A stretch of 64,000 nt of DNA. Source: Effusibacillus pohliae DSM 22757. GTDB taxonomy: Bacteria; Bacillota; Bacilli; Tumebacillales; Effusibacillaceae. The notes beneath the pieces are model-generated. The model was not told the origin of the DNA. It did not search any database and saw only the letters and a program-made list of their open reading frames with translations. The DNA lies in NCBI RefSeq assembly GCF_000376225.1, contig NZ_AQXL01000134.1, forward strand, positions 1-64,000, in the 5' to 3' direction. A program made the position numbers and the translations under genes. Positions 1 through 64,000 of this stretch are shown here, one piece after another (position 1 is the first letter of the stretch; every line of letters begins with the position of its first letter).

Positions 1-611
1 CTCAATGGCCGGGTGACACTGCATCATCGCCGGATCATTCAGCGTTCCCTGGAGCACCTGAAGTTCCTTGAGCAATCCATCGCTGACCTGGAGGCGGACA
101 TGGAGCAATACTTTGCCCCCTATCAGCAACAGGAAGAACTGCTCCAAACGATTCCAGGCGTGGGGCCGAACGTAGCCAAAGTGATCTTGGCAGAAATCGG
201 CACCGATATGTCCGTATTTCCTTCGGCATCCCATCTTTCATCGTGGGCGGGGCTCAGCCCCGGAAATCACGAAAGTGCGGGTAAAAAAAACGGGCAAGAA
301 CGACGCAGGGCAACCAAGCGCTGAAATCTGCCCTCCTGGAAGCTGCTTGGGCGGCAGGAAAAACCCGAACTTTCCTCGGATCAAAATTTGGGTCAGTAGC
401 CGGCCGCAAGGGAAAGAAACGGGCGACGGTCGTGATTGCACACAAGATCCTGGTGATCGCTTACTTTGTACTCAAAACTGGGGAACCTTACAACGAACTC
501 GGCGCTGATTACTTGGAGAAGCGAAAGAGCATCTCGACCGAAGAATTGATGATTCGCCGCCTTCAGAAGAAAGGCTATGTGGTGACAAAATCGACTGAAA
601 TCACAGCCTAA
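1..611 (+). pseudogene. IS110-family transposase, C-terminal remnant with two frameshifts
   Basis: The first frame, open from the window edge, carries the helix-hairpin-helix-like stretch (LLQTIPGVGPNVAKVILAEI) and the following SWAGLSPG motif of the IS110/IS116/IS902 C-terminal (Transposase_20) domain. Around 285-292, in a run of A residues, the family reading moves to a second frame (KKTGKNDAG). Near 312 it moves to a third, which ends in a typical IS110 tail (IAHKILVIAYFVL, then EPYNELG) at the TAA at 609-611. The N-terminal RuvC-like catalytic part lies outside the window. Two shifts within about 30 bases mean no intact product. Either the copy is dead or this stretch is misassembled. Confidence 0.8.
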
Positions 612-712
612 TCAACTTAATTAATCCCCTTAATATGGAAGACGAATGGGCGTCCCGGGCATCCTATTGCCCAAAAACCGAGGCAGCCGATCCCCTACTG
701 CCTCAACGATAC

Positions 713-1130
713 TCTATTTTCTCATCAAAACTTCAAAGTATGTCGAGGTTGTATCGAAGAACAACAGATCAACTTCCAGGTTCAGCAAATCCGCTACCGA
801 ATGGAACACTTTCTCGCTGGATGCTTTCTTCTGACTCCAGCAGGAAATCCATCGCCCGGTAGCCATGCTGCACGTCAAACGCTGGGAGATCGGGAATCAC
901 CACTTCTCGCGCCACCCAATCCTCTATCACCAGCTTACTGCTTGGCGCAAGCGCTCGATTGGCCACCATGGCAAAGATGGCACGTTCAACCGGCATGCGA
1001 TAGTCTCGATTGGTCAGTCGTCTTATGATCGCTTCATCGATGCCAAGCTTCTTCCAAAGTTGATCGAGAAGCCATACGCCACCAAGCGAACGACTGCTAA
1101 GGAGCGTAACCGAAGCGGGTTTCGCTGAAG
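713..1130 (-). pseudogene. IS1634-family transposase fragment
   Basis: Read on the minus strand, a segment has the N-terminal character of IS1634-type DDE transposases: a LWKKLGIDEAI-like helix, NRALAPSSKL and a YRAMDFLLE-like stretch. Near 803 the family reading shifts one frame and goes on as a FHSVADLLNLEV segment containing DTTSTYFE, where the first catalytic Asp is expected. It then stops at 713-715. The rest of the DDE domain is missing, so the copy is truncated and frameshifted. Its upstream end is uncertain because the open frame runs on into sequence without family character. Confidence 0.65.
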
Positions 1131-1204
1131 ATGGAGAAGGCGCCTGCGGCTCTTGTATAGCGATTTTTTCCCCGGGCAACAATGTGTTGGTAGGGGGGGA
1201 TCGC

Positions 1205-1840
1205 ATGAATCCGGATGTGTCCAATTTGCTGACGATGCTCGTACTGGCGATTTTGTTCGCCACCGACTGGGGTACGCGATATGTGCGGGGCTCCCGGTTG
1301 CAGGTTGCCCATTGGGTGGTGCTGTTCGTCTGCATCGGTATTTTCGGCTTTTTCGAGGTGCGGATACACCGCGTGCCGATTCATCTCGGCTCCGTCTTGG
1401 TACTGCTGGCCGTTTTTGCATATGCCGCGACGATTGGAAAAATGGGCCGCAAGCTGCATTTTCTCTGTGCTGCTGTGACAGCGGCCGCCTGCTGTTTTGT
1501 GCTGATGACTTTATTCCCGTATGATCCCGCGTTTTATCTGCTGGATGAGCGGTATTTGCATCCGGCTGTGGCGGTGGCATCCGCCTATCTGTTTTCGCGG
1601 GAACCGCTGTTTTCCCTGAACGCCTCGGCAGCCGGAATTTTATTGGCGGGGATCGCGCATGACAGCCGGTTGGCGGCCGTTACCGGTGTCATCCGGGTGG
1701 GCGGATCGGATTTGCTGGATCTGGTCTGCACAACAGTGATTCTGTCGTTTCTGGTTGACCTACTGGTTGTGCTGGCGGAGTTTCTGTTGGCCAAGATGAA
1801 CCGGCGGTCGGCGGGGAGGCTGGAAGGAGACGCGACATGA
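1205..1840 (+). CDS. Multi-pass membrane protein upstream of YIEGIA gene (YphA-like position)
   Basis: This is a 211-residue hydrophobic protein with about six or seven predicted membrane segments and no catalytic motif that I can see. The ATG at 1205 is preferred because a G-rich Shine-Dalgarno (GGGGGGGA) lies just upstream; an ATG at 1184 is in frame but has none. Its stop overlaps the start of the YIEGIA gene by four bases, which indicates coupled translation. In bacilli a small membrane protein (YphA) sits at the same place before the YIEGIA gene, so an equivalent role is plausible by position. I do not claim sequence homology. Confidence 0.6.
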   Translation: MNPDVSNLLTMLVLAILFATDWGTRYVRGSRLQVAHWVVLFVCIGIFGFFEVRIHRVPIHLGSVLVLLAVFAYAATIGKMGRKLHFLCAAVTAAACCFVLMTLFPYDPAFYLLDERYLHPAVAVASAYLFSREPLFSLNASAAGILLAGIAHDSRLAAVTGVIRVGGSDLLDLVCTTVILSFLVDLLVVLAEFLLAKMNRRSAGRLEGDAT

Positions 1841-2724
1841 ATCTGTATACGAAAATGATTCTGGTCGGCACGATCCTGGGGGTGATCGCCCGCCTGTACA
1901 TGCTGCGGACCGATTACCGTCAGTATCCCACCTATCCGCACGGCAGGGTGATTCACATCGCGCTGGGCGTGATTGCGTCCGGGTTGGGGGCGGTTGCGGT
2001 GCCGGCCCTGATTCAGAAAAATTACACGGCCGTTACGTTTTTGGCGATGGCCGCCCAACAGTTTCGTGATGTTCGCAACATGGAACGGCAAATGCTGTCG
2101 AATGTCGACCAGAACGAACTGGTGCCGCGGGGCGTAACCTACATCGAAGGAATCGCGATGGTGTTCGAGGGCCGCAATTATCTCGCCATCTTTACCGCGT
2201 TTGTCACTTCGCTGGCCACCTATTTTTTCAATTGGTACGGCGGCATTGCTGCCGGGTTGGCGGGGATCGCGATCAGCGTCCGCTTTATGTCGGGCAATGT
2301 GGTAGGGGACATCGCCGACATCCGGGAGGGACGCTTGCATTTTGACGGTCCCAACCTGTACGTCGATGACATCCACATCATGAACATCGGGCTGGAAGAT
2401 TCGAAACAGCACATTTTGCAACAGGGAATCGGCATCATTCTCACACCGAAAAATGCAAACGCGAAAACGACGCTCGCCCATCTCGGCCAGCGGCAGGCGA
2501 TCATCCACGATGTATCGACCATCCTCGGCATCTACCGCGACAGCGGCACCCCGTCGTTCGTTCCCTTGTCCAAACGGGATCTGGCGACGGGTCGGCTGGC
2601 GTTTTTTCTGCTGCCGCTGGAGCGGGATATGGAAACGGCCAAATTTATCATTTCCCGCTCGCCGGTTCTGGAAAATTCGATCCGCAAACCGCTCAAATCG
2701 GAAGCGATGAAACGATTGAGGTGA
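1837..2724 (+). CDS. YIEGIA family membrane protein
   Basis: The 295-residue protein contains the family's name motif literally (VTYIEGIAMVFEG, about residues 107-119), together with four or five hydrophobic segments in the N-terminal two thirds and a soluble C-terminal domain. YIEGIA proteins are found in endospore formers and are linked to sporulation. The biochemical activity cannot be read from the sequence. The gene overlaps the upstream membrane-protein gene by four bases (ATGA) and the downstream small gene by four bases (GTGA), so the three form one translationally coupled unit. A comparable gene lies just upstream of der in B. subtilis, matching the order here. Confidence 0.85.
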   Translation: MNLYTKMILVGTILGVIARLYMLRTDYRQYPTYPHGRVIHIALGVIASGLGAVAVPALIQKNYTAVTFLAMAAQQFRDVRNMERQMLSNVDQNELVPRGVTYIEGIAMVFEGRNYLAIFTAFVTSLATYFFNWYGGIAAGLAGIAISVRFMSGNVVGDIADIREGRLHFDGPNLYVDDIHIMNIGLEDSKQHILQQGIGIILTPKNANAKTTLAHLGQRQAIIHDVSTILGIYRDSGTPSFVPLSKRDLATGRLAFFLLPLERDMETAKFIISRSPVLENSIRKPLKSEAMKRLR

Positions 2725-2921
2725 ATTTCGTGGGAACGACTCTGGAGAACATGATTTTGGCGATCATCACCACATCGCCTGACACGGTCGGCGGCGGCAG
2801 CCCGATTTTTTATGCGAAAGACCGGCAAGAGCTGCAGGCGACCGCGTTTACGCTGGAGAAAATTTTGGACGGGATGGCGCACGAGGTCAATCCGCAGATC
2901 ATGATCATTGTCCGGCATTGA
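2721..2921 (+). CDS. Small YIEGIA partner (capping complex subunit type)
   Basis: A 66-residue protein that follows the YIEGIA gene directly, starting at the GTG inside the GTGA overlap. It has a hydrophobic start (ENMILAIITTSPDTVGGG) and a FYAKDRQELQATAFTLEKILDGM core. This matches the short family annotated as the capping complex subunit for YIEGIA, which is always found beside that gene. The tight coupling supports a physical complex made in fixed proportion. A second in-frame GTG at 2730 could also serve as start. The molecular role is inferred only from the family name and the neighbour. Confidence 0.75.
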   Translation: MNFVGTTLENMILAIITTSPDTVGGGSPIFYAKDRQELQATAFTLEKILDGMAHEVNPQIMIIVRH

Positions 2922-2932
2922 GGAAGGAACGG

Positions 2933-2962
2933 TTGACGACAGGCCTATTTTTATACGATAAT
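2933..2962 (+). promoter_or_regulatory. Sigma-A promoter candidate for the DUF512 gene
   Basis: TTGACG at 2933-2938 and GATAAT at 2957-2962 are separated by 18 bases. The site lies 57 bases before the DUF512 start, in the only real gap after the YIEGIA unit. Confidence 0.5.
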
Positions 2963-3018
2963 GTTCATTCGAGGGTTAACAAACCGGCTTCCGGCGAATG
3001 GAGAAAGCAGGTGAGAAG

Positions 3019-4398
3019 ATGCCGAAGATTCAATCGGTTCGCCCCGGTTCGCTGGCGGAAGAATTGGAACTGGAACCGGGTGACGAGATCCGGACGATTA
3101 ACGGACAGCCGATCAAGGATATTATAGATTACCAGTTTGCGATTACAGATGAGGCCATCGAGCTGGAAGTGATCAAGGCAAACGGCGAAGAATGGCTACT
3201 CGAAGTGGAAAAAGAGTACGACGAGTCGCTCGGGGTGGAATGGGAACACCCGACGGTCGACCGGATCAAGCTCTGCCACAACAAGTGCGTCTTTTGCTTT
3301 GTCGACCAGATCCCCGGCAATATGCGGCAAACGCTGAACATGCGGGACGATGATTATCGCCTGTCGTTCCTGCATGGAAATTTTGTGACGCTGACAAACT
3401 TAAAGCAATCCGATCTGGAACGGATCGCCAAGCTGAAAATGTCGCCGCTCAACATTTCGGTGCACACGACCAACCCGGAACTTCGCAATTTTATGGTGGG
3501 GCACAAAAAAGCGGGCGAGATTCTCAACCAGATTGCGTATCTGGCCGAGCACGAAATCGAGATGAACACGCAGGTGGTGCTGTGCCCCGGTATGAATGAC
3601 GGGGCGGAGCTGGATCGCACGATCCGGGAACTCGCTGTGTTCTGGCCGCATGTTCGCACGCTGTCGGTGGTGCCTGTGGGATTGACGAAGCATCGCCGCG
3701 GGCTTGCCGAGCTGCGGAGCGTGACTCCGGAGGAAGCGGCTGCCGTGATCGATCAGGTGGAAGCCTGGCAGGACAAGTTTCTGCGGGAAAAAGGAGCTAC
3801 TTTCGTGCATGCGGCCGATGAGTTCTATGTACTGGCGGGGCGCGAGGTGCCGCCGGCCGAACGGTATGACGAGTTTGCCCAGACGGAAAACGGTGTCGGC
3901 TTGATTCGCAACTTCCTCGACGAGTTGGAGGATCTGAAGGGAGACATTCCGTCCTCGCTCAGCGAGCGGCGGCATGTGGCGGTGGTGACCGGCGTGTCGG
4001 CCGCCGACACGATCCGGCGGGGGATTCGTCTGCTGCAGGACGTGCAAAATCTGCGGGTCGATCTGCATGTGATTCAAAATGATTTTTACGGCCATATGGT
4101 GACGGTCGCCGGTTTGATCACCGGATCGGACATCGTCGCCCAGTTGAAAGACTCTTGCCGGGCGGATCTCGTGATGATTCCGGATATCATGCTAAAAGAC
4201 GATGCCGATGTGTTCCTCGATGATTACACGCTGGAACAGGTGTCGCAGGAGTTAGGCAAGCCGGTGCTCGTGCTGCCGGCCAACGCGACGGGCCTGGTGA
4301 AAGGTTCGCTCGGTATGACGGAGAAGCTCCCGCCGCGCCGGCGTTATGAAGCCACATTGGCGAACGGGGGCATGTTCGGCTGTGCAGGCATCAGGTGA
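3019..4398 (+). CDS. DUF512 family protein: PDZ domain plus radical-SAM-like Cys motif
   Basis: The 459-residue protein begins with a PDZ-like region (about residues 1-60, PGSLAEELELEPGDEI and INGQPIKDI). A CHNKCVFC motif (CX3CX2C, near residue 90) follows, the 4Fe-4S signature of radical-SAM proteins, with the DDYRLSFLHGNFVTLTN stretch typical of DUF512. The C-terminal part is the DUF512 domain, including the TGVSAADTI and GHMVTVAGLITG segments. Members are widespread in Firmicutes and cyanobacteria, but their substrate is unknown to me. The ATG at 3019 has AGGTGA eight bases upstream; the in-frame ATG at 2998 has no good ribosome site. A similar gene often precedes der, as here. Confidence 0.9.
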   Translation: MPKIQSVRPGSLAEELELEPGDEIRTINGQPIKDIIDYQFAITDEAIELEVIKANGEEWLLEVEKEYDESLGVEWEHPTVDRIKLCHNKCVFCFVDQIPGNMRQTLNMRDDDYRLSFLHGNFVTLTNLKQSDLERIAKLKMSPLNISVHTTNPELRNFMVGHKKAGEILNQIAYLAEHEIEMNTQVVLCPGMNDGAELDRTIRELAVFWPHVRTLSVVPVGLTKHRRGLAELRSVTPEEAAAVIDQVEAWQDKFLREKGATFVHAADEFYVLAGREVPPAERYDEFAQTENGVGLIRNFLDELEDLKGDIPSSLSERRHVAVVTGVSAADTIRRGIRLLQDVQNLRVDLHVIQNDFYGHMVTVAGLITGSDIVAQLKDSCRADLVMIPDIMLKDDADVFLDDYTLEQVSQELGKPVLVLPANATGLVKGSLGMTEKLPPRRRYEATLANGGMFGCAGIR

Positions 4399-4418
4399 CG
4401 CCTGCAAGCCATTTTTTT
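4383..4418 (+). terminator. Hairpin with T-run after the DUF512 gene
   Basis: TGCAGGC (4383-4389) pairs with GCCTGCA (4400-4406) and seven T residues end at 4418. The stem overlaps the end of the coding region. Confidence 0.55.
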
Positions 4419-4464
4419 CGGCTTCTCAGTCGATCATCCTGATCTGAAAGGCGGTATTCATAAC

Positions 4465-5778
4465 ATGCCAAAACCGGTTGTGGCAATCGTTGGACGTCCG
4501 AATGTGGGAAAATCTACACTTTTCAACCGTTTGGCAGGAGAACGGATCGCGATTGTCGAAGACAAGCCTGGGATCACCCGCGACCGCATTTATGCCAGCG
4601 CTGAGTGGCTCGATCGCAAGTTTCACATCATCGACACGGGCGGCATTGAAATCGGCAGCGAAGATGAAATCATGCTGCGCATCCGGGAGCAGGCGGAACT
4701 GGCGATCAACGAAGCGAACGTGATCATTTTTCTGGTCGATGGGCAGACCGGCTTGACGACGACTGACCGCGATGTTGCGGAAATCCTCTTCCGTTCCAAA
4801 AAACCGGTCGTCCTTGCGGTCAACAAACTGGACAATCCGAAAATGCTGGACAACCGGTATGAATTTTATGAATTGGGGCTTGGCGAACCGATCCCGATAG
4901 CAGCCGGCCACGGGATCGGTATCGGCGATTTGCTGGATGAGGTGGTCAAGCATTTTCCTGCTGAGGAGGAAGAGGAGTACAGCCCCGAGACGATCAAGTT
5001 TGCGATGATCGGGCGGCCGAATGTCGGAAAATCATCGCTGGTCAACGCGATCCTCGGGGAAGAACGGGTGCTCGTGTCGGAAGTGGCAGGCACCACCCGC
5101 GACGCAATTGACACGCCGTTTTCCAGAGAAGGGCAGGATTTTGTCATCATTGACACGGCGGGCATGCGCAAACGCGGGAAGATTTACGAAACGACGGAAA
5201 AATATTCGGTGATGCGGGCGCTGCGGGCGATCGAACGGTGTGACGTGGCGGTGCTCGTGATTGACGGTGAAGAGGGGATTATCGAACAGGACAAGCGGAT
5301 CGCCGGCTACGCGCTGGAAGAGGGCCGGGCCATGATTATCGTCGTCAACAAATGGGATCTCGTAGAGAAAGATGACAAAACCGCCCACCGGTTCGAACAG
5401 GAAATCCGCAAAGAGTTTCCGTTCATGCCGTGGGCGCCGGTGTTGTTCGTGTCGGCCAAAACGAAGCAGCGGGTCACCAAGATTCTCGATGCGGTTGTCA
5501 AAGCGGCGGAAAATCATGCCATGCGGATCCAAACCTCGACGGTCAATGCGGTGATCGAAGATGCCGTGGCGATGACCGCTCCCCCCACCGACAAAGGGCG
5601 GAAACTGCGGATATACTATGCGACCCAAGTGGCGGTCAAACCGCCTTCATTTGCGCTGTTTGTAAACGATCCGGAACTGGTGCATTTTTCCTATGAACGG
5701 TTTTTGGAGAACAAACTGCGGGACGCGTTCGGCTTTGAAGGGACCCCGATCCGCTTGCTAATTCGGCAAAAATCGTAA
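4465..5778 (+). CDS. der: Ribosome biogenesis GTPase Der (EngA)
   Basis: Der is an essential GTPase that acts in maturation of the 50S ribosomal subunit in the cytoplasm. The 437 residues show the diagnostic double G domain. The first P-loop (GRPNVGKST) is at residues 10-18 with DTGG and NKLD motifs behind it. The second (GRPNVGKSS) is near residue 180 with DTAG and NKWD. A C-terminal KH-like domain runs from about 352 to the end. Length and order match the family. An AAAGGCGG ribosome site precedes the ATG. The gene stands between the DUF512 gene and plsY, close to the B. subtilis arrangement. Confidence 0.98.
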
Positions 5779-5884
5779 AGGGATCGTTTGGCTTAAATGA
5801 TTTTTCGGGTCCCCGCCAAATCAATCGGAAAATTCTACAGAGCTTTGCGTCACTTTGGCGGGTGATGTTCTGGAGGAGATATGG

Positions 5885-6469
5885 GTGCAACTATTCTTCT
5901 CGGCCTTGATAGGCTACTTGCTCGGATCGATTTCGTTCAGTTACCTGGTCGGACGGTACAAGGCGGGGATCGACATCCGGGAGCACGGTTCGGGCAACGC
6001 CGGTGCGACCAACACGCTGCGGGTGCTTGGCAAACAGGCTGCCTTGATCGTGTTTGTGGCTGATGCGTTAAAAGGGGTCTTCTCTGTCTTCATCGGGTAT
6101 CTTGTTACGAAATCGGACGCTGGTATGGCGGTCGGCGGATTGGCGGCGATCGTCGGTCACAACTGGCCTGTTTTCTTCGGCTTTCGCGGCGGAAAAGGAG
6201 TCGCCACGACGATTGGAGTGGTGATCAGCGTCGTCTTTCTGCCCGGTCTGTATGCCGGCGCCATCGCCATCCTGCTGCTGCTTGCCACGCGCATCGTTTC
6301 GCTGGCGTCACTTGTCTTTTTGACCATCTTGCCGGTGACGGTGCTCCTGTCCGGTCGGCCCGCCGTCTATTTCTGGATGTCGATCGTGATGGCGGCGATG
6401 TCCTATTGGCGGCACCGCTCCAACATCGTGCGGCTTGTCCAAGGCAAGGAAAATCGGCTGGGACGTTAA
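5885..6469 (+). CDS. plsY: Glycerol-3-phosphate acyltransferase PlsY
   Basis: PlsY transfers an acyl group from acyl phosphate to glycerol-3-phosphate, the first step of phospholipid synthesis in most Firmicutes, and is an integral membrane enzyme. The family motifs are all present: GSGNAGATNTLR, GHNWPVFFGFRGGKGVAT and a final RHRSNI segment, set among about five membrane helices. I choose the GTG at 5885 because GGAGGAG lies six bases before it and it gives the usual length (194 residues). An upstream in-frame TTG at 5855 has no ribosome site. gpsA, which makes its substrate glycerol-3-phosphate, follows 24 bases later, so the two probably form one operon. Confidence 0.95.
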   Translation: MQLFFSALIGYLLGSISFSYLVGRYKAGIDIREHGSGNAGATNTLRVLGKQAALIVFVADALKGVFSVFIGYLVTKSDAGMAVGGLAAIVGHNWPVFFGFRGGKGVATTIGVVISVVFLPGLYAGAIAILLLLATRIVSLASLVFLTILPVTVLLSGRPAVYFWMSIVMAAMSYWRHRSNIVRLVQGKENRLGR

Positions 6470-6493
6470 GCGAGTCGGGACAGGAGGGACATT

Positions 6494-7534
6494 ATGAGCA
6501 ATTCTGTAGCAGTGATCGGGGCAGGCAGTTGGGGGACCGCCCTGGCGATGGTGCTCGCCGACAACGGCTGCAACGTGTCGCTCTGGGCGAGAAGGCAGGA
6601 ATTGGTCGAAGAAATTCGTGCGCAGCGAACCAACTCCCGCTATTTGCCCGGCGTAACGTTACCGGAGTCGATTGCTCCGACTGCCGATCTGGAACAGGCG
6701 GTTGCGGGGAAAAAGCATGTATTGGTGGTTGTGCCGTCGCTGGCTTTTCGCGATACCATGAAGCAGCTGGCCCATGTGCTCGGGCCGAATACAAAACTGG
6801 TTCATGCAACGAAAGGGTTTGACACGGAAAATTTGGCCCGCATGAGCGAAGTGATTTTGCAAGAAGTTACGGCGTTGGATCCGTCCAATCTGGCCGTGCT
6901 GTCGGGCCCCAGCCACGCGGAAGAGGTATCGCGCAGGTGCCCGACCACCGTCGTAATCGCCAGTAAAAAACGGAGCACGGCGGAGTGTTTTCAGGATCTG
7001 TTGATGAATTCCTATTTTCGCGTCTATACCAATCCGGATGTGGTGGGAACGGAACTCGGCGGAGCGCTGAAAAATATCATCGCGCTGGGAGTTGGTTTGT
7101 CGGATGGGCTCGGGTTTGGCGACAATGCGAAAGCGGCGCTGATGACCCGCGGCCTGACGGAGATTTCCCGGCTGGGGGTGGAACTGGGGGCAGCGCAAAT
7201 GACCTTTGCCGGACTGGCGGGAATCGGCGATTTGATCGTCACCTGCACGTCCAAACACAGCCGCAACTGGCGGGCCGGATACCAGTTGGGACAGGGGCGC
7301 AAGCTGGATGAGGTGCTGTCTTCCATGAACATGGTGGTGGAAGGAGTCCGGGCGACGCAAGCAGCATTTCGCCTGGCGGAGAAACACCGGGTGGAGATGC
7401 CGATTACGTCCGAAATCTATCAGGTCCTGTTCCAGGGCAAAAGCCCACGCACCGCTGTCGAAGATCTGATGGGACGCGGAAAAACACATGAAATGGAAGA
7501 GGTGGCCCGCATCTCGATGACGTGGGATTCGTAG
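6494..7534 (+). CDS. gpsA: NAD(P)-dependent glycerol-3-phosphate dehydrogenase
   Basis: GpsA reduces dihydroxyacetone phosphate to glycerol-3-phosphate in the cytoplasm and so supplies PlsY. The 346-residue protein starts with the dinucleotide-binding loop [10 protein letters not shown] (residues 8-17). It also has the conserved HATKGF and [10 protein letters not shown] segments and the catalytic-lysine region [20 protein letters not shown]. An AGGAGGG ribosome site precedes the ATG. It lies close behind plsY in the same direction. Confidence 0.98.
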
Positions 7535-7593
7535 CGCTAAGAGGAAATATCTGCTACAATGAATCTGGATCAATCGAACAAGGAGGTACCAGC

Positions 7594-7977
7594 ATGAGCA
7601 ATCTGCCGCAAGAGTTAAAGTATTCGAAAGAACATGAATGGGTTCGCGTGGAAGGCGACAAAGCGTACATAGGAATTACCGATTTTGCCCAGTCGGAACT
7701 GGGTGACATCGTGTTTGTCGAGCTGCCGGAGGTCGGCGACGAAGTGGTGCAAAACTCCACGTTCGGAACCGTCGAGTCCGTTAAAACCGTGTCAGACCTG
7801 TATGCCCCCGTCAGCGGCAAAATCATCGAGGTCAACACGGCGCTGGCCGATTCGCCGGAAAAAGTGAACGAATCTCCTTACGGTGATGGCTGGATGCTGG
7901 TCGTCGAGATGAAAGATCCCGGAGAACTCGATCATCTGCTGACCGCGGAGCAATACGCGGAGATTATCAAGGGGTAA
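7594..7977 (+). CDS. gcvH: Glycine cleavage system H protein
   Basis: GcvH carries the lipoyl arm of the glycine cleavage complex. In Firmicutes it is also the entry protein for lipoate assembly. The 127 residues include the lipoyl-lysine context [14 protein letters not shown], with the modified Lys in ESVK, and the ends EHEWVRVEG and [10 protein letters not shown]. The ATG at 7594 follows a strong AAGGAGG site; an open frame reaches back to 7522 without one. The octanoyltransferase gene lipM starts ten bases downstream, and its known acyl acceptor is GcvH. No gcvT or gcvP gene is present in the window. Confidence 0.97.
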
Positions 7978-7987
7978 GCGGATTGCG

Positions 7988-8815
7988 TTGGAAACGTGGC
8001 GGTTGTTGCCGACAGGCCGATTTTCGCCGGCGGAAAATATGGCGCTTGACGAAGCGATCCTGATTGCCCACAGCCAGGGGCTGGTTCCTCCGACGGTCCG
8101 GTTTTACGGCTGGGATCCGCCCACTTTGTCGATCGGCTATTTTCAACGGATCGCGGAGGTCGACCGGGCGGCGCTCCAGGCGAATGGGCTGGGATTGGTG
8201 CGCCGTCCCACCGGCGGACGGGCCGTGCTGCATGACCGGGAAGTCACCTATTCGATCGTCGTGTCCGAATCGCATCCGATGATGCCGCGATCGGTCAATG
8301 AGTCCTACCGCGTCTTGTCGATGGGGCTGGTGGAAGGGTTCCGCAATTTGGGACTGGAAGCCCGGATGGTATCGCTGGCGTCGGCAGAGGAACGGCAAAA
8401 ACATGAGTCGCCCGGATCGGCCGCCTGTTTTGATTCGCCCTCCTGGTATGAACTGGTCGTGGAGGGCAGAAAGGTGACGGGCAGCGCCCAGACCCGGCAG
8501 CGCGGCGTGATTTTGCAGCACGGTTCGATTTTATTGGATCTGGATGCGGATTTGCTGTTCTCCGTTCTCTATTTTTCATCCGACCGGCTGCGGGAACGGC
8601 TGAAAGCCCAATTTTTGCAAAAGGCCGTGTCGATCAAACAGGTGAGCGGGCGGGACGTCTCATTCGAGGAAGCGGAAGCCGCGTTTCGTTCCGGTTTTGC
8701 GAAAGGGTTGGGTGTTGAGTTGGTCGACGGCCGGTTGACGCCGCAAGAAAACCGCATCATGCGGGAACTGGTCGCAACGAAGTACGGGAACCCGGAATGG
8801 AATGAAAAGCGGTAA
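7988..8815 (+). CDS. lipM: Octanoyltransferase LipM (octanoyl-ACP:GcvH)
   Basis: LipM moves octanoate from acyl carrier protein to GcvH, the first step of lipoate synthesis in the Bacillus-type pathway. The 275 residues fit the family length. RRPTGGRAVLHDREVTYS forms the acyl-binding loop. CFDSPSWYEL, with the presumed catalytic Cys near residue 148, and GRKVTGSAQTRQRGVILQHG are characteristic of the LipM/LipL group. The conserved Lys is in GRKVTG. The start is a TTG with AAGGGG upstream, inside the end of gcvH. Its place directly after gcvH favours LipM over a general lipoate ligase. LipL (amidotransferase) is the main alternative. Confidence 0.85.
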   Translation: METWRLLPTGRFSPAENMALDEAILIAHSQGLVPPTVRFYGWDPPTLSIGYFQRIAEVDRAALQANGLGLVRRPTGGRAVLHDREVTYSIVVSESHPMMPRSVNESYRVLSMGLVEGFRNLGLEARMVSLASAEERQKHESPGSAACFDSPSWYELVVEGRKVTGSAQTRQRGVILQHGSILLDLDADLLFSVLYFSSDRLRERLKAQFLQKAVSIKQVSGRDVSFEEAEAAFRSGFAKGLGVELVDGRLTPQENRIMRELVATKYGNPEWNEKR

Positions 8816-8828
8816 CCAACATATACAT

Positions 8829-8863
8829 AGCACTCGGAAGCGTTTTCCGGGTGCTCTTTTGTT
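8829..8863 (+). terminator. Rho-independent terminator after lipM
   Basis: AGCACTCGGAA (8829-8839) pairs with TTCCGGGTGCT (8845-8855), followed by CTTTTG. It ends the plsY-gpsA-gcvH-lipM group. Confidence 0.8.
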
Positions 8864-8940
8864 TGGGCTTGTTCTAAACCGGCGGCTTTCGCATATCCAT
8901 AGAGAAGGAAACCTGAATGTGCCCCTGAAAAGCCACCTTG

Positions 8941-8968
8941 GAATAAAACTCCTGGCGTCTCATATACA
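8941..8968 (+). promoter_or_regulatory. Possible sigma-E promoter of spoIVA
   Basis: GAATAAA (8941-8947) and CATATACA (8961-8968), 13 bases apart, resemble the mother-cell sigma-E consensus (GxATAxx and CATAcAxT). spoIVA is a sigma-E gene in B. subtilis. The match is imperfect, and the site lies 90 bases before the coding start. Confidence 0.4.
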
Positions 8969-9058
8969 TGTACAAACATCCAGGAGCTTCCGAGGGAGGG
9001 GTGCCTTTCGGGGGAGCGGTAACTTTCTACGCCGAACATTATGCAGGGAGGGAACAGC

Positions 9059-10537
9059 GTGGAGAAGGTGGATATTTTCAAAGACATTGCCGAACGGACA
9101 GGGGGGGATATTTATCTCGGCGTAGTAGGCCCTGTTCGGACCGGTAAATCGACTTTTATCAAAAAATTTATGGAACTGATCGTGCTTCCGAACATTACGG
9201 ATGAAGCGGACCGGGTACGGGCGACCGATGAATTGCCGCAAAGCGCGGCCGGGCGGACGATCATGACGACCGAACCGAAGTTTATCCCCAACCAGGCTGT
9301 TGAGATTCATGTGGCGGAAGGATTGAACATCAATGTAAGGGTCGTCGATTGTGTCGGATATGCGGTGCAGGGCGCCCGTGGGTATGAAGACGAAAATGGG
9401 CCGCGTATGGTAACCACCCCCTGGTTTGATGACCCGATTCCGTTCCAGGAAGCGGCCGAGATCGGGACCCGGAAAGTGATTACCGACCACTCCACCATCG
9501 GCTTGGTGATCACGACCGACGGAACGATCGCGGAAATCCCGCGAGAATCGTACCTGGAAGCGGAAGAGCGCGTGGTCACCGAGTTGAAAGAGCTTGGCAA
9601 ACCGTTTGTCATGGTGATCAATTCGACCCATCCGCAGCATCCGGAGACGGAAGCGTTACGCGCCGAACTGGCGGAAAAATATGATATCCCGGTTGTTGCA
9701 TTGTCTGTCGCCACGATGCGGCAGGACGACATCATGGTGGTGCTGCGGGAAGCCCTCTACGAATTCCCGGTGCACGAAGTGAATGTCAACCTGCCCTCCT
9801 GGGTGATGGTGCTCGATCAGGATCATTGGCTGCGCTCCAATTTCGAGGAATGCGTGCGCAACACCGTACAGGATATCCGCAGGCTGCGCGATATCGATCG
9901 CGTGGTCGGCGTTTTCAACGAGTACGAGTTCATCTCCCGTGCCGCTTTGGCTCGGATGGACATGGGGCAGGGGATTGCCGACATTGATCTGGCGGCTCCC
10001 GACGAGCTGTATGATCGGGTATTGACCGAGATCGTCGGGGTGGAAATCCGCGGCAAAGACCATTTGTTGCAATTGATGAAAGATTTTACCACCGCCAAGC
10101 GGGAATATGACAAAGTGGCGGAAGCGCTGCGCATGGTGAAGTTGACCGGTTACGGAATCGCGCCGCCGGTGTTGGAAGAGATGACGCTGGACGAACCGGA
10201 GTTGATCCGGCAAGGTTCCCGTTTCGGAGTTCGCTTGCGAGCAACCGCACCTTCGATTCACATGATCCGCGTCGATGTGGAATCGGAATTCGCGCCGATC
10301 GTCGGAACCGAGAAGCAAAGCGAAGAATTGGTCCGCTACCTGATGCAGGATTTTGAAGAAGATCCGCTGAAAATCTGGGATTCCGACATTTTCGGCAAAT
10401 CGCTGTCGGCGATCGTGCGGGAAGGAATCTCAGCGAAACTGGCGATGATGCCGGAGAACGCCCAGTACAAATTGAAAGAAACGCTGGAGCGGATTATCAA
10501 CGAAGGCAGCGGCGGATTGATTGCGATCATCCTGTAA
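9059..10537 (+). CDS. spoIVA: Stage IV sporulation protein A, spore coat basement ATPase
   Basis: SpoIVA polymerises on the forespore surface at the cost of ATP and anchors the coat in the mother cell. The 492 residues equal the B. subtilis length. The Walker A loop GPVRTGKST is at residues 24-32, with the ATP-binding Lys at 30. A DCVGYAV-type switch region and a long C-terminal localisation region follow. I choose the GTG at 9059 because GGGAGGG precedes it and the product then begins with the family start EKVDIFKDIAERTGGDIYLG. The in-frame ATG at 9041 lies before that ribosome site. Confidence 0.98.
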   Translation: MEKVDIFKDIAERTGGDIYLGVVGPVRTGKSTFIKKFMELIVLPNITDEADRVRATDELPQSAAGRTIMTTEPKFIPNQAVEIHVAEGLNINVRVVDCVGYAVQGARGYEDENGPRMVTTPWFDDPIPFQEAAEIGTRKVITDHSTIGLVITTDGTIAEIPRESYLEAEERVVTELKELGKPFVMVINSTHPQHPETEALRAELAEKYDIPVVALSVATMRQDDIMVVLREALYEFPVHEVNVNLPSWVMVLDQDHWLRSNFEECVRNTVQDIRRLRDIDRVVGVFNEYEFISRAALARMDMGQGIADIDLAAPDELYDRVLTEIVGVEIRGKDHLLQLMKDFTTAKREYDKVAEALRMVKLTGYGIAPPVLEEMTLDEPELIRQGSRFGVRLRATAPSIHMIRVDVESEFAPIVGTEKQSEELVRYLMQDFEEDPLKIWDSDIFGKSLSAIVREGISAKLAMMPENAQYKLKETLERIINEGSGGLIAIIL

Positions 10538-10566
10538 TGCGGACATGCAACAGATCGGATTGATTG

Positions 10567-10599
10567 AGAAAGGCTGAACAGGCCTTTCTTTTGTTTTTT
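10567..10599 (+). terminator. Terminator after spoIVA
   Basis: AGAAAGGC (10567-10574) pairs with GCCTTTCT (10582-10589), followed by a T-rich tail. Confidence 0.8.
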
Positions 10600-10690
10600 C
10601 CAGGGGGGCATGTATATTTGGATGAATTCTGGATACAAAGGTAATACTGCGGAAAAATAAATAGAGAGCTCCGGAGAGGGGGTGTCAATC

Positions 10691-10963
10691 GTGAACAAAG
10701 CTGACCTTGTCAACTCGGTCGCGGAACGATCCGAACTGACAAAAAAGGATGCTGCCAGAGCGGTGGACGCGGTGTTCGAAAGCATAACGGAAGCGCTGGC
10801 GAACGGAGATAAAGTGCAGTTGATCGGTTTCGGCAATTTTGAAACCAGAGAGCGCGCAGCCCGCAAGGGCCGCAATCCTCAGACCGGACAGGAAATCGAG
10901 ATTCCCGCCACCAAGGTGCCGACATTCAGGCCGGGAAAGGCGCTGAAAGAGGCAATCAAATAG
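10691..10963 (+). CDS. hup: HU family DNA-binding protein
   Basis: This nucleoid protein bends and packs DNA as a dimer. The 90 residues cover the HU fold: [11 protein letters not shown] at the start, [20 protein letters not shown] with the arm and its intercalating Pro, and a final [14 protein letters not shown]. The GTG at 10691 follows GAGAGGGGGTG and gives the family N terminus. The in-frame GTG at 10682 lies inside that ribosome site. In B. subtilis the HU gene (hbs) follows spoIVA and precedes the mtrA-mtrB genes. Here about 13 kb of accessory DNA separates it from mtrB. Confidence 0.97.
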
Positions 10964-10971
10964 GATTTGCA

Positions 10972-11031
10972 GAAAGGGTCCCGGAAGGCGCAGGATGACT
11001 GCCGTTCGTCGGGCTCTTTTCGTTTTTTTTT
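10972..11031 (+). terminator. Terminator after the HU gene
   Basis: GAAAGGGTCCCG (10972-10983) can pair with CGGGCTCTTTTC (11010-11021) with one mismatch and G-U pairs. A run of nine T residues follows. Confidence 0.65.
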
Positions 11032-11082
11032 TACCAGAATTTCATCTTCTCCTGAATTCGTGATCGTCCATTGGGCCCAAAG

Positions 11083-11776
11083 CACTAGCGTTGCAAAAAA
11101 CGTCAACGTTATATTAACTGAATATTCTGAACATATCTTGTGACGGATTTTCCGAAACGAGAGAACAATCAACAAAAGGTAGGTCTCTATCCATTTGGTA
11201 AATATATCCTGTTAACAAGCAATCCACATCCTGACTGGCAAATACAATGCGCAGATGCATTTTGATGCCTGCTTTGGTTTCCCGGAAGACCGCCTACTTG
11301 TATTTCTGCAAGCACAGACTGATGGTTGAGGAATCCACGATGTTGAAGCGACGACACAGGCCGAAAGGGTACGACCGAGCATGTACCAACGCTGTCAGAT
11401 CATAGAAAATTCCAGCTAGCAGTCCAGGATCCACTTGCCTGTGTTTCCGGGAGAGTTGGGCGGCGCTCCTTCCCGTTTTTGCAGCACCGCATGCAGAAAC
11501 AACAGGATGTAGGCATTGGTTGTCAATTTCTTCACGTACTTGTCTTGCTTGGCTGCATCAATTTTTTCTTGCAGTTTGATTCGATTAAGAGGTTCGACTC
11601 ATTTAGAGGTTCGACCCATTTACCAAATGCCGAAAATAAGGTATCCTTGGCCATATTCGAATCCTTTTAATTTGGACAGGATCTACCTGTACACTCCATT
11701 GTAAAGGATTTTTTGGTTCGATCGACGAAAAGAATAGCTATCGAAATAGACCGTCAAAATTTATGCAACGCTAGTG
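11083..11776. mobile_element. Decayed insertion sequence bounded by perfect 13-bp inverted repeats
   Basis: CACTAGCGTTGCA at 11083-11095 is the exact reverse complement of TGCAACGCTAGTG at 11764-11776, and weaker similarity continues inward. The 694-bp interval holds fragments of an IS4-type transposase on the minus strand and no intact gene. At this length a full transposase cannot fit, so internal deletion is likely. I see no convincing target duplication next to the repeats. The element separates the HU gene from the GGDEF gene. Confidence 0.75.
11185..11625 (-). pseudogene. IS4-family (DUF4372-type) transposase remnant
   Basis: Two blocks of recognisable transposase remain. Around 11480-11580 a KKLTTNAYILLFLHAVLQ segment resembles the N-terminal DUF4372 part. 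Around 11225-11350 the sequence reads VDSSTISLCLQKYK, a TAG stop, then AVFRETKAGIKMHLRIVF. This is the first-Asp region of IS4-type DDE transposases, with the stop where family members have Trp. Between the blocks several stops and shifts occur, and the C-terminal catalytic part is absent. Confidence 0.7.
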
Positions 11777-11886
11777 ATTGACGATAAAATTTTTTTCATT
11801 TAGTGAACCAAGCGACCGAAAAATTCGATAAAAATAATATAGAGAGACGGTTCAACCAATCCAGGATCTTCGAGGGGAATGTAGCG

Positions 11887-12828
11887 ATGAATAAAGAACC
11901 TGTTATCGATTCTTTGGCCGATGCCGCGGATTATATTTTGAATGTGCTCAGCCGCTTCATAGGGGCGAACACCGTATTCGTCGCCCGTAACGACAGCGTG
12001 ACGAATACGATTTTGAAAGTGTTTAACCGCTCGGAAGTGCTGATTGAAGAAGGTGCCGAGCTTCCGCTGTACGAGACGTACTGCTACCTGGTGTGCCAGA
12101 ATACGGACCAGCCGGTGGTCATCCGCAACACGGAGGAGGATCCGCTTACCTCGCACCTTAAGGTAACGAGACAGATGGGCGCCTGTTCCTTTATCGGCGT
12201 GCCAATAATGAGCAATGACAATCATTCGGTTGGTACGATTTGCGCGATGGATCGCAAGCCTTATATTTTCGACCAGAACGAAATTTCGCTGCTGAAGGCG
12301 ATGGCGAAGTTTCTGTCGTATACGGTGCAACTCGAGGAGGCGCTGTTCATCGACAGTCTGACTGGCGTCTATAACCGCAATTACCTCAAACGGTATATGT
12401 CAGCCATGGCCGAAGGTGAAAAAGGCATTGTCATGTTTCTCGATCTGGACGACTTTAAGCACGTTAACGATAAGTACGGGCACAATACGGGAGATATGTT
12501 GCTTCAGAAGTTGGCTGACCGGCTGAAACAAAACATGAGCCGACATGATGCGCTCATTCGCTTGGGTGGCGATGAGTTTATTTTACTGCTACGCGCAGAT
12601 GGCGCAATCGGCATGGACGGCGATATTGATCGTTTCACCACAGACGTATTAAGCTGTATTAGACGTCCTTTTCAGATCGGGGATCGTTCCATCTGCGTTA
12701 CTGCTAGCGTAGGAGTGAGTCGTTTTGTCGGCGGCGCCGATTGGGAAGAGCTGATTCAAAGCGCGGATCGGGCCATGTATAAAGTTAAGCAGAGCGGTAA
12801 GGACAATTACCTCACTGCGTCGAACTAA
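11887..12828 (+). CDS. GAF-GGDEF diguanylate cyclase
   Basis: The product probably makes cyclic di-GMP from two GTP in the cytoplasm. Residues about 20-150 form a GAF-like sensor (NTVFVARNDSVTNTILKVFN, then GACSFIGVPI). Residues about 155-313 form a GGDEF domain with FIDSLTGVYNRNYL, FLDLDDFKHVNDKYGH and an intact GGDEF signature near residue 227. The RxxD product-inhibition site is not evident before GGDEF. The ATG at 11887 has GAGGGG upstream; the frame is open back to 11803 without a ribosome site. The next gene encodes an HD-GYP protein 36 bases on, so synthesis and breakdown are probably paired. Confidence 0.9.
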   Translation: MNKEPVIDSLADAADYILNVLSRFIGANTVFVARNDSVTNTILKVFNRSEVLIEEGAELPLYETYCYLVCQNTDQPVVIRNTEEDPLTSHLKVTRQMGACSFIGVPIMSNDNHSVGTICAMDRKPYIFDQNEISLLKAMAKFLSYTVQLEEALFIDSLTGVYNRNYLKRYMSAMAEGEKGIVMFLDLDDFKHVNDKYGHNTGDMLLQKLADRLKQNMSRHDALIRLGGDEFILLLRADGAIGMDGDIDRFTTDVLSCIRRPFQIGDRSICVTASVGVSRFVGGADWEELIQSADRAMYKVKQSGKDNYLTASN

Positions 12829-12864
12829 AACCCGCGCTTTCACTCAAGGAAGGAGGGACGTCAT

Positions 12865-14418
12865 TTGGAAATCTATCGAAAGTTCCTGAAGCATTTGCTG
12901 CGCAATTATTTCGTAGGCTCGACGATTGCCGTTCTGGGAGTGGGTAGTATTTTTATTTTTACGACGCTGCAATTATCACCGGCGGAATGCGTATACGTGT
13001 CCGTCATTCTCATCATCTCGTTGCTTGTCATGTTCGGAGCGGAGTTTCTCGCATTCTCACGTCATATTCGCCCTATTCGGGTTTTGTACCGGCAGAGGCG
13101 GCCTTCTCCGGAGACGCTTCGTAAAGGCTATTTGCAGACGCACAAGTTTCCGATGTTTGCCACGCAACGAATACTGGGCCCCCATCTGTTCGGTCTTGCT
13201 TTGCCGGCAATTAGTCTGGTCATCTACTCGATTCGGAGCGGGCTCATTGCGATACCATACTACTACGTCGGACTGGCCGCCATTGGCATGCTGCTGGTCG
13301 CAGGCATGCACGCCCTGATCGAGTTTTTCCTGACAAATCACGCTATCCGTCCCGTGCTCATACACATCCGCCAGCAATCGATCGCCCTCTATGAGAGCGA
13401 TCTGACGCTGGACGGCCAGGTGCTTGTGTCGATTCAACGAAAGTTCCAATGGAGTGCCTTTCTCATCGGAACGTTCCCGCTCTTTTTGTTCAGCCTGGCT
13501 ACGCAAATCCGCCTCGGCGAAATGGCGCTGCAGCAGTCGACGCAATACTGGAAATGGGCCGGTATTATTTTAATGATCGGGACGATGTTCTCGTCGCTTG
13601 GCGCATGGTTGCTGTCGCGCGATATTGTGCATCCGATCCGCAATTTGTTTGCGTCCATTAACGAAGTGAGGAATGGCAATTTCGACGTGAAGGCGGAGGA
13701 CATTTATGCCGACGAATTCTCGAAGCTGGTGTCCGGCTTCAACCATATGGTGGAAGGGCTGAAGACCCGCGAGAATCGAAACAATCAGCTTGTTCAGAGC
13801 TATTTTACGACGCTGGCCGCCGCCCTGGACGCGAGAGACCCTTATACAGCGGGGCATTCCTTGCGCGTAGCCGATTATTCGCTGCGGATCGGACGGCTTG
13901 CCTGCCTGTCTAAGGCGGAGCTATCCGTTTTGGAGAAGGCGGCGCTGCTACACGACATAGGCAAAATCGGCATCAGGGATGCCGTGCTGCTGAAGGAAGG
14001 GCGACTGACGGACGAGGAGTTTGCCGCCATCAAATTGCATCCGGTATTGGGCGAAAACATTTTGCGGCAAATTGAGCCGGCCGATGCGCTGGCGGACATT
14101 TTGCCAGGGGTCCGATCGCATCACGAGCACTATAACGGCACGGGCTATCCGGATGGACTGGCCGGAAAGCGCATCCCACTTCTGGGACGGATTATCGCGA
14201 TCGCCGATGCGTTTGACGCGATGACGAGCGACCGCCCGTACCGGAAAGGGATGCCTGTGGCCAAAGCGCTGTCCATTCTGGAGGAGGGGAGCGGCGTTCA
14301 ATGGGATCCCGATCTTACTCCGCTTTTCGTTCGCGCCATGAGGGAGGAGCATCTTCAGGCGCAGCAGGAGCGGGAGAGAGACGCGCAGGCCCATATCGCT
14401 GCCACGTGCAACATATGA
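12865..14418 (+). CDS. Membrane HAMP/HD-GYP phosphodiesterase
   Basis: This probably hydrolyses cyclic di-GMP at the inner face of the membrane. About six hydrophobic segments fill residues 15-255. A HAMP linker follows (about 250-305, IVHPIRNLFASINEVRNG). The HD-GYP domain (about 320-490) contains HDIGKIGIRD, with the metal-binding HD near residue 363, and HHEHYNGTGYPDGL, carrying GYP near 427, so the catalytic signature is complete. The start is a TTG preceded by AAGGAGGG. It lies just behind a GGDEF gene and probably shares its transcript. Confidence 0.9.
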   Translation: MEIYRKFLKHLLRNYFVGSTIAVLGVGSIFIFTTLQLSPAECVYVSVILIISLLVMFGAEFLAFSRHIRPIRVLYRQRRPSPETLRKGYLQTHKFPMFATQRILGPHLFGLALPAISLVIYSIRSGLIAIPYYYVGLAAIGMLLVAGMHALIEFFLTNHAIRPVLIHIRQQSIALYESDLTLDGQVLVSIQRKFQWSAFLIGTFPLFLFSLATQIRLGEMALQQSTQYWKWAGIILMIGTMFSSLGAWLLSRDIVHPIRNLFASINEVRNGNFDVKAEDIYADEFSKLVSGFNHMVEGLKTRENRNNQLVQSYFTTLAAALDARDPYTAGHSLRVADYSLRIGRLACLSKAELSVLEKAALLHDIGKIGIRDAVLLKEGRLTDEEFAAIKLHPVLGENILRQIEPADALADILPGVRSHHEHYNGTGYPDGLAGKRIPLLGRIIAIADAFDAMTSDRPYRKGMPVAKALSILEEGSGVQWDPDLTPLFVRAMREEHLQAQQERERDAQAHIAATCNI

Positions 14419-14808
14419 ACATCTTGCAGGACGCCTCTCGGATACAATTCGGGCGAATTTTTTGTCAAATTCGGTATTTAACCGGCCATTCGCCCCGTTT
14501 TTCTATCCCGAAAATATTAGCTCTTGAAAAGACAAAAAAAAGGCCACAACTCATCTATCGTCCAAATGGTAATTTCTGGACGTACCTGTTGCTTACGCAG
14601 TCTGTTTACCGGCGCTGTCATGGTTACCTGGAGCCTGCTCCGCCCACGAACACAGATGGGCGGCGTAGGGAAATCGGTTCATGACGATGCCCGATTTTCA
14701 TCATCTGATGGTGCCGCCGTAGCGGCATGGGATCTAGCAGGAATTTTTGTAATCCAAACAGAATATGTAACGTTGGAGACACCAACACACAGGGATGAGG
14801 TGACGGGT
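14419..14808. other. Unassigned 390-bp stretch
   Basis: I recognise no gene, riboswitch or IS end here. An open frame from 14524 runs into the acyl-CoA synthetase gene, but its N-terminal 95 codons look non-coding and no ribosome site supports that start. The stretch may hold the promoter or untranslated leader of the downstream gene. Confidence 0.4.
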
Positions 14809-16428
14809 ATGGGAAGCGAAGAGAAGCAATCGGAGAAAGCGTTTTCATTTGAGATGCCGGAATATTACAATTTTGCGGGGGAGGTCAGCGCCTACGCGGA
14901 ACGGAATCCGGACAAACCGGCGATCATCGCGGTGAGCGAAACGGGTGACACAAAGCGGGTCACCTATCGGGAACTGATTTCCTATACGAACCGGATCGGC
15001 AACAGCCTGCTGTCACTTGGCATTCAGCGGGGAGACAAGGTGATCGTGCTGGTGCCGAGAGGGGTGGACGCGTACGCGATCTACCTGGCGTTGAACAAAA
15101 TCGGGGCGGTGATTATGCCCTGCTCCGAAATGCTTCGCGGCAAGGATATCGAATACCGGGCGAACCATGCGGGAGCGAAAGCAGTCATCTCCTTCGCGGG
15201 CGGTGTGGATGAGGTCAATCAGATCCGGGACAATTGTCCGACGATTGCGCATTACATTCAGCTTGGCGAGCCGCAAACCGGCTGGCTCTCATTGGAAGAT
15301 CTGGCGAATCATTCAAACGACCGGTTGGAAGCGGTCGACAGCAGGTCGGACGAACTGGCGTTTCTGTCCTACACATCCGGCACCACCGGCGGACCGAAAG
15401 GCGTCATGCATGTGCACGGGTGGCCCTGTGCCCATCTCGCCGTTGCCGCCACCTATTGGCTGGATGTACGGGAGGACGATCTCGTATGGGCAACGGCCGG
15501 CCCCGGTTGGGCGAAATGGGTGTGGAGCCCGTTTGTCTCCACACTGGGAAAAGGAGCCACCGCGTTTGTCTACCAGGGCAGATTTTCTCCGGAAAAGTAC
15601 CTGCAGCTGCTGGAACAGCACCCGATTTCCGTGCTTTGCGCGACGCCGACCGAATACCGCCTGATGGCGAAAGTATCCGGCATCGAAAACTTCTCTTTGC
15701 AGTCGCTTCGCTCCGCTTGCTCGGCGGGTGAGCCGCTCAACCGGGAAGTGATTGATACGTTCCGGCGCGTATTCAACATCACCGTCAGGGACGGTTATGG
15801 ACAGACGGAAAATACGCTGCTGGTGGGAACGTTTGTCGGCATGGAACCACGGCCCGGTTCGATGGGACGCCCGTCGCCTGTTGTGAAAGTGGCGATCATC
15901 GACGAGTCGGGCGAGGAGTTGCCGGTTGGAGAAGTCGGAGATATTGCTGTGGATCGCAATATGGTGGCGCTGTTCAAAGGCTACCTGAACGACCCGGAAC
16001 GGACCGCCCGGGCGTTTCGCGGCAACTGGTATGTAACGGGCGATCAGGGCCGCATGGATGAAGACGGGTACATCTGGTTTGAAGGGCGGGCGGATGATAT
16101 CATTATCTCGGCAGGGTATACGATCGGTCCGTTTGAAGTGGAAGACGCGCTGGTCAAACATCCTGCTGTGGCGGAGTGTGCCGCGGTAGCCAGCCCCGAT
16201 CCGGATCGCGGCCATGTGGTGAAAGCGTTTGTCGTGTTGAAGAAAGGATATGAAGGTACGGAAGAGTTGATCAGGGAGTTGCAGGAGCATACAAAGAATT
16301 TGACCGCTCCTTACAAATACCCGCGCAAGATCGAATTTGTGGAGGACTTGCCGAAGACGACATCTGGCAAAATTCGTCGGGTGGAGCTCCGGATGCGGGA
16401 ACGACAATTGGCATCGCAACAGGGGTGA
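14809..16428 (+). CDS. AMP-forming acyl-CoA synthetase (AcsA/MbcS type)
   Basis: The enzyme should activate a carboxylic acid with ATP and join it to coenzyme A. The 539 residues carry the adenylate-forming motifs: YTSGTTGGPKG near residue 188, GYGQTE near 334, the WYVTGDQGRMDEDGY hinge region and a C-terminal SGKIRRVELR with the catalytic Lys. GPGWAKWVWSPF is typical of the acetyl/medium-chain acyl group, but the exact substrate cannot be read. The ATG at 14809 follows GAGGTGA. The gene stands alone in the accessory block. Confidence 0.88.
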   Translation: MGSEEKQSEKAFSFEMPEYYNFAGEVSAYAERNPDKPAIIAVSETGDTKRVTYRELISYTNRIGNSLLSLGIQRGDKVIVLVPRGVDAYAIYLALNKIGAVIMPCSEMLRGKDIEYRANHAGAKAVISFAGGVDEVNQIRDNCPTIAHYIQLGEPQTGWLSLEDLANHSNDRLEAVDSRSDELAFLSYTSGTTGGPKGVMHVHGWPCAHLAVAATYWLDVREDDLVWATAGPGWAKWVWSPFVSTLGKGATAFVYQGRFSPEKYLQLLEQHPISVLCATPTEYRLMAKVSGIENFSLQSLRSACSAGEPLNREVIDTFRRVFNITVRDGYGQTENTLLVGTFVGMEPRPGSMGRPSPVVKVAIIDESGEELPVGEVGDIAVDRNMVALFKGYLNDPERTARAFRGNWYVTGDQGRMDEDGYIWFEGRADDIIISAGYTIGPFEVEDALVKHPAVAECAAVASPDPDRGHVVKAFVVLKKGYEGTEELIRELQEHTKNLTAPYKYPRKIEFVEDLPKTTSGKIRRVELRMRERQLASQQG

Positions 16429-16534
16429 AGGGGTGTCGAAAGACATCCCTTTGATTTTCGTCCATCCGCCTTACAGGCTTCGGTTCGGTGTTCGATATCG
16501 GCCGAATTCTGTTGATTTTGGTATGAGGTGAAGT

Positions 16535-17371
16535 ATGAAGATTCCATTGGTCGAAAAATTATTGGCCGGATTGGGAATGGTCGTCGCAGCCGGTTGGGTT
16601 GGGACGCAACCAGCGGCCGCCGCGACCGTCTACGCGTCGCCGGAGGGCATTCGCATTGTAAGCGAATCGGCCGCCTGGGATTCCGAAGACAAACTGCGTC
16701 AATTGTATCAAGAGCTGAAAAACAACACGCACGGGGAAGAGTTCAAGCTGTTGTCAGAGGTGAAAGTGCAGGACGGGTACCCGAAAGGGAAAGGGATTGC
16801 AGGAGAGTACCGGCTGCGGACTTCGGTCGACTTGCTTGGCCGGAGCAAGATGCTCCCCGGCAGAATTGACCTGTACGGCGGGGGCGAACACAGGACGGTC
16901 GAATCGTTCGCCAGGACGTTGGCGCATGAGTATGGTCATCATGTGACCCATTATTATTCGATTCAACAGGACGGATTTCCGCTTACCGATAACGAGCATT
17001 GGCGGCAATCGACCTATGCGAAAATCCGCGGGCTGTCGGGCGATCCCCGCGTCAACCGATCGCAGGAGCACCGCTGGCTACTGGCGGAAATTGCGGCAGA
17101 AGATTACGTGCAGCTGTTTGGTTCGCCAAACGCCAAAAAGCCGCATCCATTCCTGTCGCGCTTCGATCTGCTGCAAACGGGCAAAGAGATCGGGACATTG
17201 CGCTGGGATGCGTCGATGTTTAACGTCGTCCCGCAAGAAAATCCGGAGCTGCCATTGGCCAGCAAAGTGCCGGGGTTGTACGACTGGTTGGCGCAGCGTT
17301 TGGGCTTGCAGGCGCCGCCCGCTTTTCCGGGCGAACCGGAGCTGCACATCAAAGAAGTGAGCCAGTTGTGA
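16535..17371 (+). CDS. Secreted zinc metalloprotease (HExxH)
   Basis: A signal peptide covers about residues 1-30 (Lys-containing start, LLAGLGMVVAAGW core, AAAA before the likely cut). The mature part has LAHEYGHHVTHYY, a zincin HExxH site near residue 132, and a downstream EIAAEDYVQLFG segment whose Glu could be the third zinc ligand. No named peptidase family is certain. The open frame ends at 17371 within what looks like the start of an Fn3-like domain (PELHIKEVSQ). The next open frame, overlapping by four bases, continues with the end of such a domain. The gene may therefore be split by a frameshift and originally longer. Confidence 0.7.
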   Translation: MKIPLVEKLLAGLGMVVAAGWVGTQPAAAATVYASPEGIRIVSESAAWDSEDKLRQLYQELKNNTHGEEFKLLSEVKVQDGYPKGKGIAGEYRLRTSVDLLGRSKMLPGRIDLYGGGEHRTVESFARTLAHEYGHHVTHYYSIQQDGFPLTDNEHWRQSTYAKIRGLSGDPRVNRSQEHRWLLAEIAAEDYVQLFGSPNAKKPHPFLSRFDLLQTGKEIGTLRWDASMFNVVPQENPELPLASKVPGLYDWLAQRLGLQAPPAFPGEPELHIKEVSQL

Positions 17372-17745
17372 CGAGAACTGGAAAAGAGCCTTTGGAAGCC
17401 AGGTATGGCACGTTGGTGATGAAAACCAACACTGCGATCCTCACCTACAAGGACCCCAATGCGACAGGGCGGCGCCATTTCCGGGTATACACGCAAAACG
17501 CGGTAGGATTTGTCGCTTCTTCCGCGATCCTGACAGTCGATATGAACAAACCGGATCAAGTGACCGTTACGACCCTGACAGTGAACCAGGCCCAATCGGT
17601 GAACAGCAAGAACGTCCAGGTGAACGAAAATCGCACCTACGCGGCCAATTTCCTGTCGGAAATCGAATCCCTGTTTCGTCGGCTCAAAACCTTGATCGAA
17701 GCGATTTTACGTATGGGGGAGCAAGTCATCAAACTGGTCAGCTAA
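17368..17745 (+). CDS. Fn3-like C-terminal part, probably detached from the metalloprotease
   Basis: The 125 residues read TAILTYKDPNATGRRHFRV and then YTQNAVGFVASSAILTVDM, like the last strands of a fibronectin type III domain. A Thr/Asn/Gln-rich linker and an amphipathic tail follow. There is no signal peptide. The GTG start lies in a GTGA overlap with the protease stop. Coupled translation is possible, but an exported product would then lack its own signal. I favour a broken C-terminal half of the upstream gene. A genuine separate small protein is the alternative. Confidence 0.5.
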   Translation: MTRTGKEPLEARYGTLVMKTNTAILTYKDPNATGRRHFRVYTQNAVGFVASSAILTVDMNKPDQVTVTTLTVNQAQSVNSKNVQVNENRTYAANFLSEIESLFRRLKTLIEAILRMGEQVIKLVS

Positions 17746-17780
17746 CTTCCGTTTTTGTCAACTTTATACCGCGAATTCCC

Positions 17781-17810
17781 TTGCATCATCCGGAAAGAAT
17801 CGTGTATAAT
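17781..17810 (+). promoter_or_regulatory. Sigma-A promoter of tRNA-Pro
   Basis: TTGCAT (17781-17786) and TATAAT (17805-17810) with an 18-base spacer, 26 bases before the tRNA. Confidence 0.65.
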
Positions 17811-17836
17811 CAACTTCGTCATTGCTAATTGATGTT

Positions 17837-17913
17837 CGGAATGTGGCGCAGCTTGGTAGCGCGCACCCTTGGGGTGGGTGAGGTCCCGGGTTCAAATCCC
17901 GGCATTCCGACCA
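17837..17913 (+). tRNA. tRNA-Pro (anticodon GGG)
   Basis: The 77-base gene folds as a full cloverleaf. The acceptor arm pairs CGGAATG with CATTCCG and an encoded ACCA end. The anticodon arm CACCC/GGGTG encloses the loop TTGGGGT, which gives anticodon GGG. The T arm is CCGGG-TTCAAAT-CCCGG. It has its own promoter and is followed by a terminator, so it is a single-gene unit. Confidence 0.97.
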
Positions 17914-17930
17914 TTTTAATCGGAATTAAG

Positions 17931-17956
17931 AAAGGAGCCCGGGATGGCTCCTTTTT
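17931..17956 (+). terminator. Terminator after tRNA-Pro
   Basis: AAAGGAGCC pairs with GGCTCCTTT, with T residues at the end. Confidence 0.85.
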
Positions 17957-18126
17957 GCTTTCAGAAATACAGTGTGCCTCCGATGTTTCGCACCGCTTGC
18001 ATAAATTCCTGGGCTCCAAACGGAAATACCGACATTTCGCAATCGGTAGTTCACGATCCGGGAGCAGAATCAAACAACAATTACAGACTTTAGCGGCAAA
18101 TGTTTTATTCACCCTTCATACGCGGG

Positions 18127-18306
18127 TTATTTCTGAACGGTCTCCAATATCCGCAGAACCTTTTCTTTGATTTCTGTTCGCTTTTCTGCATACTCCATAA
18201 ACGCTTCTTCGAGTAATTCAGCCTGTGCTTTTTCAGTTACAAAGGCCCATGTCTGGAGGAGTTCCAAGAACTCATCAGAAAACCGAAAGGACGTTGGCTT
18301 TGCCAC
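18127..18306 (-). CDS. Small ribbon-helix-helix-like protein
   Basis: A 59-residue protein of strongly charged, helical character: a short strand-like start (PTSFRFSDEF) followed by two helices ending in YAEKRTEIKEKV. This layout is that of small RHH regulators or antitoxins, but no family is certain. The GTG at 18306 has GGAGGTG six bases upstream. A GTG at 18315 overlaps the stop of the upstream tiny peptide gene (GTGA) but has no spaced ribosome site. The gene appears to be translated together with that 26-residue hydrophobic peptide. Confidence 0.55.
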   Translation of the reverse strand: MAKPTSFRFSDEFLELLQTWAFVTEKAQAELLEEAFMEYAEKRTEIKEKVLRILETVQK

Positions 18307-18311
18307 ATCTG

Positions 18312-18392
18312 TCACCTCCGGAGCGCCCGGCTCAGTGCAACAAGGGAAAGAACCAAGGCAGCAATACTAATAACCAGCGTGAGTGTTTGCAT
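18312..18392 (-). CDS. 26-residue hydrophobic membrane peptide
   Basis: An ATG at 18392 follows a near-perfect AAAGGAGG site. It opens a 26-codon frame that starts MQTLTLVISIAA and ends with a basic RALRR tail. Almost the whole peptide is one hydrophobic helix. The size and layout resemble the small holin-like toxins of Bacillus type I toxin-antitoxin pairs, but I cannot name a family. Its TGA overlaps a possible start of the RHH-like gene. The upstream region, read on the other strand, encodes a candidate small RNA that starts about 50 bases away. Confidence 0.5.
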   Translation of the reverse strand: MQTLTLVISIAALVLSLVALSRALRR

Positions 18393-18405
18393 ATGGCTGC
18401 CTCCT

Positions 18406-18434
18406 TTGACAGTACAGTATAAAGAGGGTATGAT
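18406..18434 (+). promoter_or_regulatory. Strong sigma-A promoter for a small RNA
   Basis: TTGACA (18406-18411), a 17-base spacer and TATGAT (18429-18434). It points away from the peptide gene, and no protein gene lies between it and the terminator at 18490-18530. Confidence 0.7.
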
Positions 18435-18440
18435 ATACAT

Positions 18441-18530
18441 AAGATGGAGTTGTAGGGGAGGGCTTTTGCCCTCGCGCCTACTGTGAGGTGAGACTCTGAC
18501 CGTGGCACCGGTTCAGGGTCTCTTGCTTTT
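18441..18530 (+). ncRNA. Candidate structured small RNA of about 90 nt
   Basis: The expected transcript from the TTGACA/TATGAT promoter contains a strong hairpin: GTAGG...CCTAC enclosing GAGGGC-TTTT-GCCCTC, 18452-18481. It ends in a terminator in which GAGACTCTGA (18490-18499) pairs with TTCAGGGTCTC (18512-18522), followed by TTGCTTTT. No reading frame with a ribosome site is inside. Because the peptide gene is divergent, the RNA is antisense to any peptide mRNA that begins upstream of about 18530. A type I antitoxin role is an inference. Confidence 0.55.
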
Positions 18531-18638
18531 CCGGAAGTTGATCTTTCGGACAAGATCCGATGCAGTGACTTTGGAATCCGATCGGGGAAATTCTTCCCTC
18601 CCCTGTAGCACCGTCTACTTGCGAAAACCAAGTTTATA

Positions 18639-18694
18639 TTGACACCCCGTTTGTTGGTTTTTTATTATTTTAACATACTCATTGGTACGAGTAT
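18639..18694 (+). promoter_or_regulatory. Promoter and palindromic operator of the tetR-RND unit
   Basis: TTGACA (18639-18644) and TATTAT (18663-18668), with an 18-base spacer, form the promoter. Just downstream ATACTC (18675-18680) and GAGTAT (18689-18694) are a perfect inverted repeat around ATTGGTAC. A second TTGGTA lies at 18705-18710. The palindrome lies where bound repressor would block initiation, as in TetR autoregulation. Confidence 0.55.
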
Positions 18695-18727
18695 AAAGTT
18701 CCTTTTGGTATACGTTGGGGTGGTGAG

Positions 18728-19510
18728 ATGAGTATTCGTGAGAAAATCTTTCAGGCGGCTTTGGAACTGGCTGCCGAACGACCGGTCGATCAGATCACTT
18801 TTACTGATATTGCGCAAGCTGCCGGCGTGCATTGGACTACGGTTCGGAGACATTTGGGAAGCAAACAGGATATGAGGGCATTCTTGGCTGAAAAGCAAGC
18901 GGAGCTTGGACAGTCCAATGCGGACACCCGGACGCGTCTATTGGATGCTGCGACCCGTGTGTTTGCAAAATATGGATATGCTGAAGCCACATTGGACCAA
19001 GTAGCGGCTGAAGCAGGGATGACAAAAGGTGCGGTGTATTGGCATTTTTCCGGTAAGAGTGATTTGTTTTTGGCGCTTTGCGAAAGAAGCCTTGTCCAAC
19101 AGTTGCAGGTGTTGCCAAATCAAGCGGAAAGCGTCGTGAGTTCGTCAAATCGGGTAGATGCTTTGTCATCCTGGCTGCTTTCACAGTTTGAGCAGTGTCT
19201 GGAGAAGCCAGAGAAACCGATGCTATTCTTCGAGTTCCTTACTTGCAGCCGCGATCCGGCCATCCGGGAAAAGCTCAGCCAGACTTACAACAAAATGTTT
19301 GATGTGACAGGGGCTATTTTGCAAGGACTGCAAGCGAGAGGTCTGGTGGCAGATGATGTTGACCCAAGAGCGCTGGCTATTATTTTCCATTCTCTTGTAA
19401 ATGGCATGATCCAGACGTGGCTGGTTGATCCGGCAAGTGTGCAGTTTGACAAACTGGTGCATGACGTGTCACGTGTTTTGTGGTTTGGTCTGGAACCAAA
19501 CAGGAAATGA
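18728..19510 (+). CDS. TetR-family regulator with two N-terminal HTH domains
   Basis: The 260-residue protein has two consecutive TetR-type DNA-binding segments. The first (about residues 3-50) reads FQAALELAAERPVDQITFTD and IAQAAGVHWTTVRRHLGSK. The second (about 60-107) reads LLDAATRVFAKYGYAEATLD and VAAEAGMTKGAVYWHFSGKS. A helical C-terminal ligand and dimer domain follows. Typical TetR proteins have one HTH and about 200 residues, so the first segment is an addition. The GTGAGATG context gives a weak ribosome site near the ATG. An RND pump gene follows 121 bases later, so a repressor of that pump is the natural reading. Confidence 0.85.
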   Translation: MSIREKIFQAALELAAERPVDQITFTDIAQAAGVHWTTVRRHLGSKQDMRAFLAEKQAELGQSNADTRTRLLDAATRVFAKYGYAEATLDQVAAEAGMTKGAVYWHFSGKSDLFLALCERSLVQQLQVLPNQAESVVSSSNRVDALSSWLLSQFEQCLEKPEKPMLFFEFLTCSRDPAIREKLSQTYNKMFDVTGAILQGLQARGLVADDVDPRALAIIFHSLVNGMIQTWLVDPASVQFDKLVHDVSRVLWFGLEPNRK

Positions 19511-19631
19511 TCGTCTGCCAGCGGCAAATTGGGGGATCCGTCAGATCATGAAGCCGGGCGACAGATTGCGATTGCGGTTCAGCCAAGAACAAAGGGAGCT
19601 ACATTGGTTTGCAAAACGGGAGGGGTAAGCG

Positions 19632-22600
19632 ATGACGAAGTGGATTCGATTTTCAATGAAAAATGCGGGTGTGATTTTCCTTGCGATGATCATGATTGTC
19701 GCAGGCGGCCTGTACTCCATTTTTTCCATGAAGCTGGAACAGTTCCCGAATGTGGACGTTCCCTATTTGAATGTTGTGGTGGTGTATCCGGGCGCCACAC
19801 CGGAACAAGCGCTCGACGGCATCGGGAAACCGCTCGAACAGGCGTTGTCCGGATTAAAGAAATTGAAGAATCTGTATGTAGAAGCGGGCACCAACTATGT
19901 GTCAGCCACGATGGAGTTTGAATTGAGCCATTCGATGGATGAAGCGACCAAAGATGTAAACAGTGTACTGGCGAACCTCAAGCTGCCGGAAGGGGCGGAG
20001 AAACCGCGAATCAGACAGGAAGGGCCAACAGCTGCCCCGATCTATTCGTTTGGTGTGACGGCCAACCAAGATCCGGCCACGATCAAGCAATATGTCAACG
20101 AGCATATCCAGCCTCTATTGGCTTCCATTCAGGGGATCTCTTCCCTGGATGTGCAAGGCGTCCCGGAAAAGAAGCTGTACATACGAGTGGATCCGGAAAA
20201 ATTGAGAAAAGAGAATCTGTCGATCGACAAGGTCAAACAGGCGCTACTTGCCAACAATGTGTCGTTTCCAGCCGGCGAGGTGACGATTGACGGAAAAAGT
20301 CTGAATGTGGAAGCCGGCAAAAAAATCCGCTCGGCAGAGGAACTGAAAAATGTCAATCTGATCGTTATCGACCAGGACACCAGCCAACTCACAAACGCGT
20401 TTCAGACGCTGGGGGAAGGAGTGGGGACGGTCGGCTCTTCGGTCGGCCAACTAGGGAAGGGAGTCGGCGACTTAACCAAAGGGCAGATGCTTCTGCAGGC
20501 GGAAATTCAGGTCATGCAGGCGATCAACGGACTGTCCGCCAGCCTGTTTGACGATCAGGCAAATTTGGCCGCCTTGAAACAGCAGTTGCAAGCCCGCCCG
20601 GAACAAAAACCGCAATTGGAACCGCAGATCAACCAACTGCAACAGAAGATCCAGGCGGAGCAGGCGCAGATTGCGTCGTTGCAAAACAAGCTGGCCGATC
20701 TGCAGGCTCAGGTGAACGCATCCAACACGGACGTCGCCAATTCGCTCAAAAGCATGTCGGGCAAATCGGCGCCTGCAAACCGCAACCAGGAGGTTTCCGC
20801 CAAGCCGTCTCTCAGTCTGCGCACGATCAAGCTGTCTGACATCGCGGATGTGACCTACGCGTCGGACAAAGACAGGATTTTGTCCCGCTTAAACGGCATA
20901 CCGGCGGTCCTTGTGGATATCAAGACGGAACCCGGTTCAAACACGGTTGACATTGTCAAGCAGATCAATCAAAAACTGGATAAGTTATCGTTGCCGGATG
21001 GCTACCGGTTGACCAAACTTCGCGACAATTCCGTCCAGATTCAAAAATCGGTGAACGGGATGCTGCGGGAAGTTGTGCTTGGGTCTTTGCTTGCTGTGGT
21101 GGTGACGCTTCTTTTCCTGCGGAATGTACGCGCCACGCTGGTGGCGATCATTTCCATCCCGCTGTCGATCCTCGCGTCGATGATCGTTCTGTACTGGATG
21201 GATTACAGCTTCAATATCATGACACTAGCCGGAATCGCAGTGGCGGTGGGCAGAGTGGTGGACGATTCGATCGTGGTGATCGAGAACATCTACCGGCGCG
21301 TGGGAGCCAGCGCCCTTCGCAGTTGGGAACTGGTGCTGGAAGCTACCAAAGAAGTGGGGCAGGCGATCACATCTTCCACGTTTACCACGATTGCCGTGTT
21401 TGGACCTCTGTCGTTTGTGCCGGGAATCGTCGGAAGGTTTTTTGCTCCGTTCGGAATCACGGTGGTGATTGCGCTTGCTTTCTCTTTGCTCGTGGCGATC
21501 ACGGTGGTTCCGCTGGCCGCCAGACTCTTTTTGCTGAATATCAAGCATCAGGAGCATCGGGAAAACGCCCTGCAGAGAATGTATCGCAGCGTCTTGGGCT
21601 GGTCGCTGCAGCACAAATTGGTGGTGGTGCTTGTCGCGGTGCTCCTGTTCGGCGGATCGTTGGCCCTTTTGCCGCGGATCCCGAAAAACTTTCTGCCATC
21701 CGAAAAAACGGTCTCCTACGGATTGCGCGTTACGCTGCCCGTCGGCACTTCGCTGCAGACGGCCGACCAGGTGGCGAACCGGATTGAATCGTTTCTTAGC
21801 GGCCGTTCGGACATTAAGAGCTACCAGACGACCCTCAACGGGGAAACCATTCGGATGCAGATCGAACTGAAGGACGACGTTTCGCCAGAGGACACGAAAA
21901 AATTCGAGCAAGCGGTGAGGGAACATACGACCGACCTCGGCCCCGGTATCCGGGCGGCACTGACGCCACAGGGAATCACGGGCGGCGGCGGGCTGTTCAT
22001 CGTGGTGAACGGAACCGATCTGACCGCGCTTAAGCAGGCGGGAGAGATGATGGCAAACGCGATTCGGGATGTGCCTGGCCTGGCCAATGTGGAGACCAAT
22101 TTATCGGCTGTCAGACCGCAACTGTTTGTCGATATCCACACGGACGAAGCGGCGCGCAAAGGGCTGAATCCGGCGATGATCGCCTCCGCCATCCGGCAGA
22201 TGATCAACGGTGACAGTGTGATGAATGTGACGCTGGACGGCCGCACAACCGAAGTGAACCTCGGACTGAAAGTGGATGACCTAAAAACAATCGATGCGAT
22301 TCGGAATCAGGTGATCCTCAATATGACGGGGGAACAGGTGAAATTGGGCGATGTTGTCAACATCAGTGAAAAACCCGGTCCCACCGCCATACAACGGTTG
22401 AACCAGCAGGAGTATGTGTCTGTTCGGGGAAGTTTTACTTCCGATAATTCCTCGGGCATCCAAACCGAAGTGGAGAACCGGATCAAAAAGCTGAACCTGC
22501 CAAAAGGTGTCACGTACTATTTTGAGGGGGAGTCCAAAGCGATGAGCGACGGCTTCCGCAACATGGCGATCGCGATGGCGGCCGGTGTTTTGCTTGTCTA

Positions 22601-23108
22601 TATGGTGATGATGATCGCGTTTGGCGAAACAGTGGCGCCGTTTTCGATCCTGTTCTCGCTGCCGTTTATTTTCACAGGGGGATTGCTGGGGTTGTATGCA
22701 TTCAACGAGTCCCTGGGAATGCCCGCTTTGGTTGGATTTCTGATGCTGATCGGGATCGTTGTGACGAACGCGATCGTTCTGGTGGACCGGGTTCAGCAGA
22801 ACCGTCTGGCTGGAATGGACATCGGGCAAGCGCTGATCGAAGCAGGTGTGACCCGGATCCGGCCGATTTTGATGACGGCGGTGGCGACGATTGGCGCGCT
22901 GCTGCCACTGGCCATTTCCGATGAAGGCGGCCTGATCTCGAAATCGCTCGCGATTGTGGTGATCTCGGGTCTTACCACTTCGACCCTTATGACCCTTGTC
23001 ATCGTTCCGGTGGCCTATCAGGCGTTGAATTCAATCCGCAATCGCATTTGGCAAAAAAAGAGGAGCGAACACAACCGGTATGCCATCACCCCGCTGGAAG
23101 AAGCATAA
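19632..23108 (+). CDS. RND efflux transporter (AcrB/SwrC type) with coiled-coil insert
   Basis: This proton-driven exporter in the cell membrane has 1158 residues, longer than the usual 1030-1060. The N-terminal helix is followed by AcrB-type porter sequence (FPNVDVPYLNVVVVYPGATP, then SGLKKLKNLYVEAG) and the central DDSIVVIENIYRR proton-relay region. The second half repeats the fold and ends after LMTAVATIGALLPLA. About residues 245-385, inside the first porter half, form a Gln/Leu-rich coiled coil (LKQQLQARPEQKP, NQLQQKIQAEQAQIASLQ). No membrane-fusion or outer-membrane partner is nearby, as expected in a Gram-positive. It probably shares control with the tetR gene upstream. Confidence 0.92.
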   Translation: MTKWIRFSMKNAGVIFLAMIMIVAGGLYSIFSMKLEQFPNVDVPYLNVVVVYPGATPEQALDGIGKPLEQALSGLKKLKNLYVEAGTNYVSATMEFELSHSMDEATKDVNSVLANLKLPEGAEKPRIRQEGPTAAPIYSFGVTANQDPATIKQYVNEHIQPLLASIQGISSLDVQGVPEKKLYIRVDPEKLRKENLSIDKVKQALLANNVSFPAGEVTIDGKSLNVEAGKKIRSAEELKNVNLIVIDQDTSQLTNAFQTLGEGVGTVGSSVGQLGKGVGDLTKGQMLLQAEIQVMQAINGLSASLFDDQANLAALKQQLQARPEQKPQLEPQINQLQQKIQAEQAQIASLQNKLADLQAQVNASNTDVANSLKSMSGKSAPANRNQEVSAKPSLSLRTIKLSDIADVTYASDKDRILSRLNGIPAVLVDIKTEPGSNTVDIVKQINQKLDKLSLPDGYRLTKLRDNSVQIQKSVNGMLREVVLGSLLAVVVTLLFLRNVRATLVAIISIPLSILASMIVLYWMDYSFNIMTLAGIAVAVGRVVDDSIVVIENIYRRVGASALRSWELVLEATKEVGQAITSSTFTTIAVFGPLSFVPGIVGRFFAPFGITVVIALAFSLLVAITVVPLAARLFLLNIKHQEHRENALQRMYRSVLGWSLQHKLVVVLVAVLLFGGSLALLPRIPKNFLPSEKTVSYGLRVTLPVGTSLQTADQVANRIESFLSGRSDIKSYQTTLNGETIRMQIELKDDVSPEDTKKFEQAVREHTTDLGPGIRAALTPQGITGGGGLFIVVNGTDLTALKQAGEMMANAIRDVPGLANVETNLSAVRPQLFVDIHTDEAARKGLNPAMIASAIRQMINGDSVMNVTLDGRTTEVNLGLKVDDLKTIDAIRNQVILNMTGEQVKLGDVVNISEKPGPTAIQRLNQQEYVSVRGSFTSDNSSGIQTEVENRIKKLNLPKGVTYYFEGESKAMSDGFRNMAIAMAAGVLLVYMVMMIAFGETVAPFSILFSLPFIFTGGLLGLYAFNESLGMPALVGFLMLIGIVVTNAIVLVDRVQQNRLAGMDIGQALIEAGVTRIRPILMTAVATIGALLPLAISDEGGLISKSLAIVVISGLTTSTLMTLVIVPVAYQALNSIRNRIWQKKRSEHNRYAITPLEEA

Positions 23109-23192
23109 AACCAGAACATGAAATCCAAGGCCTGTTATGAAAGTGTGCTGGAAACCTTTTTTTCAAATGTAACGGATTCGAAAAGAAAGTGA

Positions 23193-23255
23193 CCCCGGGA
23201 TCCACTCCCGGGGAAAAATGGGCGAAAAAGCCGCCCGCGAAAGGGCTACTTTTTG
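23193..23255 (+). terminator. Hairpins downstream of the RND gene
   Basis: CCCCGGGA (23193-23200) pairs exactly with TCCCGGGG (23206-23213). A second small stem (GCCC/GGGC) is followed by TACTTTTT. The pair probably ends the efflux transcript. The rest of 23109-23474 shows no gene that I accept. Confidence 0.5.
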
Positions 23256-23474
23256 TAATGAGGAGCTGGAAGATAATCTCGTTGGGTTGGCTGTCTTCCT
23301 GCTTCCTTACGCATATGAATCTTCGCCAAAAAAAGTGCGGTTAAGCTTTCCGCTGTTGCTGATCGATGCAAGCAATCCAGCAAAAATAGACGGGTTTCCG
23401 ATGATACTTGTCCGTTGCACCTTCGCTTTGGGAAGAATTAACTATAGTAGCCAAAGAGGAAGGAGGGAAGCGCA

Positions 23475-23594
23475 ATGGATGGGGTATTCGGCGGCTTCAC
23501 ACGATGGGCGGTGGTGTTTTTGATCATCTTCGTGCTGTTCATTCTTTTGATTCCCACTACAACCACGGTTTGCACCACAGTTCCGGTGTATTAA
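23475..23594 (+). CDS. YjcZ-like small membrane protein, copy 1
   Basis: A 39-codon frame with a strong AGGAGGG site. The product has the segment GGFTRWAVVFLIIFVLFILL, one hydrophobic helix after a Gly-Phe-Thr-Arg-Trp start, then a Thr-rich tail (PTTTTVCTTVPVY). It resembles the short YjcZ-type proteins found in Bacillus-group spores. Two paralogues follow in tandem, which argues that the frame is real. Confidence 0.7.
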   Translation: MDGVFGGFTRWAVVFLIIFVLFILLIPTTTTVCTTVPVY

Positions 23595-23634
23595 TGGCGG
23601 AAACTTAGAATTGCTTGGAAAGGAGGAAGAACCG

Positions 23635-23763
23635 ATGCCAGATGGATGTTTCGGCATCTTCACCCGTTGGGCGGTCGTGTTTCTGATCATCTTCGTGTTG
23701 TTTATTTTGCTGGTACCTCCGATTTCACCTACAGTCACGGCGGCACCTCGTCCTGTGTACTGA
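23635..23763 (+). CDS. YjcZ-like small membrane protein, copy 2
   Basis: A 42-codon frame after an AAGGAGG site. FTRWAVVFLIIFVLFILL is shared with copies 1 and 3, while the ends differ (MPDGCFGI at the start, a Pro/Thr-rich tail ending RPVY). Conservation of the core at the protein level between the copies indicates selection. Confidence 0.7.
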   Translation: MPDGCFGIFTRWAVVFLIIFVLFILLVPPISPTVTAAPRPVY

Positions 23764-23826
23764 ATTGGTGTTTTCCCTGAATGGGGATCCATATGGAGGC
23801 AGTCCTTTTAGAAAGGGGGGGACATA

Positions 23827-23919
23827 ATGTACGGAGTATTTGGTGGCTTCACCCGTTGGGCTGTGGTGTTTCTGATCATTTTCGTGCTGTTTATCCTGCT
23901 CATTCCCGGAACCTATTAA
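23827..23919 (+). CDS. YjcZ-like small membrane protein, copy 3
   Basis: A 30-codon frame after a GGGGGGG site. It is the shortest copy: MYGVFGG, the shared FTRWAVVFLIIFVLFILL helix and IPGTY at the end. It closes the tandem array, and a strong hairpin follows. Confidence 0.7.
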   Translation: MYGVFGGFTRWAVVFLIIFVLFILLIPGTY

Positions 23920-23941
23920 GCTGATCAGCACACAAGCCGTC

Positions 23942-23961
23942 GCCGCGCCCTCGGGCGCGGC
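23942..23961. terminator. Bidirectional GC-rich hairpin
   Basis: GCCGCGCCC (23942-23950) and GGGCGCGGC (23953-23961) are perfectly paired between the convergent YjcZ-like and DUF1540 genes. The T-tract is weak on the plus strand. Confidence 0.55.
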
Positions 23962-23967
23962 TGTTCG

Positions 23968-24153
23968 TTATCTGCGTATTTCGCCGTCATCATTCGTATG
24001 CCGTTCAAATTCAAATGTGGCACAACGGGTTCCTTTTGTCGTCCCGACGATTTCGTTGCCGTTTGACAGGACTTCGATCGATTCCGCAGTGCAATTCCGG
24101 TTGAGATCATTGTAGATGCATTCCTCCACGCCGCATTTCACGCCATTTGGCAT
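23968..24153 (-). CDS. DUF1540 family protein
   Basis: A 61-residue Cys-containing protein. [21 protein letters not shown] and the later [10 protein letters not shown] give the four-Cys pattern of the DUF1540 domain, a likely metal-binding fold common in spore-forming Firmicutes. Its function is unknown. The ATG at 24153 follows CAGGAGGTGAT at ideal spacing; the frame is open to an ATG at 24174 that lacks a site. It converges on the three YjcZ-like genes. Confidence 0.85.
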
Positions 24154-24202
24154 ACGGATCACCTCCTGATTCATACTGTTCCCGCATCGGACGGCAAATA
24201 TT

Positions 24203-24232
24203 TTGCCTGATCCTGCCTTTGAATGGTATAAT
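24203..24232 (+). promoter_or_regulatory. Promoter candidate for mtrB
   Basis: TTGCCT (24203-24208) and TATAAT (24227-24232) with an 18-base spacer, 37 bases before mtrB. Confidence 0.5.
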
Positions 24233-24269
24233 CAATTGCGTCACATCACTGACCAAGGGAGGGTCGACA

Positions 24270-24497
24270 ATGGACATCGGACAGGAATATTTTTTGGTGA
24301 AAGCGAAAGAAAACGGGGTTCACGTGATCGGTTTGACCCGCGGTGCCGATACCCGGTTTCATCATACGGAAAAATTGGACAAAGGGGAGATCATGATCGC
24401 CCAGTTTACGGAACATACGTCTGCCATTAAGGTGCGGGGAAAAGCGGTCGTTTGGACCAAGTTCGGGCGAGTCGATACATATTCGGAAGACGACTAA
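24270..24497 (+). CDS. mtrB: TRAP, trp RNA-binding attenuation protein
   Basis: MtrB forms an 11-subunit ring that binds tryptophan and then wraps RNA carrying (G/U)AG repeats, which stops trp transcription. The 75 residues keep the family core, with [18 protein letters not shown] then [22 protein letters not shown]. The RNA-contacting Lys and Arg (KLDK, IKVR) and the Thr residues around the tryptophan pocket are present. The ATG follows a GGGAGG site. mtrA (folE), its usual partner in B. subtilis, is absent. The expected target leader is at 45165-45340 in this window. Confidence 0.97.
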
Positions 24498-24568
24498 GAC
24501 GGCGGCGTTCCGTCGCATTGGCGAAAATCGCTGAGCGGGTCTACTAGGCTTTGCCTGCAGGTCGGGAG

Positions 24569-24597
24569 AAAGCGAGAGATTCTCGCTTTTTTGTTTT
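24569..24597 (+). terminator. Terminator after mtrB
   Basis: AAAGCGAGA (24569-24577) pairs with TCTCGCTTT (24581-24589), followed by T residues. Confidence 0.85.
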
Positions 24598-24668
24598 TGC
24601 CGATATTTTTTATAGTCCGCAACGGTTCTTGTTATGCTATACTGAAATATAGCTTGTTGGATTGTACG

Positions 24669-25574
24669 ATGTGGCTTGCACGAAGGGAGTTGGAGGCACT
24701 GATTATCGAACAAACGGAACGGGAATACGCGTCCCTTCGTATGCGCGGACAAGTTCTGGCGGAAATGAATCACGCCTTTCTGACCGACCGGATCGGGCTG
24801 CCCGAACTGGAACGGTTCCAACTGACAACAGCCGCGGCGATCCTGCAAACGGCAGGCTGCTCGCAGGACGAAACCGAACTTGTCTCAACCGTTTTGTTGT
24901 TGGTCTATCACGGGCTGTCGGTACACGAACAGATCGATCAACCGCACTCGGATGTCCAATCCCGCCAACTGAAAGTGTTGGCCGGCGATTACTACTCCAG
25001 CAAGTTTTTTTATTTGCTGGCAGCAGACGGAAAGATCGAACTGATCGGACTGTTTGCGGAAGCGATCGCCCGGGTGAACGAAGCGAAAGCAGAGAAGCTG
25101 TCACTGTTCAAGCAACCGGTCAGTACAGACAAATATTTAAGCCTGAGCGAACGGATCGAAGGCGAACTGTTGTATGTCCTGTGTTCGCACTATCTGCACA
25201 GCCGGCCGGAGATCAACGATATCGTTCGCCTGCTTGTGCGCACACATGTACTGGGCATCGAATATAACCGGTTTTTGTCGGGCCATTATGCTGGCAATCT
25301 GTCCGAGGTGTACATTCGTAACCAGGCAACGGAAGACGAACTGCGTTTGCTTTCCTCGAACCCTTCCTATCTGCAGGATGCCAAAATCATGCCAATTCAT
25401 GTGAAATATGGAACATCCGCTTTCCTTTATGAGCGGTTGGAGGTCGGCCTGATGACGGCCAGGTCGTTGTTGAAGCTGCAAGATTCGCAAACCGTGGCCG
25501 AACGATTTTTCGGCATCTGTGATGATCTCGGCCAATTGTACCTGCAACCGCGGCGGATCGTGGAAGAAAGGTGA
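24669..25574 (+). CDS. hepS: Heptaprenyl diphosphate synthase component I
   Basis: HepS is the small, non-catalytic subunit that pairs with HepT to make the C35 side chain of menaquinone-7. The roughly 300 residues include the HEPPP_synt_1-type features: an all-helical fold, LLVYHGLSVHEQIDQ, and KVLAGDYYSSKFFYLLA, which mimics the catalytic subunit. There is no DDxxD motif, as expected. The start is uncertain: the ATG at 24669 lacks a clear ribosome site and a TTG at 24690 is possible. menG follows directly. hepT lies six genes downstream, separated by the futalosine genes. Confidence 0.85.
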   Translation: MWLARRELEALIIEQTEREYASLRMRGQVLAEMNHAFLTDRIGLPELERFQLTTAAAILQTAGCSQDETELVSTVLLLVYHGLSVHEQIDQPHSDVQSRQLKVLAGDYYSSKFFYLLAADGKIELIGLFAEAIARVNEAKAEKLSLFKQPVSTDKYLSLSERIEGELLYVLCSHYLHSRPEINDIVRLLVRTHVLGIEYNRFLSGHYAGNLSEVYIRNQATEDELRLLSSNPSYLQDAKIMPIHVKYGTSAFLYERLEVGLMTARSLLKLQDSQTVAERFFGICDDLGQLYLQPRRIVEER

Positions 25575-25580
25575 GAGGAA

Positions 25581-26300
25581 ATGTCTCGCTTTGAAACAAA
25601 AGAAGCGAAAGTCCATTATATTTTTTCAAGAATTGCGAAGCGTTATGACCTGATGAACACTGTTCTCAGTTTTCGTCAGCACAAAATTTGGCGTACCGCC
25701 GTGATGAAGCGAATGAACGTGCAGCCGGGAACTAGCGCGATCGATGTATGCACCGGGACGGGCGATTGGGCGATCGCGTTGGCGAAGGCGGTGGGCGAGG
25801 ACGGACGGGTTGTCGGACTTGATTTTTGCGAGCCGATGCTAGAAGAGGCGGAGCGAAAGGTCGTCCGGCAAGGGGTGGCGAAACAGGTGCAGATGGTTCA
25901 CGGCAATGCGATGGCGCTGCCGTTTGACGATAACACGTTCGATTATGCAACGATCGGCTTTGCGCTGCGCAACGTGCCGGATGTGGAGTATGTGATCGGC
26001 GAGATGGCCCGCGTGGTGAAACCGGGCGGCATGGTGGTGTCATTGGAGTTGTCCAAGCCCGAATGGCCTCTGTTTCGGGCGTTGTACTATTTTTATTTTG
26101 AGAACATCTTGCCGAGGATCGGGAATTTGGCGGCCAAAGACGGTGTCTCCTACAGCTGGTTGCCGGAATCGCTCCGATCGTTTCCGGATCGGCGCGGACT
26201 GGAGGAGATTTTCCAGCGAGCGGGTCTCGTCCGCGTCGAGTCAAAGCCGTTTACCGGCGGCATTGCGGCGATGCATCTTGGTTACAAGCCACAACCGTAA
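25581..26300 (+). CDS. menG: Demethylmenaquinone methyltransferase
   Basis: MenG (UbiE family) methylates demethylmenaquinone with S-adenosylmethionine, the last step of menaquinone synthesis. The 239 residues show the UbiE signatures YDLMNTVLSFRQHKIWR, the SAM loop DVCTGTGDWAIALA, FALRNVPD and KPGGMVVSLELSKPEWP. It starts six bases after hepS and is followed by the ubiD-like gene, so it sits within one quinone operon. The step is common to the classical and futalosine pathways. Confidence 0.96.
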   Translation: MSRFETKEAKVHYIFSRIAKRYDLMNTVLSFRQHKIWRTAVMKRMNVQPGTSAIDVCTGTGDWAIALAKAVGEDGRVVGLDFCEPMLEEAERKVVRQGVAKQVQMVHGNAMALPFDDNTFDYATIGFALRNVPDVEYVIGEMARVVKPGGMVVSLELSKPEWPLFRALYYFYFENILPRIGNLAAKDGVSYSWLPESLRSFPDRRGLEEIFQRAGLVRVESKPFTGGIAAMHLGYKPQP

Positions 26301-26330
26301 TTCTGCGGCTGGTGGGTGAAGGAGTTATTT

Positions 26331-27788
26331 ATGGGATACAGAGATTTGCGGCATTTCATCGAGGTGCTGGAAGCGAAAGGCATGCTGGTTCGGGTGCAGG
26401 AAGAAGTCGACCCGCATCTGGAGATCACCGAGATCACCGATCGCGTTTGCAAGGCGGGAGGACCCGCCCTGCTGTTTGAGAATGTGAAAGGCTCCGAGGT
26501 TCCGGTGCTGATCAATGCGTTCGGTTCGTTTGACCGGACAAAACTGGCGTTTGAAGTGAACGATTTGGACGACATTGCGAAAGAAATCATGCGTTTTGTG
26601 GAAATGCCGAGTGGATCGTCATCCCTGCTCGGCAAGTTGAAGCAGTTGCCGAAACTGGCAGAACTCGGCTCGTTCCTGCCGAAAATGGTGACGAAAGCGC
26701 CCTGTCAGGAAGTGGTGCTGACCGGTGATCAGGTGGATTTGGACAAATTCCCGATTCTGACCTGTTGGCCGCAGGACGGCGGCCGCTTTATCACGCTCCC
26801 GCTCGTTTTCACGAAAGACCCGGTTACTGGTAGGCGCAACTGCGGCATGTACCGGATGCAAGTGTTTGACAAGCGGACGACCGGCATGCACTGGCAACTG
26901 CATAAAGTCGGGGCCGAACACCATCGCCGCTCACAGGAACTGAGGCGGGAGAAGCTGGAAGTGGCGGTCGCCATCGGTTCCGATCCGGCGGTGATGTATT
27001 CGGCGATCGCACCGGTCCCGCCCGATATCGATGAAATGATCCTGGCCGGGTTTTTGCGCAAGGAAGGCGTCGAAATGGTCAAGTGCAAGACGGTCGATCT
27101 GGAAGTTCCGGCCAACGCGGAGATCGTGCTGGAAGGGTATGTGCTCCCCGGCGAATTGCGGGAGGAAGGACCGTTTGGCGATCACAACGGGTATTATACC
27201 CCGGTGGAACCGTATCCCGTGTTTCACATCACGGCGATTACGCATCGCAGGAACCCGATTTATGCGACGACGATTGTCGGTAAGCCACCGATGGAAGACT
27301 GTTATTTGGGCAAACTGACGGAGCGGATTTTTTTGGCTCCGTTAAAAATGATGCTGCCCGAGATTGTAGACATCAGCCTGCCGTGGGAAGGGGTGTTCCA
27401 CAACTGCGCGATCGTGTCAATCCGCAAACGGTTTCCCGGTCACGCAAAAAAGGTGATGAGTGCACTCTGGGGGCTCGGGCAGATGACCTGGACGAAATGC
27501 ATCATCGTCGTCGATGAGGATGTCGATGTGCAGGATCATTCCTACGTGGCATGGCGCGTGTTCGGCAACGTGGACGCCAAGCGGGACATCATGATCGTTG
27601 AGGGGCCGGTCGACTCGCTTGACCATGCGTCGCCGCTGCCGAACCTTGGCTCGAAGATCGGGATTGACGGCACAAGAAAATGGAAGGAAGAAGGCTACAC
27701 CCGAGTATGGCCGGATGAGATCTGGATGAGCGAGGAAACGAAGCAGTTGGTTGATCGCAAGTGGAGCCGGTACGGCATCAAGCTCTAA
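26331..27788 (+). CDS. UbiD-family decarboxylase of menaquinone synthesis (MqnL role likely)
   Basis: UbiD enzymes decarboxylate aromatic or unsaturated acids using prenylated FMN. The 485 residues carry the family core: DLRHFIEVLEAKGMLVRV at the start, a RNCGMYRMQVFDKRTTGMHW region, the Glu-rich active-site stretch EEGPFGDHNGYYTP and a long C-terminal domain. The ATG at 26331 has GAAGGAG upstream. It lies next to ubiX, which makes its cofactor, and beside mqnE, mqnA and mqnC. The likely substrate is therefore the prenylated or free 1,4-dihydroxy-6-naphthoate. The exact step is inferred from context. Confidence 0.88.
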   Translation: MGYRDLRHFIEVLEAKGMLVRVQEEVDPHLEITEITDRVCKAGGPALLFENVKGSEVPVLINAFGSFDRTKLAFEVNDLDDIAKEIMRFVEMPSGSSSLLGKLKQLPKLAELGSFLPKMVTKAPCQEVVLTGDQVDLDKFPILTCWPQDGGRFITLPLVFTKDPVTGRRNCGMYRMQVFDKRTTGMHWQLHKVGAEHHRRSQELRREKLEVAVAIGSDPAVMYSAIAPVPPDIDEMILAGFLRKEGVEMVKCKTVDLEVPANAEIVLEGYVLPGELREEGPFGDHNGYYTPVEPYPVFHITAITHRRNPIYATTIVGKPPMEDCYLGKLTERIFLAPLKMMLPEIVDISLPWEGVFHNCAIVSIRKRFPGHAKKVMSALWGLGQMTWTKCIIVVDEDVDVQDHSYVAWRVFGNVDAKRDIMIVEGPVDSLDHASPLPNLGSKIGIDGTRKWKEEGYTRVWPDEIWMSEETKQLVDRKWSRYGIKL

Positions 27789-27816
27789 TCGAGTGACAGG
27801 CAAGGGGATTCCGGGT

Positions 27817-28410
27817 ATGGCGAAAGAATTTGTGGTGGGCATGACGGGTGCCAGTGGGGCCGTCTACGGCGTGCGGTTGGTGCAGGAATTGATCCGCGGC
27901 GGGCACTTGGTGCATCTGCTGTTGACCAACGCTTGCTGGCAGGTGTTTCAGGAAGAGCTGGGGTGGAACATCGAGACGGGGGATCGCGCCTCGATTCCTG
28001 GGCGATTCGCGGTGCTGCCGGAGCGCCTGCAAGTGCACGATCTGCACGATTATCGGGCACCGGTTGCCAGCGGGTCGCATCCGATCGACGGGATGATCAT
28101 CATTCCCTGTTCAATGGGCACCTTAGCGGCGATTGCCCACGGCGCTTCCGACAATCTGCTGGAACGGGCGGCTGACACTGTGTTGAAGGAGGGTCGGCCA
28201 TTGGTGATCGTACCACGGGAAACGCCGTTAAACGTGATCCACTTGCGAAATATGCTCGCTTTGGCGGAAGCGGGAGCCCGCATCCTGCCGGCCATGCCGG
28301 GATTTTACCACCTGCCGCGGACGATCGACGATCTGGTCGATTTTGTTGTGGGGAAAGCGCTGGACGCTCTACGGGTGGAACATCATCTGTTCCGGCGTTG
28401 GGGCGAATAA
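27817..28410 (+). CDS. ubiX: UbiX flavin prenyltransferase
   Basis: UbiX joins dimethylallyl phosphate to FMN to form the prenylated FMN used by UbiD. The 197 residues begin with the flavoprotein loop VVGMTGASGAVYGVRLVQEL. They contain PCSMGTLAAIAHGASDNLLERAADT-type sequence and VPRETPLNVIHLRNMLALAEAGA, all diagnostic. The ATG at 27817 follows GGGGATT. It lies directly between its client ubiD-like gene and mqnE, so it probably serves menaquinone synthesis (MqnM role). Confidence 0.95.
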   Translation: MAKEFVVGMTGASGAVYGVRLVQELIRGGHLVHLLLTNACWQVFQEELGWNIETGDRASIPGRFAVLPERLQVHDLHDYRAPVASGSHPIDGMIIIPCSMGTLAAIAHGASDNLLERAADTVLKEGRPLVIVPRETPLNVIHLRNMLALAEAGARILPAMPGFYHLPRTIDDLVDFVVGKALDALRVEHHLFRRWGE

Positions 28411-28435
28411 ACGAGCTGACAGGGAGGAGAACCCG

Positions 28436-29551
28436 ATGGAAGTGATTGGGAAAACCCATCCACTGGCCGACATTTGGGAGAAGGTGCAGGCCGGCGTTCG
28501 TTTGAGCAAAGAAGACGGGCTGCGCCTGATGCGGTCGAATGACCTGATCGCGCTCGGTCGCATGGCGAATTACGTGCGGGAGAAAAAGCATGGCGACTAC
28601 GTATTTTTCAATACGAACCGGCATATCAATCCGACCAATATTTGCCAGACGCTGTGCGCTTTTTGCGCGTTTGGGGTGCGGATGAAGGATCCGAAAGCGT
28701 ACACGATGTCGATGGAAGAGATCGAGCACCGGGCCGACATGGTGCCGTCGGGCGTCACCGAAATTCACATCGTCGGCGGCAACAATCCGGCGCTGAAACT
28801 GGATTATTACGAAGAGTTGCTGCGCCGCTTGAAAAAGAAGCTGCCGCACGTGCATCTGAAAGCGTTCACGGCGGTCGAACTGGACCACTTTTCGCGCATC
28901 AACAAAATGCCGGTGGAAGAAGTGCTGCGCCGGCTGATCGCGGCTGGTCTTGACTCGCTGCCGGGAGGGGGGGCGGAAATCTTTGCGGAAAAACCACGCT
29001 CAATCATTGCCGATCACAAAACGTCCGGCGAGCGGTGGCTGGAAATCCACGAAATCGCCCATAAACTGGGGCTTCGCTCGAACTGCACGATGCTCTACAA
29101 CCACATCGAAACGGAAGAAGACCGGATCGATCACCTGATCGCCTTGCGGGACCTGCAGGACAAAACGGGCGGTTTCCAGACGTTTATTCCGTTGTCCTGG
29201 CACCCCGAAAATACGGAACTGATCAAACAGTATCCGCACCTGAACTGGTCGACCGGATTTTTAGATCTGAAAGTGCTGGCCGTGTCCCGGTTGATGCTCG
29301 ACAACATCGATCATATCAAAACATACTGGGTGCAGGTGGGTACCAAGCTGGCACAAACGGCTCTCTGGTTCGGAGCGGATGATCTCGACGGCACCGTGGT
29401 GGAAGAAAAAATCTACCACGCGGCCGGAGCGGAAACGGAGCAGGGCATGGCGAAGACGGAACTTGTGCGGTTGATTCGGGAGGCCGGCCGGATTCCGGTG
29501 GAACGGGATACATTATACAATATTGTCAATACGGAGTTTGCGGCAGTATGA
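28436..29551 (+). CDS. mqnE: Aminofutalosine synthase MqnE (radical SAM)
   Basis: MqnE joins the MqnA product to S-adenosylmethionine to give aminofutalosine. The 371 residues contain NRHINPTNICQTLCAFCAFG, in which the CX3CX2C motif binds the 4Fe-4S cluster, then EIHIVGGNNPALKLDYYEEL and a PGGGAEIFAEKPRS segment. The cluster motif reads ICQTLCAFC near residue 73. The ATG follows GGGAGGAG. It overlaps mqnA by four bases. MqnC, its close paralogue, is distinguished by the VNRNINYTNVC signature two genes downstream. Confidence 0.93.
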   Translation: MEVIGKTHPLADIWEKVQAGVRLSKEDGLRLMRSNDLIALGRMANYVREKKHGDYVFFNTNRHINPTNICQTLCAFCAFGVRMKDPKAYTMSMEEIEHRADMVPSGVTEIHIVGGNNPALKLDYYEELLRRLKKKLPHVHLKAFTAVELDHFSRINKMPVEEVLRRLIAAGLDSLPGGGAEIFAEKPRSIIADHKTSGERWLEIHEIAHKLGLRSNCTMLYNHIETEEDRIDHLIALRDLQDKTGGFQTFIPLSWHPENTELIKQYPHLNWSTGFLDLKVLAVSRLMLDNIDHIKTYWVQVGTKLAQTALWFGADDLDGTVVEEKIYHAAGAETEQGMAKTELVRLIREAGRIPVERDTLYNIVNTEFAAV

Positions 29552-30384
29552 GCGAGCGGCTTCGGATAGGTCGGATTGGTTACAGCAACGTTCTTCCTGT
29601 GTACCATTTTTTGGACGCGGCAGCCGAAGCGCACGGCATCGAGTTTGTACCGGCAGTTCCGACCGAATTGAATCGGATGCTGGCGGCGGGCGAGGTGGTG
29701 GCCGGGCCGATTTCCGCTTTTTCCTATGCGGAGCATGCGGACGACTATTACGCGTTGGCCGATTTGTCCGTCTCGTCACGAGGGCCGGTCGGTTCGATTT
29801 TTCTGTTTACCAAACGGCCGATGGACGATCTGGACGGACGCGTGGTCGCGTTGACATCCTCATCCGCAACATCGGTCAACCTGTTGAAGATTCTGCTGCA
29901 AAAATATTGCAAGTGCACCCCGTCCTATGTGACGCTACCGCCGCATCTGGACGACATGATGGAACAGGCGGACGCTGCGCTGCTGATCGGCGATGACGCG
30001 CTGTCCTGGTCGTTGCAGGATCATCCTTATCAGGTGTATGATCTGGGGGCGGAGTGGCACCGCCGCACGGGGCTGCCGATAACGTTTGCGATCTGGGCGA
30101 TCCGGCGCGATTTTGTCGAATCCCGGTCGGAAGAAGCAAGGCGGCTGCACCGGTTGTTCCTGGACAGCAAGCGCAAGGGGCTTGCCAACCTCGATCGGGT
30201 GATCGCGGCAGCGATTCGCCTGCACGGGCAGGATCACGATTTCTGGGAGTCGTATTATGCCAAATTGGTCTATGACTTGACGGGAGACTTGGTGACAGGC
30301 GCCGAATTTTATTTTGCGGCTGCCTATGAATTGGGACTTTTGCCGCGACCGGTGAAGGTCGAAATGTGGGGTGTCGAACAATGA
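29548..30384 (+). CDS. mqnA: Chorismate dehydratase MqnA
   Basis: MqnA removes water from chorismate to give 3-enolpyruvyl-benzoate, the entry of the futalosine pathway. The 278 residues show the type II periplasmic-binding fold of the family, but no signal peptide. Key stretches are RIGRIGYSNVLPVYHFLD, AGPISAFSYAEHADDYYAL and LLIGDDALSW. The gene overlaps mqnE and mqnC by four bases on each side, so the three are translationally coupled. Chorismate comes from aroC, also in this window. Confidence 0.94.
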   Translation: MSERLRIGRIGYSNVLPVYHFLDAAAEAHGIEFVPAVPTELNRMLAAGEVVAGPISAFSYAEHADDYYALADLSVSSRGPVGSIFLFTKRPMDDLDGRVVALTSSSATSVNLLKILLQKYCKCTPSYVTLPPHLDDMMEQADAALLIGDDALSWSLQDHPYQVYDLGAEWHRRTGLPITFAIWAIRRDFVESRSEEARRLHRLFLDSKRKGLANLDRVIAAAIRLHGQDHDFWESYYAKLVYDLTGDLVTGAEFYFAAAYELGLLPRPVKVEMWGVEQ

Positions 30385-31478
30385 GCGTTGCCAATGCAAG
30401 TCCGCAGCAAATCGACGCGATTCTGGAGAAAGCGGTAGCCGGCGAGCGTTTGACTCTGGAAGACGGATTGGCGCTGTATCAGACGAATGACCTGATCAAG
30501 CTGGGCGCGGCCGCGAAACAGGTGATGCAGCGGTTTCATCCTGACAACATCGTGACTTTTACGGTCAACCGGAACATCAACTACACAAACGTGTGCGACA
30601 CGTATTGCCGGTTTTGCGCGTTTTACCGGCCGGAAGGCCACCCGGAAGCGTATGTGCTGCCGGATGAAGCGATTCTCGAAAAAATCCGGGAAACGGTGGA
30701 AATCGGCGGCGACGAGTCGGAGATCCTGATGCAGGGCGGCACGCATCCCGGATTGCCGTTCTCTTACTATACGAATCTGTTGCGGAAAATCAAGGCCCAT
30801 TTTCCGACGGTGATCATGCATTCGTTCTCGGCGGCTGAAATCTGGAAAATGGTTGAAGTGTCCGGCTTGCCGCTGGAGGAAGTGATCCGCCGGTTGCGGG
30901 AAGCGGGACTCGATTCGATCCCCGGCGGCGGTGCGGAAATTCTCGATGACAGGACGCGCATGCGCATTTCCCGCTTGAAAGAGTCGTGGGTCAAATGGAT
31001 GGAAGTTCACGACACCGCCCATCGGCTCGGCATGCACACGACCGCGACGATGGTGATCGGCTTCGGCGAGTCGTACGAGGAACGGATCCTGCATATGCTG
31101 CGGGTTCGCGAACAGCAGGACAAGACGGGCGGATTTACCGCGTTTATCTCGTGGACCTACCAGCCGGACAACACCGCATTAAAAGGCACCCGGGCGACGG
31201 CGGTCGAATATTTGAAAAACGTGGCGATCTCGCGGCTGATGATCGACAACATCAAAAACTTCCAGTCGTCGTGGGTGACGATGGGACCGAAAATCGGCCA
31301 GTTGGCGCTCGAGTTCGGCTGCAATGATATGGGATCGACGATGATCGAGGAGAACGTGGTGAGCGCCGCCGGCGCCACCCACTCGATGACCAAGCAGGAC
31401 CTGATCCGTTTGATCCGCGACGCGGGACGCACCCCGGCCCGCCGCAACACGTACTATAAAATCCTTGAAGTCTATTGA
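30381..31478 (+). CDS. mqnC: Cyclic dehypoxanthine futalosine synthase MqnC (radical SAM)
   Basis: MqnC cyclises dehypoxanthine futalosine. The 365 residues contain VNRNINYTNVCDTYCRFCAF with the CX3CX2C cluster motif near residue 72, ILMQGGTHPGLPFSYYTNLL, and PGGGAEILDD. The final domain includes GFTAFISWTYQPDNTALKG. Start and overlap (ATGA with mqnA) are clear. The intermediate enzymes MqnB (futalosine hydrolase) and MqnD are not in the window, so the pathway must be completed elsewhere. Confidence 0.94.
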   Translation: MSVANASPQQIDAILEKAVAGERLTLEDGLALYQTNDLIKLGAAAKQVMQRFHPDNIVTFTVNRNINYTNVCDTYCRFCAFYRPEGHPEAYVLPDEAILEKIRETVEIGGDESEILMQGGTHPGLPFSYYTNLLRKIKAHFPTVIMHSFSAAEIWKMVEVSGLPLEEVIRRLREAGLDSIPGGGAEILDDRTRMRISRLKESWVKWMEVHDTAHRLGMHTTATMVIGFGESYEERILHMLRVREQQDKTGGFTAFISWTYQPDNTALKGTRATAVEYLKNVAISRLMIDNIKNFQSSWVTMGPKIGQLALEFGCNDMGSTMIEENVVSAAGATHSMTKQDLIRLIRDAGRTPARRNTYYKILEVY

Positions 31479-31506
31479 TTCACTGCGAAGATAAGGTGGA
31501 ACCTGA

Positions 31507-32472
31507 ATGAAGTTGATGGATATGTATTTGCATCTGCAATCGGACCTGAACTACGTCGAATCGCTGCTTGAGCAGGAGGTCCGCTCCAGGCAAAAAGACC
31601 TGGAAAACGCTGCTTCACACCTGTTGAAAGCGGGCGGGAAACGGATCCGCCCCGTTTTCGTGTTGCTCAGCGGGAAGTTGGGCCATTATGACGTGGAAAA
31701 GCTGGCGCGGGTGGCAGTGGCGCTGGAACTGATCCATATGGCCACACTCGTGCACGATGACGTGATCGACGATGCGGCCACGCGCCGGGGAATTCCCACA
31801 GTCCGTTCGGAGTGGGGCAACCGGATGGCGATGTATACTGGCGATTTTATTTTTGCGCGGGCGCTGATGCTGTTGTCCGAACTGCCAAACGTGCAGATCC
31901 ATCAACTTCTCTCGAAGGCCATCGTTCGCATGTGCGAAGGGGAAATTGAGCAGATTCGCGATTTTTACCGGCTCAACCAGACGTTTCGCCATTATCTGCG
32001 GCGGATCGAGCGAAAGACGGCGATTTTGATTGAAGTCTCCTGCAGGCTGGGGGGGCTCGTGGCGCAAGCGGACCCCCGGTATGTCAGAGCGCTCGGGCGG
32101 TACGGCCATTTTTTGGGGATGGCGTTTCAGATTGTCGATGATATTCTGGATTTTACGTCCACCAGGGAAAAATTGGGCAAGCCGGTCGGTGCCGATCTGC
32201 TACAGGGAAACATCACGCTGCCGGTGCTGTATGCATTGCACTGCTCTCCGGCGGGACAGGCCCTGAAACAGATGATCCGTCCGCATATGCCGCCCTCGGA
32301 AGCGGAACAGGCGATTCAGCTGGTCAAAGAGTCAGGCGGAATCGAATACGCGAAAAAAGTGGCGGAACTGTATCTGAGCAAGTGCTTGCGGGAACTGTCC
32401 GCGCTGCCACAGGGGCAAACGCGCGACTCGCTGGAAGCGATCGCTGTGTTCACGACGTCGCGGGACTATTAA
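31507..32472 (+). CDS. hepT: Heptaprenyl diphosphate synthase component II
   Basis: HepT is the catalytic subunit that adds isopentenyl units to make heptaprenyl diphosphate. The 321 residues contain both aspartate-rich motifs, VHDDVIDDAATRRG and VDDILDFT, with GGKRIRP near the start and KPVGADLLQGNITLPVLY behind. The ATG follows AAGGTGG. It needs HepS, encoded seven kilobases upstream at the head of the same gene run. ndk and cheR follow as in B. subtilis. Confidence 0.93.
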   Translation: MKLMDMYLHLQSDLNYVESLLEQEVRSRQKDLENAASHLLKAGGKRIRPVFVLLSGKLGHYDVEKLARVAVALELIHMATLVHDDVIDDAATRRGIPTVRSEWGNRMAMYTGDFIFARALMLLSELPNVQIHQLLSKAIVRMCEGEIEQIRDFYRLNQTFRHYLRRIERKTAILIEVSCRLGGLVAQADPRYVRALGRYGHFLGMAFQIVDDILDFTSTREKLGKPVGADLLQGNITLPVLYALHCSPAGQALKQMIRPHMPPSEAEQAIQLVKESGGIEYAKKVAELYLSKCLRELSALPQGQTRDSLEAIAVFTTSRDY

Positions 32473-32476
32473 GCGC

Positions 32477-32506
32477 TTGCAGATGACCCGCCCGATTGGG
32501 TAAAAT
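32477..32506 (+). promoter_or_regulatory. Promoter candidate for ndk
   Basis: TTGCAG (32477-32482) and TAAAAT (32501-32506) with 18 bases between them, 43 bases before ndk. Confidence 0.45.
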
Positions 32507-32548
32507 GGTCAGGGTGCCGGAAAACTTTGAAGTAGGAGTGAATGGCTG

Positions 32549-32989
32549 ATGGAACGTACATTCTTAATGGTCAAACCGGACGGAGTTCAGCGCGGGCTGA
32601 TCGGTGAAATCGTGTCCCGCTTTGAGAAAAAGGGTTTCAAACTGGTGAATGCGAAGCTGATGACCGTCTCGCGAGAACTGGCGGAAAAGCATTATGAAGA
32701 GTTGAAGGACAAACCGTTTTTTGGCGAACTGGTTGATTTTATCACATCCGGACCGGTGTTTGCGATGATCTGGGAAGGCCCGAACGTGATCAGCGTCGCC
32801 CGCGCAATGATGGGCAAAACCAACCCGGCGGAAGCAGCCCCCGGAACGATCCGCGCCGATTATGCCGTATCGGTCGGCATGAACGTGATTCACGGGTCCG
32901 ACTCGCCGGAAAACGCGGAGCGGGAAATCAACCTGTGGTTCAACGGCGAATTGATCGAATACGACAAAACGATTGCGAAGTGGATGTAA
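32549..32989 (+). CDS. ndk: Nucleoside diphosphate kinase
   Basis: Ndk balances the nucleoside triphosphate pools through a phospho-histidine. The 146 residues follow the family closely: [48 protein letters not shown] and [16 protein letters not shown], with the active His near residue 115. It lies between hepT and cheR as in B. subtilis, with its own promoter-like site and a terminator after it. Confidence 0.98.
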
Positions 32990-32994
32990 TACAT

Positions 32995-33029
32995 AAGCCC
33001 CTGCTCATGAGAGCCGGGGCTTTCGCTTT
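32995..33029 (+). terminator. Terminator after ndk
   Basis: AAGCCCC (32995-33001) pairs with GGGGCTT (33016-33022), followed by TCGCTTT. Confidence 0.7.
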
Positions 33030-33108
33030 ACCGGGCAGGAAATCCGGTCTGGCGATCGAATACTTGTTTACAGACGCAGCCATTTTGCGGATGGGAAGAG
33101 GTAGCAGG

Positions 33109-33891
33109 ATGACGATGCAGGATTTTGATTGGTTTATGGAACAAGTGTATCGGAAAACGGGAATCGATCTGCGCAAATACAAGCGCCCGCAAATGGAACG
33201 GCGGTTGACCGCGCTCAGGGACAGGCACGGCTTTCGCGACTTTGCCGGCTATTTTCAGGCGCTCACGGAAAATCGGGAGATGTATGATGAATTTTTGGAC
33301 CGGCTGACGATCAACGTGTCCGAATTTTTCCGAAACGCCAATCGCTGGGACGTGGTGATGAACCGGATCGTGCCGGAATTGCTCCAATCGAAACGCAAGC
33401 TGAAAATCTGGTCGGCCGCCTGCTCGACCGGTGAAGAACCGTATACGCTGGCGCTGATCCTGGCGAAATACCTCCCCTTGCCGGAGATTGAAGTGCTCGC
33501 AACCGACATTGACCAAAACGCGATTGCAAAAGCGAAACAAGGCATCTACCAGGCCCGTTCCCTGGAAGCGGTGCCTGAGGAGCTGCTGCAGAAATACTTT
33601 GCCGTAAGGGGCGGGGGAATGTACGAGATTTCACCGGACATCAAGCGGTGCGTCAAGTTTCAGCAGCAAAATCTGCTGGAAGACCCGTTTGGCCAGGAGT
33701 TTGATCTGATCGTCTGCCGGAATGTGATCATCTACTTCACCGAACAGGCGAAGGACCAGCTGTACCGCAAATTTGCGGCCGCGTTGCGACCGGGCGGGAT
33801 CTTGTTCGTCGGCTCGACGGAACAGATTTTTCACCCGCAAACATACGGTTTTCGACCGTATGACACTTTTTTTTATCAGAAGGCGACGTGA
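33109..33891 (+). CDS. cheR: Chemotaxis protein methyltransferase CheR
   Basis: CheR methylates glutamates on chemoreceptors with S-adenosylmethionine. The 260 residues have the N-terminal helical part (FDWFMEQVYRKTGIDLRKYK) and LTINVSEFFRN. The SAM domain contains IWSAACSTGEEPYTLALIL, VLATDIDQNAIAKAKQGIY and FDLIVCRNVIIYF. The ATG at 33109 with GAGGTAGCAGG upstream gives the family length; the frame is open back to 32935 inside ndk. No other chemotaxis gene is near, which is also true at the ndk-cheR-aro locus of bacilli. Confidence 0.94.
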   Translation: MTMQDFDWFMEQVYRKTGIDLRKYKRPQMERRLTALRDRHGFRDFAGYFQALTENREMYDEFLDRLTINVSEFFRNANRWDVVMNRIVPELLQSKRKLKIWSAACSTGEEPYTLALILAKYLPLPEIEVLATDIDQNAIAKAKQGIYQARSLEAVPEELLQKYFAVRGGGMYEISPDIKRCVKFQQQNLLEDPFGQEFDLIVCRNVIIYFTEQAKDQLYRKFAAALRPGGILFVGSTEQIFHPQTYGFRPYDTFFYQKAT

Positions 33892-34002
33892 AATGAATTC
33901 CAAAAAATATTTCACTTGTAAAAGCTGCATGTTTATGTATTCTTATTAATAAAGATTTTGCGGGAAAGAAAGAAGCATCAAAACATGACGGGAGTGAGGG
34001 AG

Positions 34003-36732
34003 ATGAACAGTGAATCGGCCCTTCGCAGGGACATTCGCATCCTCGGGAATCTGTTGGGCAACGTCCTGATTTCGCAGTGCGGGGAAGAGGTTTTGCAATC
34101 GGTCGAGGAGATCCGAGCGGCTGCGAAAGAGTTTCGTGCCCAGGGGACTCCGGAAAGCCGCGACGCCTTGCTGCAAAAAATCATTCAGGTGCCGGTCGAA
34201 CACCGGACGCATGTGATTCATGCGTTCGCCCTATATTTTCAGTTGGTGAACATAGCGGAACAAAACCACCGGATCCGCCGCAAGCGCGAGTATGAGCGCT
34301 CATCCGGCACCACCCCGCAACGCGGATCGCTGCGCAGCGCATTCCTGGAAATGAGGCAAAAAGGGGTGCAGGCGGACGAGATGGAATCCTTGATCCATAA
34401 TCTGGGAGTGGAGCTGGTCCTGACCGCCCATCCGACGGAAGCGATGCGCCGCACCGTGCTTGACAAGCATCATCAAATCGCCATGATACTGGAAAAATTT
34501 GATGATCCGCTGTTGAGTTCGCGCGAGATGCAGCATCTCGAAAAACAGTTGAAGGCGGAGATCACGGGGCTGTGGCAGACGCGGCCGGTCCGCAAGGAGC
34601 GGATCACCGTTCTCGATGAGGTGCGCAACGGACTCTATTTCCTCGACCAAATTTTGTTTGATGTGCTGCCTGCCATCCATCTCGAAATGGAGGAACAGTT
34701 GCAGGCGGCGTATCCGGAACGCACATGGTCGGTACCGAGCTTTCTGCGATTCGGTTCCTGGATGGGCGGCGACCGCGACGGCAACCCGTTTGTCACGGCC
34801 GAATTGACGTTTCAAACGTTGATTCTGCATTTTGACCTGGCGCTTCGCAAGTATGAGGACCGGGTGAAGGAACTGGGGGTTCATCTCAGCCAATCCTACG
34901 AAAAAACGGGGGCGAGCCGGGAGTTGATTGAATCGCTGCAACTCGATCATATTCCCGACGAACCGTACCGGGAAAAGGTAAACCAGATCCTGCGCCGGCT
35001 GGAAGGCACGAAAAACGTCTACCACGGGGAAAAAACGCCCGGTACCTACTACAACAGGCCGCAAGAGTTTCTGGCTGACATCCGGCTGATCGAACGGTCT
35101 CTGATCGAGCATAAGGGAAAAGAGATTGCCGAAGTAAAGGTCAGACCTTTGATCCGGCAAATCGAACTGTTCGGGTTTCACATGGCCGCGCTGGATATTC
35201 GCCAGCACAGCGAGGTGCATGAGAACGCGATCGAGGAGCTGGTACGCGTGGCCAGGATCGGCAGCTACAAATCGCTGCCGGAAGCGGAGAAAATTCGGTT
35301 CCTGACAGGATTGCTGGAAGATCCGCGGCCGCTCGTGAGTCCTTATGCACACGTGACGGACGAGACGCGGGAAACGGTCAACGTGTTCCATACGATCCGC
35401 AAGAGCCATCAATTGTTCGGGGAAGAATGCATCCAAAACTACCTGATTTCCTTGTCGCAAGGCGTCAGCGATCTGCTGGAAGTGCTGCTGTTGTGCAAAG
35501 AGGCGGGGCTGTTCGCTTGGAACGAGGACGGCAGTGTCACCAGCAAAATCAACATCGTGCCTTTGTTTGAGACGATCGAGGATCTGCGGGTGGCACCGGC
35601 GATCGTCGACGAGTTGTTCGCCAACCCGGTATACCGCAAACATCTGCAGGCACGCGGCAATCTGCAGGAGATTATGCTCGGATATTCGGACAGCAACAAG
35701 GACGGCGGCTACCTGACGGCAAACTGGGAATTGTACAAGTGCCAGAAGGCGATTTTTGAAGTAGCCAGCGAATACGACGTGCGGCTGAAGTTTTTTCATG
35801 GACGCGGCGGCGCGCTGGGACGCGGCGGCGGACCGCTCGAGCGAAGCATTTTGGCGCAGCCGCCGGAAGCATTGCACGGCAAGGTGAAAATCACCGAACA
35901 GGGGGAAGTGATCTCCCAGCGCTACAGCCACCCGGAGATTGCCAAGCGGTCGCTGGAATCGGCTGTGTCGGCGGTGCTGATCGGTTCGCTGAACGTGCAG
36001 ACGGAACACATGAAAGATACGGAACGGAAATGGTCGCAGATCCTCGAGCGGTTGTCGCGTGATTCGTTCACCGCTTACCAGGAGATGGTCTACCGGAACG
36101 AACACTTTTTGCCGTATTTTCAGCAGGCGACGCCGATCGATCTGCTGGCCGAGCTGAACATCGGCTCGCGTCCGGCAAAACGCAAGAACTCTCCGCGAAT
36201 TCAAGATTTGCGGGCGATCCCGTGGGTATTTTCCTGGACGCAAAACAGGCACCTGCTGCCGGCGTGGTACGGTTTTGGCACGGCTGTTGAAAATTACGTG
36301 GATGCCAATCCGGAATCCCGAGCTGAATTCCGGCGGATGTACCGGCACTGGCCGTTTTTCAAGGTGCTGGTCGACAATCTGCAGATGGCGCTCGGCAAGG
36401 CGGATATGGCGATCGCGGCCGAGTATGTGCAACTGGTGCAGGAGCAAGCGGCTGCCGAGCAGATTTTTGCCCGGATTCTGGAGGAGTATGAACGAACGAA
36501 ACGGATGGTGCTGATGATCACGAACGAGAGCGAAATCCTCTCGAACAGCCCTGCCATCCGGGAATCGATCCGCTTGCGCAATCCGTACGTGGACCCGCTG
36601 TCCTATTTTCAGGTGCTGTTGTTGAAAGAACTGCGCTCCCGCAGCGGGCAAAGCGAAGATTCACAAGATCTGGTGCAGGATGTGCTGCTGACGATCAACG
36701 GGATCGCATCCGGCTTGCGAAACACGGGTTGA
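34003..36732 (+). CDS. ppc: Phosphoenolpyruvate carboxylase
   Basis: Ppc carboxylates phosphoenolpyruvate to oxaloacetate and so refills the TCA cycle. The 909 residues fit the bacterial enzyme. VLTAHPTEAMRRT (catalytic His near residue 143), GSWMGGDRDGNPFVT, LGYSDSNKDGGYLTANWEL and FFHGRGGALGRGGGP are intact, and the chain ends in the usual NTG. The ATG at 34003 follows GGGAGTGAGGG; the frame is open to 33958. It lies between cheR and the OsmC group, where many bacilli continue straight into aroF. Confidence 0.97.
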   Translation: MNSESALRRDIRILGNLLGNVLISQCGEEVLQSVEEIRAAAKEFRAQGTPESRDALLQKIIQVPVEHRTHVIHAFALYFQLVNIAEQNHRIRRKREYERSSGTTPQRGSLRSAFLEMRQKGVQADEMESLIHNLGVELVLTAHPTEAMRRTVLDKHHQIAMILEKFDDPLLSSREMQHLEKQLKAEITGLWQTRPVRKERITVLDEVRNGLYFLDQILFDVLPAIHLEMEEQLQAAYPERTWSVPSFLRFGSWMGGDRDGNPFVTAELTFQTLILHFDLALRKYEDRVKELGVHLSQSYEKTGASRELIESLQLDHIPDEPYREKVNQILRRLEGTKNVYHGEKTPGTYYNRPQEFLADIRLIERSLIEHKGKEIAEVKVRPLIRQIELFGFHMAALDIRQHSEVHENAIEELVRVARIGSYKSLPEAEKIRFLTGLLEDPRPLVSPYAHVTDETRETVNVFHTIRKSHQLFGEECIQNYLISLSQGVSDLLEVLLLCKEAGLFAWNEDGSVTSKINIVPLFETIEDLRVAPAIVDELFANPVYRKHLQARGNLQEIMLGYSDSNKDGGYLTANWELYKCQKAIFEVASEYDVRLKFFHGRGGALGRGGGPLERSILAQPPEALHGKVKITEQGEVISQRYSHPEIAKRSLESAVSAVLIGSLNVQTEHMKDTERKWSQILERLSRDSFTAYQEMVYRNEHFLPYFQQATPIDLLAELNIGSRPAKRKNSPRIQDLRAIPWVFSWTQNRHLLPAWYGFGTAVENYVDANPESRAEFRRMYRHWPFFKVLVDNLQMALGKADMAIAAEYVQLVQEQAAAEQIFARILEEYERTKRMVLMITNESEILSNSPAIRESIRLRNPYVDPLSYFQVLLLKELRSRSGQSEDSQDLVQDVLLTINGIASGLRNTG

Positions 36733-36818
36733 TCGCCGTCGGTTGAGACATACTAGCCTCTAGATAAGACTGCCACACCTGAGTCAAGTTCCTTTCGGAC
36801 CACAGGTTACTTCGGGTT

Positions 36819-36845
36819 CCCGTCAAGTGCTTGACACCTGACGGG
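36819..36845 (+). terminator. Hairpin downstream of ppc
   Basis: CCCGTCAAGTG (36819-36829) pairs with CACCTGACGGG (36835-36845) with one mismatch. The tail is only weakly T-rich, so termination is possible but not certain. Confidence 0.4.
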
Positions 36846-36953
36846 GTGTTGCATTGCTTCTCGTCACTTTGCTGGGGGTGTCAGGAGGCTGATTGCTCCA
36901 TGTCCAAACCGAAAAATCGGCAGCTGGAAGCGCGCTAGCGGGAGATCGAAGCG

Positions 36954-37250
36954 ATGCCGCTGCAGGATCTGTATCTGTTGCGGGCCCGGTACACGCGCGA
37001 GCAGGGACTGCTCGGCAACGTGCCGTTGCTCGCATCGACCGTTCCGCTGATTTTTATGGTTTTCGGCAATCATCTTGCGTACTTCCTACCGAGCCACAAT
37101 TCCTGGTGGCTGTTGGTGATGGGGATTTCCGTGGTCAGCATCGCCTGGTCGCTGACCCACCATTTTCGCGTAAAAGGCAACACCGCCTGCATGATTTATC
37201 TGATCGATCAGGCGATTCGACAGAGAGAGAGTACCGACCGGAGGAGATAG
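36954..37250 (+). CDS. Small membrane protein; start region interrupted by an amber codon
   Basis: The 98-residue product has two hydrophobic segments (about residues 22-42 and 48-68) between charged ends and matches no family that I know. The ATG at 36954 has a GGGAGATC ribosome site. The same frame opens further upstream at an ATG at 36900 with GGAGG before it. It reads MSKPKNRQLEAR, then TAG at 36936-36938, then REIEA into the annotated start. The upstream codons look coding-like, so the gene may have lost its original start by a TGG-to-TAG change. The OsmC gene starts four bases after its stop. Confidence 0.55.
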   Translation: MPLQDLYLLRARYTREQGLLGNVPLLASTVPLIFMVFGNHLAYFLPSHNSWWLLVMGISVVSIAWSLTHHFRVKGNTACMIYLIDQAIRQRESTDRRR

Positions 37251-37253
37251 AAG

Positions 37254-37712
37254 ATGAAAGTTTCCGTTCAATGGGAAGGCAAACGGCGCTTCGCGGCAAG
37301 AGGCGAGTCGAACCACCCGGTGGTAATGGATGCGAAGCCGGACGTCGGAGGAGAAGACCAGGGACCGCGCCCGATGGAACTCCTGCTGATGGGGCTGGGC
37401 GGCTGTACGGGGATCGACATTGTGATGATTTTGGAAAAAATGCGCCTGATGGTGGAAGAGTTCCGGATGGAGATTGAGGGCGTCCGGCGCGAGGAGTATC
37501 CGCAAAAATTTACCGAGATTCATGTGAAATATATTCTGAAAGGCGCCAATTTGACGCCCGACAAGGTGGAACGGGCGATCCGGCTGTCGGAGGACAAATA
37601 CTGCTCCGCATCAGCGTCGCTCAATGCAAGAATCCGCACCAGCTATGAATTGAACGGCGTGGTTTACGAGATGGGCGAAAGGGTGGAAGTCGATGACGAT
37701 CCGTTGCAATGA
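37254..37712 (+). CDS. OsmC family peroxide-type protein
   Basis: OsmC/Ohr proteins reduce organic peroxides with a pair of cysteines. The 152 residues show the YhfA/OsmC pattern: PMELLLMGLGGCTGIDIVMIL, with the first Cys near residue 50, and EDKYCSASASL, with the second near 114. Both cysteines are kept. An ATG with AGGAGATAGAAG upstream is clear. Its last 20 bases overlap the zinc-ribbon gene that follows. Confidence 0.88.
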   Translation: MKVSVQWEGKRRFAARGESNHPVVMDAKPDVGGEDQGPRPMELLLMGLGGCTGIDIVMILEKMRLMVEEFRMEIEGVRREEYPQKFTEIHVKYILKGANLTPDKVERAIRLSEDKYCSASASLNARIRTSYELNGVVYEMGERVEVDDDPLQ

Positions 37713-37872
37713 CTGCTATGAGGAAAACGATCCGCGCAGTGAACGCTGCGCCCGATGCGGCAGGCTGCTGGAAGAGTCGCGGCAGCAGCGCACGCGAGAC
37801 CAGTACGAATTCCAGCATTTCGACGCGCCCAACGTCGTGAGGAAGGACCGCTCCGCAAGGAAAGTATGGTAG
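37693..37872 (+). CDS. 59-residue zinc-ribbon-like protein
   Basis: A short frame begins inside the end of the OsmC gene with AAAGGGTGGAAG before its ATG. The product starts MTIRCNDCYEEND and has CARCGRLLEE, two CxxC knuckles that form a rubredoxin-like or zinc-ribbon fold, followed by a charged tail. It overlaps the RluA gene by seven bases. The overlaps on both sides and the ribosome site argue that it is translated. I know no function. Confidence 0.6.
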   Translation: MTIRCNDCYEENDPRSERCARCGRLLEESRQQRTRDQYEFQHFDAPNVVRKDRSARKVW

Positions 37873-38777
37873 ACGATCGCTTGCAGGAAATCGCAGCGCT
37901 CTGCGTGCAGCCGGAAGATGACGGAAAAATGGTCAGGCAGCTGATCCGCGATCGGCTTGGCATTTCCCGCAGTCTGTTGCGCAAGATCGTAGCTGCGCAA
38001 GGGGTGAGGGTGAACGGGCAGCCGGTATACATCACTTGGCGTGTGCGGGCAGGCGACGAACTGCGTTTGCTCGGCTTGCCGGAGTGCTCCGAATTTATCT
38101 TGCCCGAGGAAATGCCGCTCGAGATCGTGTATGAGGACGCTGATCTGGCGGTCGTCAACAAACCGGCCGGGCTGGTCGTGCACCCGACCAAAGGGTATAC
38201 CGCCGGAACGTTGGCGAACGGCATGGTGCACCATTGGCGGCAAGCGGGCGAGACTGCGCGCTTCCGACCGGTGCACCGACTCGACAAAAACACGACCGGT
38301 TTGCTGGTGATCGGCAAGAACCAGTTTGCTCACCAAAAATTGTCCGAACAGCTTCGGCAGCGGCTGTTTCGCCGCGAGTATCTGGCCGTTGTGCACGGCA
38401 ATCTGCAACGGCAGAAGCTGACGATCGAAGCGCCGATCCTGAAAAAACAGGGAGATCCGCAACGGATCGTGGCGGAACAGGGGCAACCGGCAATCACGTT
38501 TGTGACAGTGGAACAACAGCTGGCCAACGCAACGGTGATCCGACTGCAGCTGGAAACGGGCAGGACCCATCAGATCCGGGTGCATATGAGACATATCGGT
38601 CATCCGCTGTTCGGCGATGATTTGTACGGAATCGGACAGCCGGACGGGATCGGCAGGCAGGCGCTGCACGCGGCGGTTTTGGGATTCCGGCATCCCCGCG
38701 ACGGCCGCTGGGTGGAATGGGAAGCGGAGATGCCCGAGGATATGCGGCAGTTGATCGAACGGCTGCAAACCGGGTGA
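37866..38777 (+). CDS. RluA family RNA pseudouridine synthase
   Basis: The enzyme turns specific uridines in rRNA or tRNA into pseudouridine. The 303 residues begin with an S4-like RNA-binding region (about 20-75, IRDRLGISRSLLRKIVAAQG, then VRVNGQ). The catalytic domain has VVNKPAGLVVHPTKG, the signature HRLDKNTTGLLVI with the active Asp near residue 139, and LETGRTHQIRVHM. The ATG at 37866 has AAGGAAAG upstream. The target uridine cannot be told from the sequence (YlyB/YjbO/RluD types are similar). Confidence 0.93.
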   Translation: MVDDRLQEIAALCVQPEDDGKMVRQLIRDRLGISRSLLRKIVAAQGVRVNGQPVYITWRVRAGDELRLLGLPECSEFILPEEMPLEIVYEDADLAVVNKPAGLVVHPTKGYTAGTLANGMVHHWRQAGETARFRPVHRLDKNTTGLLVIGKNQFAHQKLSEQLRQRLFRREYLAVVHGNLQRQKLTIEAPILKKQGDPQRIVAEQGQPAITFVTVEQQLANATVIRLQLETGRTHQIRVHMRHIGHPLFGDDLYGIGQPDGIGRQALHAAVLGFRHPRDGRWVEWEAEMPEDMRQLIERLQTG

Positions 38778-38959
38778 TGTCCCGCTGATTGCCAGCGTAC
38801 TGCAGGCTGGATGCTTCAGTCGGTTGTTTCCGTTGACGTTGCGATTTTGCCTGGAGTAGAATATCGGTAGTGCATATGGAAGCGGGAAAGGAGACTTGGC
38901 CTATGCCAAGTTTTCTTTGTCTTCTTTTTCTTTTCTTTCACTGCAAGGGAGCGGATAGT

Positions 38960-39286
38960 ATGTTGGACTTTTTGCTTGTCGCAGGCAGTATGTATTTGAT
39001 GTACCGATGGGGGATCCGGCAAATGGTCCGGTCCCAGATTGTGAAAAGCTGGATGTTGGATCGGGTAGCGTATTCGTTATTCATGGCAACCGGCTGCACG
39101 CTGTCGCTCTATTTGAGCGTCCTAGCGCTGTTTCCGCTGATCGCCGACTGGTCGGTACCGGCCAAAAGCCTGATCCCCACCGTGGCCGGCATCTGGCTGG
39201 GTGAGTTGCTCTATGCGCGCAATCTGGCGATGACAATGCGGATGCTGCAGAGAATTCGCCGCAAGGAGGAGCGGGCGAATGAGTAG
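38960..39286 (+). CDS. Small membrane protein upstream of the M42 peptidases
   Basis: The 108-residue protein has about three hydrophobic segments and ends in a basic, Arg/Glu-rich tail. I recognise no family. The ATG at 38960 follows AAGGGAGCGG. A frame back to 38870 has no good start. It overlaps the first M42 gene by eight bases, so the two are co-translated, and it may belong with the peptidase cluster. Confidence 0.55.
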   Translation: MLDFLLVAGSMYLMYRWGIRQMVRSQIVKSWMLDRVAYSLFMATGCTLSLYLSVLALFPLIADWSVPAKSLIPTVAGIWLGELLYARNLAMTMRMLQRIRRKEERANE

Positions 39287-40355
39287 GCTGGCCGATTACA
39301 AGCAGGCTTTGCTGGAACTGATGGAGGTTCCTGGCGTAACCGGCTATGAATCGGAGGTGGCCGGTCGGATCGCGTCCTATTTTTGCACTTATACGGATGA
39401 AATCCGGACAGACAAGCTGGGCAACCTGATCGCCCTGATCAGGGGAGAAGGCGCGGAGCCGCGGCCGCGTATTATGGTAGCCGCGCACATGGATGAGATC
39501 GGGCTGATCGTGACAAAGGTCGAGCCGGGCGGATTCCTGCGCTTCACGCAACTGGGCGGATTGGATCCGCGGACCTTGCTCGGGCAAGAGGTGATCGTGC
39601 ACGGCCGGACGAAATGCCACGGGATTGTCGGATCGAAGCCGCCCCACCTGACGACGGCGGAAGAGCGGGACACGGCGATTCCGCTGCAGGACTTGTATAT
39701 CGATTTGGGCATGCCGGAAGAACGGGTACGGGAGCAGATCCAGATCGGGGATGTGATTACGATCGTCCGCTCCAGCATGGAACTGCAGAACGGGTACATA
39801 GCGGGCAAGGCGTTGGACAATCGAGCGGGTATCGCCGCTTTGCTCGAATGCTTGCAGGAAATGAACCGGCTGTGGATCCAGGCGGATGTTTATGTGGTGG
39901 CCACCGTGCAGGAGGAATTGGGCAACCGTGGCGCCGCTGCTGTAGCAAATGCGATCCGTCCCGATTTGGGAATCGCGGTCGATGTCACCCACGCCGGCAT
40001 GCCCGGCGTTGCGGCTGATTTGGGTATGAAAATGGACGGCGGGGCGGTGATCCATAACGGCCCGAACATTCATCGCGATATCTTCGCCCGGTTTGTGAAG
40101 ACTGCGGATCAGCAGAACATCCCGTATCAGATCCGTTTGTCGCAAGCACCGACCGCGACAGACGGGAACGCGATCCAGATCACGCGGGAAGGAATTCCGA
40201 CCGGGGTGCTCGCGATCCCGCTGCGGTATATGCATACTTCCGTGGAAACGGTCTGTTACCGGGATGTGCAGCGCGTCGGCAAGCTGCTCGCCCATTTTGT
40301 CGCATCGGTCGATCGTTCGTTCGTGGAGGGATTGGCTTGTTACTTAAAAAACTGA
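39279..40355 (+). CDS. M42 family aminopeptidase, copy 1
   Basis: M42 enzymes (TET/glutamyl aminopeptidase/cellulase M group) are cytoplasmic dodecameric metallo-aminopeptidases. The 358 residues keep every expected site: AAHMDEIGL (His ligand), KALDNRAG (bridging Asp), TVQEELGNRG (catalytic Glu and Glu ligand), VDVTHAG (Asp ligand) and RYMHTSVE (last His). The start overlaps the small membrane-protein gene. The next copy begins before its stop, so three paralogues are coupled. Confidence 0.92.
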   Translation: MSRLADYKQALLELMEVPGVTGYESEVAGRIASYFCTYTDEIRTDKLGNLIALIRGEGAEPRPRIMVAAHMDEIGLIVTKVEPGGFLRFTQLGGLDPRTLLGQEVIVHGRTKCHGIVGSKPPHLTTAEERDTAIPLQDLYIDLGMPEERVREQIQIGDVITIVRSSMELQNGYIAGKALDNRAGIAALLECLQEMNRLWIQADVYVVATVQEELGNRGAAAVANAIRPDLGIAVDVTHAGMPGVAADLGMKMDGGAVIHNGPNIHRDIFARFVKTADQQNIPYQIRLSQAPTATDGNAIQITREGIPTGVLAIPLRYMHTSVETVCYRDVQRVGKLLAHFVASVDRSFVEGLACYLKN

Positions 40356-41365
40356 CGGAAGCGATGGGCCCTTCCGGGTTCGAAGATGAGATCCGCCAGG
40401 TGATCTATGAAGAGGTGCGCGATTATGCGGACCGCGTGTATACGGACAGCCTCGGCAGCCTGATTGTCGAGAAAAACGGCTCGCAACCGGGTCCGAAAGT
40501 CCTACTCTGCGCCCACATGGACGAAGTCAGCCTGATGATCGTCCAGATTGAGGAAAACGGACTGCTCAGATTTCGCCCGATCGGCGGCGTCGATTCGCGG
40601 GTACTGCTGGCGAAGCCGGTGCGCATCGGCAAACGGAAAATGTTTGGCGTGATCGGGTCCAAACCGATTCATCTGCAATCTTCGGCGGAACGGGAAAAAC
40701 CGGTCTCGATCGAGCAGATGTTCATCGACATCGGCGCGAAAACGAAAGAAGAAGCTGAAAAATGGGTGCAGCCCGGAGACTGCGCCGTTTTCGCAACGGA
40801 CTATCAGGAAATCGGGCAGCGCTGCGCCAAGTCGAAATCGTTTGACGACCGGGTCGGCTGCGCGGTGCTGGTCGAAACGATCAAAAAATCGTTTGACATC
40901 CCCCTCGTGTTCGCTTTTACCGTGCAGGAAGAAATCGGTCTGCGCGGGGCCGGGCCGGTCGCCTACCGGGTGAATCCGGACATTGCGCTGATCCTGGAGG
41001 GAACCGTTTGCTTCGATGTGATGGGAGCGCCCGGGCACGGTCAGGGAACCGTTATGGGAAAAGGGCCCGCGTTGTCGGTGATCGACTCGTCAACAATTGC
41101 GAACCAATATTTTTTGCAGCACATGCTCCAGGTTGCCGAAGCGGCGGGCATTCCCTACCAGTTTCGGCGTGTCAGCGGGGGCGGCAATGATGCGGGACGG
41201 GTGCACATTGCCCGCGGCGGCATCCTGACGGGCGCGGTGTCGGTGCCCACGCGCTACATCCATGCGCCGGCCCAACTGATCAGCCTCGACGATTACGAAA
41301 ACACGATCCGACTGGTGGAAGCGTTTTTGCGGAGCGTGGAAAAAGGGGGATTGCGTCTCGCATGA
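40337..41365 (+). CDS. M42 family aminopeptidase, copy 2
   Basis: This 342-residue paralogue also has a complete site: CAHMDEVSL, KSFDDRVG, TVQEEIGLRG, LEGTVCFD (Glu as the metal ligand here), GGGNDAG and RYIHAPAQ. The start is a TTG at 40337 preceded by GGAGG, inside the end of copy 1. It overlaps copy 3 by four bases. Confidence 0.92.
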   Translation: MLLKKLTEAMGPSGFEDEIRQVIYEEVRDYADRVYTDSLGSLIVEKNGSQPGPKVLLCAHMDEVSLMIVQIEENGLLRFRPIGGVDSRVLLAKPVRIGKRKMFGVIGSKPIHLQSSAEREKPVSIEQMFIDIGAKTKEEAEKWVQPGDCAVFATDYQEIGQRCAKSKSFDDRVGCAVLVETIKKSFDIPLVFAFTVQEEIGLRGAGPVAYRVNPDIALILEGTVCFDVMGAPGHGQGTVMGKGPALSVIDSSTIANQYFLQHMLQVAEAAGIPYQFRRVSGGGNDAGRVHIARGGILTGAVSVPTRYIHAPAQLISLDDYENTIRLVEAFLRSVEKGGLRLA

Positions 41366-42357
41366 AGCAGTTGATTTTCCAATTGGCTGGCGCAGCAGGT
41401 CCGTCCGGATCGGAAACGGAAGTGCGCGACATCCTGTCGGGGCTGTTGCAACCGCATGTGGACGAACTGAAAGTCGACGTTTTGGGCAACCTGCTGGCGT
41501 GGAAAAAAGGAACCGCCAACAGCGGCAAAACCGTACTGCTGGCAGCGAACATGGATGAACCTGGCGTCATGGCCATCCATTGCGAAAAAAATGGATTCAT
41601 TCGGATTGTACCGGTCGGTTCGTTGAATCCGCTGCATCTGATCGGGGAACGGGTGCGTTTTGCCAATGGAGTACTCGGAGTGATCGGAGCGGCTGCAAAC
41701 ACCTCACTTAAAGACATTACATTCGCCGATTTGTATGTGGATATCGGAGCGGAATCGCAGGCGGAAGCAGCGAAACGGCTGCCGATCGGAACGGCGGGGG
41801 CGATTGACAAGCCAGTGTTTCAGCTGACAGAGAACCGGCTGGCGGGCAAATCGCTGGACAATCGTGTGGGTTGTGCGGTGCTTGTTGAGGTGACGTCTAG
41901 GCTGGGAGCGTATCCGCATGATCTGGCGGTTCTGTTTGCTGCGCAAAAAGAGGTGGGCTCTCGCGGCGTCAAAGCGGCCTCATTCAAGATCAACGCCGAT
42001 TTTGCGTTGACGGTTGGCGCCGCCAAGGCGGGAGACATGCCGAGTGCGGAACGCAGCGTCTTGTCCCTTGGGATAGGACCGGCGATCAAAGTGATGGACC
42101 GCGGCGTCGTCGTCCCGCCTGCCATCAAGCAGCGGCTGGTGGATGCGGCGGAACGGCTGCAAATTCCCTATCAGCTGGAGGTATCGCCGGACGGAAACAG
42201 CGATGCCGGCCAGATTTTGCTGTCCAAAGACGGGGTTCCCACCGGCGGGGTATCGATTCCGGTGCGGTACGGACAGGCTCTTTTGCAGGTGGCCGACCTG
42301 CGGGACATCGAGCTGGCATCCCGTCTGGTGCTGGAAACTTTACAAAACGAACGATGA
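41362..42357 (+). CDS. M42 family paralogue, copy 3, probably catalytically inactive
   Basis: The 331 residues align with M42 peptidases along their length, but key positions have changed. AANMDEPGV has Asn for the first His ligand. AAQKEVGSRG has Lys for the catalytic Glu. ALTVGAA lacks the next acidic ligand. IPVRYGQALL has Gln in place of the last His. KSLDNRVG (Asp) and one Glu remain. The open frame is intact and coupled to copy 2 (ATGA), so it looks selected and not decaying. A structural or regulatory subunit of a mixed M42 complex is a reasonable inference. Confidence 0.85.
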   Translation: MKQLIFQLAGAAGPSGSETEVRDILSGLLQPHVDELKVDVLGNLLAWKKGTANSGKTVLLAANMDEPGVMAIHCEKNGFIRIVPVGSLNPLHLIGERVRFANGVLGVIGAAANTSLKDITFADLYVDIGAESQAEAAKRLPIGTAGAIDKPVFQLTENRLAGKSLDNRVGCAVLVEVTSRLGAYPHDLAVLFAAQKEVGSRGVKAASFKINADFALTVGAAKAGDMPSAERSVLSLGIGPAIKVMDRGVVVPPAIKQRLVDAAERLQIPYQLEVSPDGNSDAGQILLSKDGVPTGGVSIPVRYGQALLQVADLRDIELASRLVLETLQNER

Positions 42358-42364
42358 ACCGTCG

Positions 42365-42402
42365 AAACGCCCGGACAACCTGACGCTGCCGGGCGTTTTT
42401 TC
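42365..42402 (+). terminator. Terminator after the M42 cluster
   Basis: AAACGCCCGG (42365-42374) pairs exactly with CCGGGCGTTT (42389-42398), followed by T residues. Confidence 0.9.
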
Positions 42403-42403
42403 A

Positions 42404-42432
42404 TTGTTTTCTGTCGATATCTGCATTATAAT
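42404..42432 (+). promoter_or_regulatory. Sigma-A promoter of aroC operon
   Basis: TTGTTT (42404-42409), 17 bases and TATAAT (42427-42432), 57 bases before aroC. Confidence 0.65.
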
Positions 42433-42488
42433 GTTAAAAATATATAACACGGTACAGCGTGAAAGTAGTTCGTCAGGAGGACTTGAAC

Positions 42489-43649
42489 ATGTTGCGTTAT
42501 TTGACAGCAGGCGAATCGCACGGTCCGCAGCTGACCGCGATCATTGAAGGCTTGCCGGCGAATCTGCCGTTGTCGATCGACAAAATCAACCACCAGCTGT
42601 GGCGGCGGCAGCAGGGATTCGGGCGGGGTGGCCGGATGCGGATCGAAACGGACCAGGTGACGATCACAAGCGGGGTTCGGTTCGGTAAGACGATGGGAAC
42701 GCCCGTTACACTGGTCGTCATAAACCGCGACTGGAAAAATTGGGAACAGCGTATGGCGGTTACAGGCGAACCGCCGGCCGATCTGGAGATCGTCAGCAAG
42801 CCGCGGCCGGGCCATGCCGATCTGGCCGGTTCCCTGAAATACAACCAGCAGGATGTCCGGAACGTGCTGGAGCGGGCCAGTGCCCGCAACACGGCCACGT
42901 TGGTGGCTGTTGGCGCTGTTGCCCGCCAGCTTTTGGAAGAGTTCAACATTCATGTCTACAGCCACATCGTTGAACTTGGCCCGATCAAAGCGGGACCTGT
43001 CGCGGGCACGATCGAGGAAATCGCCGTACGGGCGGAACAGTCGCAAGTGCGGGTCGCCAATCCGGACAAGGAAGCGGAAATCATCGAGCTGATCAAGCAG
43101 GCCCGGAAAGAAGGCAACTCGCTGGGCGGCATCTTTGAGGTAGTCGTCACCGGCGTGCCGGTCGGGCTGGGCTCCTACTCGATGCCCGACCGCCGTCTGG
43201 ACAGCCGCTTGGCGGGCGCGCTGATGGGCATCCAGGCGATCAAAGGGGTCGAGATCGGGCTCGGGTTTGACGCTGCGAGAAAGCCGGGGTCCGAGGTGCA
43301 CGATGAGATTTTTTACACTGCGGAGCAAGGGTATTATCGGGAAACCAACGGGGCAGGCGGCATCGAAGGCGGCGTCTCGAATGGGCAGCCGATCGTCGTC
43401 CGCGCCGCCATGAAGCCGATTCCCACACTTTACAAGCCGCTGCGCAGCGTGGATATGGCGACCAAACAACCGTTTGCAGCGAGCATCGAACGGTCCGATG
43501 TATGTGCCGCGCCGGCAGCCGCGGTGGTCGGCGAAGCGGTGACCGCCTGGGTGATCGCCGCATCGTTCCTGGAAAAATTCGGCGGCGACTCGTTGGAAGA
43601 AACACGCGTCAACTACAACAATTACCTGAAGCTGGTGGCGGAACGATGA
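42489..43649 (+). CDS. aroC: Chorismate synthase
   Basis: AroC (aroF in B. subtilis naming) forms chorismate from EPSP with reduced FMN. The 386 residues include AGESHGPQLTAIIEGLPA, KPRPGHADLAGSLKY, VLERASARNTA and RSDVCAAPAAAVVGEAV. The ATG at 42489 follows AGGAGG. It overlaps aroB by four bases. Chorismate is the branch point used by AroH, the trp enzymes and MqnA in this window. Confidence 0.97.
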   Translation: MLRYLTAGESHGPQLTAIIEGLPANLPLSIDKINHQLWRRQQGFGRGGRMRIETDQVTITSGVRFGKTMGTPVTLVVINRDWKNWEQRMAVTGEPPADLEIVSKPRPGHADLAGSLKYNQQDVRNVLERASARNTATLVAVGAVARQLLEEFNIHVYSHIVELGPIKAGPVAGTIEEIAVRAEQSQVRVANPDKEAEIIELIKQARKEGNSLGGIFEVVVTGVPVGLGSYSMPDRRLDSRLAGALMGIQAIKGVEIGLGFDAARKPGSEVHDEIFYTAEQGYYRETNGAGGIEGGVSNGQPIVVRAAMKPIPTLYKPLRSVDMATKQPFAASIERSDVCAAPAAAVVGEAVTAWVIAASFLEKFGGDSLEETRVNYNNYLKLVAER

Positions 43650-44761
43650 TCCGGGAGAAACGAACGGTTCACGTCGATCTTGGCGACCGCGGATATGACA
43701 TTGTGATCGGAGAGGGATTGCTCGACGAGCTCGGACAACTGGCGCAGCAGGCGGGGATTCCGGCAAGCTCCGCCTGCATGATCGTAACGGATGAAAACGT
43801 TGCGGCGTCCGGCCATTTGCAGCGATCGATCACCGCTTTGCAAACTGCCGGCTACCAGGTGGCGGAGGCGGTCGTTCCCGCGGGGGAAGGCTCCAAAACT
43901 CTCGCCCAGGCAGCGGAGCTGTTTGATCGTGCGTTTGCTGCGGGGCTGGATCGAAAATCGGCCATTTTCGCCCTCGGCGGCGGGGTGGTCGGCGATCTGG
44001 CCGGTTTTGTGGCCGCCACTTATATGCGGGGCATCCCGTTTGTACAAGTGCCAACTACCGTTCTTGCTCATGACAGTTCTGTCGGCGGAAAGGTGGCGGT
44101 CAACCATCCGAAAGGAAAAAACGTGATCGGCGCGTTTCACCAACCGAAACTGGTCGTCTATGACATCGCCACTTTGCGGACGCTGCCGCCGCGGGAAGTT
44201 CGCTCCGGTCTGGCGGAAGTGATCAAACACGGGGTGATCCGGGACGCCGGATTTTTCGAATGGATCGAATCCTCGATCGACAAGGTGAGCTCACTCGATC
44301 CGGAGATTGCGGCGGAAATGCTGGCGCGCTCCTGTTCCGTCAAAGCGGCCGTTGTCGCCCGCGATGAAAAAGAAGCGGATGTGCGGGCGATCCTCAATTT
44401 TGGCCACACGCTGGGCCATGCGATCGAAGCGGCGGCCCGTTACGGCACCTATATGCACGGCGAAGCGATTTCGATCGGCATGGTGTTTGCGGCAGAATTG
44501 TCGCTGCTTTACGGAAAAACGGATCGCGGGACGGTCGAACGGATTCGCACCTTGCTCCTGCGAGCCGGGTTGCCGACCGAACTACCCGCCGATTTGGATC
44601 CGGTTGAGCTGCTCACTTCCATGAAGCAGGACAAAAAAGCGGCCGGCGGCCGCCTCGCCTTCGTGCTGGTAACGCAAATCGGATCGGTTGAGATTTGCCG
44701 AAATGTGGACGAAGAGTCGGTGCTCGCCTTGCTTCGTCGGCTGGGGGGGAACGAACGATGA
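43646..44761 (+). CDS. aroB: 3-dehydroquinate synthase
   Basis: AroB closes the ring of DAHP to 3-dehydroquinate using NAD and a metal. The 371 residues include FALGGGVVGDLAGFVAATYM, QVPTTVLAHDSSVGGKVAVN and LNFGHTLGHAIEAA with metal-binding His residues. Coupled ATGA overlaps join it to aroC before and aroH after. This is the same order as in B. subtilis. Confidence 0.97.
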   Translation: MIREKRTVHVDLGDRGYDIVIGEGLLDELGQLAQQAGIPASSACMIVTDENVAASGHLQRSITALQTAGYQVAEAVVPAGEGSKTLAQAAELFDRAFAAGLDRKSAIFALGGGVVGDLAGFVAATYMRGIPFVQVPTTVLAHDSSVGGKVAVNHPKGKNVIGAFHQPKLVVYDIATLRTLPPREVRSGLAEVIKHGVIRDAGFFEWIESSIDKVSSLDPEIAAEMLARSCSVKAAVVARDEKEADVRAILNFGHTLGHAIEAAARYGTYMHGEAISIGMVFAAELSLLYGKTDRGTVERIRTLLLRAGLPTELPADLDPVELLTSMKQDKKAAGGRLAFVLVTQIGSVEICRNVDEESVLALLRRLGGNER

Positions 44762-45126
44762 TTCGCGGCATTCGCGGCGCCACGACGGTGGAAGAAAACA
44801 CGGAAACGGCGATTTATGAAGCGACGAGAGAACTGTTGTCGGAAATCATATCGGCCAACCGGATCCAGCCGGAAGACATCGCGTCCGTGTTTGCCACGGT
44901 GACGGATGATTTGGATGCGGCGTTTCCGGCGATGGCGATCCGCACGATCCCCGGCTGGGAACTGGTGCCGATGATGTGTTCCAGGGAGATTCCGGTGCCC
45001 GGCAGCGTAAGTAAATGCATCCGGGTGATGATTCACGTCAATACCAACTTGTCGCAAGCGGAAATCAAACATATCTATCTGGGTAGGGCTGCCGGGCTGC
45101 GCCCCGATCTGACCGGGAAAAAGTAG
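44758..45126 (+). CDS. aroH: Chorismate mutase (AroH type)
   Basis: AroH converts chorismate to prephenate for Phe and Tyr. The 122 residues have the trimeric AroH form: IRGIRGATTVEENTE at the start with the active Arg, EDIASVFATVTDDLDAAFPA and IRVMIHVNTNLSQAEIKHIY. It ends the aroC-aroB-aroH unit. A new promoter and the trp leader begin four bases after its stop. Confidence 0.97.
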   Translation: MIRGIRGATTVEENTETAIYEATRELLSEIISANRIQPEDIASVFATVTDDLDAAFPAMAIRTIPGWELVPMMCSREIPVPGSVSKCIRVMIHVNTNLSQAEIKHIYLGRAAGLRPDLTGKK

Positions 45127-45129
45127 TGC

Positions 45130-45158
45130 TTGACGATGCAAGCGCCTCCGGGTACACT
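45130..45158 (+). promoter_or_regulatory. Sigma-A promoter of the trp operon
   Basis: TTGACG (45130-45135), 17 bases and TACACT (45153-45158). The predicted start near 45165 places the whole GAG-rich leader in the transcript. Confidence 0.7.
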
Positions 45159-45164
45159 GTTTGT

Positions 45165-45340
45165 AAGATTCGGAGTGCTTGAGTCAAGATTTGACGAGGG
45201 TTTGAGATGAGCAATTGAACGAGTGGAGCAGAGCCGAGACGAAACAGTAGAGATTTGCGAAGGGTGATGGAGTCTGTCACCTGTTCGTTCCCATTTTCGT
45301 CTTTCACAAGGTCAGAGCTGTGCTCTGGCCTTTTCTTTTA
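45165..45340 (+). promoter_or_regulatory. TRAP-binding trp leader with antiterminator and terminator
   Basis: GAG triplets start at 45173, 45181, 45196, 45204, 45209, 45221, 45226, 45231, 45236, 45250 and 45270, with a TAG at 45248 and an AAG at 45186. Several are exactly five bases apart, the spacing that suits the TRAP ring. Downstream, TCTG-tc-ACCT (45273-45282) can pair with AGGTCAGA (45309-45316) as an antiterminator. The same bases form the 5' arm of the terminator at 45308-45340. Bound TRAP next to the antiterminator would favour termination when tryptophan is plentiful. No leader peptide with Trp codons is seen. Confidence 0.8.
45308..45340 (+). terminator. trp attenuator terminator
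   Basis: AAGGTCAGAGC (45308-45318) pairs with GCTCTGGCCTT (45322-45332) through 11 pairs including one G-U, and TTTCTTTTA follows. It lies 115 bases before trpD. Confidence 0.85.
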
Positions 45341-45454
45341 ACGGCGGGACGGTCAAAAAAGGCTGTTCGGCATCAGCGGCTGCTGCTTCCTGGTGAGCTC
45401 TGACAAGAAGCTTTTTGAGCGAGTTCAGGCCAGTTGAGAGGAGAGCGGAGATTT

Positions 45455-46480
45455 ATGAGAGCAGTGTTGGAGAAGTTGATCGCCGGCTGCGATTTGACGG
45501 ACGCGGAAGCGGAGCAGGTGATGGATCAGATTATGCAGGGCCAGGCGACGCCGGTGCAGATCGCCAGTTTCTTGACGGCGATGCGGGTGAAAGGCGAAAC
45601 GGTCGAGGAGATCACCGGCCTGGTCCGCAGCATGCGCAAGCACGCGACGCCTGTCATCACCGGTGTGGAAGGAATCCTCGACACCTGTGGAACCGGCGGG
45701 AGCGGGATTCCGAAGTTCAACATTTCTACAGCGGCGGCTATTGTGACGGCAGCGGCCGGCGTGCCGATCGCGAAACACGGGAACCGGGCGATGTCGGGCA
45801 AATCTGGCAGCGCGGACGTTTTGCAAGCGCTCGGCGTGAATATCGAGCTGAATCCGTATCAGGCCAGGATTTGTCTGGAACAGGCGGGCATCTGCTTTAT
45901 GTTCGCCCCTCTCTATCACCAGTCGATGAAGCACGCGGTGGGGCCGCGGCGGGAACTGGGGTTCAAGACGGTGTTCAACATCCTCGGCCCGCTGACCAAC
46001 CCGGCTGGCGCCAGGCGGCAGGTGATCGGCACGTTTTCCGGCGGGTTGCTGGAAAAAATGGCGCGGGTGCTGCACGCCTTGGGAGCGGAACATGTGATGG
46101 TCGTGCACGGTTCGGACGGCTTGGATGAAATTACGGTGACAGGACCTACCCAGGTTGCCGAACTGAAAAGCGGAAAGGTCGAATTGTACGAAATCCACCC
46201 GGAACAGTTTGGCTTGCCGGTGTATCCGCTGGAAGCGATCGTCGGCGGTGGCCCGGAAACGAACGCGTTGATCGTCCGCCGTGTGTTGAACGGCGAAACG
46301 GGAGCCACGCGGGACATCGTGGTGCTGAATGCGGCTGCCAGCCTCTATGTGGCGGGCAAAACAGCTTCCTTGCAGGAAGGGGTCCAGTTGGCGCAATCGC
46401 TGATCGATTCCGGCAGGGCCCGGTTGACATTCGAACGGCTGGTGGAGGTTTCCAACCGGTTTGTGAAGGAGTTGGCGTAG
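45455..46480 (+). CDS. trpD: Anthranilate phosphoribosyltransferase
   Basis: TrpD joins anthranilate to phosphoribosyl pyrophosphate. The 341 residues contain DTCGTGGSGIPKFNISTAAA (the phosphoribosyl loop), AKHGNRAMSGKSGSADVLQALG and GPLTNPAGARRQVIG. The ATG follows GAGAGGAGAGCGGAG. It is the first gene after the attenuator, where bacilli have trpE, so anthranilate synthase must be encoded elsewhere. trpC starts immediately after its stop. Confidence 0.97.
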   Translation: MRAVLEKLIAGCDLTDAEAEQVMDQIMQGQATPVQIASFLTAMRVKGETVEEITGLVRSMRKHATPVITGVEGILDTCGTGGSGIPKFNISTAAAIVTAAAGVPIAKHGNRAMSGKSGSADVLQALGVNIELNPYQARICLEQAGICFMFAPLYHQSMKHAVGPRRELGFKTVFNILGPLTNPAGARRQVIGTFSGGLLEKMARVLHALGAEHVMVVHGSDGLDEITVTGPTQVAELKSGKVELYEIHPEQFGLPVYPLEAIVGGGPETNALIVRRVLNGETGATRDIVVLNAAASLYVAGKTASLQEGVQLAQSLIDSGRARLTFERLVEVSNRFVKELA

Positions 46481-47272
46481 ATGATTCTCGACCGGATCGT
46501 CGCTGTCAAGCGGCAAGAGGTGGCCGCGTTACAGCAAACTATCGATCTGCGGCAGGCGGAGCGGGCAATCTCGGAATTGCCGCCCGCTCGCGGCTTTGCG
46601 AACTCGCTTCGCGCCTGCCGGGACGCTGTCGCCCTGATCGCTGAGGTGAAAAAGGCGTCTCCCTCGAAAGGGGTGATTCGCCCGGACTTCCATCCGGTGC
46701 AAATCGCCAGGCAGTATGAGGCGGCGGGAGCCACTGCGATTTCCGTGCTGACCGATGTCCAATTTTTCCAGGGCAGCCCTTCGTATCTGGCAGAGATTCG
46801 CCAATCGGTGTCGCTGCCGCTCTTGCGGAAAGACTTTATCATCGATCAATATCAAATCTATGAGGCGCGCCTGCTGGGAGCCGATGCGATTTTGCTGATC
46901 GCTGCGATTCTAACCACGGAGCAGTTGCGGCGGTTTCGGGAACTGGCGGAGGCATTGGGGATGGACGCGCTGGTCGAAGTGCACGACCGGGCCGAATTGC
47001 AAGCGGCGCTCGCGTCAGGGGCGGGCTTGATCGGTGTCAACAACCGGGATCTGCGGACATTTGACGTCGATTTGCAAACGACCGCCGACGTGGCTGCCGA
47101 TCTGCCCGCGGGCAGCTTCCTCGTTTCGGAAAGCGGAATTTTTACCTATCAGGATGTGCAGTTCGTGAAACAGGCGGGAGCCGGTGCGATCTTGGTCGGC
47201 GAGTCGCTGATGCGGTCGGACGATATCCTGTCCGCGGTCAACCGCTTGTTGGGCAGGAAGATTGAGGTATGA
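46481..47272 (+). CDS. trpC: Indole-3-glycerol phosphate synthase
   Basis: TrpC closes the indole ring. The 263-residue TIM barrel has ALIAEVKKASPSKGVI near residue 50, LLRKDFIIDQYQIYEARLLG and LIGVNNRDLRTFDVDL, with the catalytic Lys and Glu residues in place. It begins directly at the end of trpD and overlaps trpF by four bases. Confidence 0.97.
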   Translation: MILDRIVAVKRQEVAALQQTIDLRQAERAISELPPARGFANSLRACRDAVALIAEVKKASPSKGVIRPDFHPVQIARQYEAAGATAISVLTDVQFFQGSPSYLAEIRQSVSLPLLRKDFIIDQYQIYEARLLGADAILLIAAILTTEQLRRFRELAEALGMDALVEVHDRAELQAALASGAGLIGVNNRDLRTFDVDLQTTADVAADLPAGSFLVSESGIFTYQDVQFVKQAGAGAILVGESLMRSDDILSAVNRLLGRKIEV

Positions 47273-47964
47273 CCCGGATCAAGATATGCGGGCTGCAGAC
47301 GCGGGAAGCTGTGCGGGCGGCGGCAGAGGCCGGAGCCGATTTTATCGGCTTTGTGTTTGCCAGGAGCAAACGGCAAGTGCCACCGGAGCAAGTGGGGGAA
47401 CTGACACACGGGCTAGCGGCTCCCAGACGGATTGGCGTGTTTGTCGACGAATCGCTCGAATCTTTGCTGGCAGCCGGGAAAGCGGCAGCATTGGATGGAT
47501 TCCAGCTGCACGGCGCCGAATCGCCTGCGTTGTGCCGCGAACTGAAGGAACAGACCGGCAAGCTGGTGTGGAAAGCTTGGCCTGTGCGGTTCGATGAAGC
47601 AGATGCACAGATTCGGTACTATCGGGGAGCGGTGGACGCCGTCTTGCTGGACACCTATCATCCGGGGGCGGCGGGGGGCACCGGCAGGACGTTCCCGTGG
47701 CGCGGGATCGCCCGGTTTCGCGAATGGCTGCCGGATGTTCCGATTTTTGTGGCCGGCGGGCTGACGGTTGACAATGTCGGGGAACTCGTTGACGAATACC
47801 GTCCGGATGGAGTCGATGTATCATCCGGCGTGGAATCGAACGGCGCGAAAGATGCGGACAAGATCAAGCGGTTTATCGAAAGAGTGAGGGAGAGAGACGG
47901 ATGCTACCGGATGAAAAAGGGCGTTTCGGAAAATACGGCGGGAAGTTCGTGCCTGAAACGCTGA
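47269..47964 (+). CDS. trpF: Phosphoribosylanthranilate isomerase
   Basis: TrpF isomerises phosphoribosylanthranilate. [13 protein letters not shown] at the start (catalytic Cys), [29 protein letters not shown] and [18 protein letters not shown] are intact. The frame runs to 231 residues, longer than the usual 200-215, because it reads on 64 bases into trpB. The last roughly 20 residues are therefore probably an unconserved extension. Confidence 0.95.
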
Positions 47965-49085
47965 TGAATGCGCTCGACCAACTGGAGCAGGAGTATTGCC
48001 ACTACCGCCAGGATCCGCAGTTCCAGCGGGAGCTGGCGCGGATGCTGACTGAATACTCGGGGCGCCCGACCCCGTTGTATTTTGCGGAACGTTTGACGAA
48101 GCAGCTGGGCGGTGCGAAGATCTATTTGAAACGGGAAGATTTGAACCATACGGGAGCGCACAAGATCAACAACGCGTTAGGGCAGGGACTGCTAGCGAAA
48201 TATACCGGCAAAAAACGGGTGATCGCCGAGACGGGAGCCGGACAGCACGGCGTGGCAACAGCGACGGTCGCCGCCTTGCTGGGATTGGAATGCACCGTCT
48301 TCATGGGTGAAGAAGACATTCGGCGGCAAGAGTTGAACGTGTTTCGCATGAAGCTTCTGGGAGCGGAAGTGGTGCCCGCCACGTCAGGCACGCACACACT
48401 GAAGGACGCGACCAATGAGGCGATCCGCCATTGGGTGGAGCATGTAGAAGATACGTTTTATATCATCGGATCGGTGGTGGGACCGCATCCGTATCCGATG
48501 ATGGTTCGCGATTTTCAACGGATTATCGGCGATGAAACGCGCGAGCAGTTTCTTGCGAAAGAAGGCCGCTTGCCGGACGAGATCGTCGCTTGTGTCGGCG
48601 GCGGTTCGAATGCGATGGGGATTTTTTATCCGTTTCTCGAGGATCCGGTCAAGCTGACGGGTGTCGAAGCGGCTGGTGAAGGGATTGACACGGAGCGGCA
48701 TGCGGCAACAATCAGCAAGGGACGGCCCGGCGTGATCCACGGATCGTTGACCATGTTGCTGCAGGATGAGTACGGGCAGGTGCTGCCCGCCCATTCGATT
48801 TCGGCGGGGCTTGACTATCCGGGAATCGGACCGGAGCACGCCCATCTGGCGGATACAGGCCGCGCACAATACGTGTCGATCACCGACAGGGAGGCGCTCG
48901 CAGGGTTGCAGACGCTCGCCCGCGTCGAGGGGATCATTCCGGCGCTGGAGAGTGCCCATGCGGTCGCGCATGTGCTGAAGGTGGCCCCGAGCCTGCCAAG
49001 CGACTACAGCATCGTGATTTGCTTGTCGGGCCGCGGCGATAAAGACATGCAAAGCGTCATGGGGTATTTGGGGGTGGAACGATGA
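47901..49085 (+). CDS. trpB: Tryptophan synthase beta chain
   Basis: TrpB condenses indole with serine using PLP. The 394 residues contain [13 protein letters not shown], whose Lys carries [23 protein letters not shown] and [15 protein letters not shown], the phosphate loop. The ATG lies 64 bases inside trpF with GAGGGAGAG upstream. It overlaps trpA by four bases, as is usual for the alpha-beta complex. Confidence 0.98.
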
Positions 49086-49906
49086 GCCGGATTCAAGCCG
49101 TTTTTGACAGATTAAAGGAAAAAGGGGAAACCGCCCTGATTCCGTTTGTCACCGTAGGCGATCCCAGTCTCGAGTGGACGGAGCGGATCGTCCGCGATCT
49201 CGAAGCGGCAGGGGCGGATCTGATCGAACTGGGCATCCCGTATTCGGATCCGCTGGCTGACGGACCGGTGATCCAGGCGGCCGCTTTGCGGTCGCTTAAG
49301 CAGGGCACGCGGATGGTCGACGCGTTTGCATTGGTGGCGCGATTGCGCCAATCGGGCGTCGGCGTACCGCTGATTTTGTTTACGTATGTGAATCCGGTGA
49401 TCCAATGGGGAGTGGAACGATTTTTTGCAACGGCGAAAGAGGCGGGGGCGGACGGCGTGATTATTCCGGACCTGCCGTATGAAGAGAGTGGGGAAGCGCG
49501 TCTGGCGGCGGCCAAATACGGTGTCGATCTGATCCCGTTGGTGGCGCCGACCAGCCGGCAGCGAATCGAACGGATTGCGCAATCGGCGAGCGGCTTTGTG
49601 TACTGCGTTTCCTCGCTTGGCGTCACCGGCATGCGGGACCGGTTTTCCGCCGAGCTGCCGGAGTTTGTGTCCAGCGTGCGATCTGCCACAACGCTGCCGG
49701 TGGCAGTCGGATTTGGTGTCAGTACCCCCGAGCAAGCGGCCCACATCAAGCAATTTGCCGATGGGGTGATCGTCGGTTCCGCCATCGTCCGGAAAATCGA
49801 ACGGCTGGCGGAAGCGATCGGCAGCGGCCATCAGGCGGAGATCGACGGAGCGTATGGCGAACTGGTGCAGTTTGCCGCTGCCTTGAAGGAGCCGTTGCGG
49901 GCATGA
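49082..49906 (+). CDS. trpA: Tryptophan synthase alpha chain
   Basis: TrpA splits indole-3-glycerol phosphate to indole, which is channelled to TrpB. The 274 residues have [19 protein letters not shown] with both catalytic acids, DLPYEES and SLGVTGMRD. It is coupled to trpB and, by a further four-base overlap, to tyrA. Confidence 0.97.
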
Positions 49907-51012
49907 TTTCCTACAACAAGATCGTGATCGTCGGCTGCGGGCTGATCGGAGGGTCGCTGGCGCTGGCCTTCCGTTCGCACGGCATGGTCAAGCGGATCGC
50001 AGGCGTCGATGTCGATGCGGCAGGATTGCAGAAAGCGTTCGCCCTGGGGGTTATTGACGAAGCGTTTGAAAATCTGGAGGACGCTGTAAGAGACGCTGAC
50101 CTGATCGTGCTTGCGGTGCCCGTGCTGCAAACGATCCGCCAGTTGGAACGGCTGGCGGCGCTGCCGTTGCAAAAAGGCTGTATCATCACAGACGTATCCA
50201 GCACGAAACGGGAAATTTGCGAATACGCCCGGACGCATCTGCCGGAAGGGGTTACGTTTATTGGCGGCCATCCGATGGCCGGTTCGGAAAAATCGGGCGT
50301 CGCCGCCTCCACCCCCCGGCTGTTCGAGAATGCCGCCTACATTCTGACGCCCGATGCCGCTTGTGACCCGCTTGCGGTAGACAAGCTGCGCAGGACGTTC
50401 GAGCAGATTCGGGCACGCGTGCTGATGATGGATGCGGCGGAACATGACCGGATCGTGGCGGCAGTGAGCCACATTCCGCACGTCGTAGCTGCGCTGCTCG
50501 TCGATCAGGTGGCCGATCTGGGCCAGGACAACCCACTCTACAGCCGGCTGGCGGCGGGCGGATTCCGCGATGTGACGCGGATCGCGTCCGGCAGCCCGGT
50601 GATGTGGCGGGACATTCTGCTGACAAACCGGGAACCGGTGCTTGATTTGCTAAAGGACTGGCTGCGGCGGACCAGCCAGATTGTCGAGTTGCTGGAGGCG
50701 GGGGATGCTGGCGAAATCGAATCTTTTTTTGTCAGGACGCGCGATTGGCGTGACGCGCTGCCCGCGAAAGCGAAAGGCGTCGCCACCCATTATTACGAGA
50801 TGACGATCGATGTGGAAGACAAACCGGGCATCATCGGCCATGTGGCTAGCCTGCTCGGCCAGCACCAGATCAATTTGCGCAACATCGGGATCCTGGAGAA
50901 CCGGGAGGAAGTGAACGGCCAGCTGCTGCTGTCTTTTGCTTCTTACCAGGAGCAGGAGGAAGCGCTGCGTCTGCTGCAAGGTCACGGTTATAAGGTGCAT
51001 GTGCGGGAATAG
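49903..51012 (+). CDS. tyrA: Prephenate dehydrogenase with ACT domain
   Basis: TyrA oxidises prephenate to 4-hydroxyphenylpyruvate for tyrosine. The 369 residues start with IVGCGLIGGSLALAF (NAD loop) and contain DVSSTKREI, GHPMAGSEKSG and the AAEHDRIVAAVSHIPH active-site helix. Residues about 295-369 form an ACT regulatory domain (EMTIDVEDKPGIIGHVASLL), so feedback by an aromatic amino acid is likely. The hisC gene that precedes tyrA in B. subtilis is missing here. Confidence 0.96.
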   Translation: MISYNKIVIVGCGLIGGSLALAFRSHGMVKRIAGVDVDAAGLQKAFALGVIDEAFENLEDAVRDADLIVLAVPVLQTIRQLERLAALPLQKGCIITDVSSTKREICEYARTHLPEGVTFIGGHPMAGSEKSGVAASTPRLFENAAYILTPDAACDPLAVDKLRRTFEQIRARVLMMDAAEHDRIVAAVSHIPHVVAALLVDQVADLGQDNPLYSRLAAGGFRDVTRIASGSPVMWRDILLTNREPVLDLLKDWLRRTSQIVELLEAGDAGEIESFFVRTRDWRDALPAKAKGVATHYYEMTIDVEDKPGIIGHVASLLGQHQINLRNIGILENREEVNGQLLLSFASYQEQEEALRLLQGHGYKVHVRE

Positions 51013-51023
51013 GAGGAACGAGC

Positions 51024-52322
51024 ATGATCGAAATTCGCCCTGTAAATCGTCCGCTGAATGCGGTGGTGGAAGTGCCGGGTTCGAAAAGCATCTCCAACCG
51101 GGCGCTGCCAATCGCCGCATTGGCGAACGGGATCAGCACGTTGCGGAATATGCTGTTCAGCGATGACAGCCGCTACTTTATGAGCTGTCTGCAAAAATTG
51201 GGGTTTTGCCTGGAGATTGACGAACAGCGAAAAACGGTGCTGGTCGAAGGAAAAGGCGGACTGATTCCGGAGCAAAACGAGCCTGTCGACCTGTTTGTCG
51301 GCAACGCCGGGACGGCCGCCCGCTTTTTGACCGCGTTCGTTTCGCTTGGCAAGGGAACCTATCGAATCGACGGAATTCAGCGGATGCGCGAACGCCCCAT
51401 CCAGGATTTGATCGAAGCACTGCAGACGCTTGGCGTCTCCGTTCGTTCCGAGTTGGGCACCGGCTGTCCGCCGGTGTTGGTGGAGGCCAACGGGATCAAA
51501 GGCGGCAACGTGTCGATCCCCGGCACCCGCAGCTCGCAATACCTGTCCGCTTTGCTGTTGGCCGCTCCCTACGCCGGGCAGGATGTGGACATCGAAGTGG
51601 CGGGCGAACTTCTATCGGCGCCTTATATCGAGATGACGATCCGCATGATGTCCCAATTCGGGGTCGGGGTGGAGCGCACGGGCGATGCTTCGTTCCGCGT
51701 CCGCTGCGGGCAACGCTATCAAGCACGAGAATATGTGATCGAACCGGACGCTTCCAGTGCTTCCTATTTTGTAGCCGCGCCGGCGATCGCTGGCGGCAGG
51801 GTGCGCGTTTTGCATCTGTCGCGCGAATCCCTGCAAGGGGATGCCCAGTTTGCCGACTTGCTGCAGCAGATGGGCTGCCGCGTTCGCTGGGGAGCCGATT
51901 TTATCGAGGTGGAACGGTCCCTTGATCATCCCTTGCGAGGCATCGATGTCGATTTGAACGAGATGTCCGATACGACGATGACGCTGGCGGTTGTCGCCCC
52001 GTTTGCGGCCACTCCGACGACGATCCGCAACATCGGTCACATACGGATTAAGGAAACGGACCGGATTCATGCGGTTGTCACCGAACTGCGCAAGCTTGGC
52101 GTACAGGTGGAAGAGTGGGAAGACGGCATGCGCATCCATCCGGCGGAACAAATCGTCCCGGCGGAGATCGATACCTACGATGACCACCGGATGGCGATGG
52201 CTTTCGCCTTGGTCGGATTGCGCGTCCGGGGTGTCAAAATCAAAGACCCCGGCTGCGTTTCCAAAACGTTCCCGACCTATTTTCAAGTATTTGAGCAGAT
52301 GTGCAAGCAGACGACAGCCTGA
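51024..52322 (+). CDS. aroA: 3-phosphoshikimate 1-carboxyvinyltransferase (EPSP synthase)
   Basis: AroA (aroE in B. subtilis naming) joins shikimate 3-phosphate and phosphoenolpyruvate. The 432 residues contain PGSKSISNRAL near the start, LFVGNAGTAARFLTAFV, GTRSSQYLSALLLAAPY and IKETDRIHAVVTELRKLG. The ATG follows AGGAGG 11 bases after tyrA. It is the last gene of the operon and feeds the AroC reaction. Confidence 0.97.
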   Translation: MIEIRPVNRPLNAVVEVPGSKSISNRALPIAALANGISTLRNMLFSDDSRYFMSCLQKLGFCLEIDEQRKTVLVEGKGGLIPEQNEPVDLFVGNAGTAARFLTAFVSLGKGTYRIDGIQRMRERPIQDLIEALQTLGVSVRSELGTGCPPVLVEANGIKGGNVSIPGTRSSQYLSALLLAAPYAGQDVDIEVAGELLSAPYIEMTIRMMSQFGVGVERTGDASFRVRCGQRYQAREYVIEPDASSASYFVAAPAIAGGRVRVLHLSRESLQGDAQFADLLQQMGCRVRWGADFIEVERSLDHPLRGIDVDLNEMSDTTMTLAVVAPFAATPTTIRNIGHIRIKETDRIHAVVTELRKLGVQVEEWEDGMRIHPAEQIVPAEIDTYDDHRMAMAFALVGLRVRGVKIKDPGCVSKTFPTYFQVFEQMCKQTTA

Positions 52323-52343
52323 CACGAACCATTTGTCAGGCTG
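52315..52343 (+). terminator. Hairpin at the end of the trp-tyrA-aroA operon
   Basis: CAGCCTGACA (52315-52324) pairs exactly with TGTCAGGCTG (52334-52343). The tail is only moderately T-rich (TATTTGTG). Confidence 0.55.
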
Positions 52344-52462
52344 TATTTGTGAAAAATTTATCAACATTTATAATGGAGATAATCTTGACAAACCTACCAG
52401 TCGTTCGATATGATAAAAATGCAAGGCTTGAGTTCTGGTTTCTCTCCACTCCTATCATTTTT

Positions 52463-52492
52463 ACCCGTCCGGTTGGACGGGTCTTTTTTTAT
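52463..52492 (+). terminator. Terminator between aroA and the 52571 gene
   Basis: ACCCGTCC (52463-52470) pairs exactly with GGACGGGT (52475-52482), then eight pyrimidines, mainly T. Confidence 0.85.
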
Positions 52493-52570
52493 TTTCATCG
52501 GGTCTTTCCACCGGACCTCGTTCATACAGATGATAGAAGAACTTGTCTTGTGCAGAAGAGGTGGGAGAAC

Positions 52571-53083
52571 GTGGTCAGCCGCAAACTGATCCTGCACGCA
52601 GTGTTCGCACAGTTGTTGATCTGCTGCTGGATCTTCCTGAAAATCGTCTGCTTGCCGTATATCATCTGGAAATTTCTCGGCGCGTCCCCAGCCGCGGCCC
52701 GCATCGGTGACCTGTTGGCGCTGCTGCTCGGCACATTCGCCGCACTCAGCATGGGAGCCGTCGGGTATTGGCATGCAGCCGGTTATCCGGCCGATCGTTC
52801 CCGCTTGCAAATCGCTGTCGGGGCGATGGGGTTCATTCATCTTCCGCTGTTTCTGTTTGTGATCTACAAATGGGGGTTTGGCAGCGCCTGGGATACCTAT
52901 TGGTCCGCCTATCTGTCCGGCTGGTTGTCGATCGTTACCCACCCAATGATTCTGGTCGGATTTTACGGAAAATGGGTCGATCTGATTGGGGCCGTCCTGT
53001 TGTGTGTGTGTTATCTAACGGGTGTCTGGATGTATTTTGACGAACTGAAAGATCTCAAAACCACCCGGATGCGAAGGGAATAA
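52571..53083 (+). CDS. Four-helix membrane protein of unknown function
   Basis: The 170-residue protein has four clear hydrophobic segments (about residues 8-28, 45-65, 75-95 and 125-150), short loops and a charged C terminus (DELKDLKTTRMRRE). I do not recognise a family. The GTG at 52571 has GAGGTGGGAG upstream. A much longer frame from 52301 crosses the terminator and is not credible. It stands between two terminators as a single-gene unit. Confidence 0.6.
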   Translation: MVSRKLILHAVFAQLLICCWIFLKIVCLPYIIWKFLGASPAAARIGDLLALLLGTFAALSMGAVGYWHAAGYPADRSRLQIAVGAMGFIHLPLFLFVIYKWGFGSAWDTYWSAYLSGWLSIVTHPMILVGFYGKWVDLIGAVLLCVCYLTGVWMYFDELKDLKTTRMRRE

Positions 53084-53101
53084 CAAGCGATCGGATTGGA
53101 A

Positions 53102-53127
53102 GGACCGCCGTGCGGCGGTTCTTTTCT
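53102..53127 (+). terminator. Terminator before the XPB gene
   Basis: GACCGCC and GGCGGTTC form a stem around GTGC, followed by TTTTC. Confidence 0.75.
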
Positions 53128-53225
53128 TGTTTGATCATGGACGATCAACTCGGCATTTTCCTTGATTAAAATTCCGTTCCGGACAAATACTAATTTTAGC
53201 CAATTTGCAGAAGGGTGAGGTACGC

Positions 53226-54893
53226 TTGGCAACCGGCAAACCGTTGATCGTGCAAAGCGACAGGACGCTGCTGCTGGAAGTGAACGACCCGACGTTCAAA
53301 ACGGTGCGGGATGCGATTCTGCCGTTTTCCGAACTGATCAAAAGCCCCGAACATGTGCATTCCTACCGAATCAGCCGCGTTTCCCTCTGGAACGCGTCCA
53401 CCTCGGGCCTGACGGCGGAATCGATTCTTGGCACGCTGCGGGCTTACAGCCGCTATCCGATTCCCTTGAACGTCCAGCAATTTATTGTGGAAGAAACGGA
53501 GAAGTACGGTCGTCTCGTGCTGAAAAAACGGAACCAAAAAGTGCTGTTGACGGGGGATCGGACGCTGCTAGCGGAACTCGGCCAGCATCCGGCAGTCAGT
53601 CAGATGATAGCGAAAGCGACCGGTGGAGGCTTGGAAGTGCCGGCCGCGATGCGGGGCGAAATCAAACGGGTGTTGGCGAAACTCGGCTACCCGGTGAAGG
53701 ATCTGGTGGGCTACAGCGAGGGGGCGCCGCTGCCGATCCGGCTGGGTCAATCGGACCAGCCGCCAGGCGGCTTTCGTTTGCGGCCGTATCAGGAGGAGGC
53801 GGTTCGCGCTTTTTTGGCGTCCGGCTCCGGAGTGATCGTGCTGCCTTGCGGTGCCGGCAAGACGGTGGTGGGATTGGCGGCGATGGCCGCCATCCGGGCG
53901 AATACGCTGATTCTTACGCCGAATGTGGCGGCCGTCCAGCAATGGATGCGGGAGATCGCCGATAAGTGCGAGGTTCCCGACGGTGCGCTGGGCGAATATA
54001 CCACTGACTGCAAGCAGGTGAAACCGATCACTGTCACCACCTACCAGATGCTGACCTACACGCGGAATGGCAGGTATCCGCATTACGAAAAATTGAACCA
54101 GGGCGGTTGGGGGCTAATCATCTACGACGAGGTGCACTTGCTGCCGGCCCCCGTGTTTCGGCTGACGGCGGAGCTGCAAAGCACGCGGCGGCTGGGCTTG
54201 ACCGCGACATTGGTGCGGGAAGACGGAGCGGAGGCAGAAGTCTTTTCGATGATCGGCCCGCGTGTCTTTGACATACCGTGGAAGCAGTTGGAGCAGCAAG
54301 GCTGGATTGCGGAAACCGCCTGTTATGAAATCGGTGTGCCGGCGGATGAGGCGACGCGCATTCGCTACCTGTCCTCGCCAGATCGGCAAAAATACCGGAT
54401 TGCGGCGGAAAATCCGCTGAAACTCCGGGTGATCCGATCGCTGTTGCGGTCGCATGCGGAGGATCGGGTACTGATCATCGGGCATTATGTGGAACAACTG
54501 AAACGGATTGCCCGCGACTTGAACGCCCCATTGATCACCGGGCAGACCGATTCGCGCAAGCGGGTAGCGTTGTTTCAACAATTTCGGGAAGGCGCCATCT
54601 CCGTATTGGTCGTGTCGAAAGTGGCGAACATCGCGATCGACCTGCCGAACGCAAACGTCGCGATCCAGGTGTCGGGATCGTTCGGCTCGCGGCAGGAAGA
54701 AGCGCAGCGGCTGGGAAGGCTGTTGCGCCCAAACGCCGATGGCCGACCCTCCCGCTTCTATTCGCTTGTCACCAAACAAACCTGCGAGCAGGAGCGGGCG
54801 CTGCACCGGCAGCTGTTCCTGGTGGAACAGGGCTACGAGTACAAAACGATTGACGCGGAAAAATGGTTGCGGCAAGGGGAGGATAACCGATGA
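53226..54893 (+). CDS. XPB/Rad25-type DNA helicase
   Basis: This is a superfamily 2 helicase of the bacterial XPB group, probably acting in DNA repair. The 555 residues have an N-terminal region with a damage-recognition-like part, RPYQEEAVRAF, Walker A CGAGKT near residue 209, DEVH near 300 and LTATLVREDG with the RED motif. C-terminal helicase motifs follow (VVSKVANIAIDLPNANVAIQ, EEAQRLGRLLRP). The TTG at 53226 is chosen because AAGGGTGAGG precedes it. It overlaps the next gene, its usual partner, by four bases. Confidence 0.9.
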   Translation: MATGKPLIVQSDRTLLLEVNDPTFKTVRDAILPFSELIKSPEHVHSYRISRVSLWNASTSGLTAESILGTLRAYSRYPIPLNVQQFIVEETEKYGRLVLKKRNQKVLLTGDRTLLAELGQHPAVSQMIAKATGGGLEVPAAMRGEIKRVLAKLGYPVKDLVGYSEGAPLPIRLGQSDQPPGGFRLRPYQEEAVRAFLASGSGVIVLPCGAGKTVVGLAAMAAIRANTLILTPNVAAVQQWMREIADKCEVPDGALGEYTTDCKQVKPITVTTYQMLTYTRNGRYPHYEKLNQGGWGLIIYDEVHLLPAPVFRLTAELQSTRRLGLTATLVREDGAEAEVFSMIGPRVFDIPWKQLEQQGWIAETACYEIGVPADEATRIRYLSSPDRQKYRIAAENPLKLRVIRSLLRSHAEDRVLIIGHYVEQLKRIARDLNAPLITGQTDSRKRVALFQQFREGAISVLVVSKVANIAIDLPNANVAIQVSGSFGSRQEEAQRLGRLLRPNADGRPSRFYSLVTKQTCEQERALHRQLFLVEQGYEYKTIDAEKWLRQGEDNR

Positions 54894-56278
54894 GGTTAAG
54901 CGAATGCCTGAATTCATCCGATATTGATACGCTCAGAAACATCGCCGAACGACACGGCTTCGACTGCCATCGCAGTTCGAAAAACTCGCTGATGCAGACG
55001 ATCATGGCCCATTTTCGCAACCGGACATTTATCCGTGAAACATTGGCCGGCCTAGACAGCCGCGCATACAGGGAAACGTTGCAGCAATTGACGTTGGACA
55101 GGCGGAAATCGTTCTCGCGGGAAGATCTGGCGGCCATCATCAAACGGGCGACGGGCGATGCGTCCGACCAGCATCAACGCCTGGTCAGCCAATTGCTGCG
55201 GGACGGTTGGCTCTACCGGCTGGGCAGCCAAGGGGGAAAAAGCGCTTACTACCTGCCGGAAGACCTGCTGCAGACAATGAAGGAGTACATCACAGAGGAG
55301 TTGCAGAAGCGGGTCGAGCAAATCGAGTCGCCGCCGGTTGTCTACCGGGACGACCAGTTGGCGATCGTCCGCGACGCGATGCAATTGATCGCTTTCATCA
55401 ACAACCACGATGTGAAAATCACGCAGGATGGCGTCATTTACAAACGGCAGCTGCTGCTTTTGCTGGACAGCATGGAAATCCGGGAAGACCTGCTCAACAC
55501 CGGCTGGCGGTTCGGGTACGGCAGGCGGTTTCACGACTATCCGGATCGGTTCGCCTTGATTTACGATTACTGTTACGGGCGTGGGCTGATCGAGGAGCTG
55601 GAAGAGGGATTGCTCGCGCTTACCGACAAGGTGGAACCGTGGTTGCGGCAGCCAGACAAGCAAAAATTGTACGATATGGTAAAATTTTGGCGATTGTTGT
55701 ACAGGCGGCCGATTCCCCGCCTCGCTTTGGCCGTCAGTACGATTGCTTCCGCCACCCGGAACCGCTGGACGACGAAAGAATCGGTCAACCAACTGATCTC
55801 TCCGTATGTGAACTGTTACTATTACGACAGTCAGCAGCAGGTGATGGAAATGCGGATTTATCAAATGCTGGTCTACCTCGGCCTGCTCTGGTTCGGCAAA
55901 TTGCCCGATGGCAGGGATGTCATGAGGCTGTCCGATCTGGGCCGGGAAATTTTGTTGGAAGAACTTCCGGCGGACGAACCGGAACCGGTTCTTGCCGATT
56001 CTGCACCGTTGATTGTACAGCCGAATTTTGACGTGTTGCTGCCGGCCTCCGAAGCGGGCAAACTGGCCTGGGAACTGAGCCAGTTCAGCGAACTGGTGCG
56101 GGCAGACATGATGCGGATTTACCGGCTGACGAAAGCGAGCGTCCGGCGTGGCCTGCAAAACGGCTGGTCCACAGACCGGATTCTCGGTTTTCTCGACCGC
56201 CATTCCGGCAATCTGCTTCCCCGCAATGTGAAACGGATGATCGAGCGGTGGAGCGAGGAGACAGTCCCCGGCCTCTAA
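54890..56278 (+). CDS. Helicase-associated protein paired with XPB (Helicase_C_3-like)
   Basis: The 462 residues are mostly helical with winged-helix-like repeats and a QPNFDVLLPASEAGKLAWEL stretch typical of the Helicase_C_3 domain that accompanies bacterial XPB. There is no ATPase motif. The four-base overlap with the helicase gene implies co-translation and probably a complex. No nuclease gene of the Bax1 type lies beside it. The role is inferred from the partner. Confidence 0.8.
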   Translation: MRLSECLNSSDIDTLRNIAERHGFDCHRSSKNSLMQTIMAHFRNRTFIRETLAGLDSRAYRETLQQLTLDRRKSFSREDLAAIIKRATGDASDQHQRLVSQLLRDGWLYRLGSQGGKSAYYLPEDLLQTMKEYITEELQKRVEQIESPPVVYRDDQLAIVRDAMQLIAFINNHDVKITQDGVIYKRQLLLLLDSMEIREDLLNTGWRFGYGRRFHDYPDRFALIYDYCYGRGLIEELEEGLLALTDKVEPWLRQPDKQKLYDMVKFWRLLYRRPIPRLALAVSTIASATRNRWTTKESVNQLISPYVNCYYYDSQQQVMEMRIYQMLVYLGLLWFGKLPDGRDVMRLSDLGREILLEELPADEPEPVLADSAPLIVQPNFDVLLPASEAGKLAWELSQFSELVRADMMRIYRLTKASVRRGLQNGWSTDRILGFLDRHSGNLLPRNVKRMIERWSEETVPGL

Positions 56279-56302
56279 CTGCATACAGCCAATCACAAGA
56301 CT

Positions 56303-56347
56303 ACGGAACCGGCAGACTGGCACACTGCCCGGTTCCGTCGTTTTTTT
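56303..56347 (+). terminator. Terminator after the XPB pair
   Basis: ACGGAACCGG (56303-56312) pairs with CCGGTTCCGT (56329-56338) and a run of seven T follows. The remaining 250 bases up to 56598 show nothing that I can support. Confidence 0.85.
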
Positions 56348-56598
56348 CCTGCGTTCCCCTCTAGGTTTCCGGCAGGTCCTTCTGGTAAAATAAAGATACG
56401 CCCCGTTTATCTGTGCAAGTTGCGGCGTCAAAATCTAAAATTTTGCAAAAACTTTATGGCGGAAAAAAAGGAAATCATCAGCGCCGTGCCGAATATAATG
56501 TTGCAAAGAATATTCCTACGATTCGGGGCAGGATTGAAGTTGCGGTTGTTGTTGCTGTCTATCTCTCATGTATTATTCTGTAAAAGGAGGGAACGGCG

Positions 56599-57144
56599 GT
56601 GGGCGAAGTTATCAACGGTGCGGAAAAGAAGTATTTTATCAAATGGTTTTTGGAGAAATACGAACTGCAGAACAGGGAAGCGGAGTGGCTGTTGCAGTAC
56701 ATTGCGTCAAACGACCACATTCTGGAACGCGTCCATTTTATTGACAATTTCAAGAATCTGCCGAAGACGATCCTGATTTCCACCAAATGCGTGCAGATGA
56801 CACCGTTCAAGTTTTATAAGAACCGGCGTGTTACCTCTGACGTGGAGAAAGCGTTTCTCGATATTCACAACAATCCGCATGAGGATATCTATATAGGACT
56901 TTTCTTCAAGGACAGGAGCGTTTCGCCCGAATATGCAGCGGTGTTGGAAACCAATCCGCAGGAAGAAGCGAAGGAAACGGACGCGCTGGTCAGCCTGCAA
57001 GCCGAGCTGATCCTCGATCAGGCGGTCAAAATCTATCGGCTGTCGAAGCTCTACGAACAGATCGACCGGGCGTTGGATGCACGAGATAAGGAGCAGTTTC
57101 TGAAACTGACAAACGAATTGAAGCAAATCGAAGAACTGGGCTAA
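56599..57144 (+). CDS. ypiB: UPF0302 family protein YpiB/ReoY
   Basis: The 181 residues match the YpiB type: YFIKWFLEKYELQNREAEWL, RVHFIDNFKNLPKTILISTK and a helical C-terminal half with LYEQIDRALDARDKE. Homologues in Listeria (ReoY) help ClpCP to degrade MurA and so limit peptidoglycan synthesis; the same role is possible here. The GTG start follows AAAGGAGGG. ypiF and qcrABC come next, as in B. subtilis. Confidence 0.9.
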   Translation: MGEVINGAEKKYFIKWFLEKYELQNREAEWLLQYIASNDHILERVHFIDNFKNLPKTILISTKCVQMTPFKFYKNRRVTSDVEKAFLDIHNNPHEDIYIGLFFKDRSVSPEYAAVLETNPQEEAKETDALVSLQAELILDQAVKIYRLSKLYEQIDRALDARDKEQFLKLTNELKQIEELG

Positions 57145-57160
57145 GCCCGGTTCTTTTTTG
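57133..57160 (+). terminator. Terminator overlapping the end of ypiB
   Basis: GAACTGGGC (57133-57141) pairs with GCCCGGTTC (57145-57153), with a T-run after it. The stop codon lies in the loop. Confidence 0.85.
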
Positions 57161-57201
57161 TATAATAAGCGAAGCACAACGTACAGCCGGGAGGAAACGA
57201 G

Positions 57202-57663
57202 ATGCGTTTGGTTGAATTGTCAGTCGAAAAATTTGCGGAACTGAAACCGTACGTAGACACGCTGCTGCTTCCTGTCTGCGCCGTCGGCAGCGAACAAGCA
57301 GGTGAGCCATTCGCGCGAGACCTGCTGTGGGTTCGCCAGATCGCTGCTGAGATCGAGCGGCGGCTCACCGGCAGGGTGTTTTTGTTGCCGGAAGCGGTTC
57401 ACACAACCGGACAAGCCGGCGAGTCCGGCATGCCGCAGAATGTGTTGGCCGATTACTTGTATCACCTGCTGCTTCCCTACAAAGAGCGGGGACTGACCAA
57501 GCTTGTGCTGCTGCATTCAGCGGACACTTCCGGCGACGCAATCGCAAAAGCATGGGATCAACTGGAACAGCAGGGATTTCAGGTGCTGGCGTTGCTTGCA
57601 GAGCCGGACGAGGCGACCGCGGACGCGTTGGTCCAGCAGATTATCCCGCTCTGGAGCCGGTAA
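57202..57663 (+). CDS. ypiF: DUF2487 family protein YpiF
   Basis: The 153-residue soluble protein has the DUF2487 pattern: a LDTLLLPVCAVGSEQ-like opening, LLLPYKERGLTKLVLLHSAD in the middle and a short helical end. The family has no known function. It is constantly found between ypiB and the qcr genes in bacilli, the same as here. The ATG follows GGGAGG. Confidence 0.85.
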   Translation: MRLVELSVEKFAELKPYVDTLLLPVCAVGSEQAGEPFARDLLWVRQIAAEIERRLTGRVFLLPEAVHTTGQAGESGMPQNVLADYLYHLLLPYKERGLTKLVLLHSADTSGDAIAKAWDQLEQQGFQVLALLAEPDEATADALVQQIIPLWSR

Positions 57664-57785
57664 AATCGACATTTTTGTGAACAAGCTCAAGAGAGGAATG
57701 ACGGCGTTTTCAAAATTTGGGTATACTGCTAGTAGAGTTGCCACGGTGGCACGGCGGACGCTTGAGAAATTTAGCACAAGTTGGC

Positions 57786-57814
57786 TTGACACTCTATAGG
57801 GCAGGCTGTAAGAT
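57786..57814 (+). promoter_or_regulatory. Sigma-A promoter of qcrABC
   Basis: TTGACA (57786-57791), 17 bases and TAAGAT (57809-57814), 81 bases before qcrA. Confidence 0.7.
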
Positions 57815-57895
57815 GAATACGTACATTTCAGGGTGTCGAAACGGCTCGAACCAGACGAATCATTTTTTTTGTCCGAAGGCAGGGAGGTTACCAGG

Positions 57896-58435
57896 ATGAG
57901 TGATGAACGAAAAGGCAAAGACGGACTCACCCGCCGCCAATTTTTGACCTATGCGCTGGGCGGGACCGGTGCTTTTATGACAGCATCGATCGTGGCTCCG
58001 TTGATTCCGTTTACCGTCGACCCGTTGAAGCGGGCGGGCGAAGCGAACTTTGTCGAAGTGGGAAAAGAGACGGATTTCTCGAGCGATCTGCCGAAGAAGG
58101 TGGAATTCACCGTCCATAAAAAAGACGGCTGGTACGAATCGGACGCCAAGCTGAGCGCCTGGATCATCAAGCGGGAAGACGGCAAATGGCTGGCGATGTC
58201 CCCGATCTGCACCCATCTCGGTTGCCAGGTGAACGGCTCGACAGATACGGCAGGAAATCCTGTGCCGCCGAAAGATGGCGAATGGTTCTTCCATTGTCCG
58301 TGCCATGATTCGGTGTTTGACAAGTATGGCCGGCCGAAACCGGGGGTTCCGGCGACCCGTCCGCTCGACGTGTTTGAGGTTAAGATCGAGGGCGGCAAGG
58401 TGCTGCTCGGGCCGAAAAGCGAACGAAAGGCATAG
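57896..58435 (+). CDS. qcrA: Menaquinol:cytochrome c reductase Rieske subunit
   Basis: QcrA carries the 2Fe-2S centre that takes electrons from menaquinol. The 179 residues start with a charged stretch and RRQFLTYALGGTGAF, a Tat-like signal anchor. The Rieske boxes CTHLGC (near residue 105) and CPCHDS (near 131) supply the two Cys and two His ligands. The ATG at 57896 follows GGGAGG; the frame is open to 57833. qcrB and qcrC follow in order. Confidence 0.96.
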   Translation: MSDERKGKDGLTRRQFLTYALGGTGAFMTASIVAPLIPFTVDPLKRAGEANFVEVGKETDFSSDLPKKVEFTVHKKDGWYESDAKLSAWIIKREDGKWLAMSPICTHLGCQVNGSTDTAGNPVPPKDGEWFFHCPCHDSVFDKYGRPKPGVPATRPLDVFEVKIEGGKVLLGPKSERKA

Positions 58436-58455
58436 GAACAGGAGGGGTCTGACAG

Positions 58456-59127
58456 ATGCTGAAAAAGACATACGATTGGATCGACGAACGGTTGGGCGTG
58501 ACCCCGATCTGGCGGGACATCGCGGACCACGAGGTTCCGGCACACGTCAATCCGGCGAACAAGATGTCCGCATTCATTTATTGCTTTGGCGGTTTGACCT
58601 TTTTGATTATCACTACGCAAATCATCTCCGGCATGTTTCTGGCGATGTACTATGTACCGGACATCATCAATGCTTACAAGTCTGTGAAATATATCACGGA
58701 TGAAGTGATGCTCGGCAACATCGTCCGCGGCATGCACTTCTGGGGTGCCAGTCTTGTCATCATCATGATGTTCTTGCATATGCTGCGCGTGTTTTTCACC
58801 GGTTCTTACAAAGCCCCGCGCGAATTGAACTGGGTGGTTGGCGTTCTGATTTTCATGGTTGTGATGGGATTCGGCTTCACCGGGTACCTGCTGCCGTGGG
58901 ACCAGAAAGCGTACTGGGCGACGGCGGTCGGTGCGAAAATCGCCGGTTCCGTTCCTTTCATCGGGAAGTATATTCAGATTTTGCTGATAGGCGGAGCGGA
59001 TCTGGGCGCGACGACATTGACCCGATTCTTCGCGATCCACGTGTTCTTCTTGCCTGCAGCCCTCCTTGTGCTGTTGGGATTGCATTTCTTTATGATCCGG
59101 AAGCAAGGTATCTCGGGTCCGCTATAA
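58456..59127 (+). CDS. qcrB: Menaquinol:cytochrome c reductase cytochrome b subunit
   Basis: QcrB is the b6-type membrane subunit with the haems near the quinol sites. The 223 residues form four helices, with GGLTFLIITTQIISGMFLAMYY, a His-containing RGMHFWGASLVIIMMFLHML and FTGYLLPWDQKAYWATAVG. The ligand His residues sit on helices 2 and 4 (FAIHVFFLPAALL, LGLHFF). It is the short b6 type, with the rest of cytochrome b carried by QcrC. Confidence 0.97.
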   Translation: MLKKTYDWIDERLGVTPIWRDIADHEVPAHVNPANKMSAFIYCFGGLTFLIITTQIISGMFLAMYYVPDIINAYKSVKYITDEVMLGNIVRGMHFWGASLVIIMMFLHMLRVFFTGSYKAPRELNWVVGVLIFMVVMGFGFTGYLLPWDQKAYWATAVGAKIAGSVPFIGKYIQILLIGGADLGATTLTRFFAIHVFFLPAALLVLLGLHFFMIRKQGISGPL

Positions 59128-59169
59128 GAATCCGATTTTCCCGACAAATTCAAAGGAGGTTGCTCTTCA

Positions 59170-59919
59170 ATGGCTGGTCATGACAAAGAACGAATTCCCG
59201 GCGTACCCCGTTACCGTCGCCCGAAGGACATGCCGCATGACGGGACGGAGCCGTTTTTTCCAAACTTTTTGCTGAAAGAATGGATCGTCGGTTCGGTCGT
59301 GCTCGTCGCTTTCATCATCTGGATCATCTTTAACCCGGTTGAGTTGCAGTCGGTGGCCGACCCGACCGACACGTCGTTCATTCCGGTTCCCGACTGGTAT
59401 TTCCTGTTCCTTTACCAGCTCCTGAAATACATCCCGGGGGATTATATCTGGTTGGGGACCGTCGTGATTCCGCTGATTGCCACGCTGCTGCTGATGCTTG
59501 CTCCCTGGCTGGACCGGCGGAAAGCCCGTCATCCTTTCAAGCGTCCGATCGCTACCTGGTCGATGGTGCTTGCGATCGTTTTCATGGGCTGGCTTACATA
59601 TGAAGCTCATACTCAGCATGAGGCGGCGCTCGCCAAGAACCCGCCGAAGAAGAAGGTGGAGCTGCCGAAAGACACGGCGATCGTCGATCAGAACGATCCG
59701 ATGTACAAACAGTTCTCGCAAACATGTGCTGCCTGCCACGGTGCTGACCTGAAAGGCCAAGTCGGTCCGGCTCTGCTTGGTGTCGGGAACAAATACTCGG
59801 CCGAACAGATCGAAGAGATCATCAAAAACGGGAAACCAGGCGGCATGCCTCCCGGTCTGCTGCAGGGAGACCAAGCGAAGAAAATGGCCGAATGGCTGGC
59901 GAAACAAAAGCAGAAGTAA
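59170..59919 (+). CDS. qcrC: Menaquinol:cytochrome c reductase subunit IV/cytochrome c fusion
   Basis: QcrC joins a subunit-IV-like part (about residues 1-155, three helices, FIPVPDWYFLFLYQLLKYIP) to a C-terminal cytochrome c domain. The haem-binding CAACH is near residue 186, and a Met ligand is likely in KPGGMPPGLL. The fused form is typical of Bacillus-type complexes. An AAAGGAGG site precedes the ATG. Confidence 0.96.
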   Translation: MAGHDKERIPGVPRYRRPKDMPHDGTEPFFPNFLLKEWIVGSVVLVAFIIWIIFNPVELQSVADPTDTSFIPVPDWYFLFLYQLLKYIPGDYIWLGTVVIPLIATLLLMLAPWLDRRKARHPFKRPIATWSMVLAIVFMGWLTYEAHTQHEAALAKNPPKKKVELPKDTAIVDQNDPMYKQFSQTCAACHGADLKGQVGPALLGVGNKYSAEQIEEIIKNGKPGGMPPGLLQGDQAKKMAEWLAKQKQK

Positions 59920-59928
59920 CAAGACAAA

Positions 59929-59956
59929 AAACTGGCCCGCGATGGCCAGTTTTTTG
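59929..59956 (+). terminator. Terminator after qcrABC
   Basis: AAACTGGCC (59929-59937) pairs exactly with GGCCAGTTT (59944-59952), with T residues behind. Confidence 0.9.
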
Positions 59957-60007
59957 CTTGCTGGCGAGCGTTTTTCATGTTGAACCGTGACGGAGGGAGG
60001 ACGGGAG

Positions 60008-60595
60008 ATGATCGTTTTGCGGTACCTGCGTGATTTGTTCGTTGACAGGCGTTTCTTATGGATGTTGTTTTGGATCAATTTGCTGGGGACGGTATACGGC
60101 TATTACTGGTACAGAAACCAGTTGTTGAACACGCCGCCGCTGTTGTGGCCATTTGTGCCCGATTCGCCGACATCCTCTTTGTTTTTCACGATCGTCATTC
60201 TGTTGTGGCTGTTTCGCAGATCATCTCCGGTGCTGGAGATGATGGCGGTGATGACTTCCTTCAAGTACGGGGTCTGGTGTGTGGCCGTTCTGTTGCTTTA
60301 CGGAGTGGCGGACCGGTTCATTGCACCTGCCAACATCATGCTGATTTTGTTGCATGCCGGGATGGCGGTCGAAGTGCTGCTTTACCGGTTCGCTTACCGG
60401 TTCCGGCCGCACCATGTGTGGTGGGGGGCGGCGTGGCTTTTGCTGAACGATTTGTTCGACTATGGGTTTGGCGTGCATCCCTACCTGGAGGATGACCGGT
60501 TTGTGCCGGAAATCGCCGTCTTCACCGTACTGCTGAGTCTGTTTACGATCGCGCTGGCACTGTGGATGTGCATGAAGCGGCCGCCCGTTTCGTAA
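60008..60595 (+). CDS. ypjA: DUF1405 membrane protein (YpjA type)
   Basis: The 195-residue protein has about five or six membrane segments and the DUF1405 features WINLLGTVYGYYWYRNQL, VPDSPTSSLFF and LLYRFAYRFRPHHVWWGAAW. Its function is unknown. The gene follows qcrC in B. subtilis too (ypjA), which supports the assignment. The ATG at 60008 has GGAGGACGGGAG upstream; the frame starts at 59987. Confidence 0.88.
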   Translation: MIVLRYLRDLFVDRRFLWMLFWINLLGTVYGYYWYRNQLLNTPPLLWPFVPDSPTSSLFFTIVILLWLFRRSSPVLEMMAVMTSFKYGVWCVAVLLLYGVADRFIAPANIMLILLHAGMAVEVLLYRFAYRFRPHHVWWGAAWLLLNDLFDYGFGVHPYLEDDRFVPEIAVFTVLLSLFTIALALWMCMKRPPVS

Positions 60596-60624
60596 CAGTC
60601 AGATCATCTTTTGCGTAAAAACAA

Positions 60625-60664
60625 CAGCCGATCGGCGGCAGCATGCTGCCGGTCGGCTGCTTTT
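60625..60664. terminator. Bidirectional terminator between ypjA and the YitT gene
   Basis: CAGCCGA...GGCAG and CTGCCGGTCGGCTG form a long stem. TTTT follows on the plus strand and a T-rich run (TTGTTTTTACG) on the minus strand. It serves two convergent genes. Confidence 0.75.
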
Positions 60665-60711
60665 CAGATTGGCGTGGGTTTTTCGTTCTCAGGGCCGCTC
60701 CGCAGCTTGTC

Positions 60712-61560
60712 CTACTCCGGTTGTTTGACCAGCGGCGAGAAGCCTTCGCCCAATACGTCGTGCACATCGGTGACGATTACAAACGCCTGCGGATCGATGT
60801 CGTGCACGATCTGCTGCACCTTGATGATTTCTTCCCGGGAGACGACGCAATAGAGCACCTCTTTGTCCTGGCCTGTGTAGCCGCCGCGGCCTTTCAGCAG
60901 GGTGGTGCCCCGTTCCAGTTGATCGTGGATCGCCTTGGCGATCTCGTGCGTCCTGTCGGAAATAATCATCGCCGATTTGCTGGTGGCCACCCCCTCGATC
61001 ACCACATCGATCACTTTCGCCGCGATAAACAGGGCGACCAGCGAGTACATCGCGATCATCATGCCTTGCAGCACGGCGATGATCGATATCACCAGGATGT
61101 CGATCGCAAACAGGGTGCGGCCGATGGAATAGCCCCATTTGTAGTTGACAATCCGGGCGATGATGTCCGAACCGCCGGTGGTGGCGCCAGATCGGAAAAT
61201 CAGTCCGAGGCCGATCCCGTTCACCACGCCGCCGTAAAGGGCGGCGAGCAGTTTGTCGTTTGGCAAGGGGGGCGTGATATTCTCGGGAATCACGAGCGAA
61301 AACAGCGATACCAGCGCAACCCCGGCGAACGTTTTGACAAGAAAGCGGCGTCCGAACATGCGGTACCCGATATAAAACAACGGGACGTTCAGCAGCAGGA
61401 AGGAATAGCCGAATTTTAAATGAAACGCGTACAGGAGCAGCAGCGAGATGCCGAAAAAACCGCCTTCCGCCAACTGATTTTGGATGATGAAGTTGTTGAT
61501 CCCAAACGATAGAATGGCGGAGCCCGCCAGAATGCTGATCCAGTTTTTCAGTTCACGCAT
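60712..61560 (-). CDS. YitT family membrane protein
   Basis: The 282 residues have about five membrane helices (GGFFGISLLLLYAFHLKFGY, GLIFRSGATTGGSDIIARI). A C-terminal DUF2179 soluble domain follows (SDRTHEIAKAIHDQLERGTT, GYTGQDKEVLYCVVSR). Such proteins are common in Firmicutes and their role is unknown. The ATG at 61560 with GGAAAGGAATC upstream is clear; a longer frame to 61797 lies inside the DedA gene. It overlaps the upstream DedA gene by eight bases. Confidence 0.9.
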   Translation of the reverse strand: MRELKNWISILAGSAILSFGINNFIIQNQLAEGGFFGISLLLLYAFHLKFGYSFLLLNVPLFYIGYRMFGRRFLVKTFAGVALVSLFSLVIPENITPPLPNDKLLAALYGGVVNGIGLGLIFRSGATTGGSDIIARIVNYKWGYSIGRTLFAIDILVISIIAVLQGMMIAMYSLVALFIAAKVIDVVIEGVATSKSAMIISDRTHEIAKAIHDQLERGTTLLKGRGGYTGQDKEVLYCVVSREEIIKVQQIVHDIDPQAFVIVTDVHDVLGEGFSPLVKQPE

Positions 61561-62200
61561 GGTCGATTCCTTTCCGGTCCGGTTCAGGAAGTTTTTTTTT
61601 ATAGCGGACCAGCACGATCCAGGCCAGGACAAGGACAGCGCCTGCCAATACCCATATGCCGTAACGGTGCAGGAAGACAAACAACAAGTTCCAATGCTCG
61701 CCCAACAGGCGTCCGAGCGAAATGAACGTCGATGCCCAAATGAAACCGCCGCTGTATGCATACAATGCGAACCGCCAGAACCGCATTCGGCTGGCACCCG
61801 CGGAAAAAGCGGTGACGTGCCGGATGCCCGGCAGGAAATAGCCGATCATGAGGACAAACGGGCCGAATTTTTGATACCAAACCTGCACCCGTTCCCAGTG
61901 CGATTGTTTGATGCCGACGCGATGGCCGTATTTGCGGATCAAGGGAAACCCGAACCCCCTGCCCAGCAGATAGGAGATCGTCATGCCGACGGCCGATCCG
62001 AGAAACGCGACAGAGAGCGCGAACGAGAACCGCATCGTGCCTTGCGACACGAGAAAACCGACGTAGGTCATGATCACTTCATCCGGGATCGGTAAGCCGA
62101 CGATGCCGAACACGAGGCTTAGGAACAGGGCGATATAGCCGTAGACACTGATCAAATCCAACACCGTTTGTTCGATGGGTGAGCCCTCCTCGGCAGTCAA
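61553..62200 (-). CDS. DedA family membrane protein
   Basis: DedA proteins of the SNARE-associated/VTT group act in lipid carrier or membrane handling, including undecaprenyl phosphate recycling in some members. The 215 residues show GIVGLPIPDEVIMTYVGFL, LGSAVGMTISYLLGRGFG, FGPFVLMIGYFLPGIRH and AGASRMRFWRFALYAYSG. The start is uncertain: the TTG at 62200 has no good site, whereas GAGGAGG lies just inside. A later start near 62165 is possible. It overlaps the YitT gene. Confidence 0.9.
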   Translation of the reverse strand: MTAEEGSPIEQTVLDLISVYGYIALFLSLVFGIVGLPIPDEVIMTYVGFLVSQGTMRFSFALSVAFLGSAVGMTISYLLGRGFGFPLIRKYGHRVGIKQSHWERVQVWYQKFGPFVLMIGYFLPGIRHVTAFSAGASRMRFWRFALYAYSGGFIWASTFISLGRLLGEHWNLLFVFLHRYGIWVLAGAVLVLAWIVLVRYKKKLPEPDRKGIDHA

Positions 62201-62369
62201 AATCGAAAACCAGCAGCGGGCCGGGGACCCGATTATCCGGTATTACTTTACCATAGTTGGCAGGCGTCGGACAACAGAAGCTGCCAGAAGATAGTGACGT
62301 CAAACTTCGAAGCCGATTCCGGCTGCTTGCCTGGGGGCCCGAAAATGCGTCGACCTACACAGCAGGAAC

Positions 62370-63419
62370 TCACTCCGGCGGGTACAGTTCCCGTGGCCAG
62401 ATCAGCAGGACGAGCAGCAGGAAGCTCAGATAACCGAACACCGGGTAGAGGTACGTGACGATATTCGAGAAGCCGATCTGGCTGACGAAAAAGGCGGCTG
62501 TCAAAATCAGGACGGTGATCAACGATCCGTTCAGCGGATAGCGAGGCGGGGTCAATTGACTGCTCAATCCGTACACGTTGGCGATCAGCGTACTGAAGAT
62601 TTCCCCCCACAGCGCGAGAATGAACAAGATTTGCAAAGCGAGCCCGTAGGCGGATGTGATATGCGCCATCGGCACCTCGTAGTGCAGTATGTCGGGCATC
62701 CTGACAGACATGGCGTAATGCGCCCCGAGCAACATGCTGCCCAGGCCGATCGCACCGATCCAACCGCCCGCGATCAGCGACTTGCGGTCCTGGATTTCAT
62801 TGCCCATCGGCACCAATACGGACACCGCCAGCCCCAGATTAAAAGCGGCGTACGACACGGCGGATGCCAGCCACGCCCAGGAACGGTGGGGGATTTGTGT
62901 CCATGCGGACGGTCCGGGCGAAGTGACGGCTGTTTTTATGAAAATCAGACAAATCAGGCAAATCATGACCGGAACGATGATCGAATTGGCCGTTAGGATC
63001 CCCTGCATGCCGCGGCGGATCGTAACGTAGGTGACCGCCATTGTGAACAGCACGCCCAGTTGAAACGGGATCCGCAGATTTTCCTGGAACAGGGCGCCGA
63101 CGCCGGCGAGCATCGCGACGGTGACGCCGAACAACATGACCATCATAAACAGGTCGATCACCGCCGCCAAACGATCGCCGAACAGGAAGGCGGTCAGCTG
63201 CCGGTAGGAGTTTGCTTTCAGCCGCGCCCCCAAAAGCAGCATTTTGATGCCCACCCAACCGAACAAAAACGTGCTGACGGGAATCGCCACATACGCCCAA
63301 TCCCCGTACATGCTGAAAAATTTCAGGATTTCCTGACCGGAGGCAAAACCGGCCCCAACGACCGTGCCGATGTATGTGAACCCGATTTGCAGCGCTTGTC
63401 GAACTGTCTTTTGATCCAT
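62370..63419 (-). CDS. YkvI family membrane protein
   Basis: The 349 residues contain ten or so membrane helices with a GFTYIGTVVGAGFASGQEIL opening, the YkvI pattern, which belongs to the broad amino-acid-transporter fold. A spore-germination or transport role has been suggested for relatives but cannot be read from the sequence. The ATG at 63419 follows GAGGGGG. It is divergent from the uppP locus. Confidence 0.8.
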   Translation of the reverse strand: MDQKTVRQALQIGFTYIGTVVGAGFASGQEILKFFSMYGDWAYVAIPVSTFLFGWVGIKMLLLGARLKANSYRQLTAFLFGDRLAAVIDLFMMVMLFGVTVAMLAGVGALFQENLRIPFQLGVLFTMAVTYVTIRRGMQGILTANSIIVPVMICLICLIFIKTAVTSPGPSAWTQIPHRSWAWLASAVSYAAFNLGLAVSVLVPMGNEIQDRKSLIAGGWIGAIGLGSMLLGAHYAMSVRMPDILHYEVPMAHITSAYGLALQILFILALWGEIFSTLIANVYGLSSQLTPPRYPLNGSLITVLILTAAFFVSQIGFSNIVTYLYPVFGYLSFLLLVLLIWPRELYPPE

Positions 63420-63558
63420 GGTGCGGTTTCCCCCTCGCATGATATGTTTATGTACATGACGGAAAAAGCATGTCTATCCGCGGAAAGACCATGTATAATG
63501 GGGGAGTGAGTGATTTTCGAGGCGGAGGGGACGGATAGAAGAGCTTGCGAAGGCGGTC

Positions 63559-63681
63559 GTGTTGGGAGTTGTCAAATGGATGCTGGCGATTTTGCAGCGG
63601 GGCACGCTGGAAGTGTTTTCGATTTACGGTTGGATACTGGGAGCCGGGATTCTGATCGTACAATTTCTCGGCAAGTGGTAG
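63559..63681 (+). CDS. 40-residue hydrophobic ORF resembling the UppP C-terminal end
   Basis: A frame starting at GTG 63559 (GAAGG upstream) reads [20 protein letters not shown] and ends [11 protein letters not shown]. This looks like the last helix pair of UppP-type undecaprenyl diphosphatases, where K-x-L-x(3-6)-FxxYR is common. It sits 16 bases before the true uppP start. It may be a real small membrane protein or the remnant of a former uppP copy. The start codon is uncertain. Confidence 0.45.
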
Positions 63682-63697
63682 GAGAGGAGTCACCGAC

Positions 63698-64000
63698 ATG
63701 CATGACTATTGGATTGCTGTGATTCAAGGGATCGTCGAAGGACTGACCGAATTTTTACCGGTCTCGTCGACGGGCCATTTGATTTTAACGGGAGACCTGC
63801 TGCATTTTGAAGGACCGAAAGCCGCGACGTTTGAAATCGTGATTCAGTTGGGGGCGATCCTGGCGGTCGCCGTGCTGTACTGGCGGCGGATTCTGCAACT
63901 GCTGGGATTGCGGCGCGACCGTTCCCGGTTCCGCTCGCAACTCAACCTGCTGCACGTGCTGCTGGCGATCCTGCCGGCGATGATCTTGGGGCTTTTGTTC
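63698..64000 (+). CDS. uppP: Undecaprenyl-diphosphatase UppP (partial, cut by window end)
   Basis: UppP recycles the lipid carrier of cell-wall synthesis by removing a phosphate from undecaprenyl diphosphate, on the membrane. The visible 101 residues hold the family signature: [21 protein letters not shown] with the catalytic Glu residues, and [18 protein letters not shown]. An AGGAGT site precedes the ATG at 63698. The rest lies beyond the window. Confidence 0.95.

Follow-up and report, generated by a model that had tools for sequence, protein, structure and literature searches.

Organization of the trpD leader and its operon

The locus lies in a 64-kb stretch of the Effusibacillus pohliae genome, the whole of which is referred to here as the window. 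In it, a chorismate mutase gene (aroH) is followed by a leader region and a block of trp genes, and the same window contains the gene of the tryptophan-responsive regulator TRAP. The features are the following:

24270–24497, + strand: mtrB, encoding TRAP (PF02081, E 5.7e-38; NCBIfam NF009724 above cut-off; PDB TRAP chains matched)
44758–45126, + strand: aroH, chorismate mutase, the gene upstream of the leader (TIGR01796, 160.7 bits against a cut-off of 82)
45130–45158, + strand: promoter TTGACG-N17-TACACT, by sequence pattern
45173–45252, + strand: ladder 1, ten GAG triplets that may serve TRAP as a binding site in attenuation
45236–45303, + strand: predicted stem, candidate antiterminator, in which the 3' end of the ladder (GAGACGAAA) pairs with TTTCGTCTT around an apical hairpin
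45308–45332, + strand: intrinsic terminator AAGGTCAGAGC-TGT-GCTCTGGCCTT, then TTCTTTT (11 bp, six G-C pairs, −16.5 kcal/mol)
45417–45450, + strand: ladder 2, at the ribosome-binding site of trpD, with five GAG and two CAG triplets
45455–46480, + strand: trpD, anthranilate phosphoribosyltransferase, first gene of the operon (TIGR01245, 432 bits against a cut-off of 199)
46481–47272, 47269–47964, 47901–49085 and 49082–49906, + strand: putative trpC, trpF, trpB and trpA, in this order (open reading frames, named by sequence recognition)

Much of what a first-pass annotation of this DNA had described is borne out. The −35 box begins four bases past the aroH stop at 45126, the 11-bp terminator stands between ladder 1 and the first trp gene, and trpD follows the leader directly, with no trpE in the operon between aroH and trpD. 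The same annotation did not mention the second ladder, over the trpD ribosome-binding site. Elsewhere in the window (39279–42357) there are three adjacent similar open reading frames of 331–358 amino acids, which by appearance resemble M42-type aminopeptidases.

T-box leaders also provide tryptophan-dependent control of trp genes in Firmicutes. A T-box covariance model gave no match in the window or at the trpG and pab operon loci, and T-box control of the trp genes was discarded because no match precedes trpD or trpG.

A trp leader regulated by TRAP is taken to carry about 9–11 (G/U)AG triplets with spacers of 2–3 nt. For scoring the ladders, GAG was given 1.0, TAG 0.7, AAG 0.3 and CAG 0.1, with spacers of 2–3 nt free and all others penalized. 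Ladder 1 obtains 6.0, the top score of the window on both strands, against 3.5 for the best ladder outside the trpD leader, and none of 500 dinucleotide-preserving shuffles reached this value (p=0.002). Its ten GAG triplets start at 45173, 45181, 45196, 45204, 45209, 45221, 45226, 45231, 45236 and 45250. Runs at five-base spacing had been claimed for it, and here the claim stands only in part: the triplets are beyond chance, but the five-base period is restricted to 45204–45209 and 45221–45236, several of the gaps between triplets exceed the ideal 2–3 nt, and the B. subtilis trp leader, used as control, scores 9.8. More regular ladders than this one are present in the trpD leaders of relatives. 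Ladder 2 is the second-best ladder of the window; on its own it is weak in this genome, not going beyond chance in comparison with shuffled sequences (p=0.21), so that ladder 1 is statistically the stronger of the two.

RNA folding and the candidate antiterminator

The first-pass annotation had also proposed an antiterminator sharing bases with the terminator, and this element was not recovered. In the fold of the full leader, the stem of highest stability (45236–45244 with 45294–45303) ends about 5 nt ahead of the terminator and has no bases in common with it. At equilibrium, the terminator is predicted with a probability above 0.9 both with the ladder blocked and with it free, so the change of fold expected upon blocking the GAG region did not appear. 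The B. subtilis control likewise shows no switch when its ladder is blocked, and for this reason we think that equilibrium folding is blind to a switch of this kind.

Truncated transcripts give a different picture. When the transcript is cut before the 3' arm of the terminator, the 5' arm is partly paired to ladder bases in most leaders; in the present one, the paired segments are TTTGAC, from the ladder region, and GTCAGA, from the terminator 5' arm. An attenuation of the B. subtilis type, in which a real antiterminator forms co-transcriptionally and overlaps the terminator, would use such a pairing, and as a kinetic switch it would be invisible to equilibrium folding, as the control indicates. 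Nevertheless, the alternative pairing is no better than that of shuffled sequence in any leader tested or in the B. subtilis control, and the best stem of the full leader falls short of the terminator. Base sharing is not established, then, since the stem ends about five bases too early and shuffles pair equally well; an antiterminator that shares bases with the terminator is possible according to the folding models. We regard this co-transcriptional version, which is a sub-case of the explanation that we prefer, as somewhat unlikely. The description of the leader as a complete TRAP-type switch must be qualified in the same way: promoter, ladder, terminator and trpD are all in place, but the overlap was not confirmed and the irregularity of ladder 1 makes "complete" an overstatement.

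Anthranilate synthase at a second locus

With no trpE in front of trpD, the first-pass annotation had placed anthranilate synthase elsewhere in the genome, which is indeed the case. The search covered 3.36 Mb in 135 contigs (99.85% complete) and returned two proteins with a chorismate-binding domain, one on contig C110 and the other on contig C119. The gene on C110 sits directly after an amidotransferase gene, and the two are taken as trpE and trpG; TrpE models exceed PabB models by over 100 bits for its product, without any equivalog cut-off being passed. On C119, the order cysK, chorismate-binding gene, amidotransferase and aminotransferase-like gene is that of a folate operon, on account of which this pabB-like gene was rejected as the missing trpE and taken as pabB. 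Given that neither protein passes a TrpE or PabB cut-off, both assignments were made from gene context and the TRAP-type leader. The leader of the trpG-trpE pair on C110 (locus L004) comprises:

L004 1665–1706: upstream GAG ladder
between the two ladders of L004: terminator of 12 bp
L004 1763–1804: second ladder, eight GAG triplets, which reaches almost to the trpG start codon

Shortly before trpG-trpE there is a run of tRNA genes (L004 1–1564). The prediction that a second GAG leader would be found before these genes holds, because trpG-trpE stands behind its own ladders and terminator; anthranilate synthase thus appears to be controlled by TRAP as well, and not in a separate way as had been suggested. 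The triplets of the second ladder overlap the trpG ribosome-binding site, as expected of a site at which TRAP would block the ribosome directly; this ladder exceeds chance (p=0.002 against shuffles) and is the most regular of the genome, with seven GAG triplets at exact five-base periods. A strict pattern of four triplets, GAGNNGAGN{2,3}GAGN{2,3}GAG, has 7 matches genome-wide. Five of them belong to the trpG leader and one to that of trpD, and the seventh, on contig C108, was dismissed as lying inside coding sequence.

TRAP in the genome and its relatives

MtrB of E. pohliae shares 42 of 67 aligned residues with its B. subtilis counterpart, and the residues in contact with tryptophan or RNA (T25, K37, Q47, T49, K56 and R58) are conserved. 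Residue 60 is K here and E in B. subtilis, and it is K or R among the readable relatives of the order. Among the relatives that were read (L159–L178), it is K in most and R, Q or N in a few. Of the order's 14 genomes, 12 were found to have mtrB; the other two are fragmented assemblies of 400 or more contigs. A homologue of anti-TRAP was not found in E. pohliae, and among the 15 genomes searched only G006 has one (L158).

Conservation of the leaders in the order and beyond

The order set consists of 14 genomes, E. pohliae and 13 relatives. All 14 have trpD preceded by an aroH-like sequence with no TrpE motif upstream, all 14 carry a ladder and a terminator in front of trpD, and the promoter pattern after aroH recurs in 13. 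The terminator of the trpD leader is conserved as GGTCAGAGC/GCTCTGGCC in two families; across the order these terminators have 5 or 6 G-C pairs, against 4 in the B. subtilis attenuator, and T runs that are mostly longer than that of the latter. Only in E. pohliae itself and G005 does the ladder at the trpD start fall short of significance; in the other 12 genomes its p value is below 0.05. A hairpin ACGGGATGGGT..ACCCAT, located between ladder and terminator, is conserved in the trpD leaders of five genomes (G004, G008, G010, G012 and G013; L100, L095, L097, L096 and L094, respectively), and a related motif occurs also in some trpG leaders.

A separate trpG-trpE with ladder and terminator is found in nine genomes (G000, G001, G002, G005, G006, G009, G011, G012 and G013). 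The count leaves out G003, in which the contig begins just before trpE. Instead of trpGE, the genomes G004, G008 and G010 contain a fused TrpE-TrpG of a different clade, at the following positions:

L148 2288–4594: fused TrpE-TrpG
L149 3941–6250: fused TrpE-TrpG
L150 4505–6810: fused TrpE-TrpG

The fused protein of G004, the one of the three tested against the model, matches TIGR01815 with 1040 bits (cut-off 739). Upstream of the fused gene there is a GAG ladder of about ten triplets in all three genomes. As judged from sequence, the fused enzyme is a non-orthologous replacement of trpGE, with a TRAP-type leader present. A switch hiding the ribosome-binding site of the fused gene was considered and is unsupported, its predicted accessibility being low in both states and changing little with the ladder blocked.

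The other leaders bear on how TRAP would act. In G007, the trpG leader has the ribosome-binding-site ladder alone, with no terminator recognized. Outside the order, in G018 and G041, of one family, a long TrpE is preceded by a ladder, and trpD by a ladder plus terminator. In G033 and G052, of another family, there are ladders upstream of trpG and at the start of trpD; the sole trpD ladder found in these two runs into the trpD start, and a terminator is not evident. It could be argued from these cases that TRAP control is mainly translational, with the ladders at the trpD and trpG ribosome-binding sites doing the work, the terminator as a constitutive limiter and ladder 1 as a loading site or a relic. 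The regularity of the trpG ribosome-binding-site ladder fits with this, as does the fact that a competing antiterminator could not be demonstrated. However, ladder 1 and the terminator are kept in every trpD leader of the order, and in E. pohliae it is ladder 1, not the ladder at the ribosome-binding site, that stands out statistically. We find a mainly translational role quite unlikely.

A more radical objection is that the GAG ladders are purine-rich sequence arising by chance, or sites for another RNA-binding protein. Ribosome-binding sites are purine-rich, and ladder 2 by itself does not differ from shuffles. Against this, the four-GAG pattern is rare genome-wide and located at the trp leaders, the ladders are conserved across the order, and mtrB is found in most of these genomes, which leaves this objection extremely improbable. 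We consider TRAP control of the split trp genes, as predicted from these leaders, to be real and lineage-wide.

Proposed mechanism and comparison with known systems

In our opinion, this region is very probably the TRAP-responsive leader of a trpDCFBA operon inside an aro/trp block, with the trpGE operon under the same control. Built on the leader elements observed here, on how they are conserved and on TRAP being present, the mechanism that we infer would comprise TRAP binding, termination and a translational block, with the free RNA avoiding the strong terminator. When tryptophan is plentiful, Trp-loaded TRAP would bind ladder 1 as the RNA emerges, and transcription would stop at the strong hairpin at 45308–45332. 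On the transcripts that escape, TRAP would occupy the GAG-rich ribosome-binding site of trpD and block translation, a block presumed to be weak in this genome and stronger in relatives. The separate trpG-trpE operon would be governed in the same manner by its ladder, its terminator and the second ladder over the trpG ribosome-binding site, and in the TRAP-free state both operons would be expressed.

The leader resembles that of the B. subtilis trpEDCFBA operon in that (G/U)AG triplets in series come first, then a terminator and then trp genes, in a genome with mtrB (PMC3913778, PMC4027176). In B. subtilis, trpE comes first and there is one TRAP site, the antiterminator (+60 to +111) extends into a weak terminator (+108 to +133), and refolding of the RNA hides the trpE ribosome-binding site (PMC3913778, PMC4027176). 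Here, in contrast, trpD comes first, the terminator is stronger, an overlap between antiterminator and terminator is not evident, and the ribosome-binding site itself is covered by a GAG cluster. For B. subtilis trpG and trpP, papers cited in PMC4347634 describe a direct block of ribosome binding by TRAP, and the GAG ladder over the trpG ribosome-binding site is alike. The B. subtilis trpG belongs to the folate operon, whereas here trpG is together with trpE in a separate operon, and the ribosome-binding-site ladder differs from those of trpG and trpP in following an upstream ladder and a terminator in the same leader. Both kinds of TRAP site, before terminators and on the ribosome-binding sites of trpG and trpP, are already known in B. 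subtilis (PMC7430163, PMC4347634).

As an intrinsic terminator, the attenuator of B. subtilis is reported to be weak, weak terminators are also described for the leaders of several other TRAP species, and TRAP is reported to participate directly in termination (PMC3913778); E60 of B. subtilis TRAP has been linked to an effect on RNA polymerase (review, PMC7430163). We tentatively propose, with somewhat less than even confidence, that two TRAP rings may sit on each trp leader of the order, flanking a strong intrinsic terminator. The first ring would set termination and the second would act on the ribosome-binding site of the first gene, with termination through an ordinary strong hairpin instead of a direct action of TRAP on RNA polymerase at a weak one. 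Termination by a strong hairpin would agree with MtrB having a basic residue at position 60.

Conclusions

TRAP control in its textbook form concerns a single trp operon, with trpE as the first gene. The order studied here splits the tryptophan pathway into two operons, each with its own TRAP-type ladder. In the literature covered, mostly outside subscription journals, we found no description of a trpE-less trp operon behind a TRAP leader, of a separate TRAP-led trpGE operon or split TRAP regulon, or of a leader with TRAP sites in tandem.

With its ladders in tandem, a single leader may provide two layers of control. Moreover, a ladder stands before anthranilate synthase even where the enzyme is an unrelated fused one, which points to a strong selection for TRAP control of this step. 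We think that the stronger terminators of the order may serve as a natural test of whether TRAP works through RNA refolding or through a direct action on RNA polymerase.
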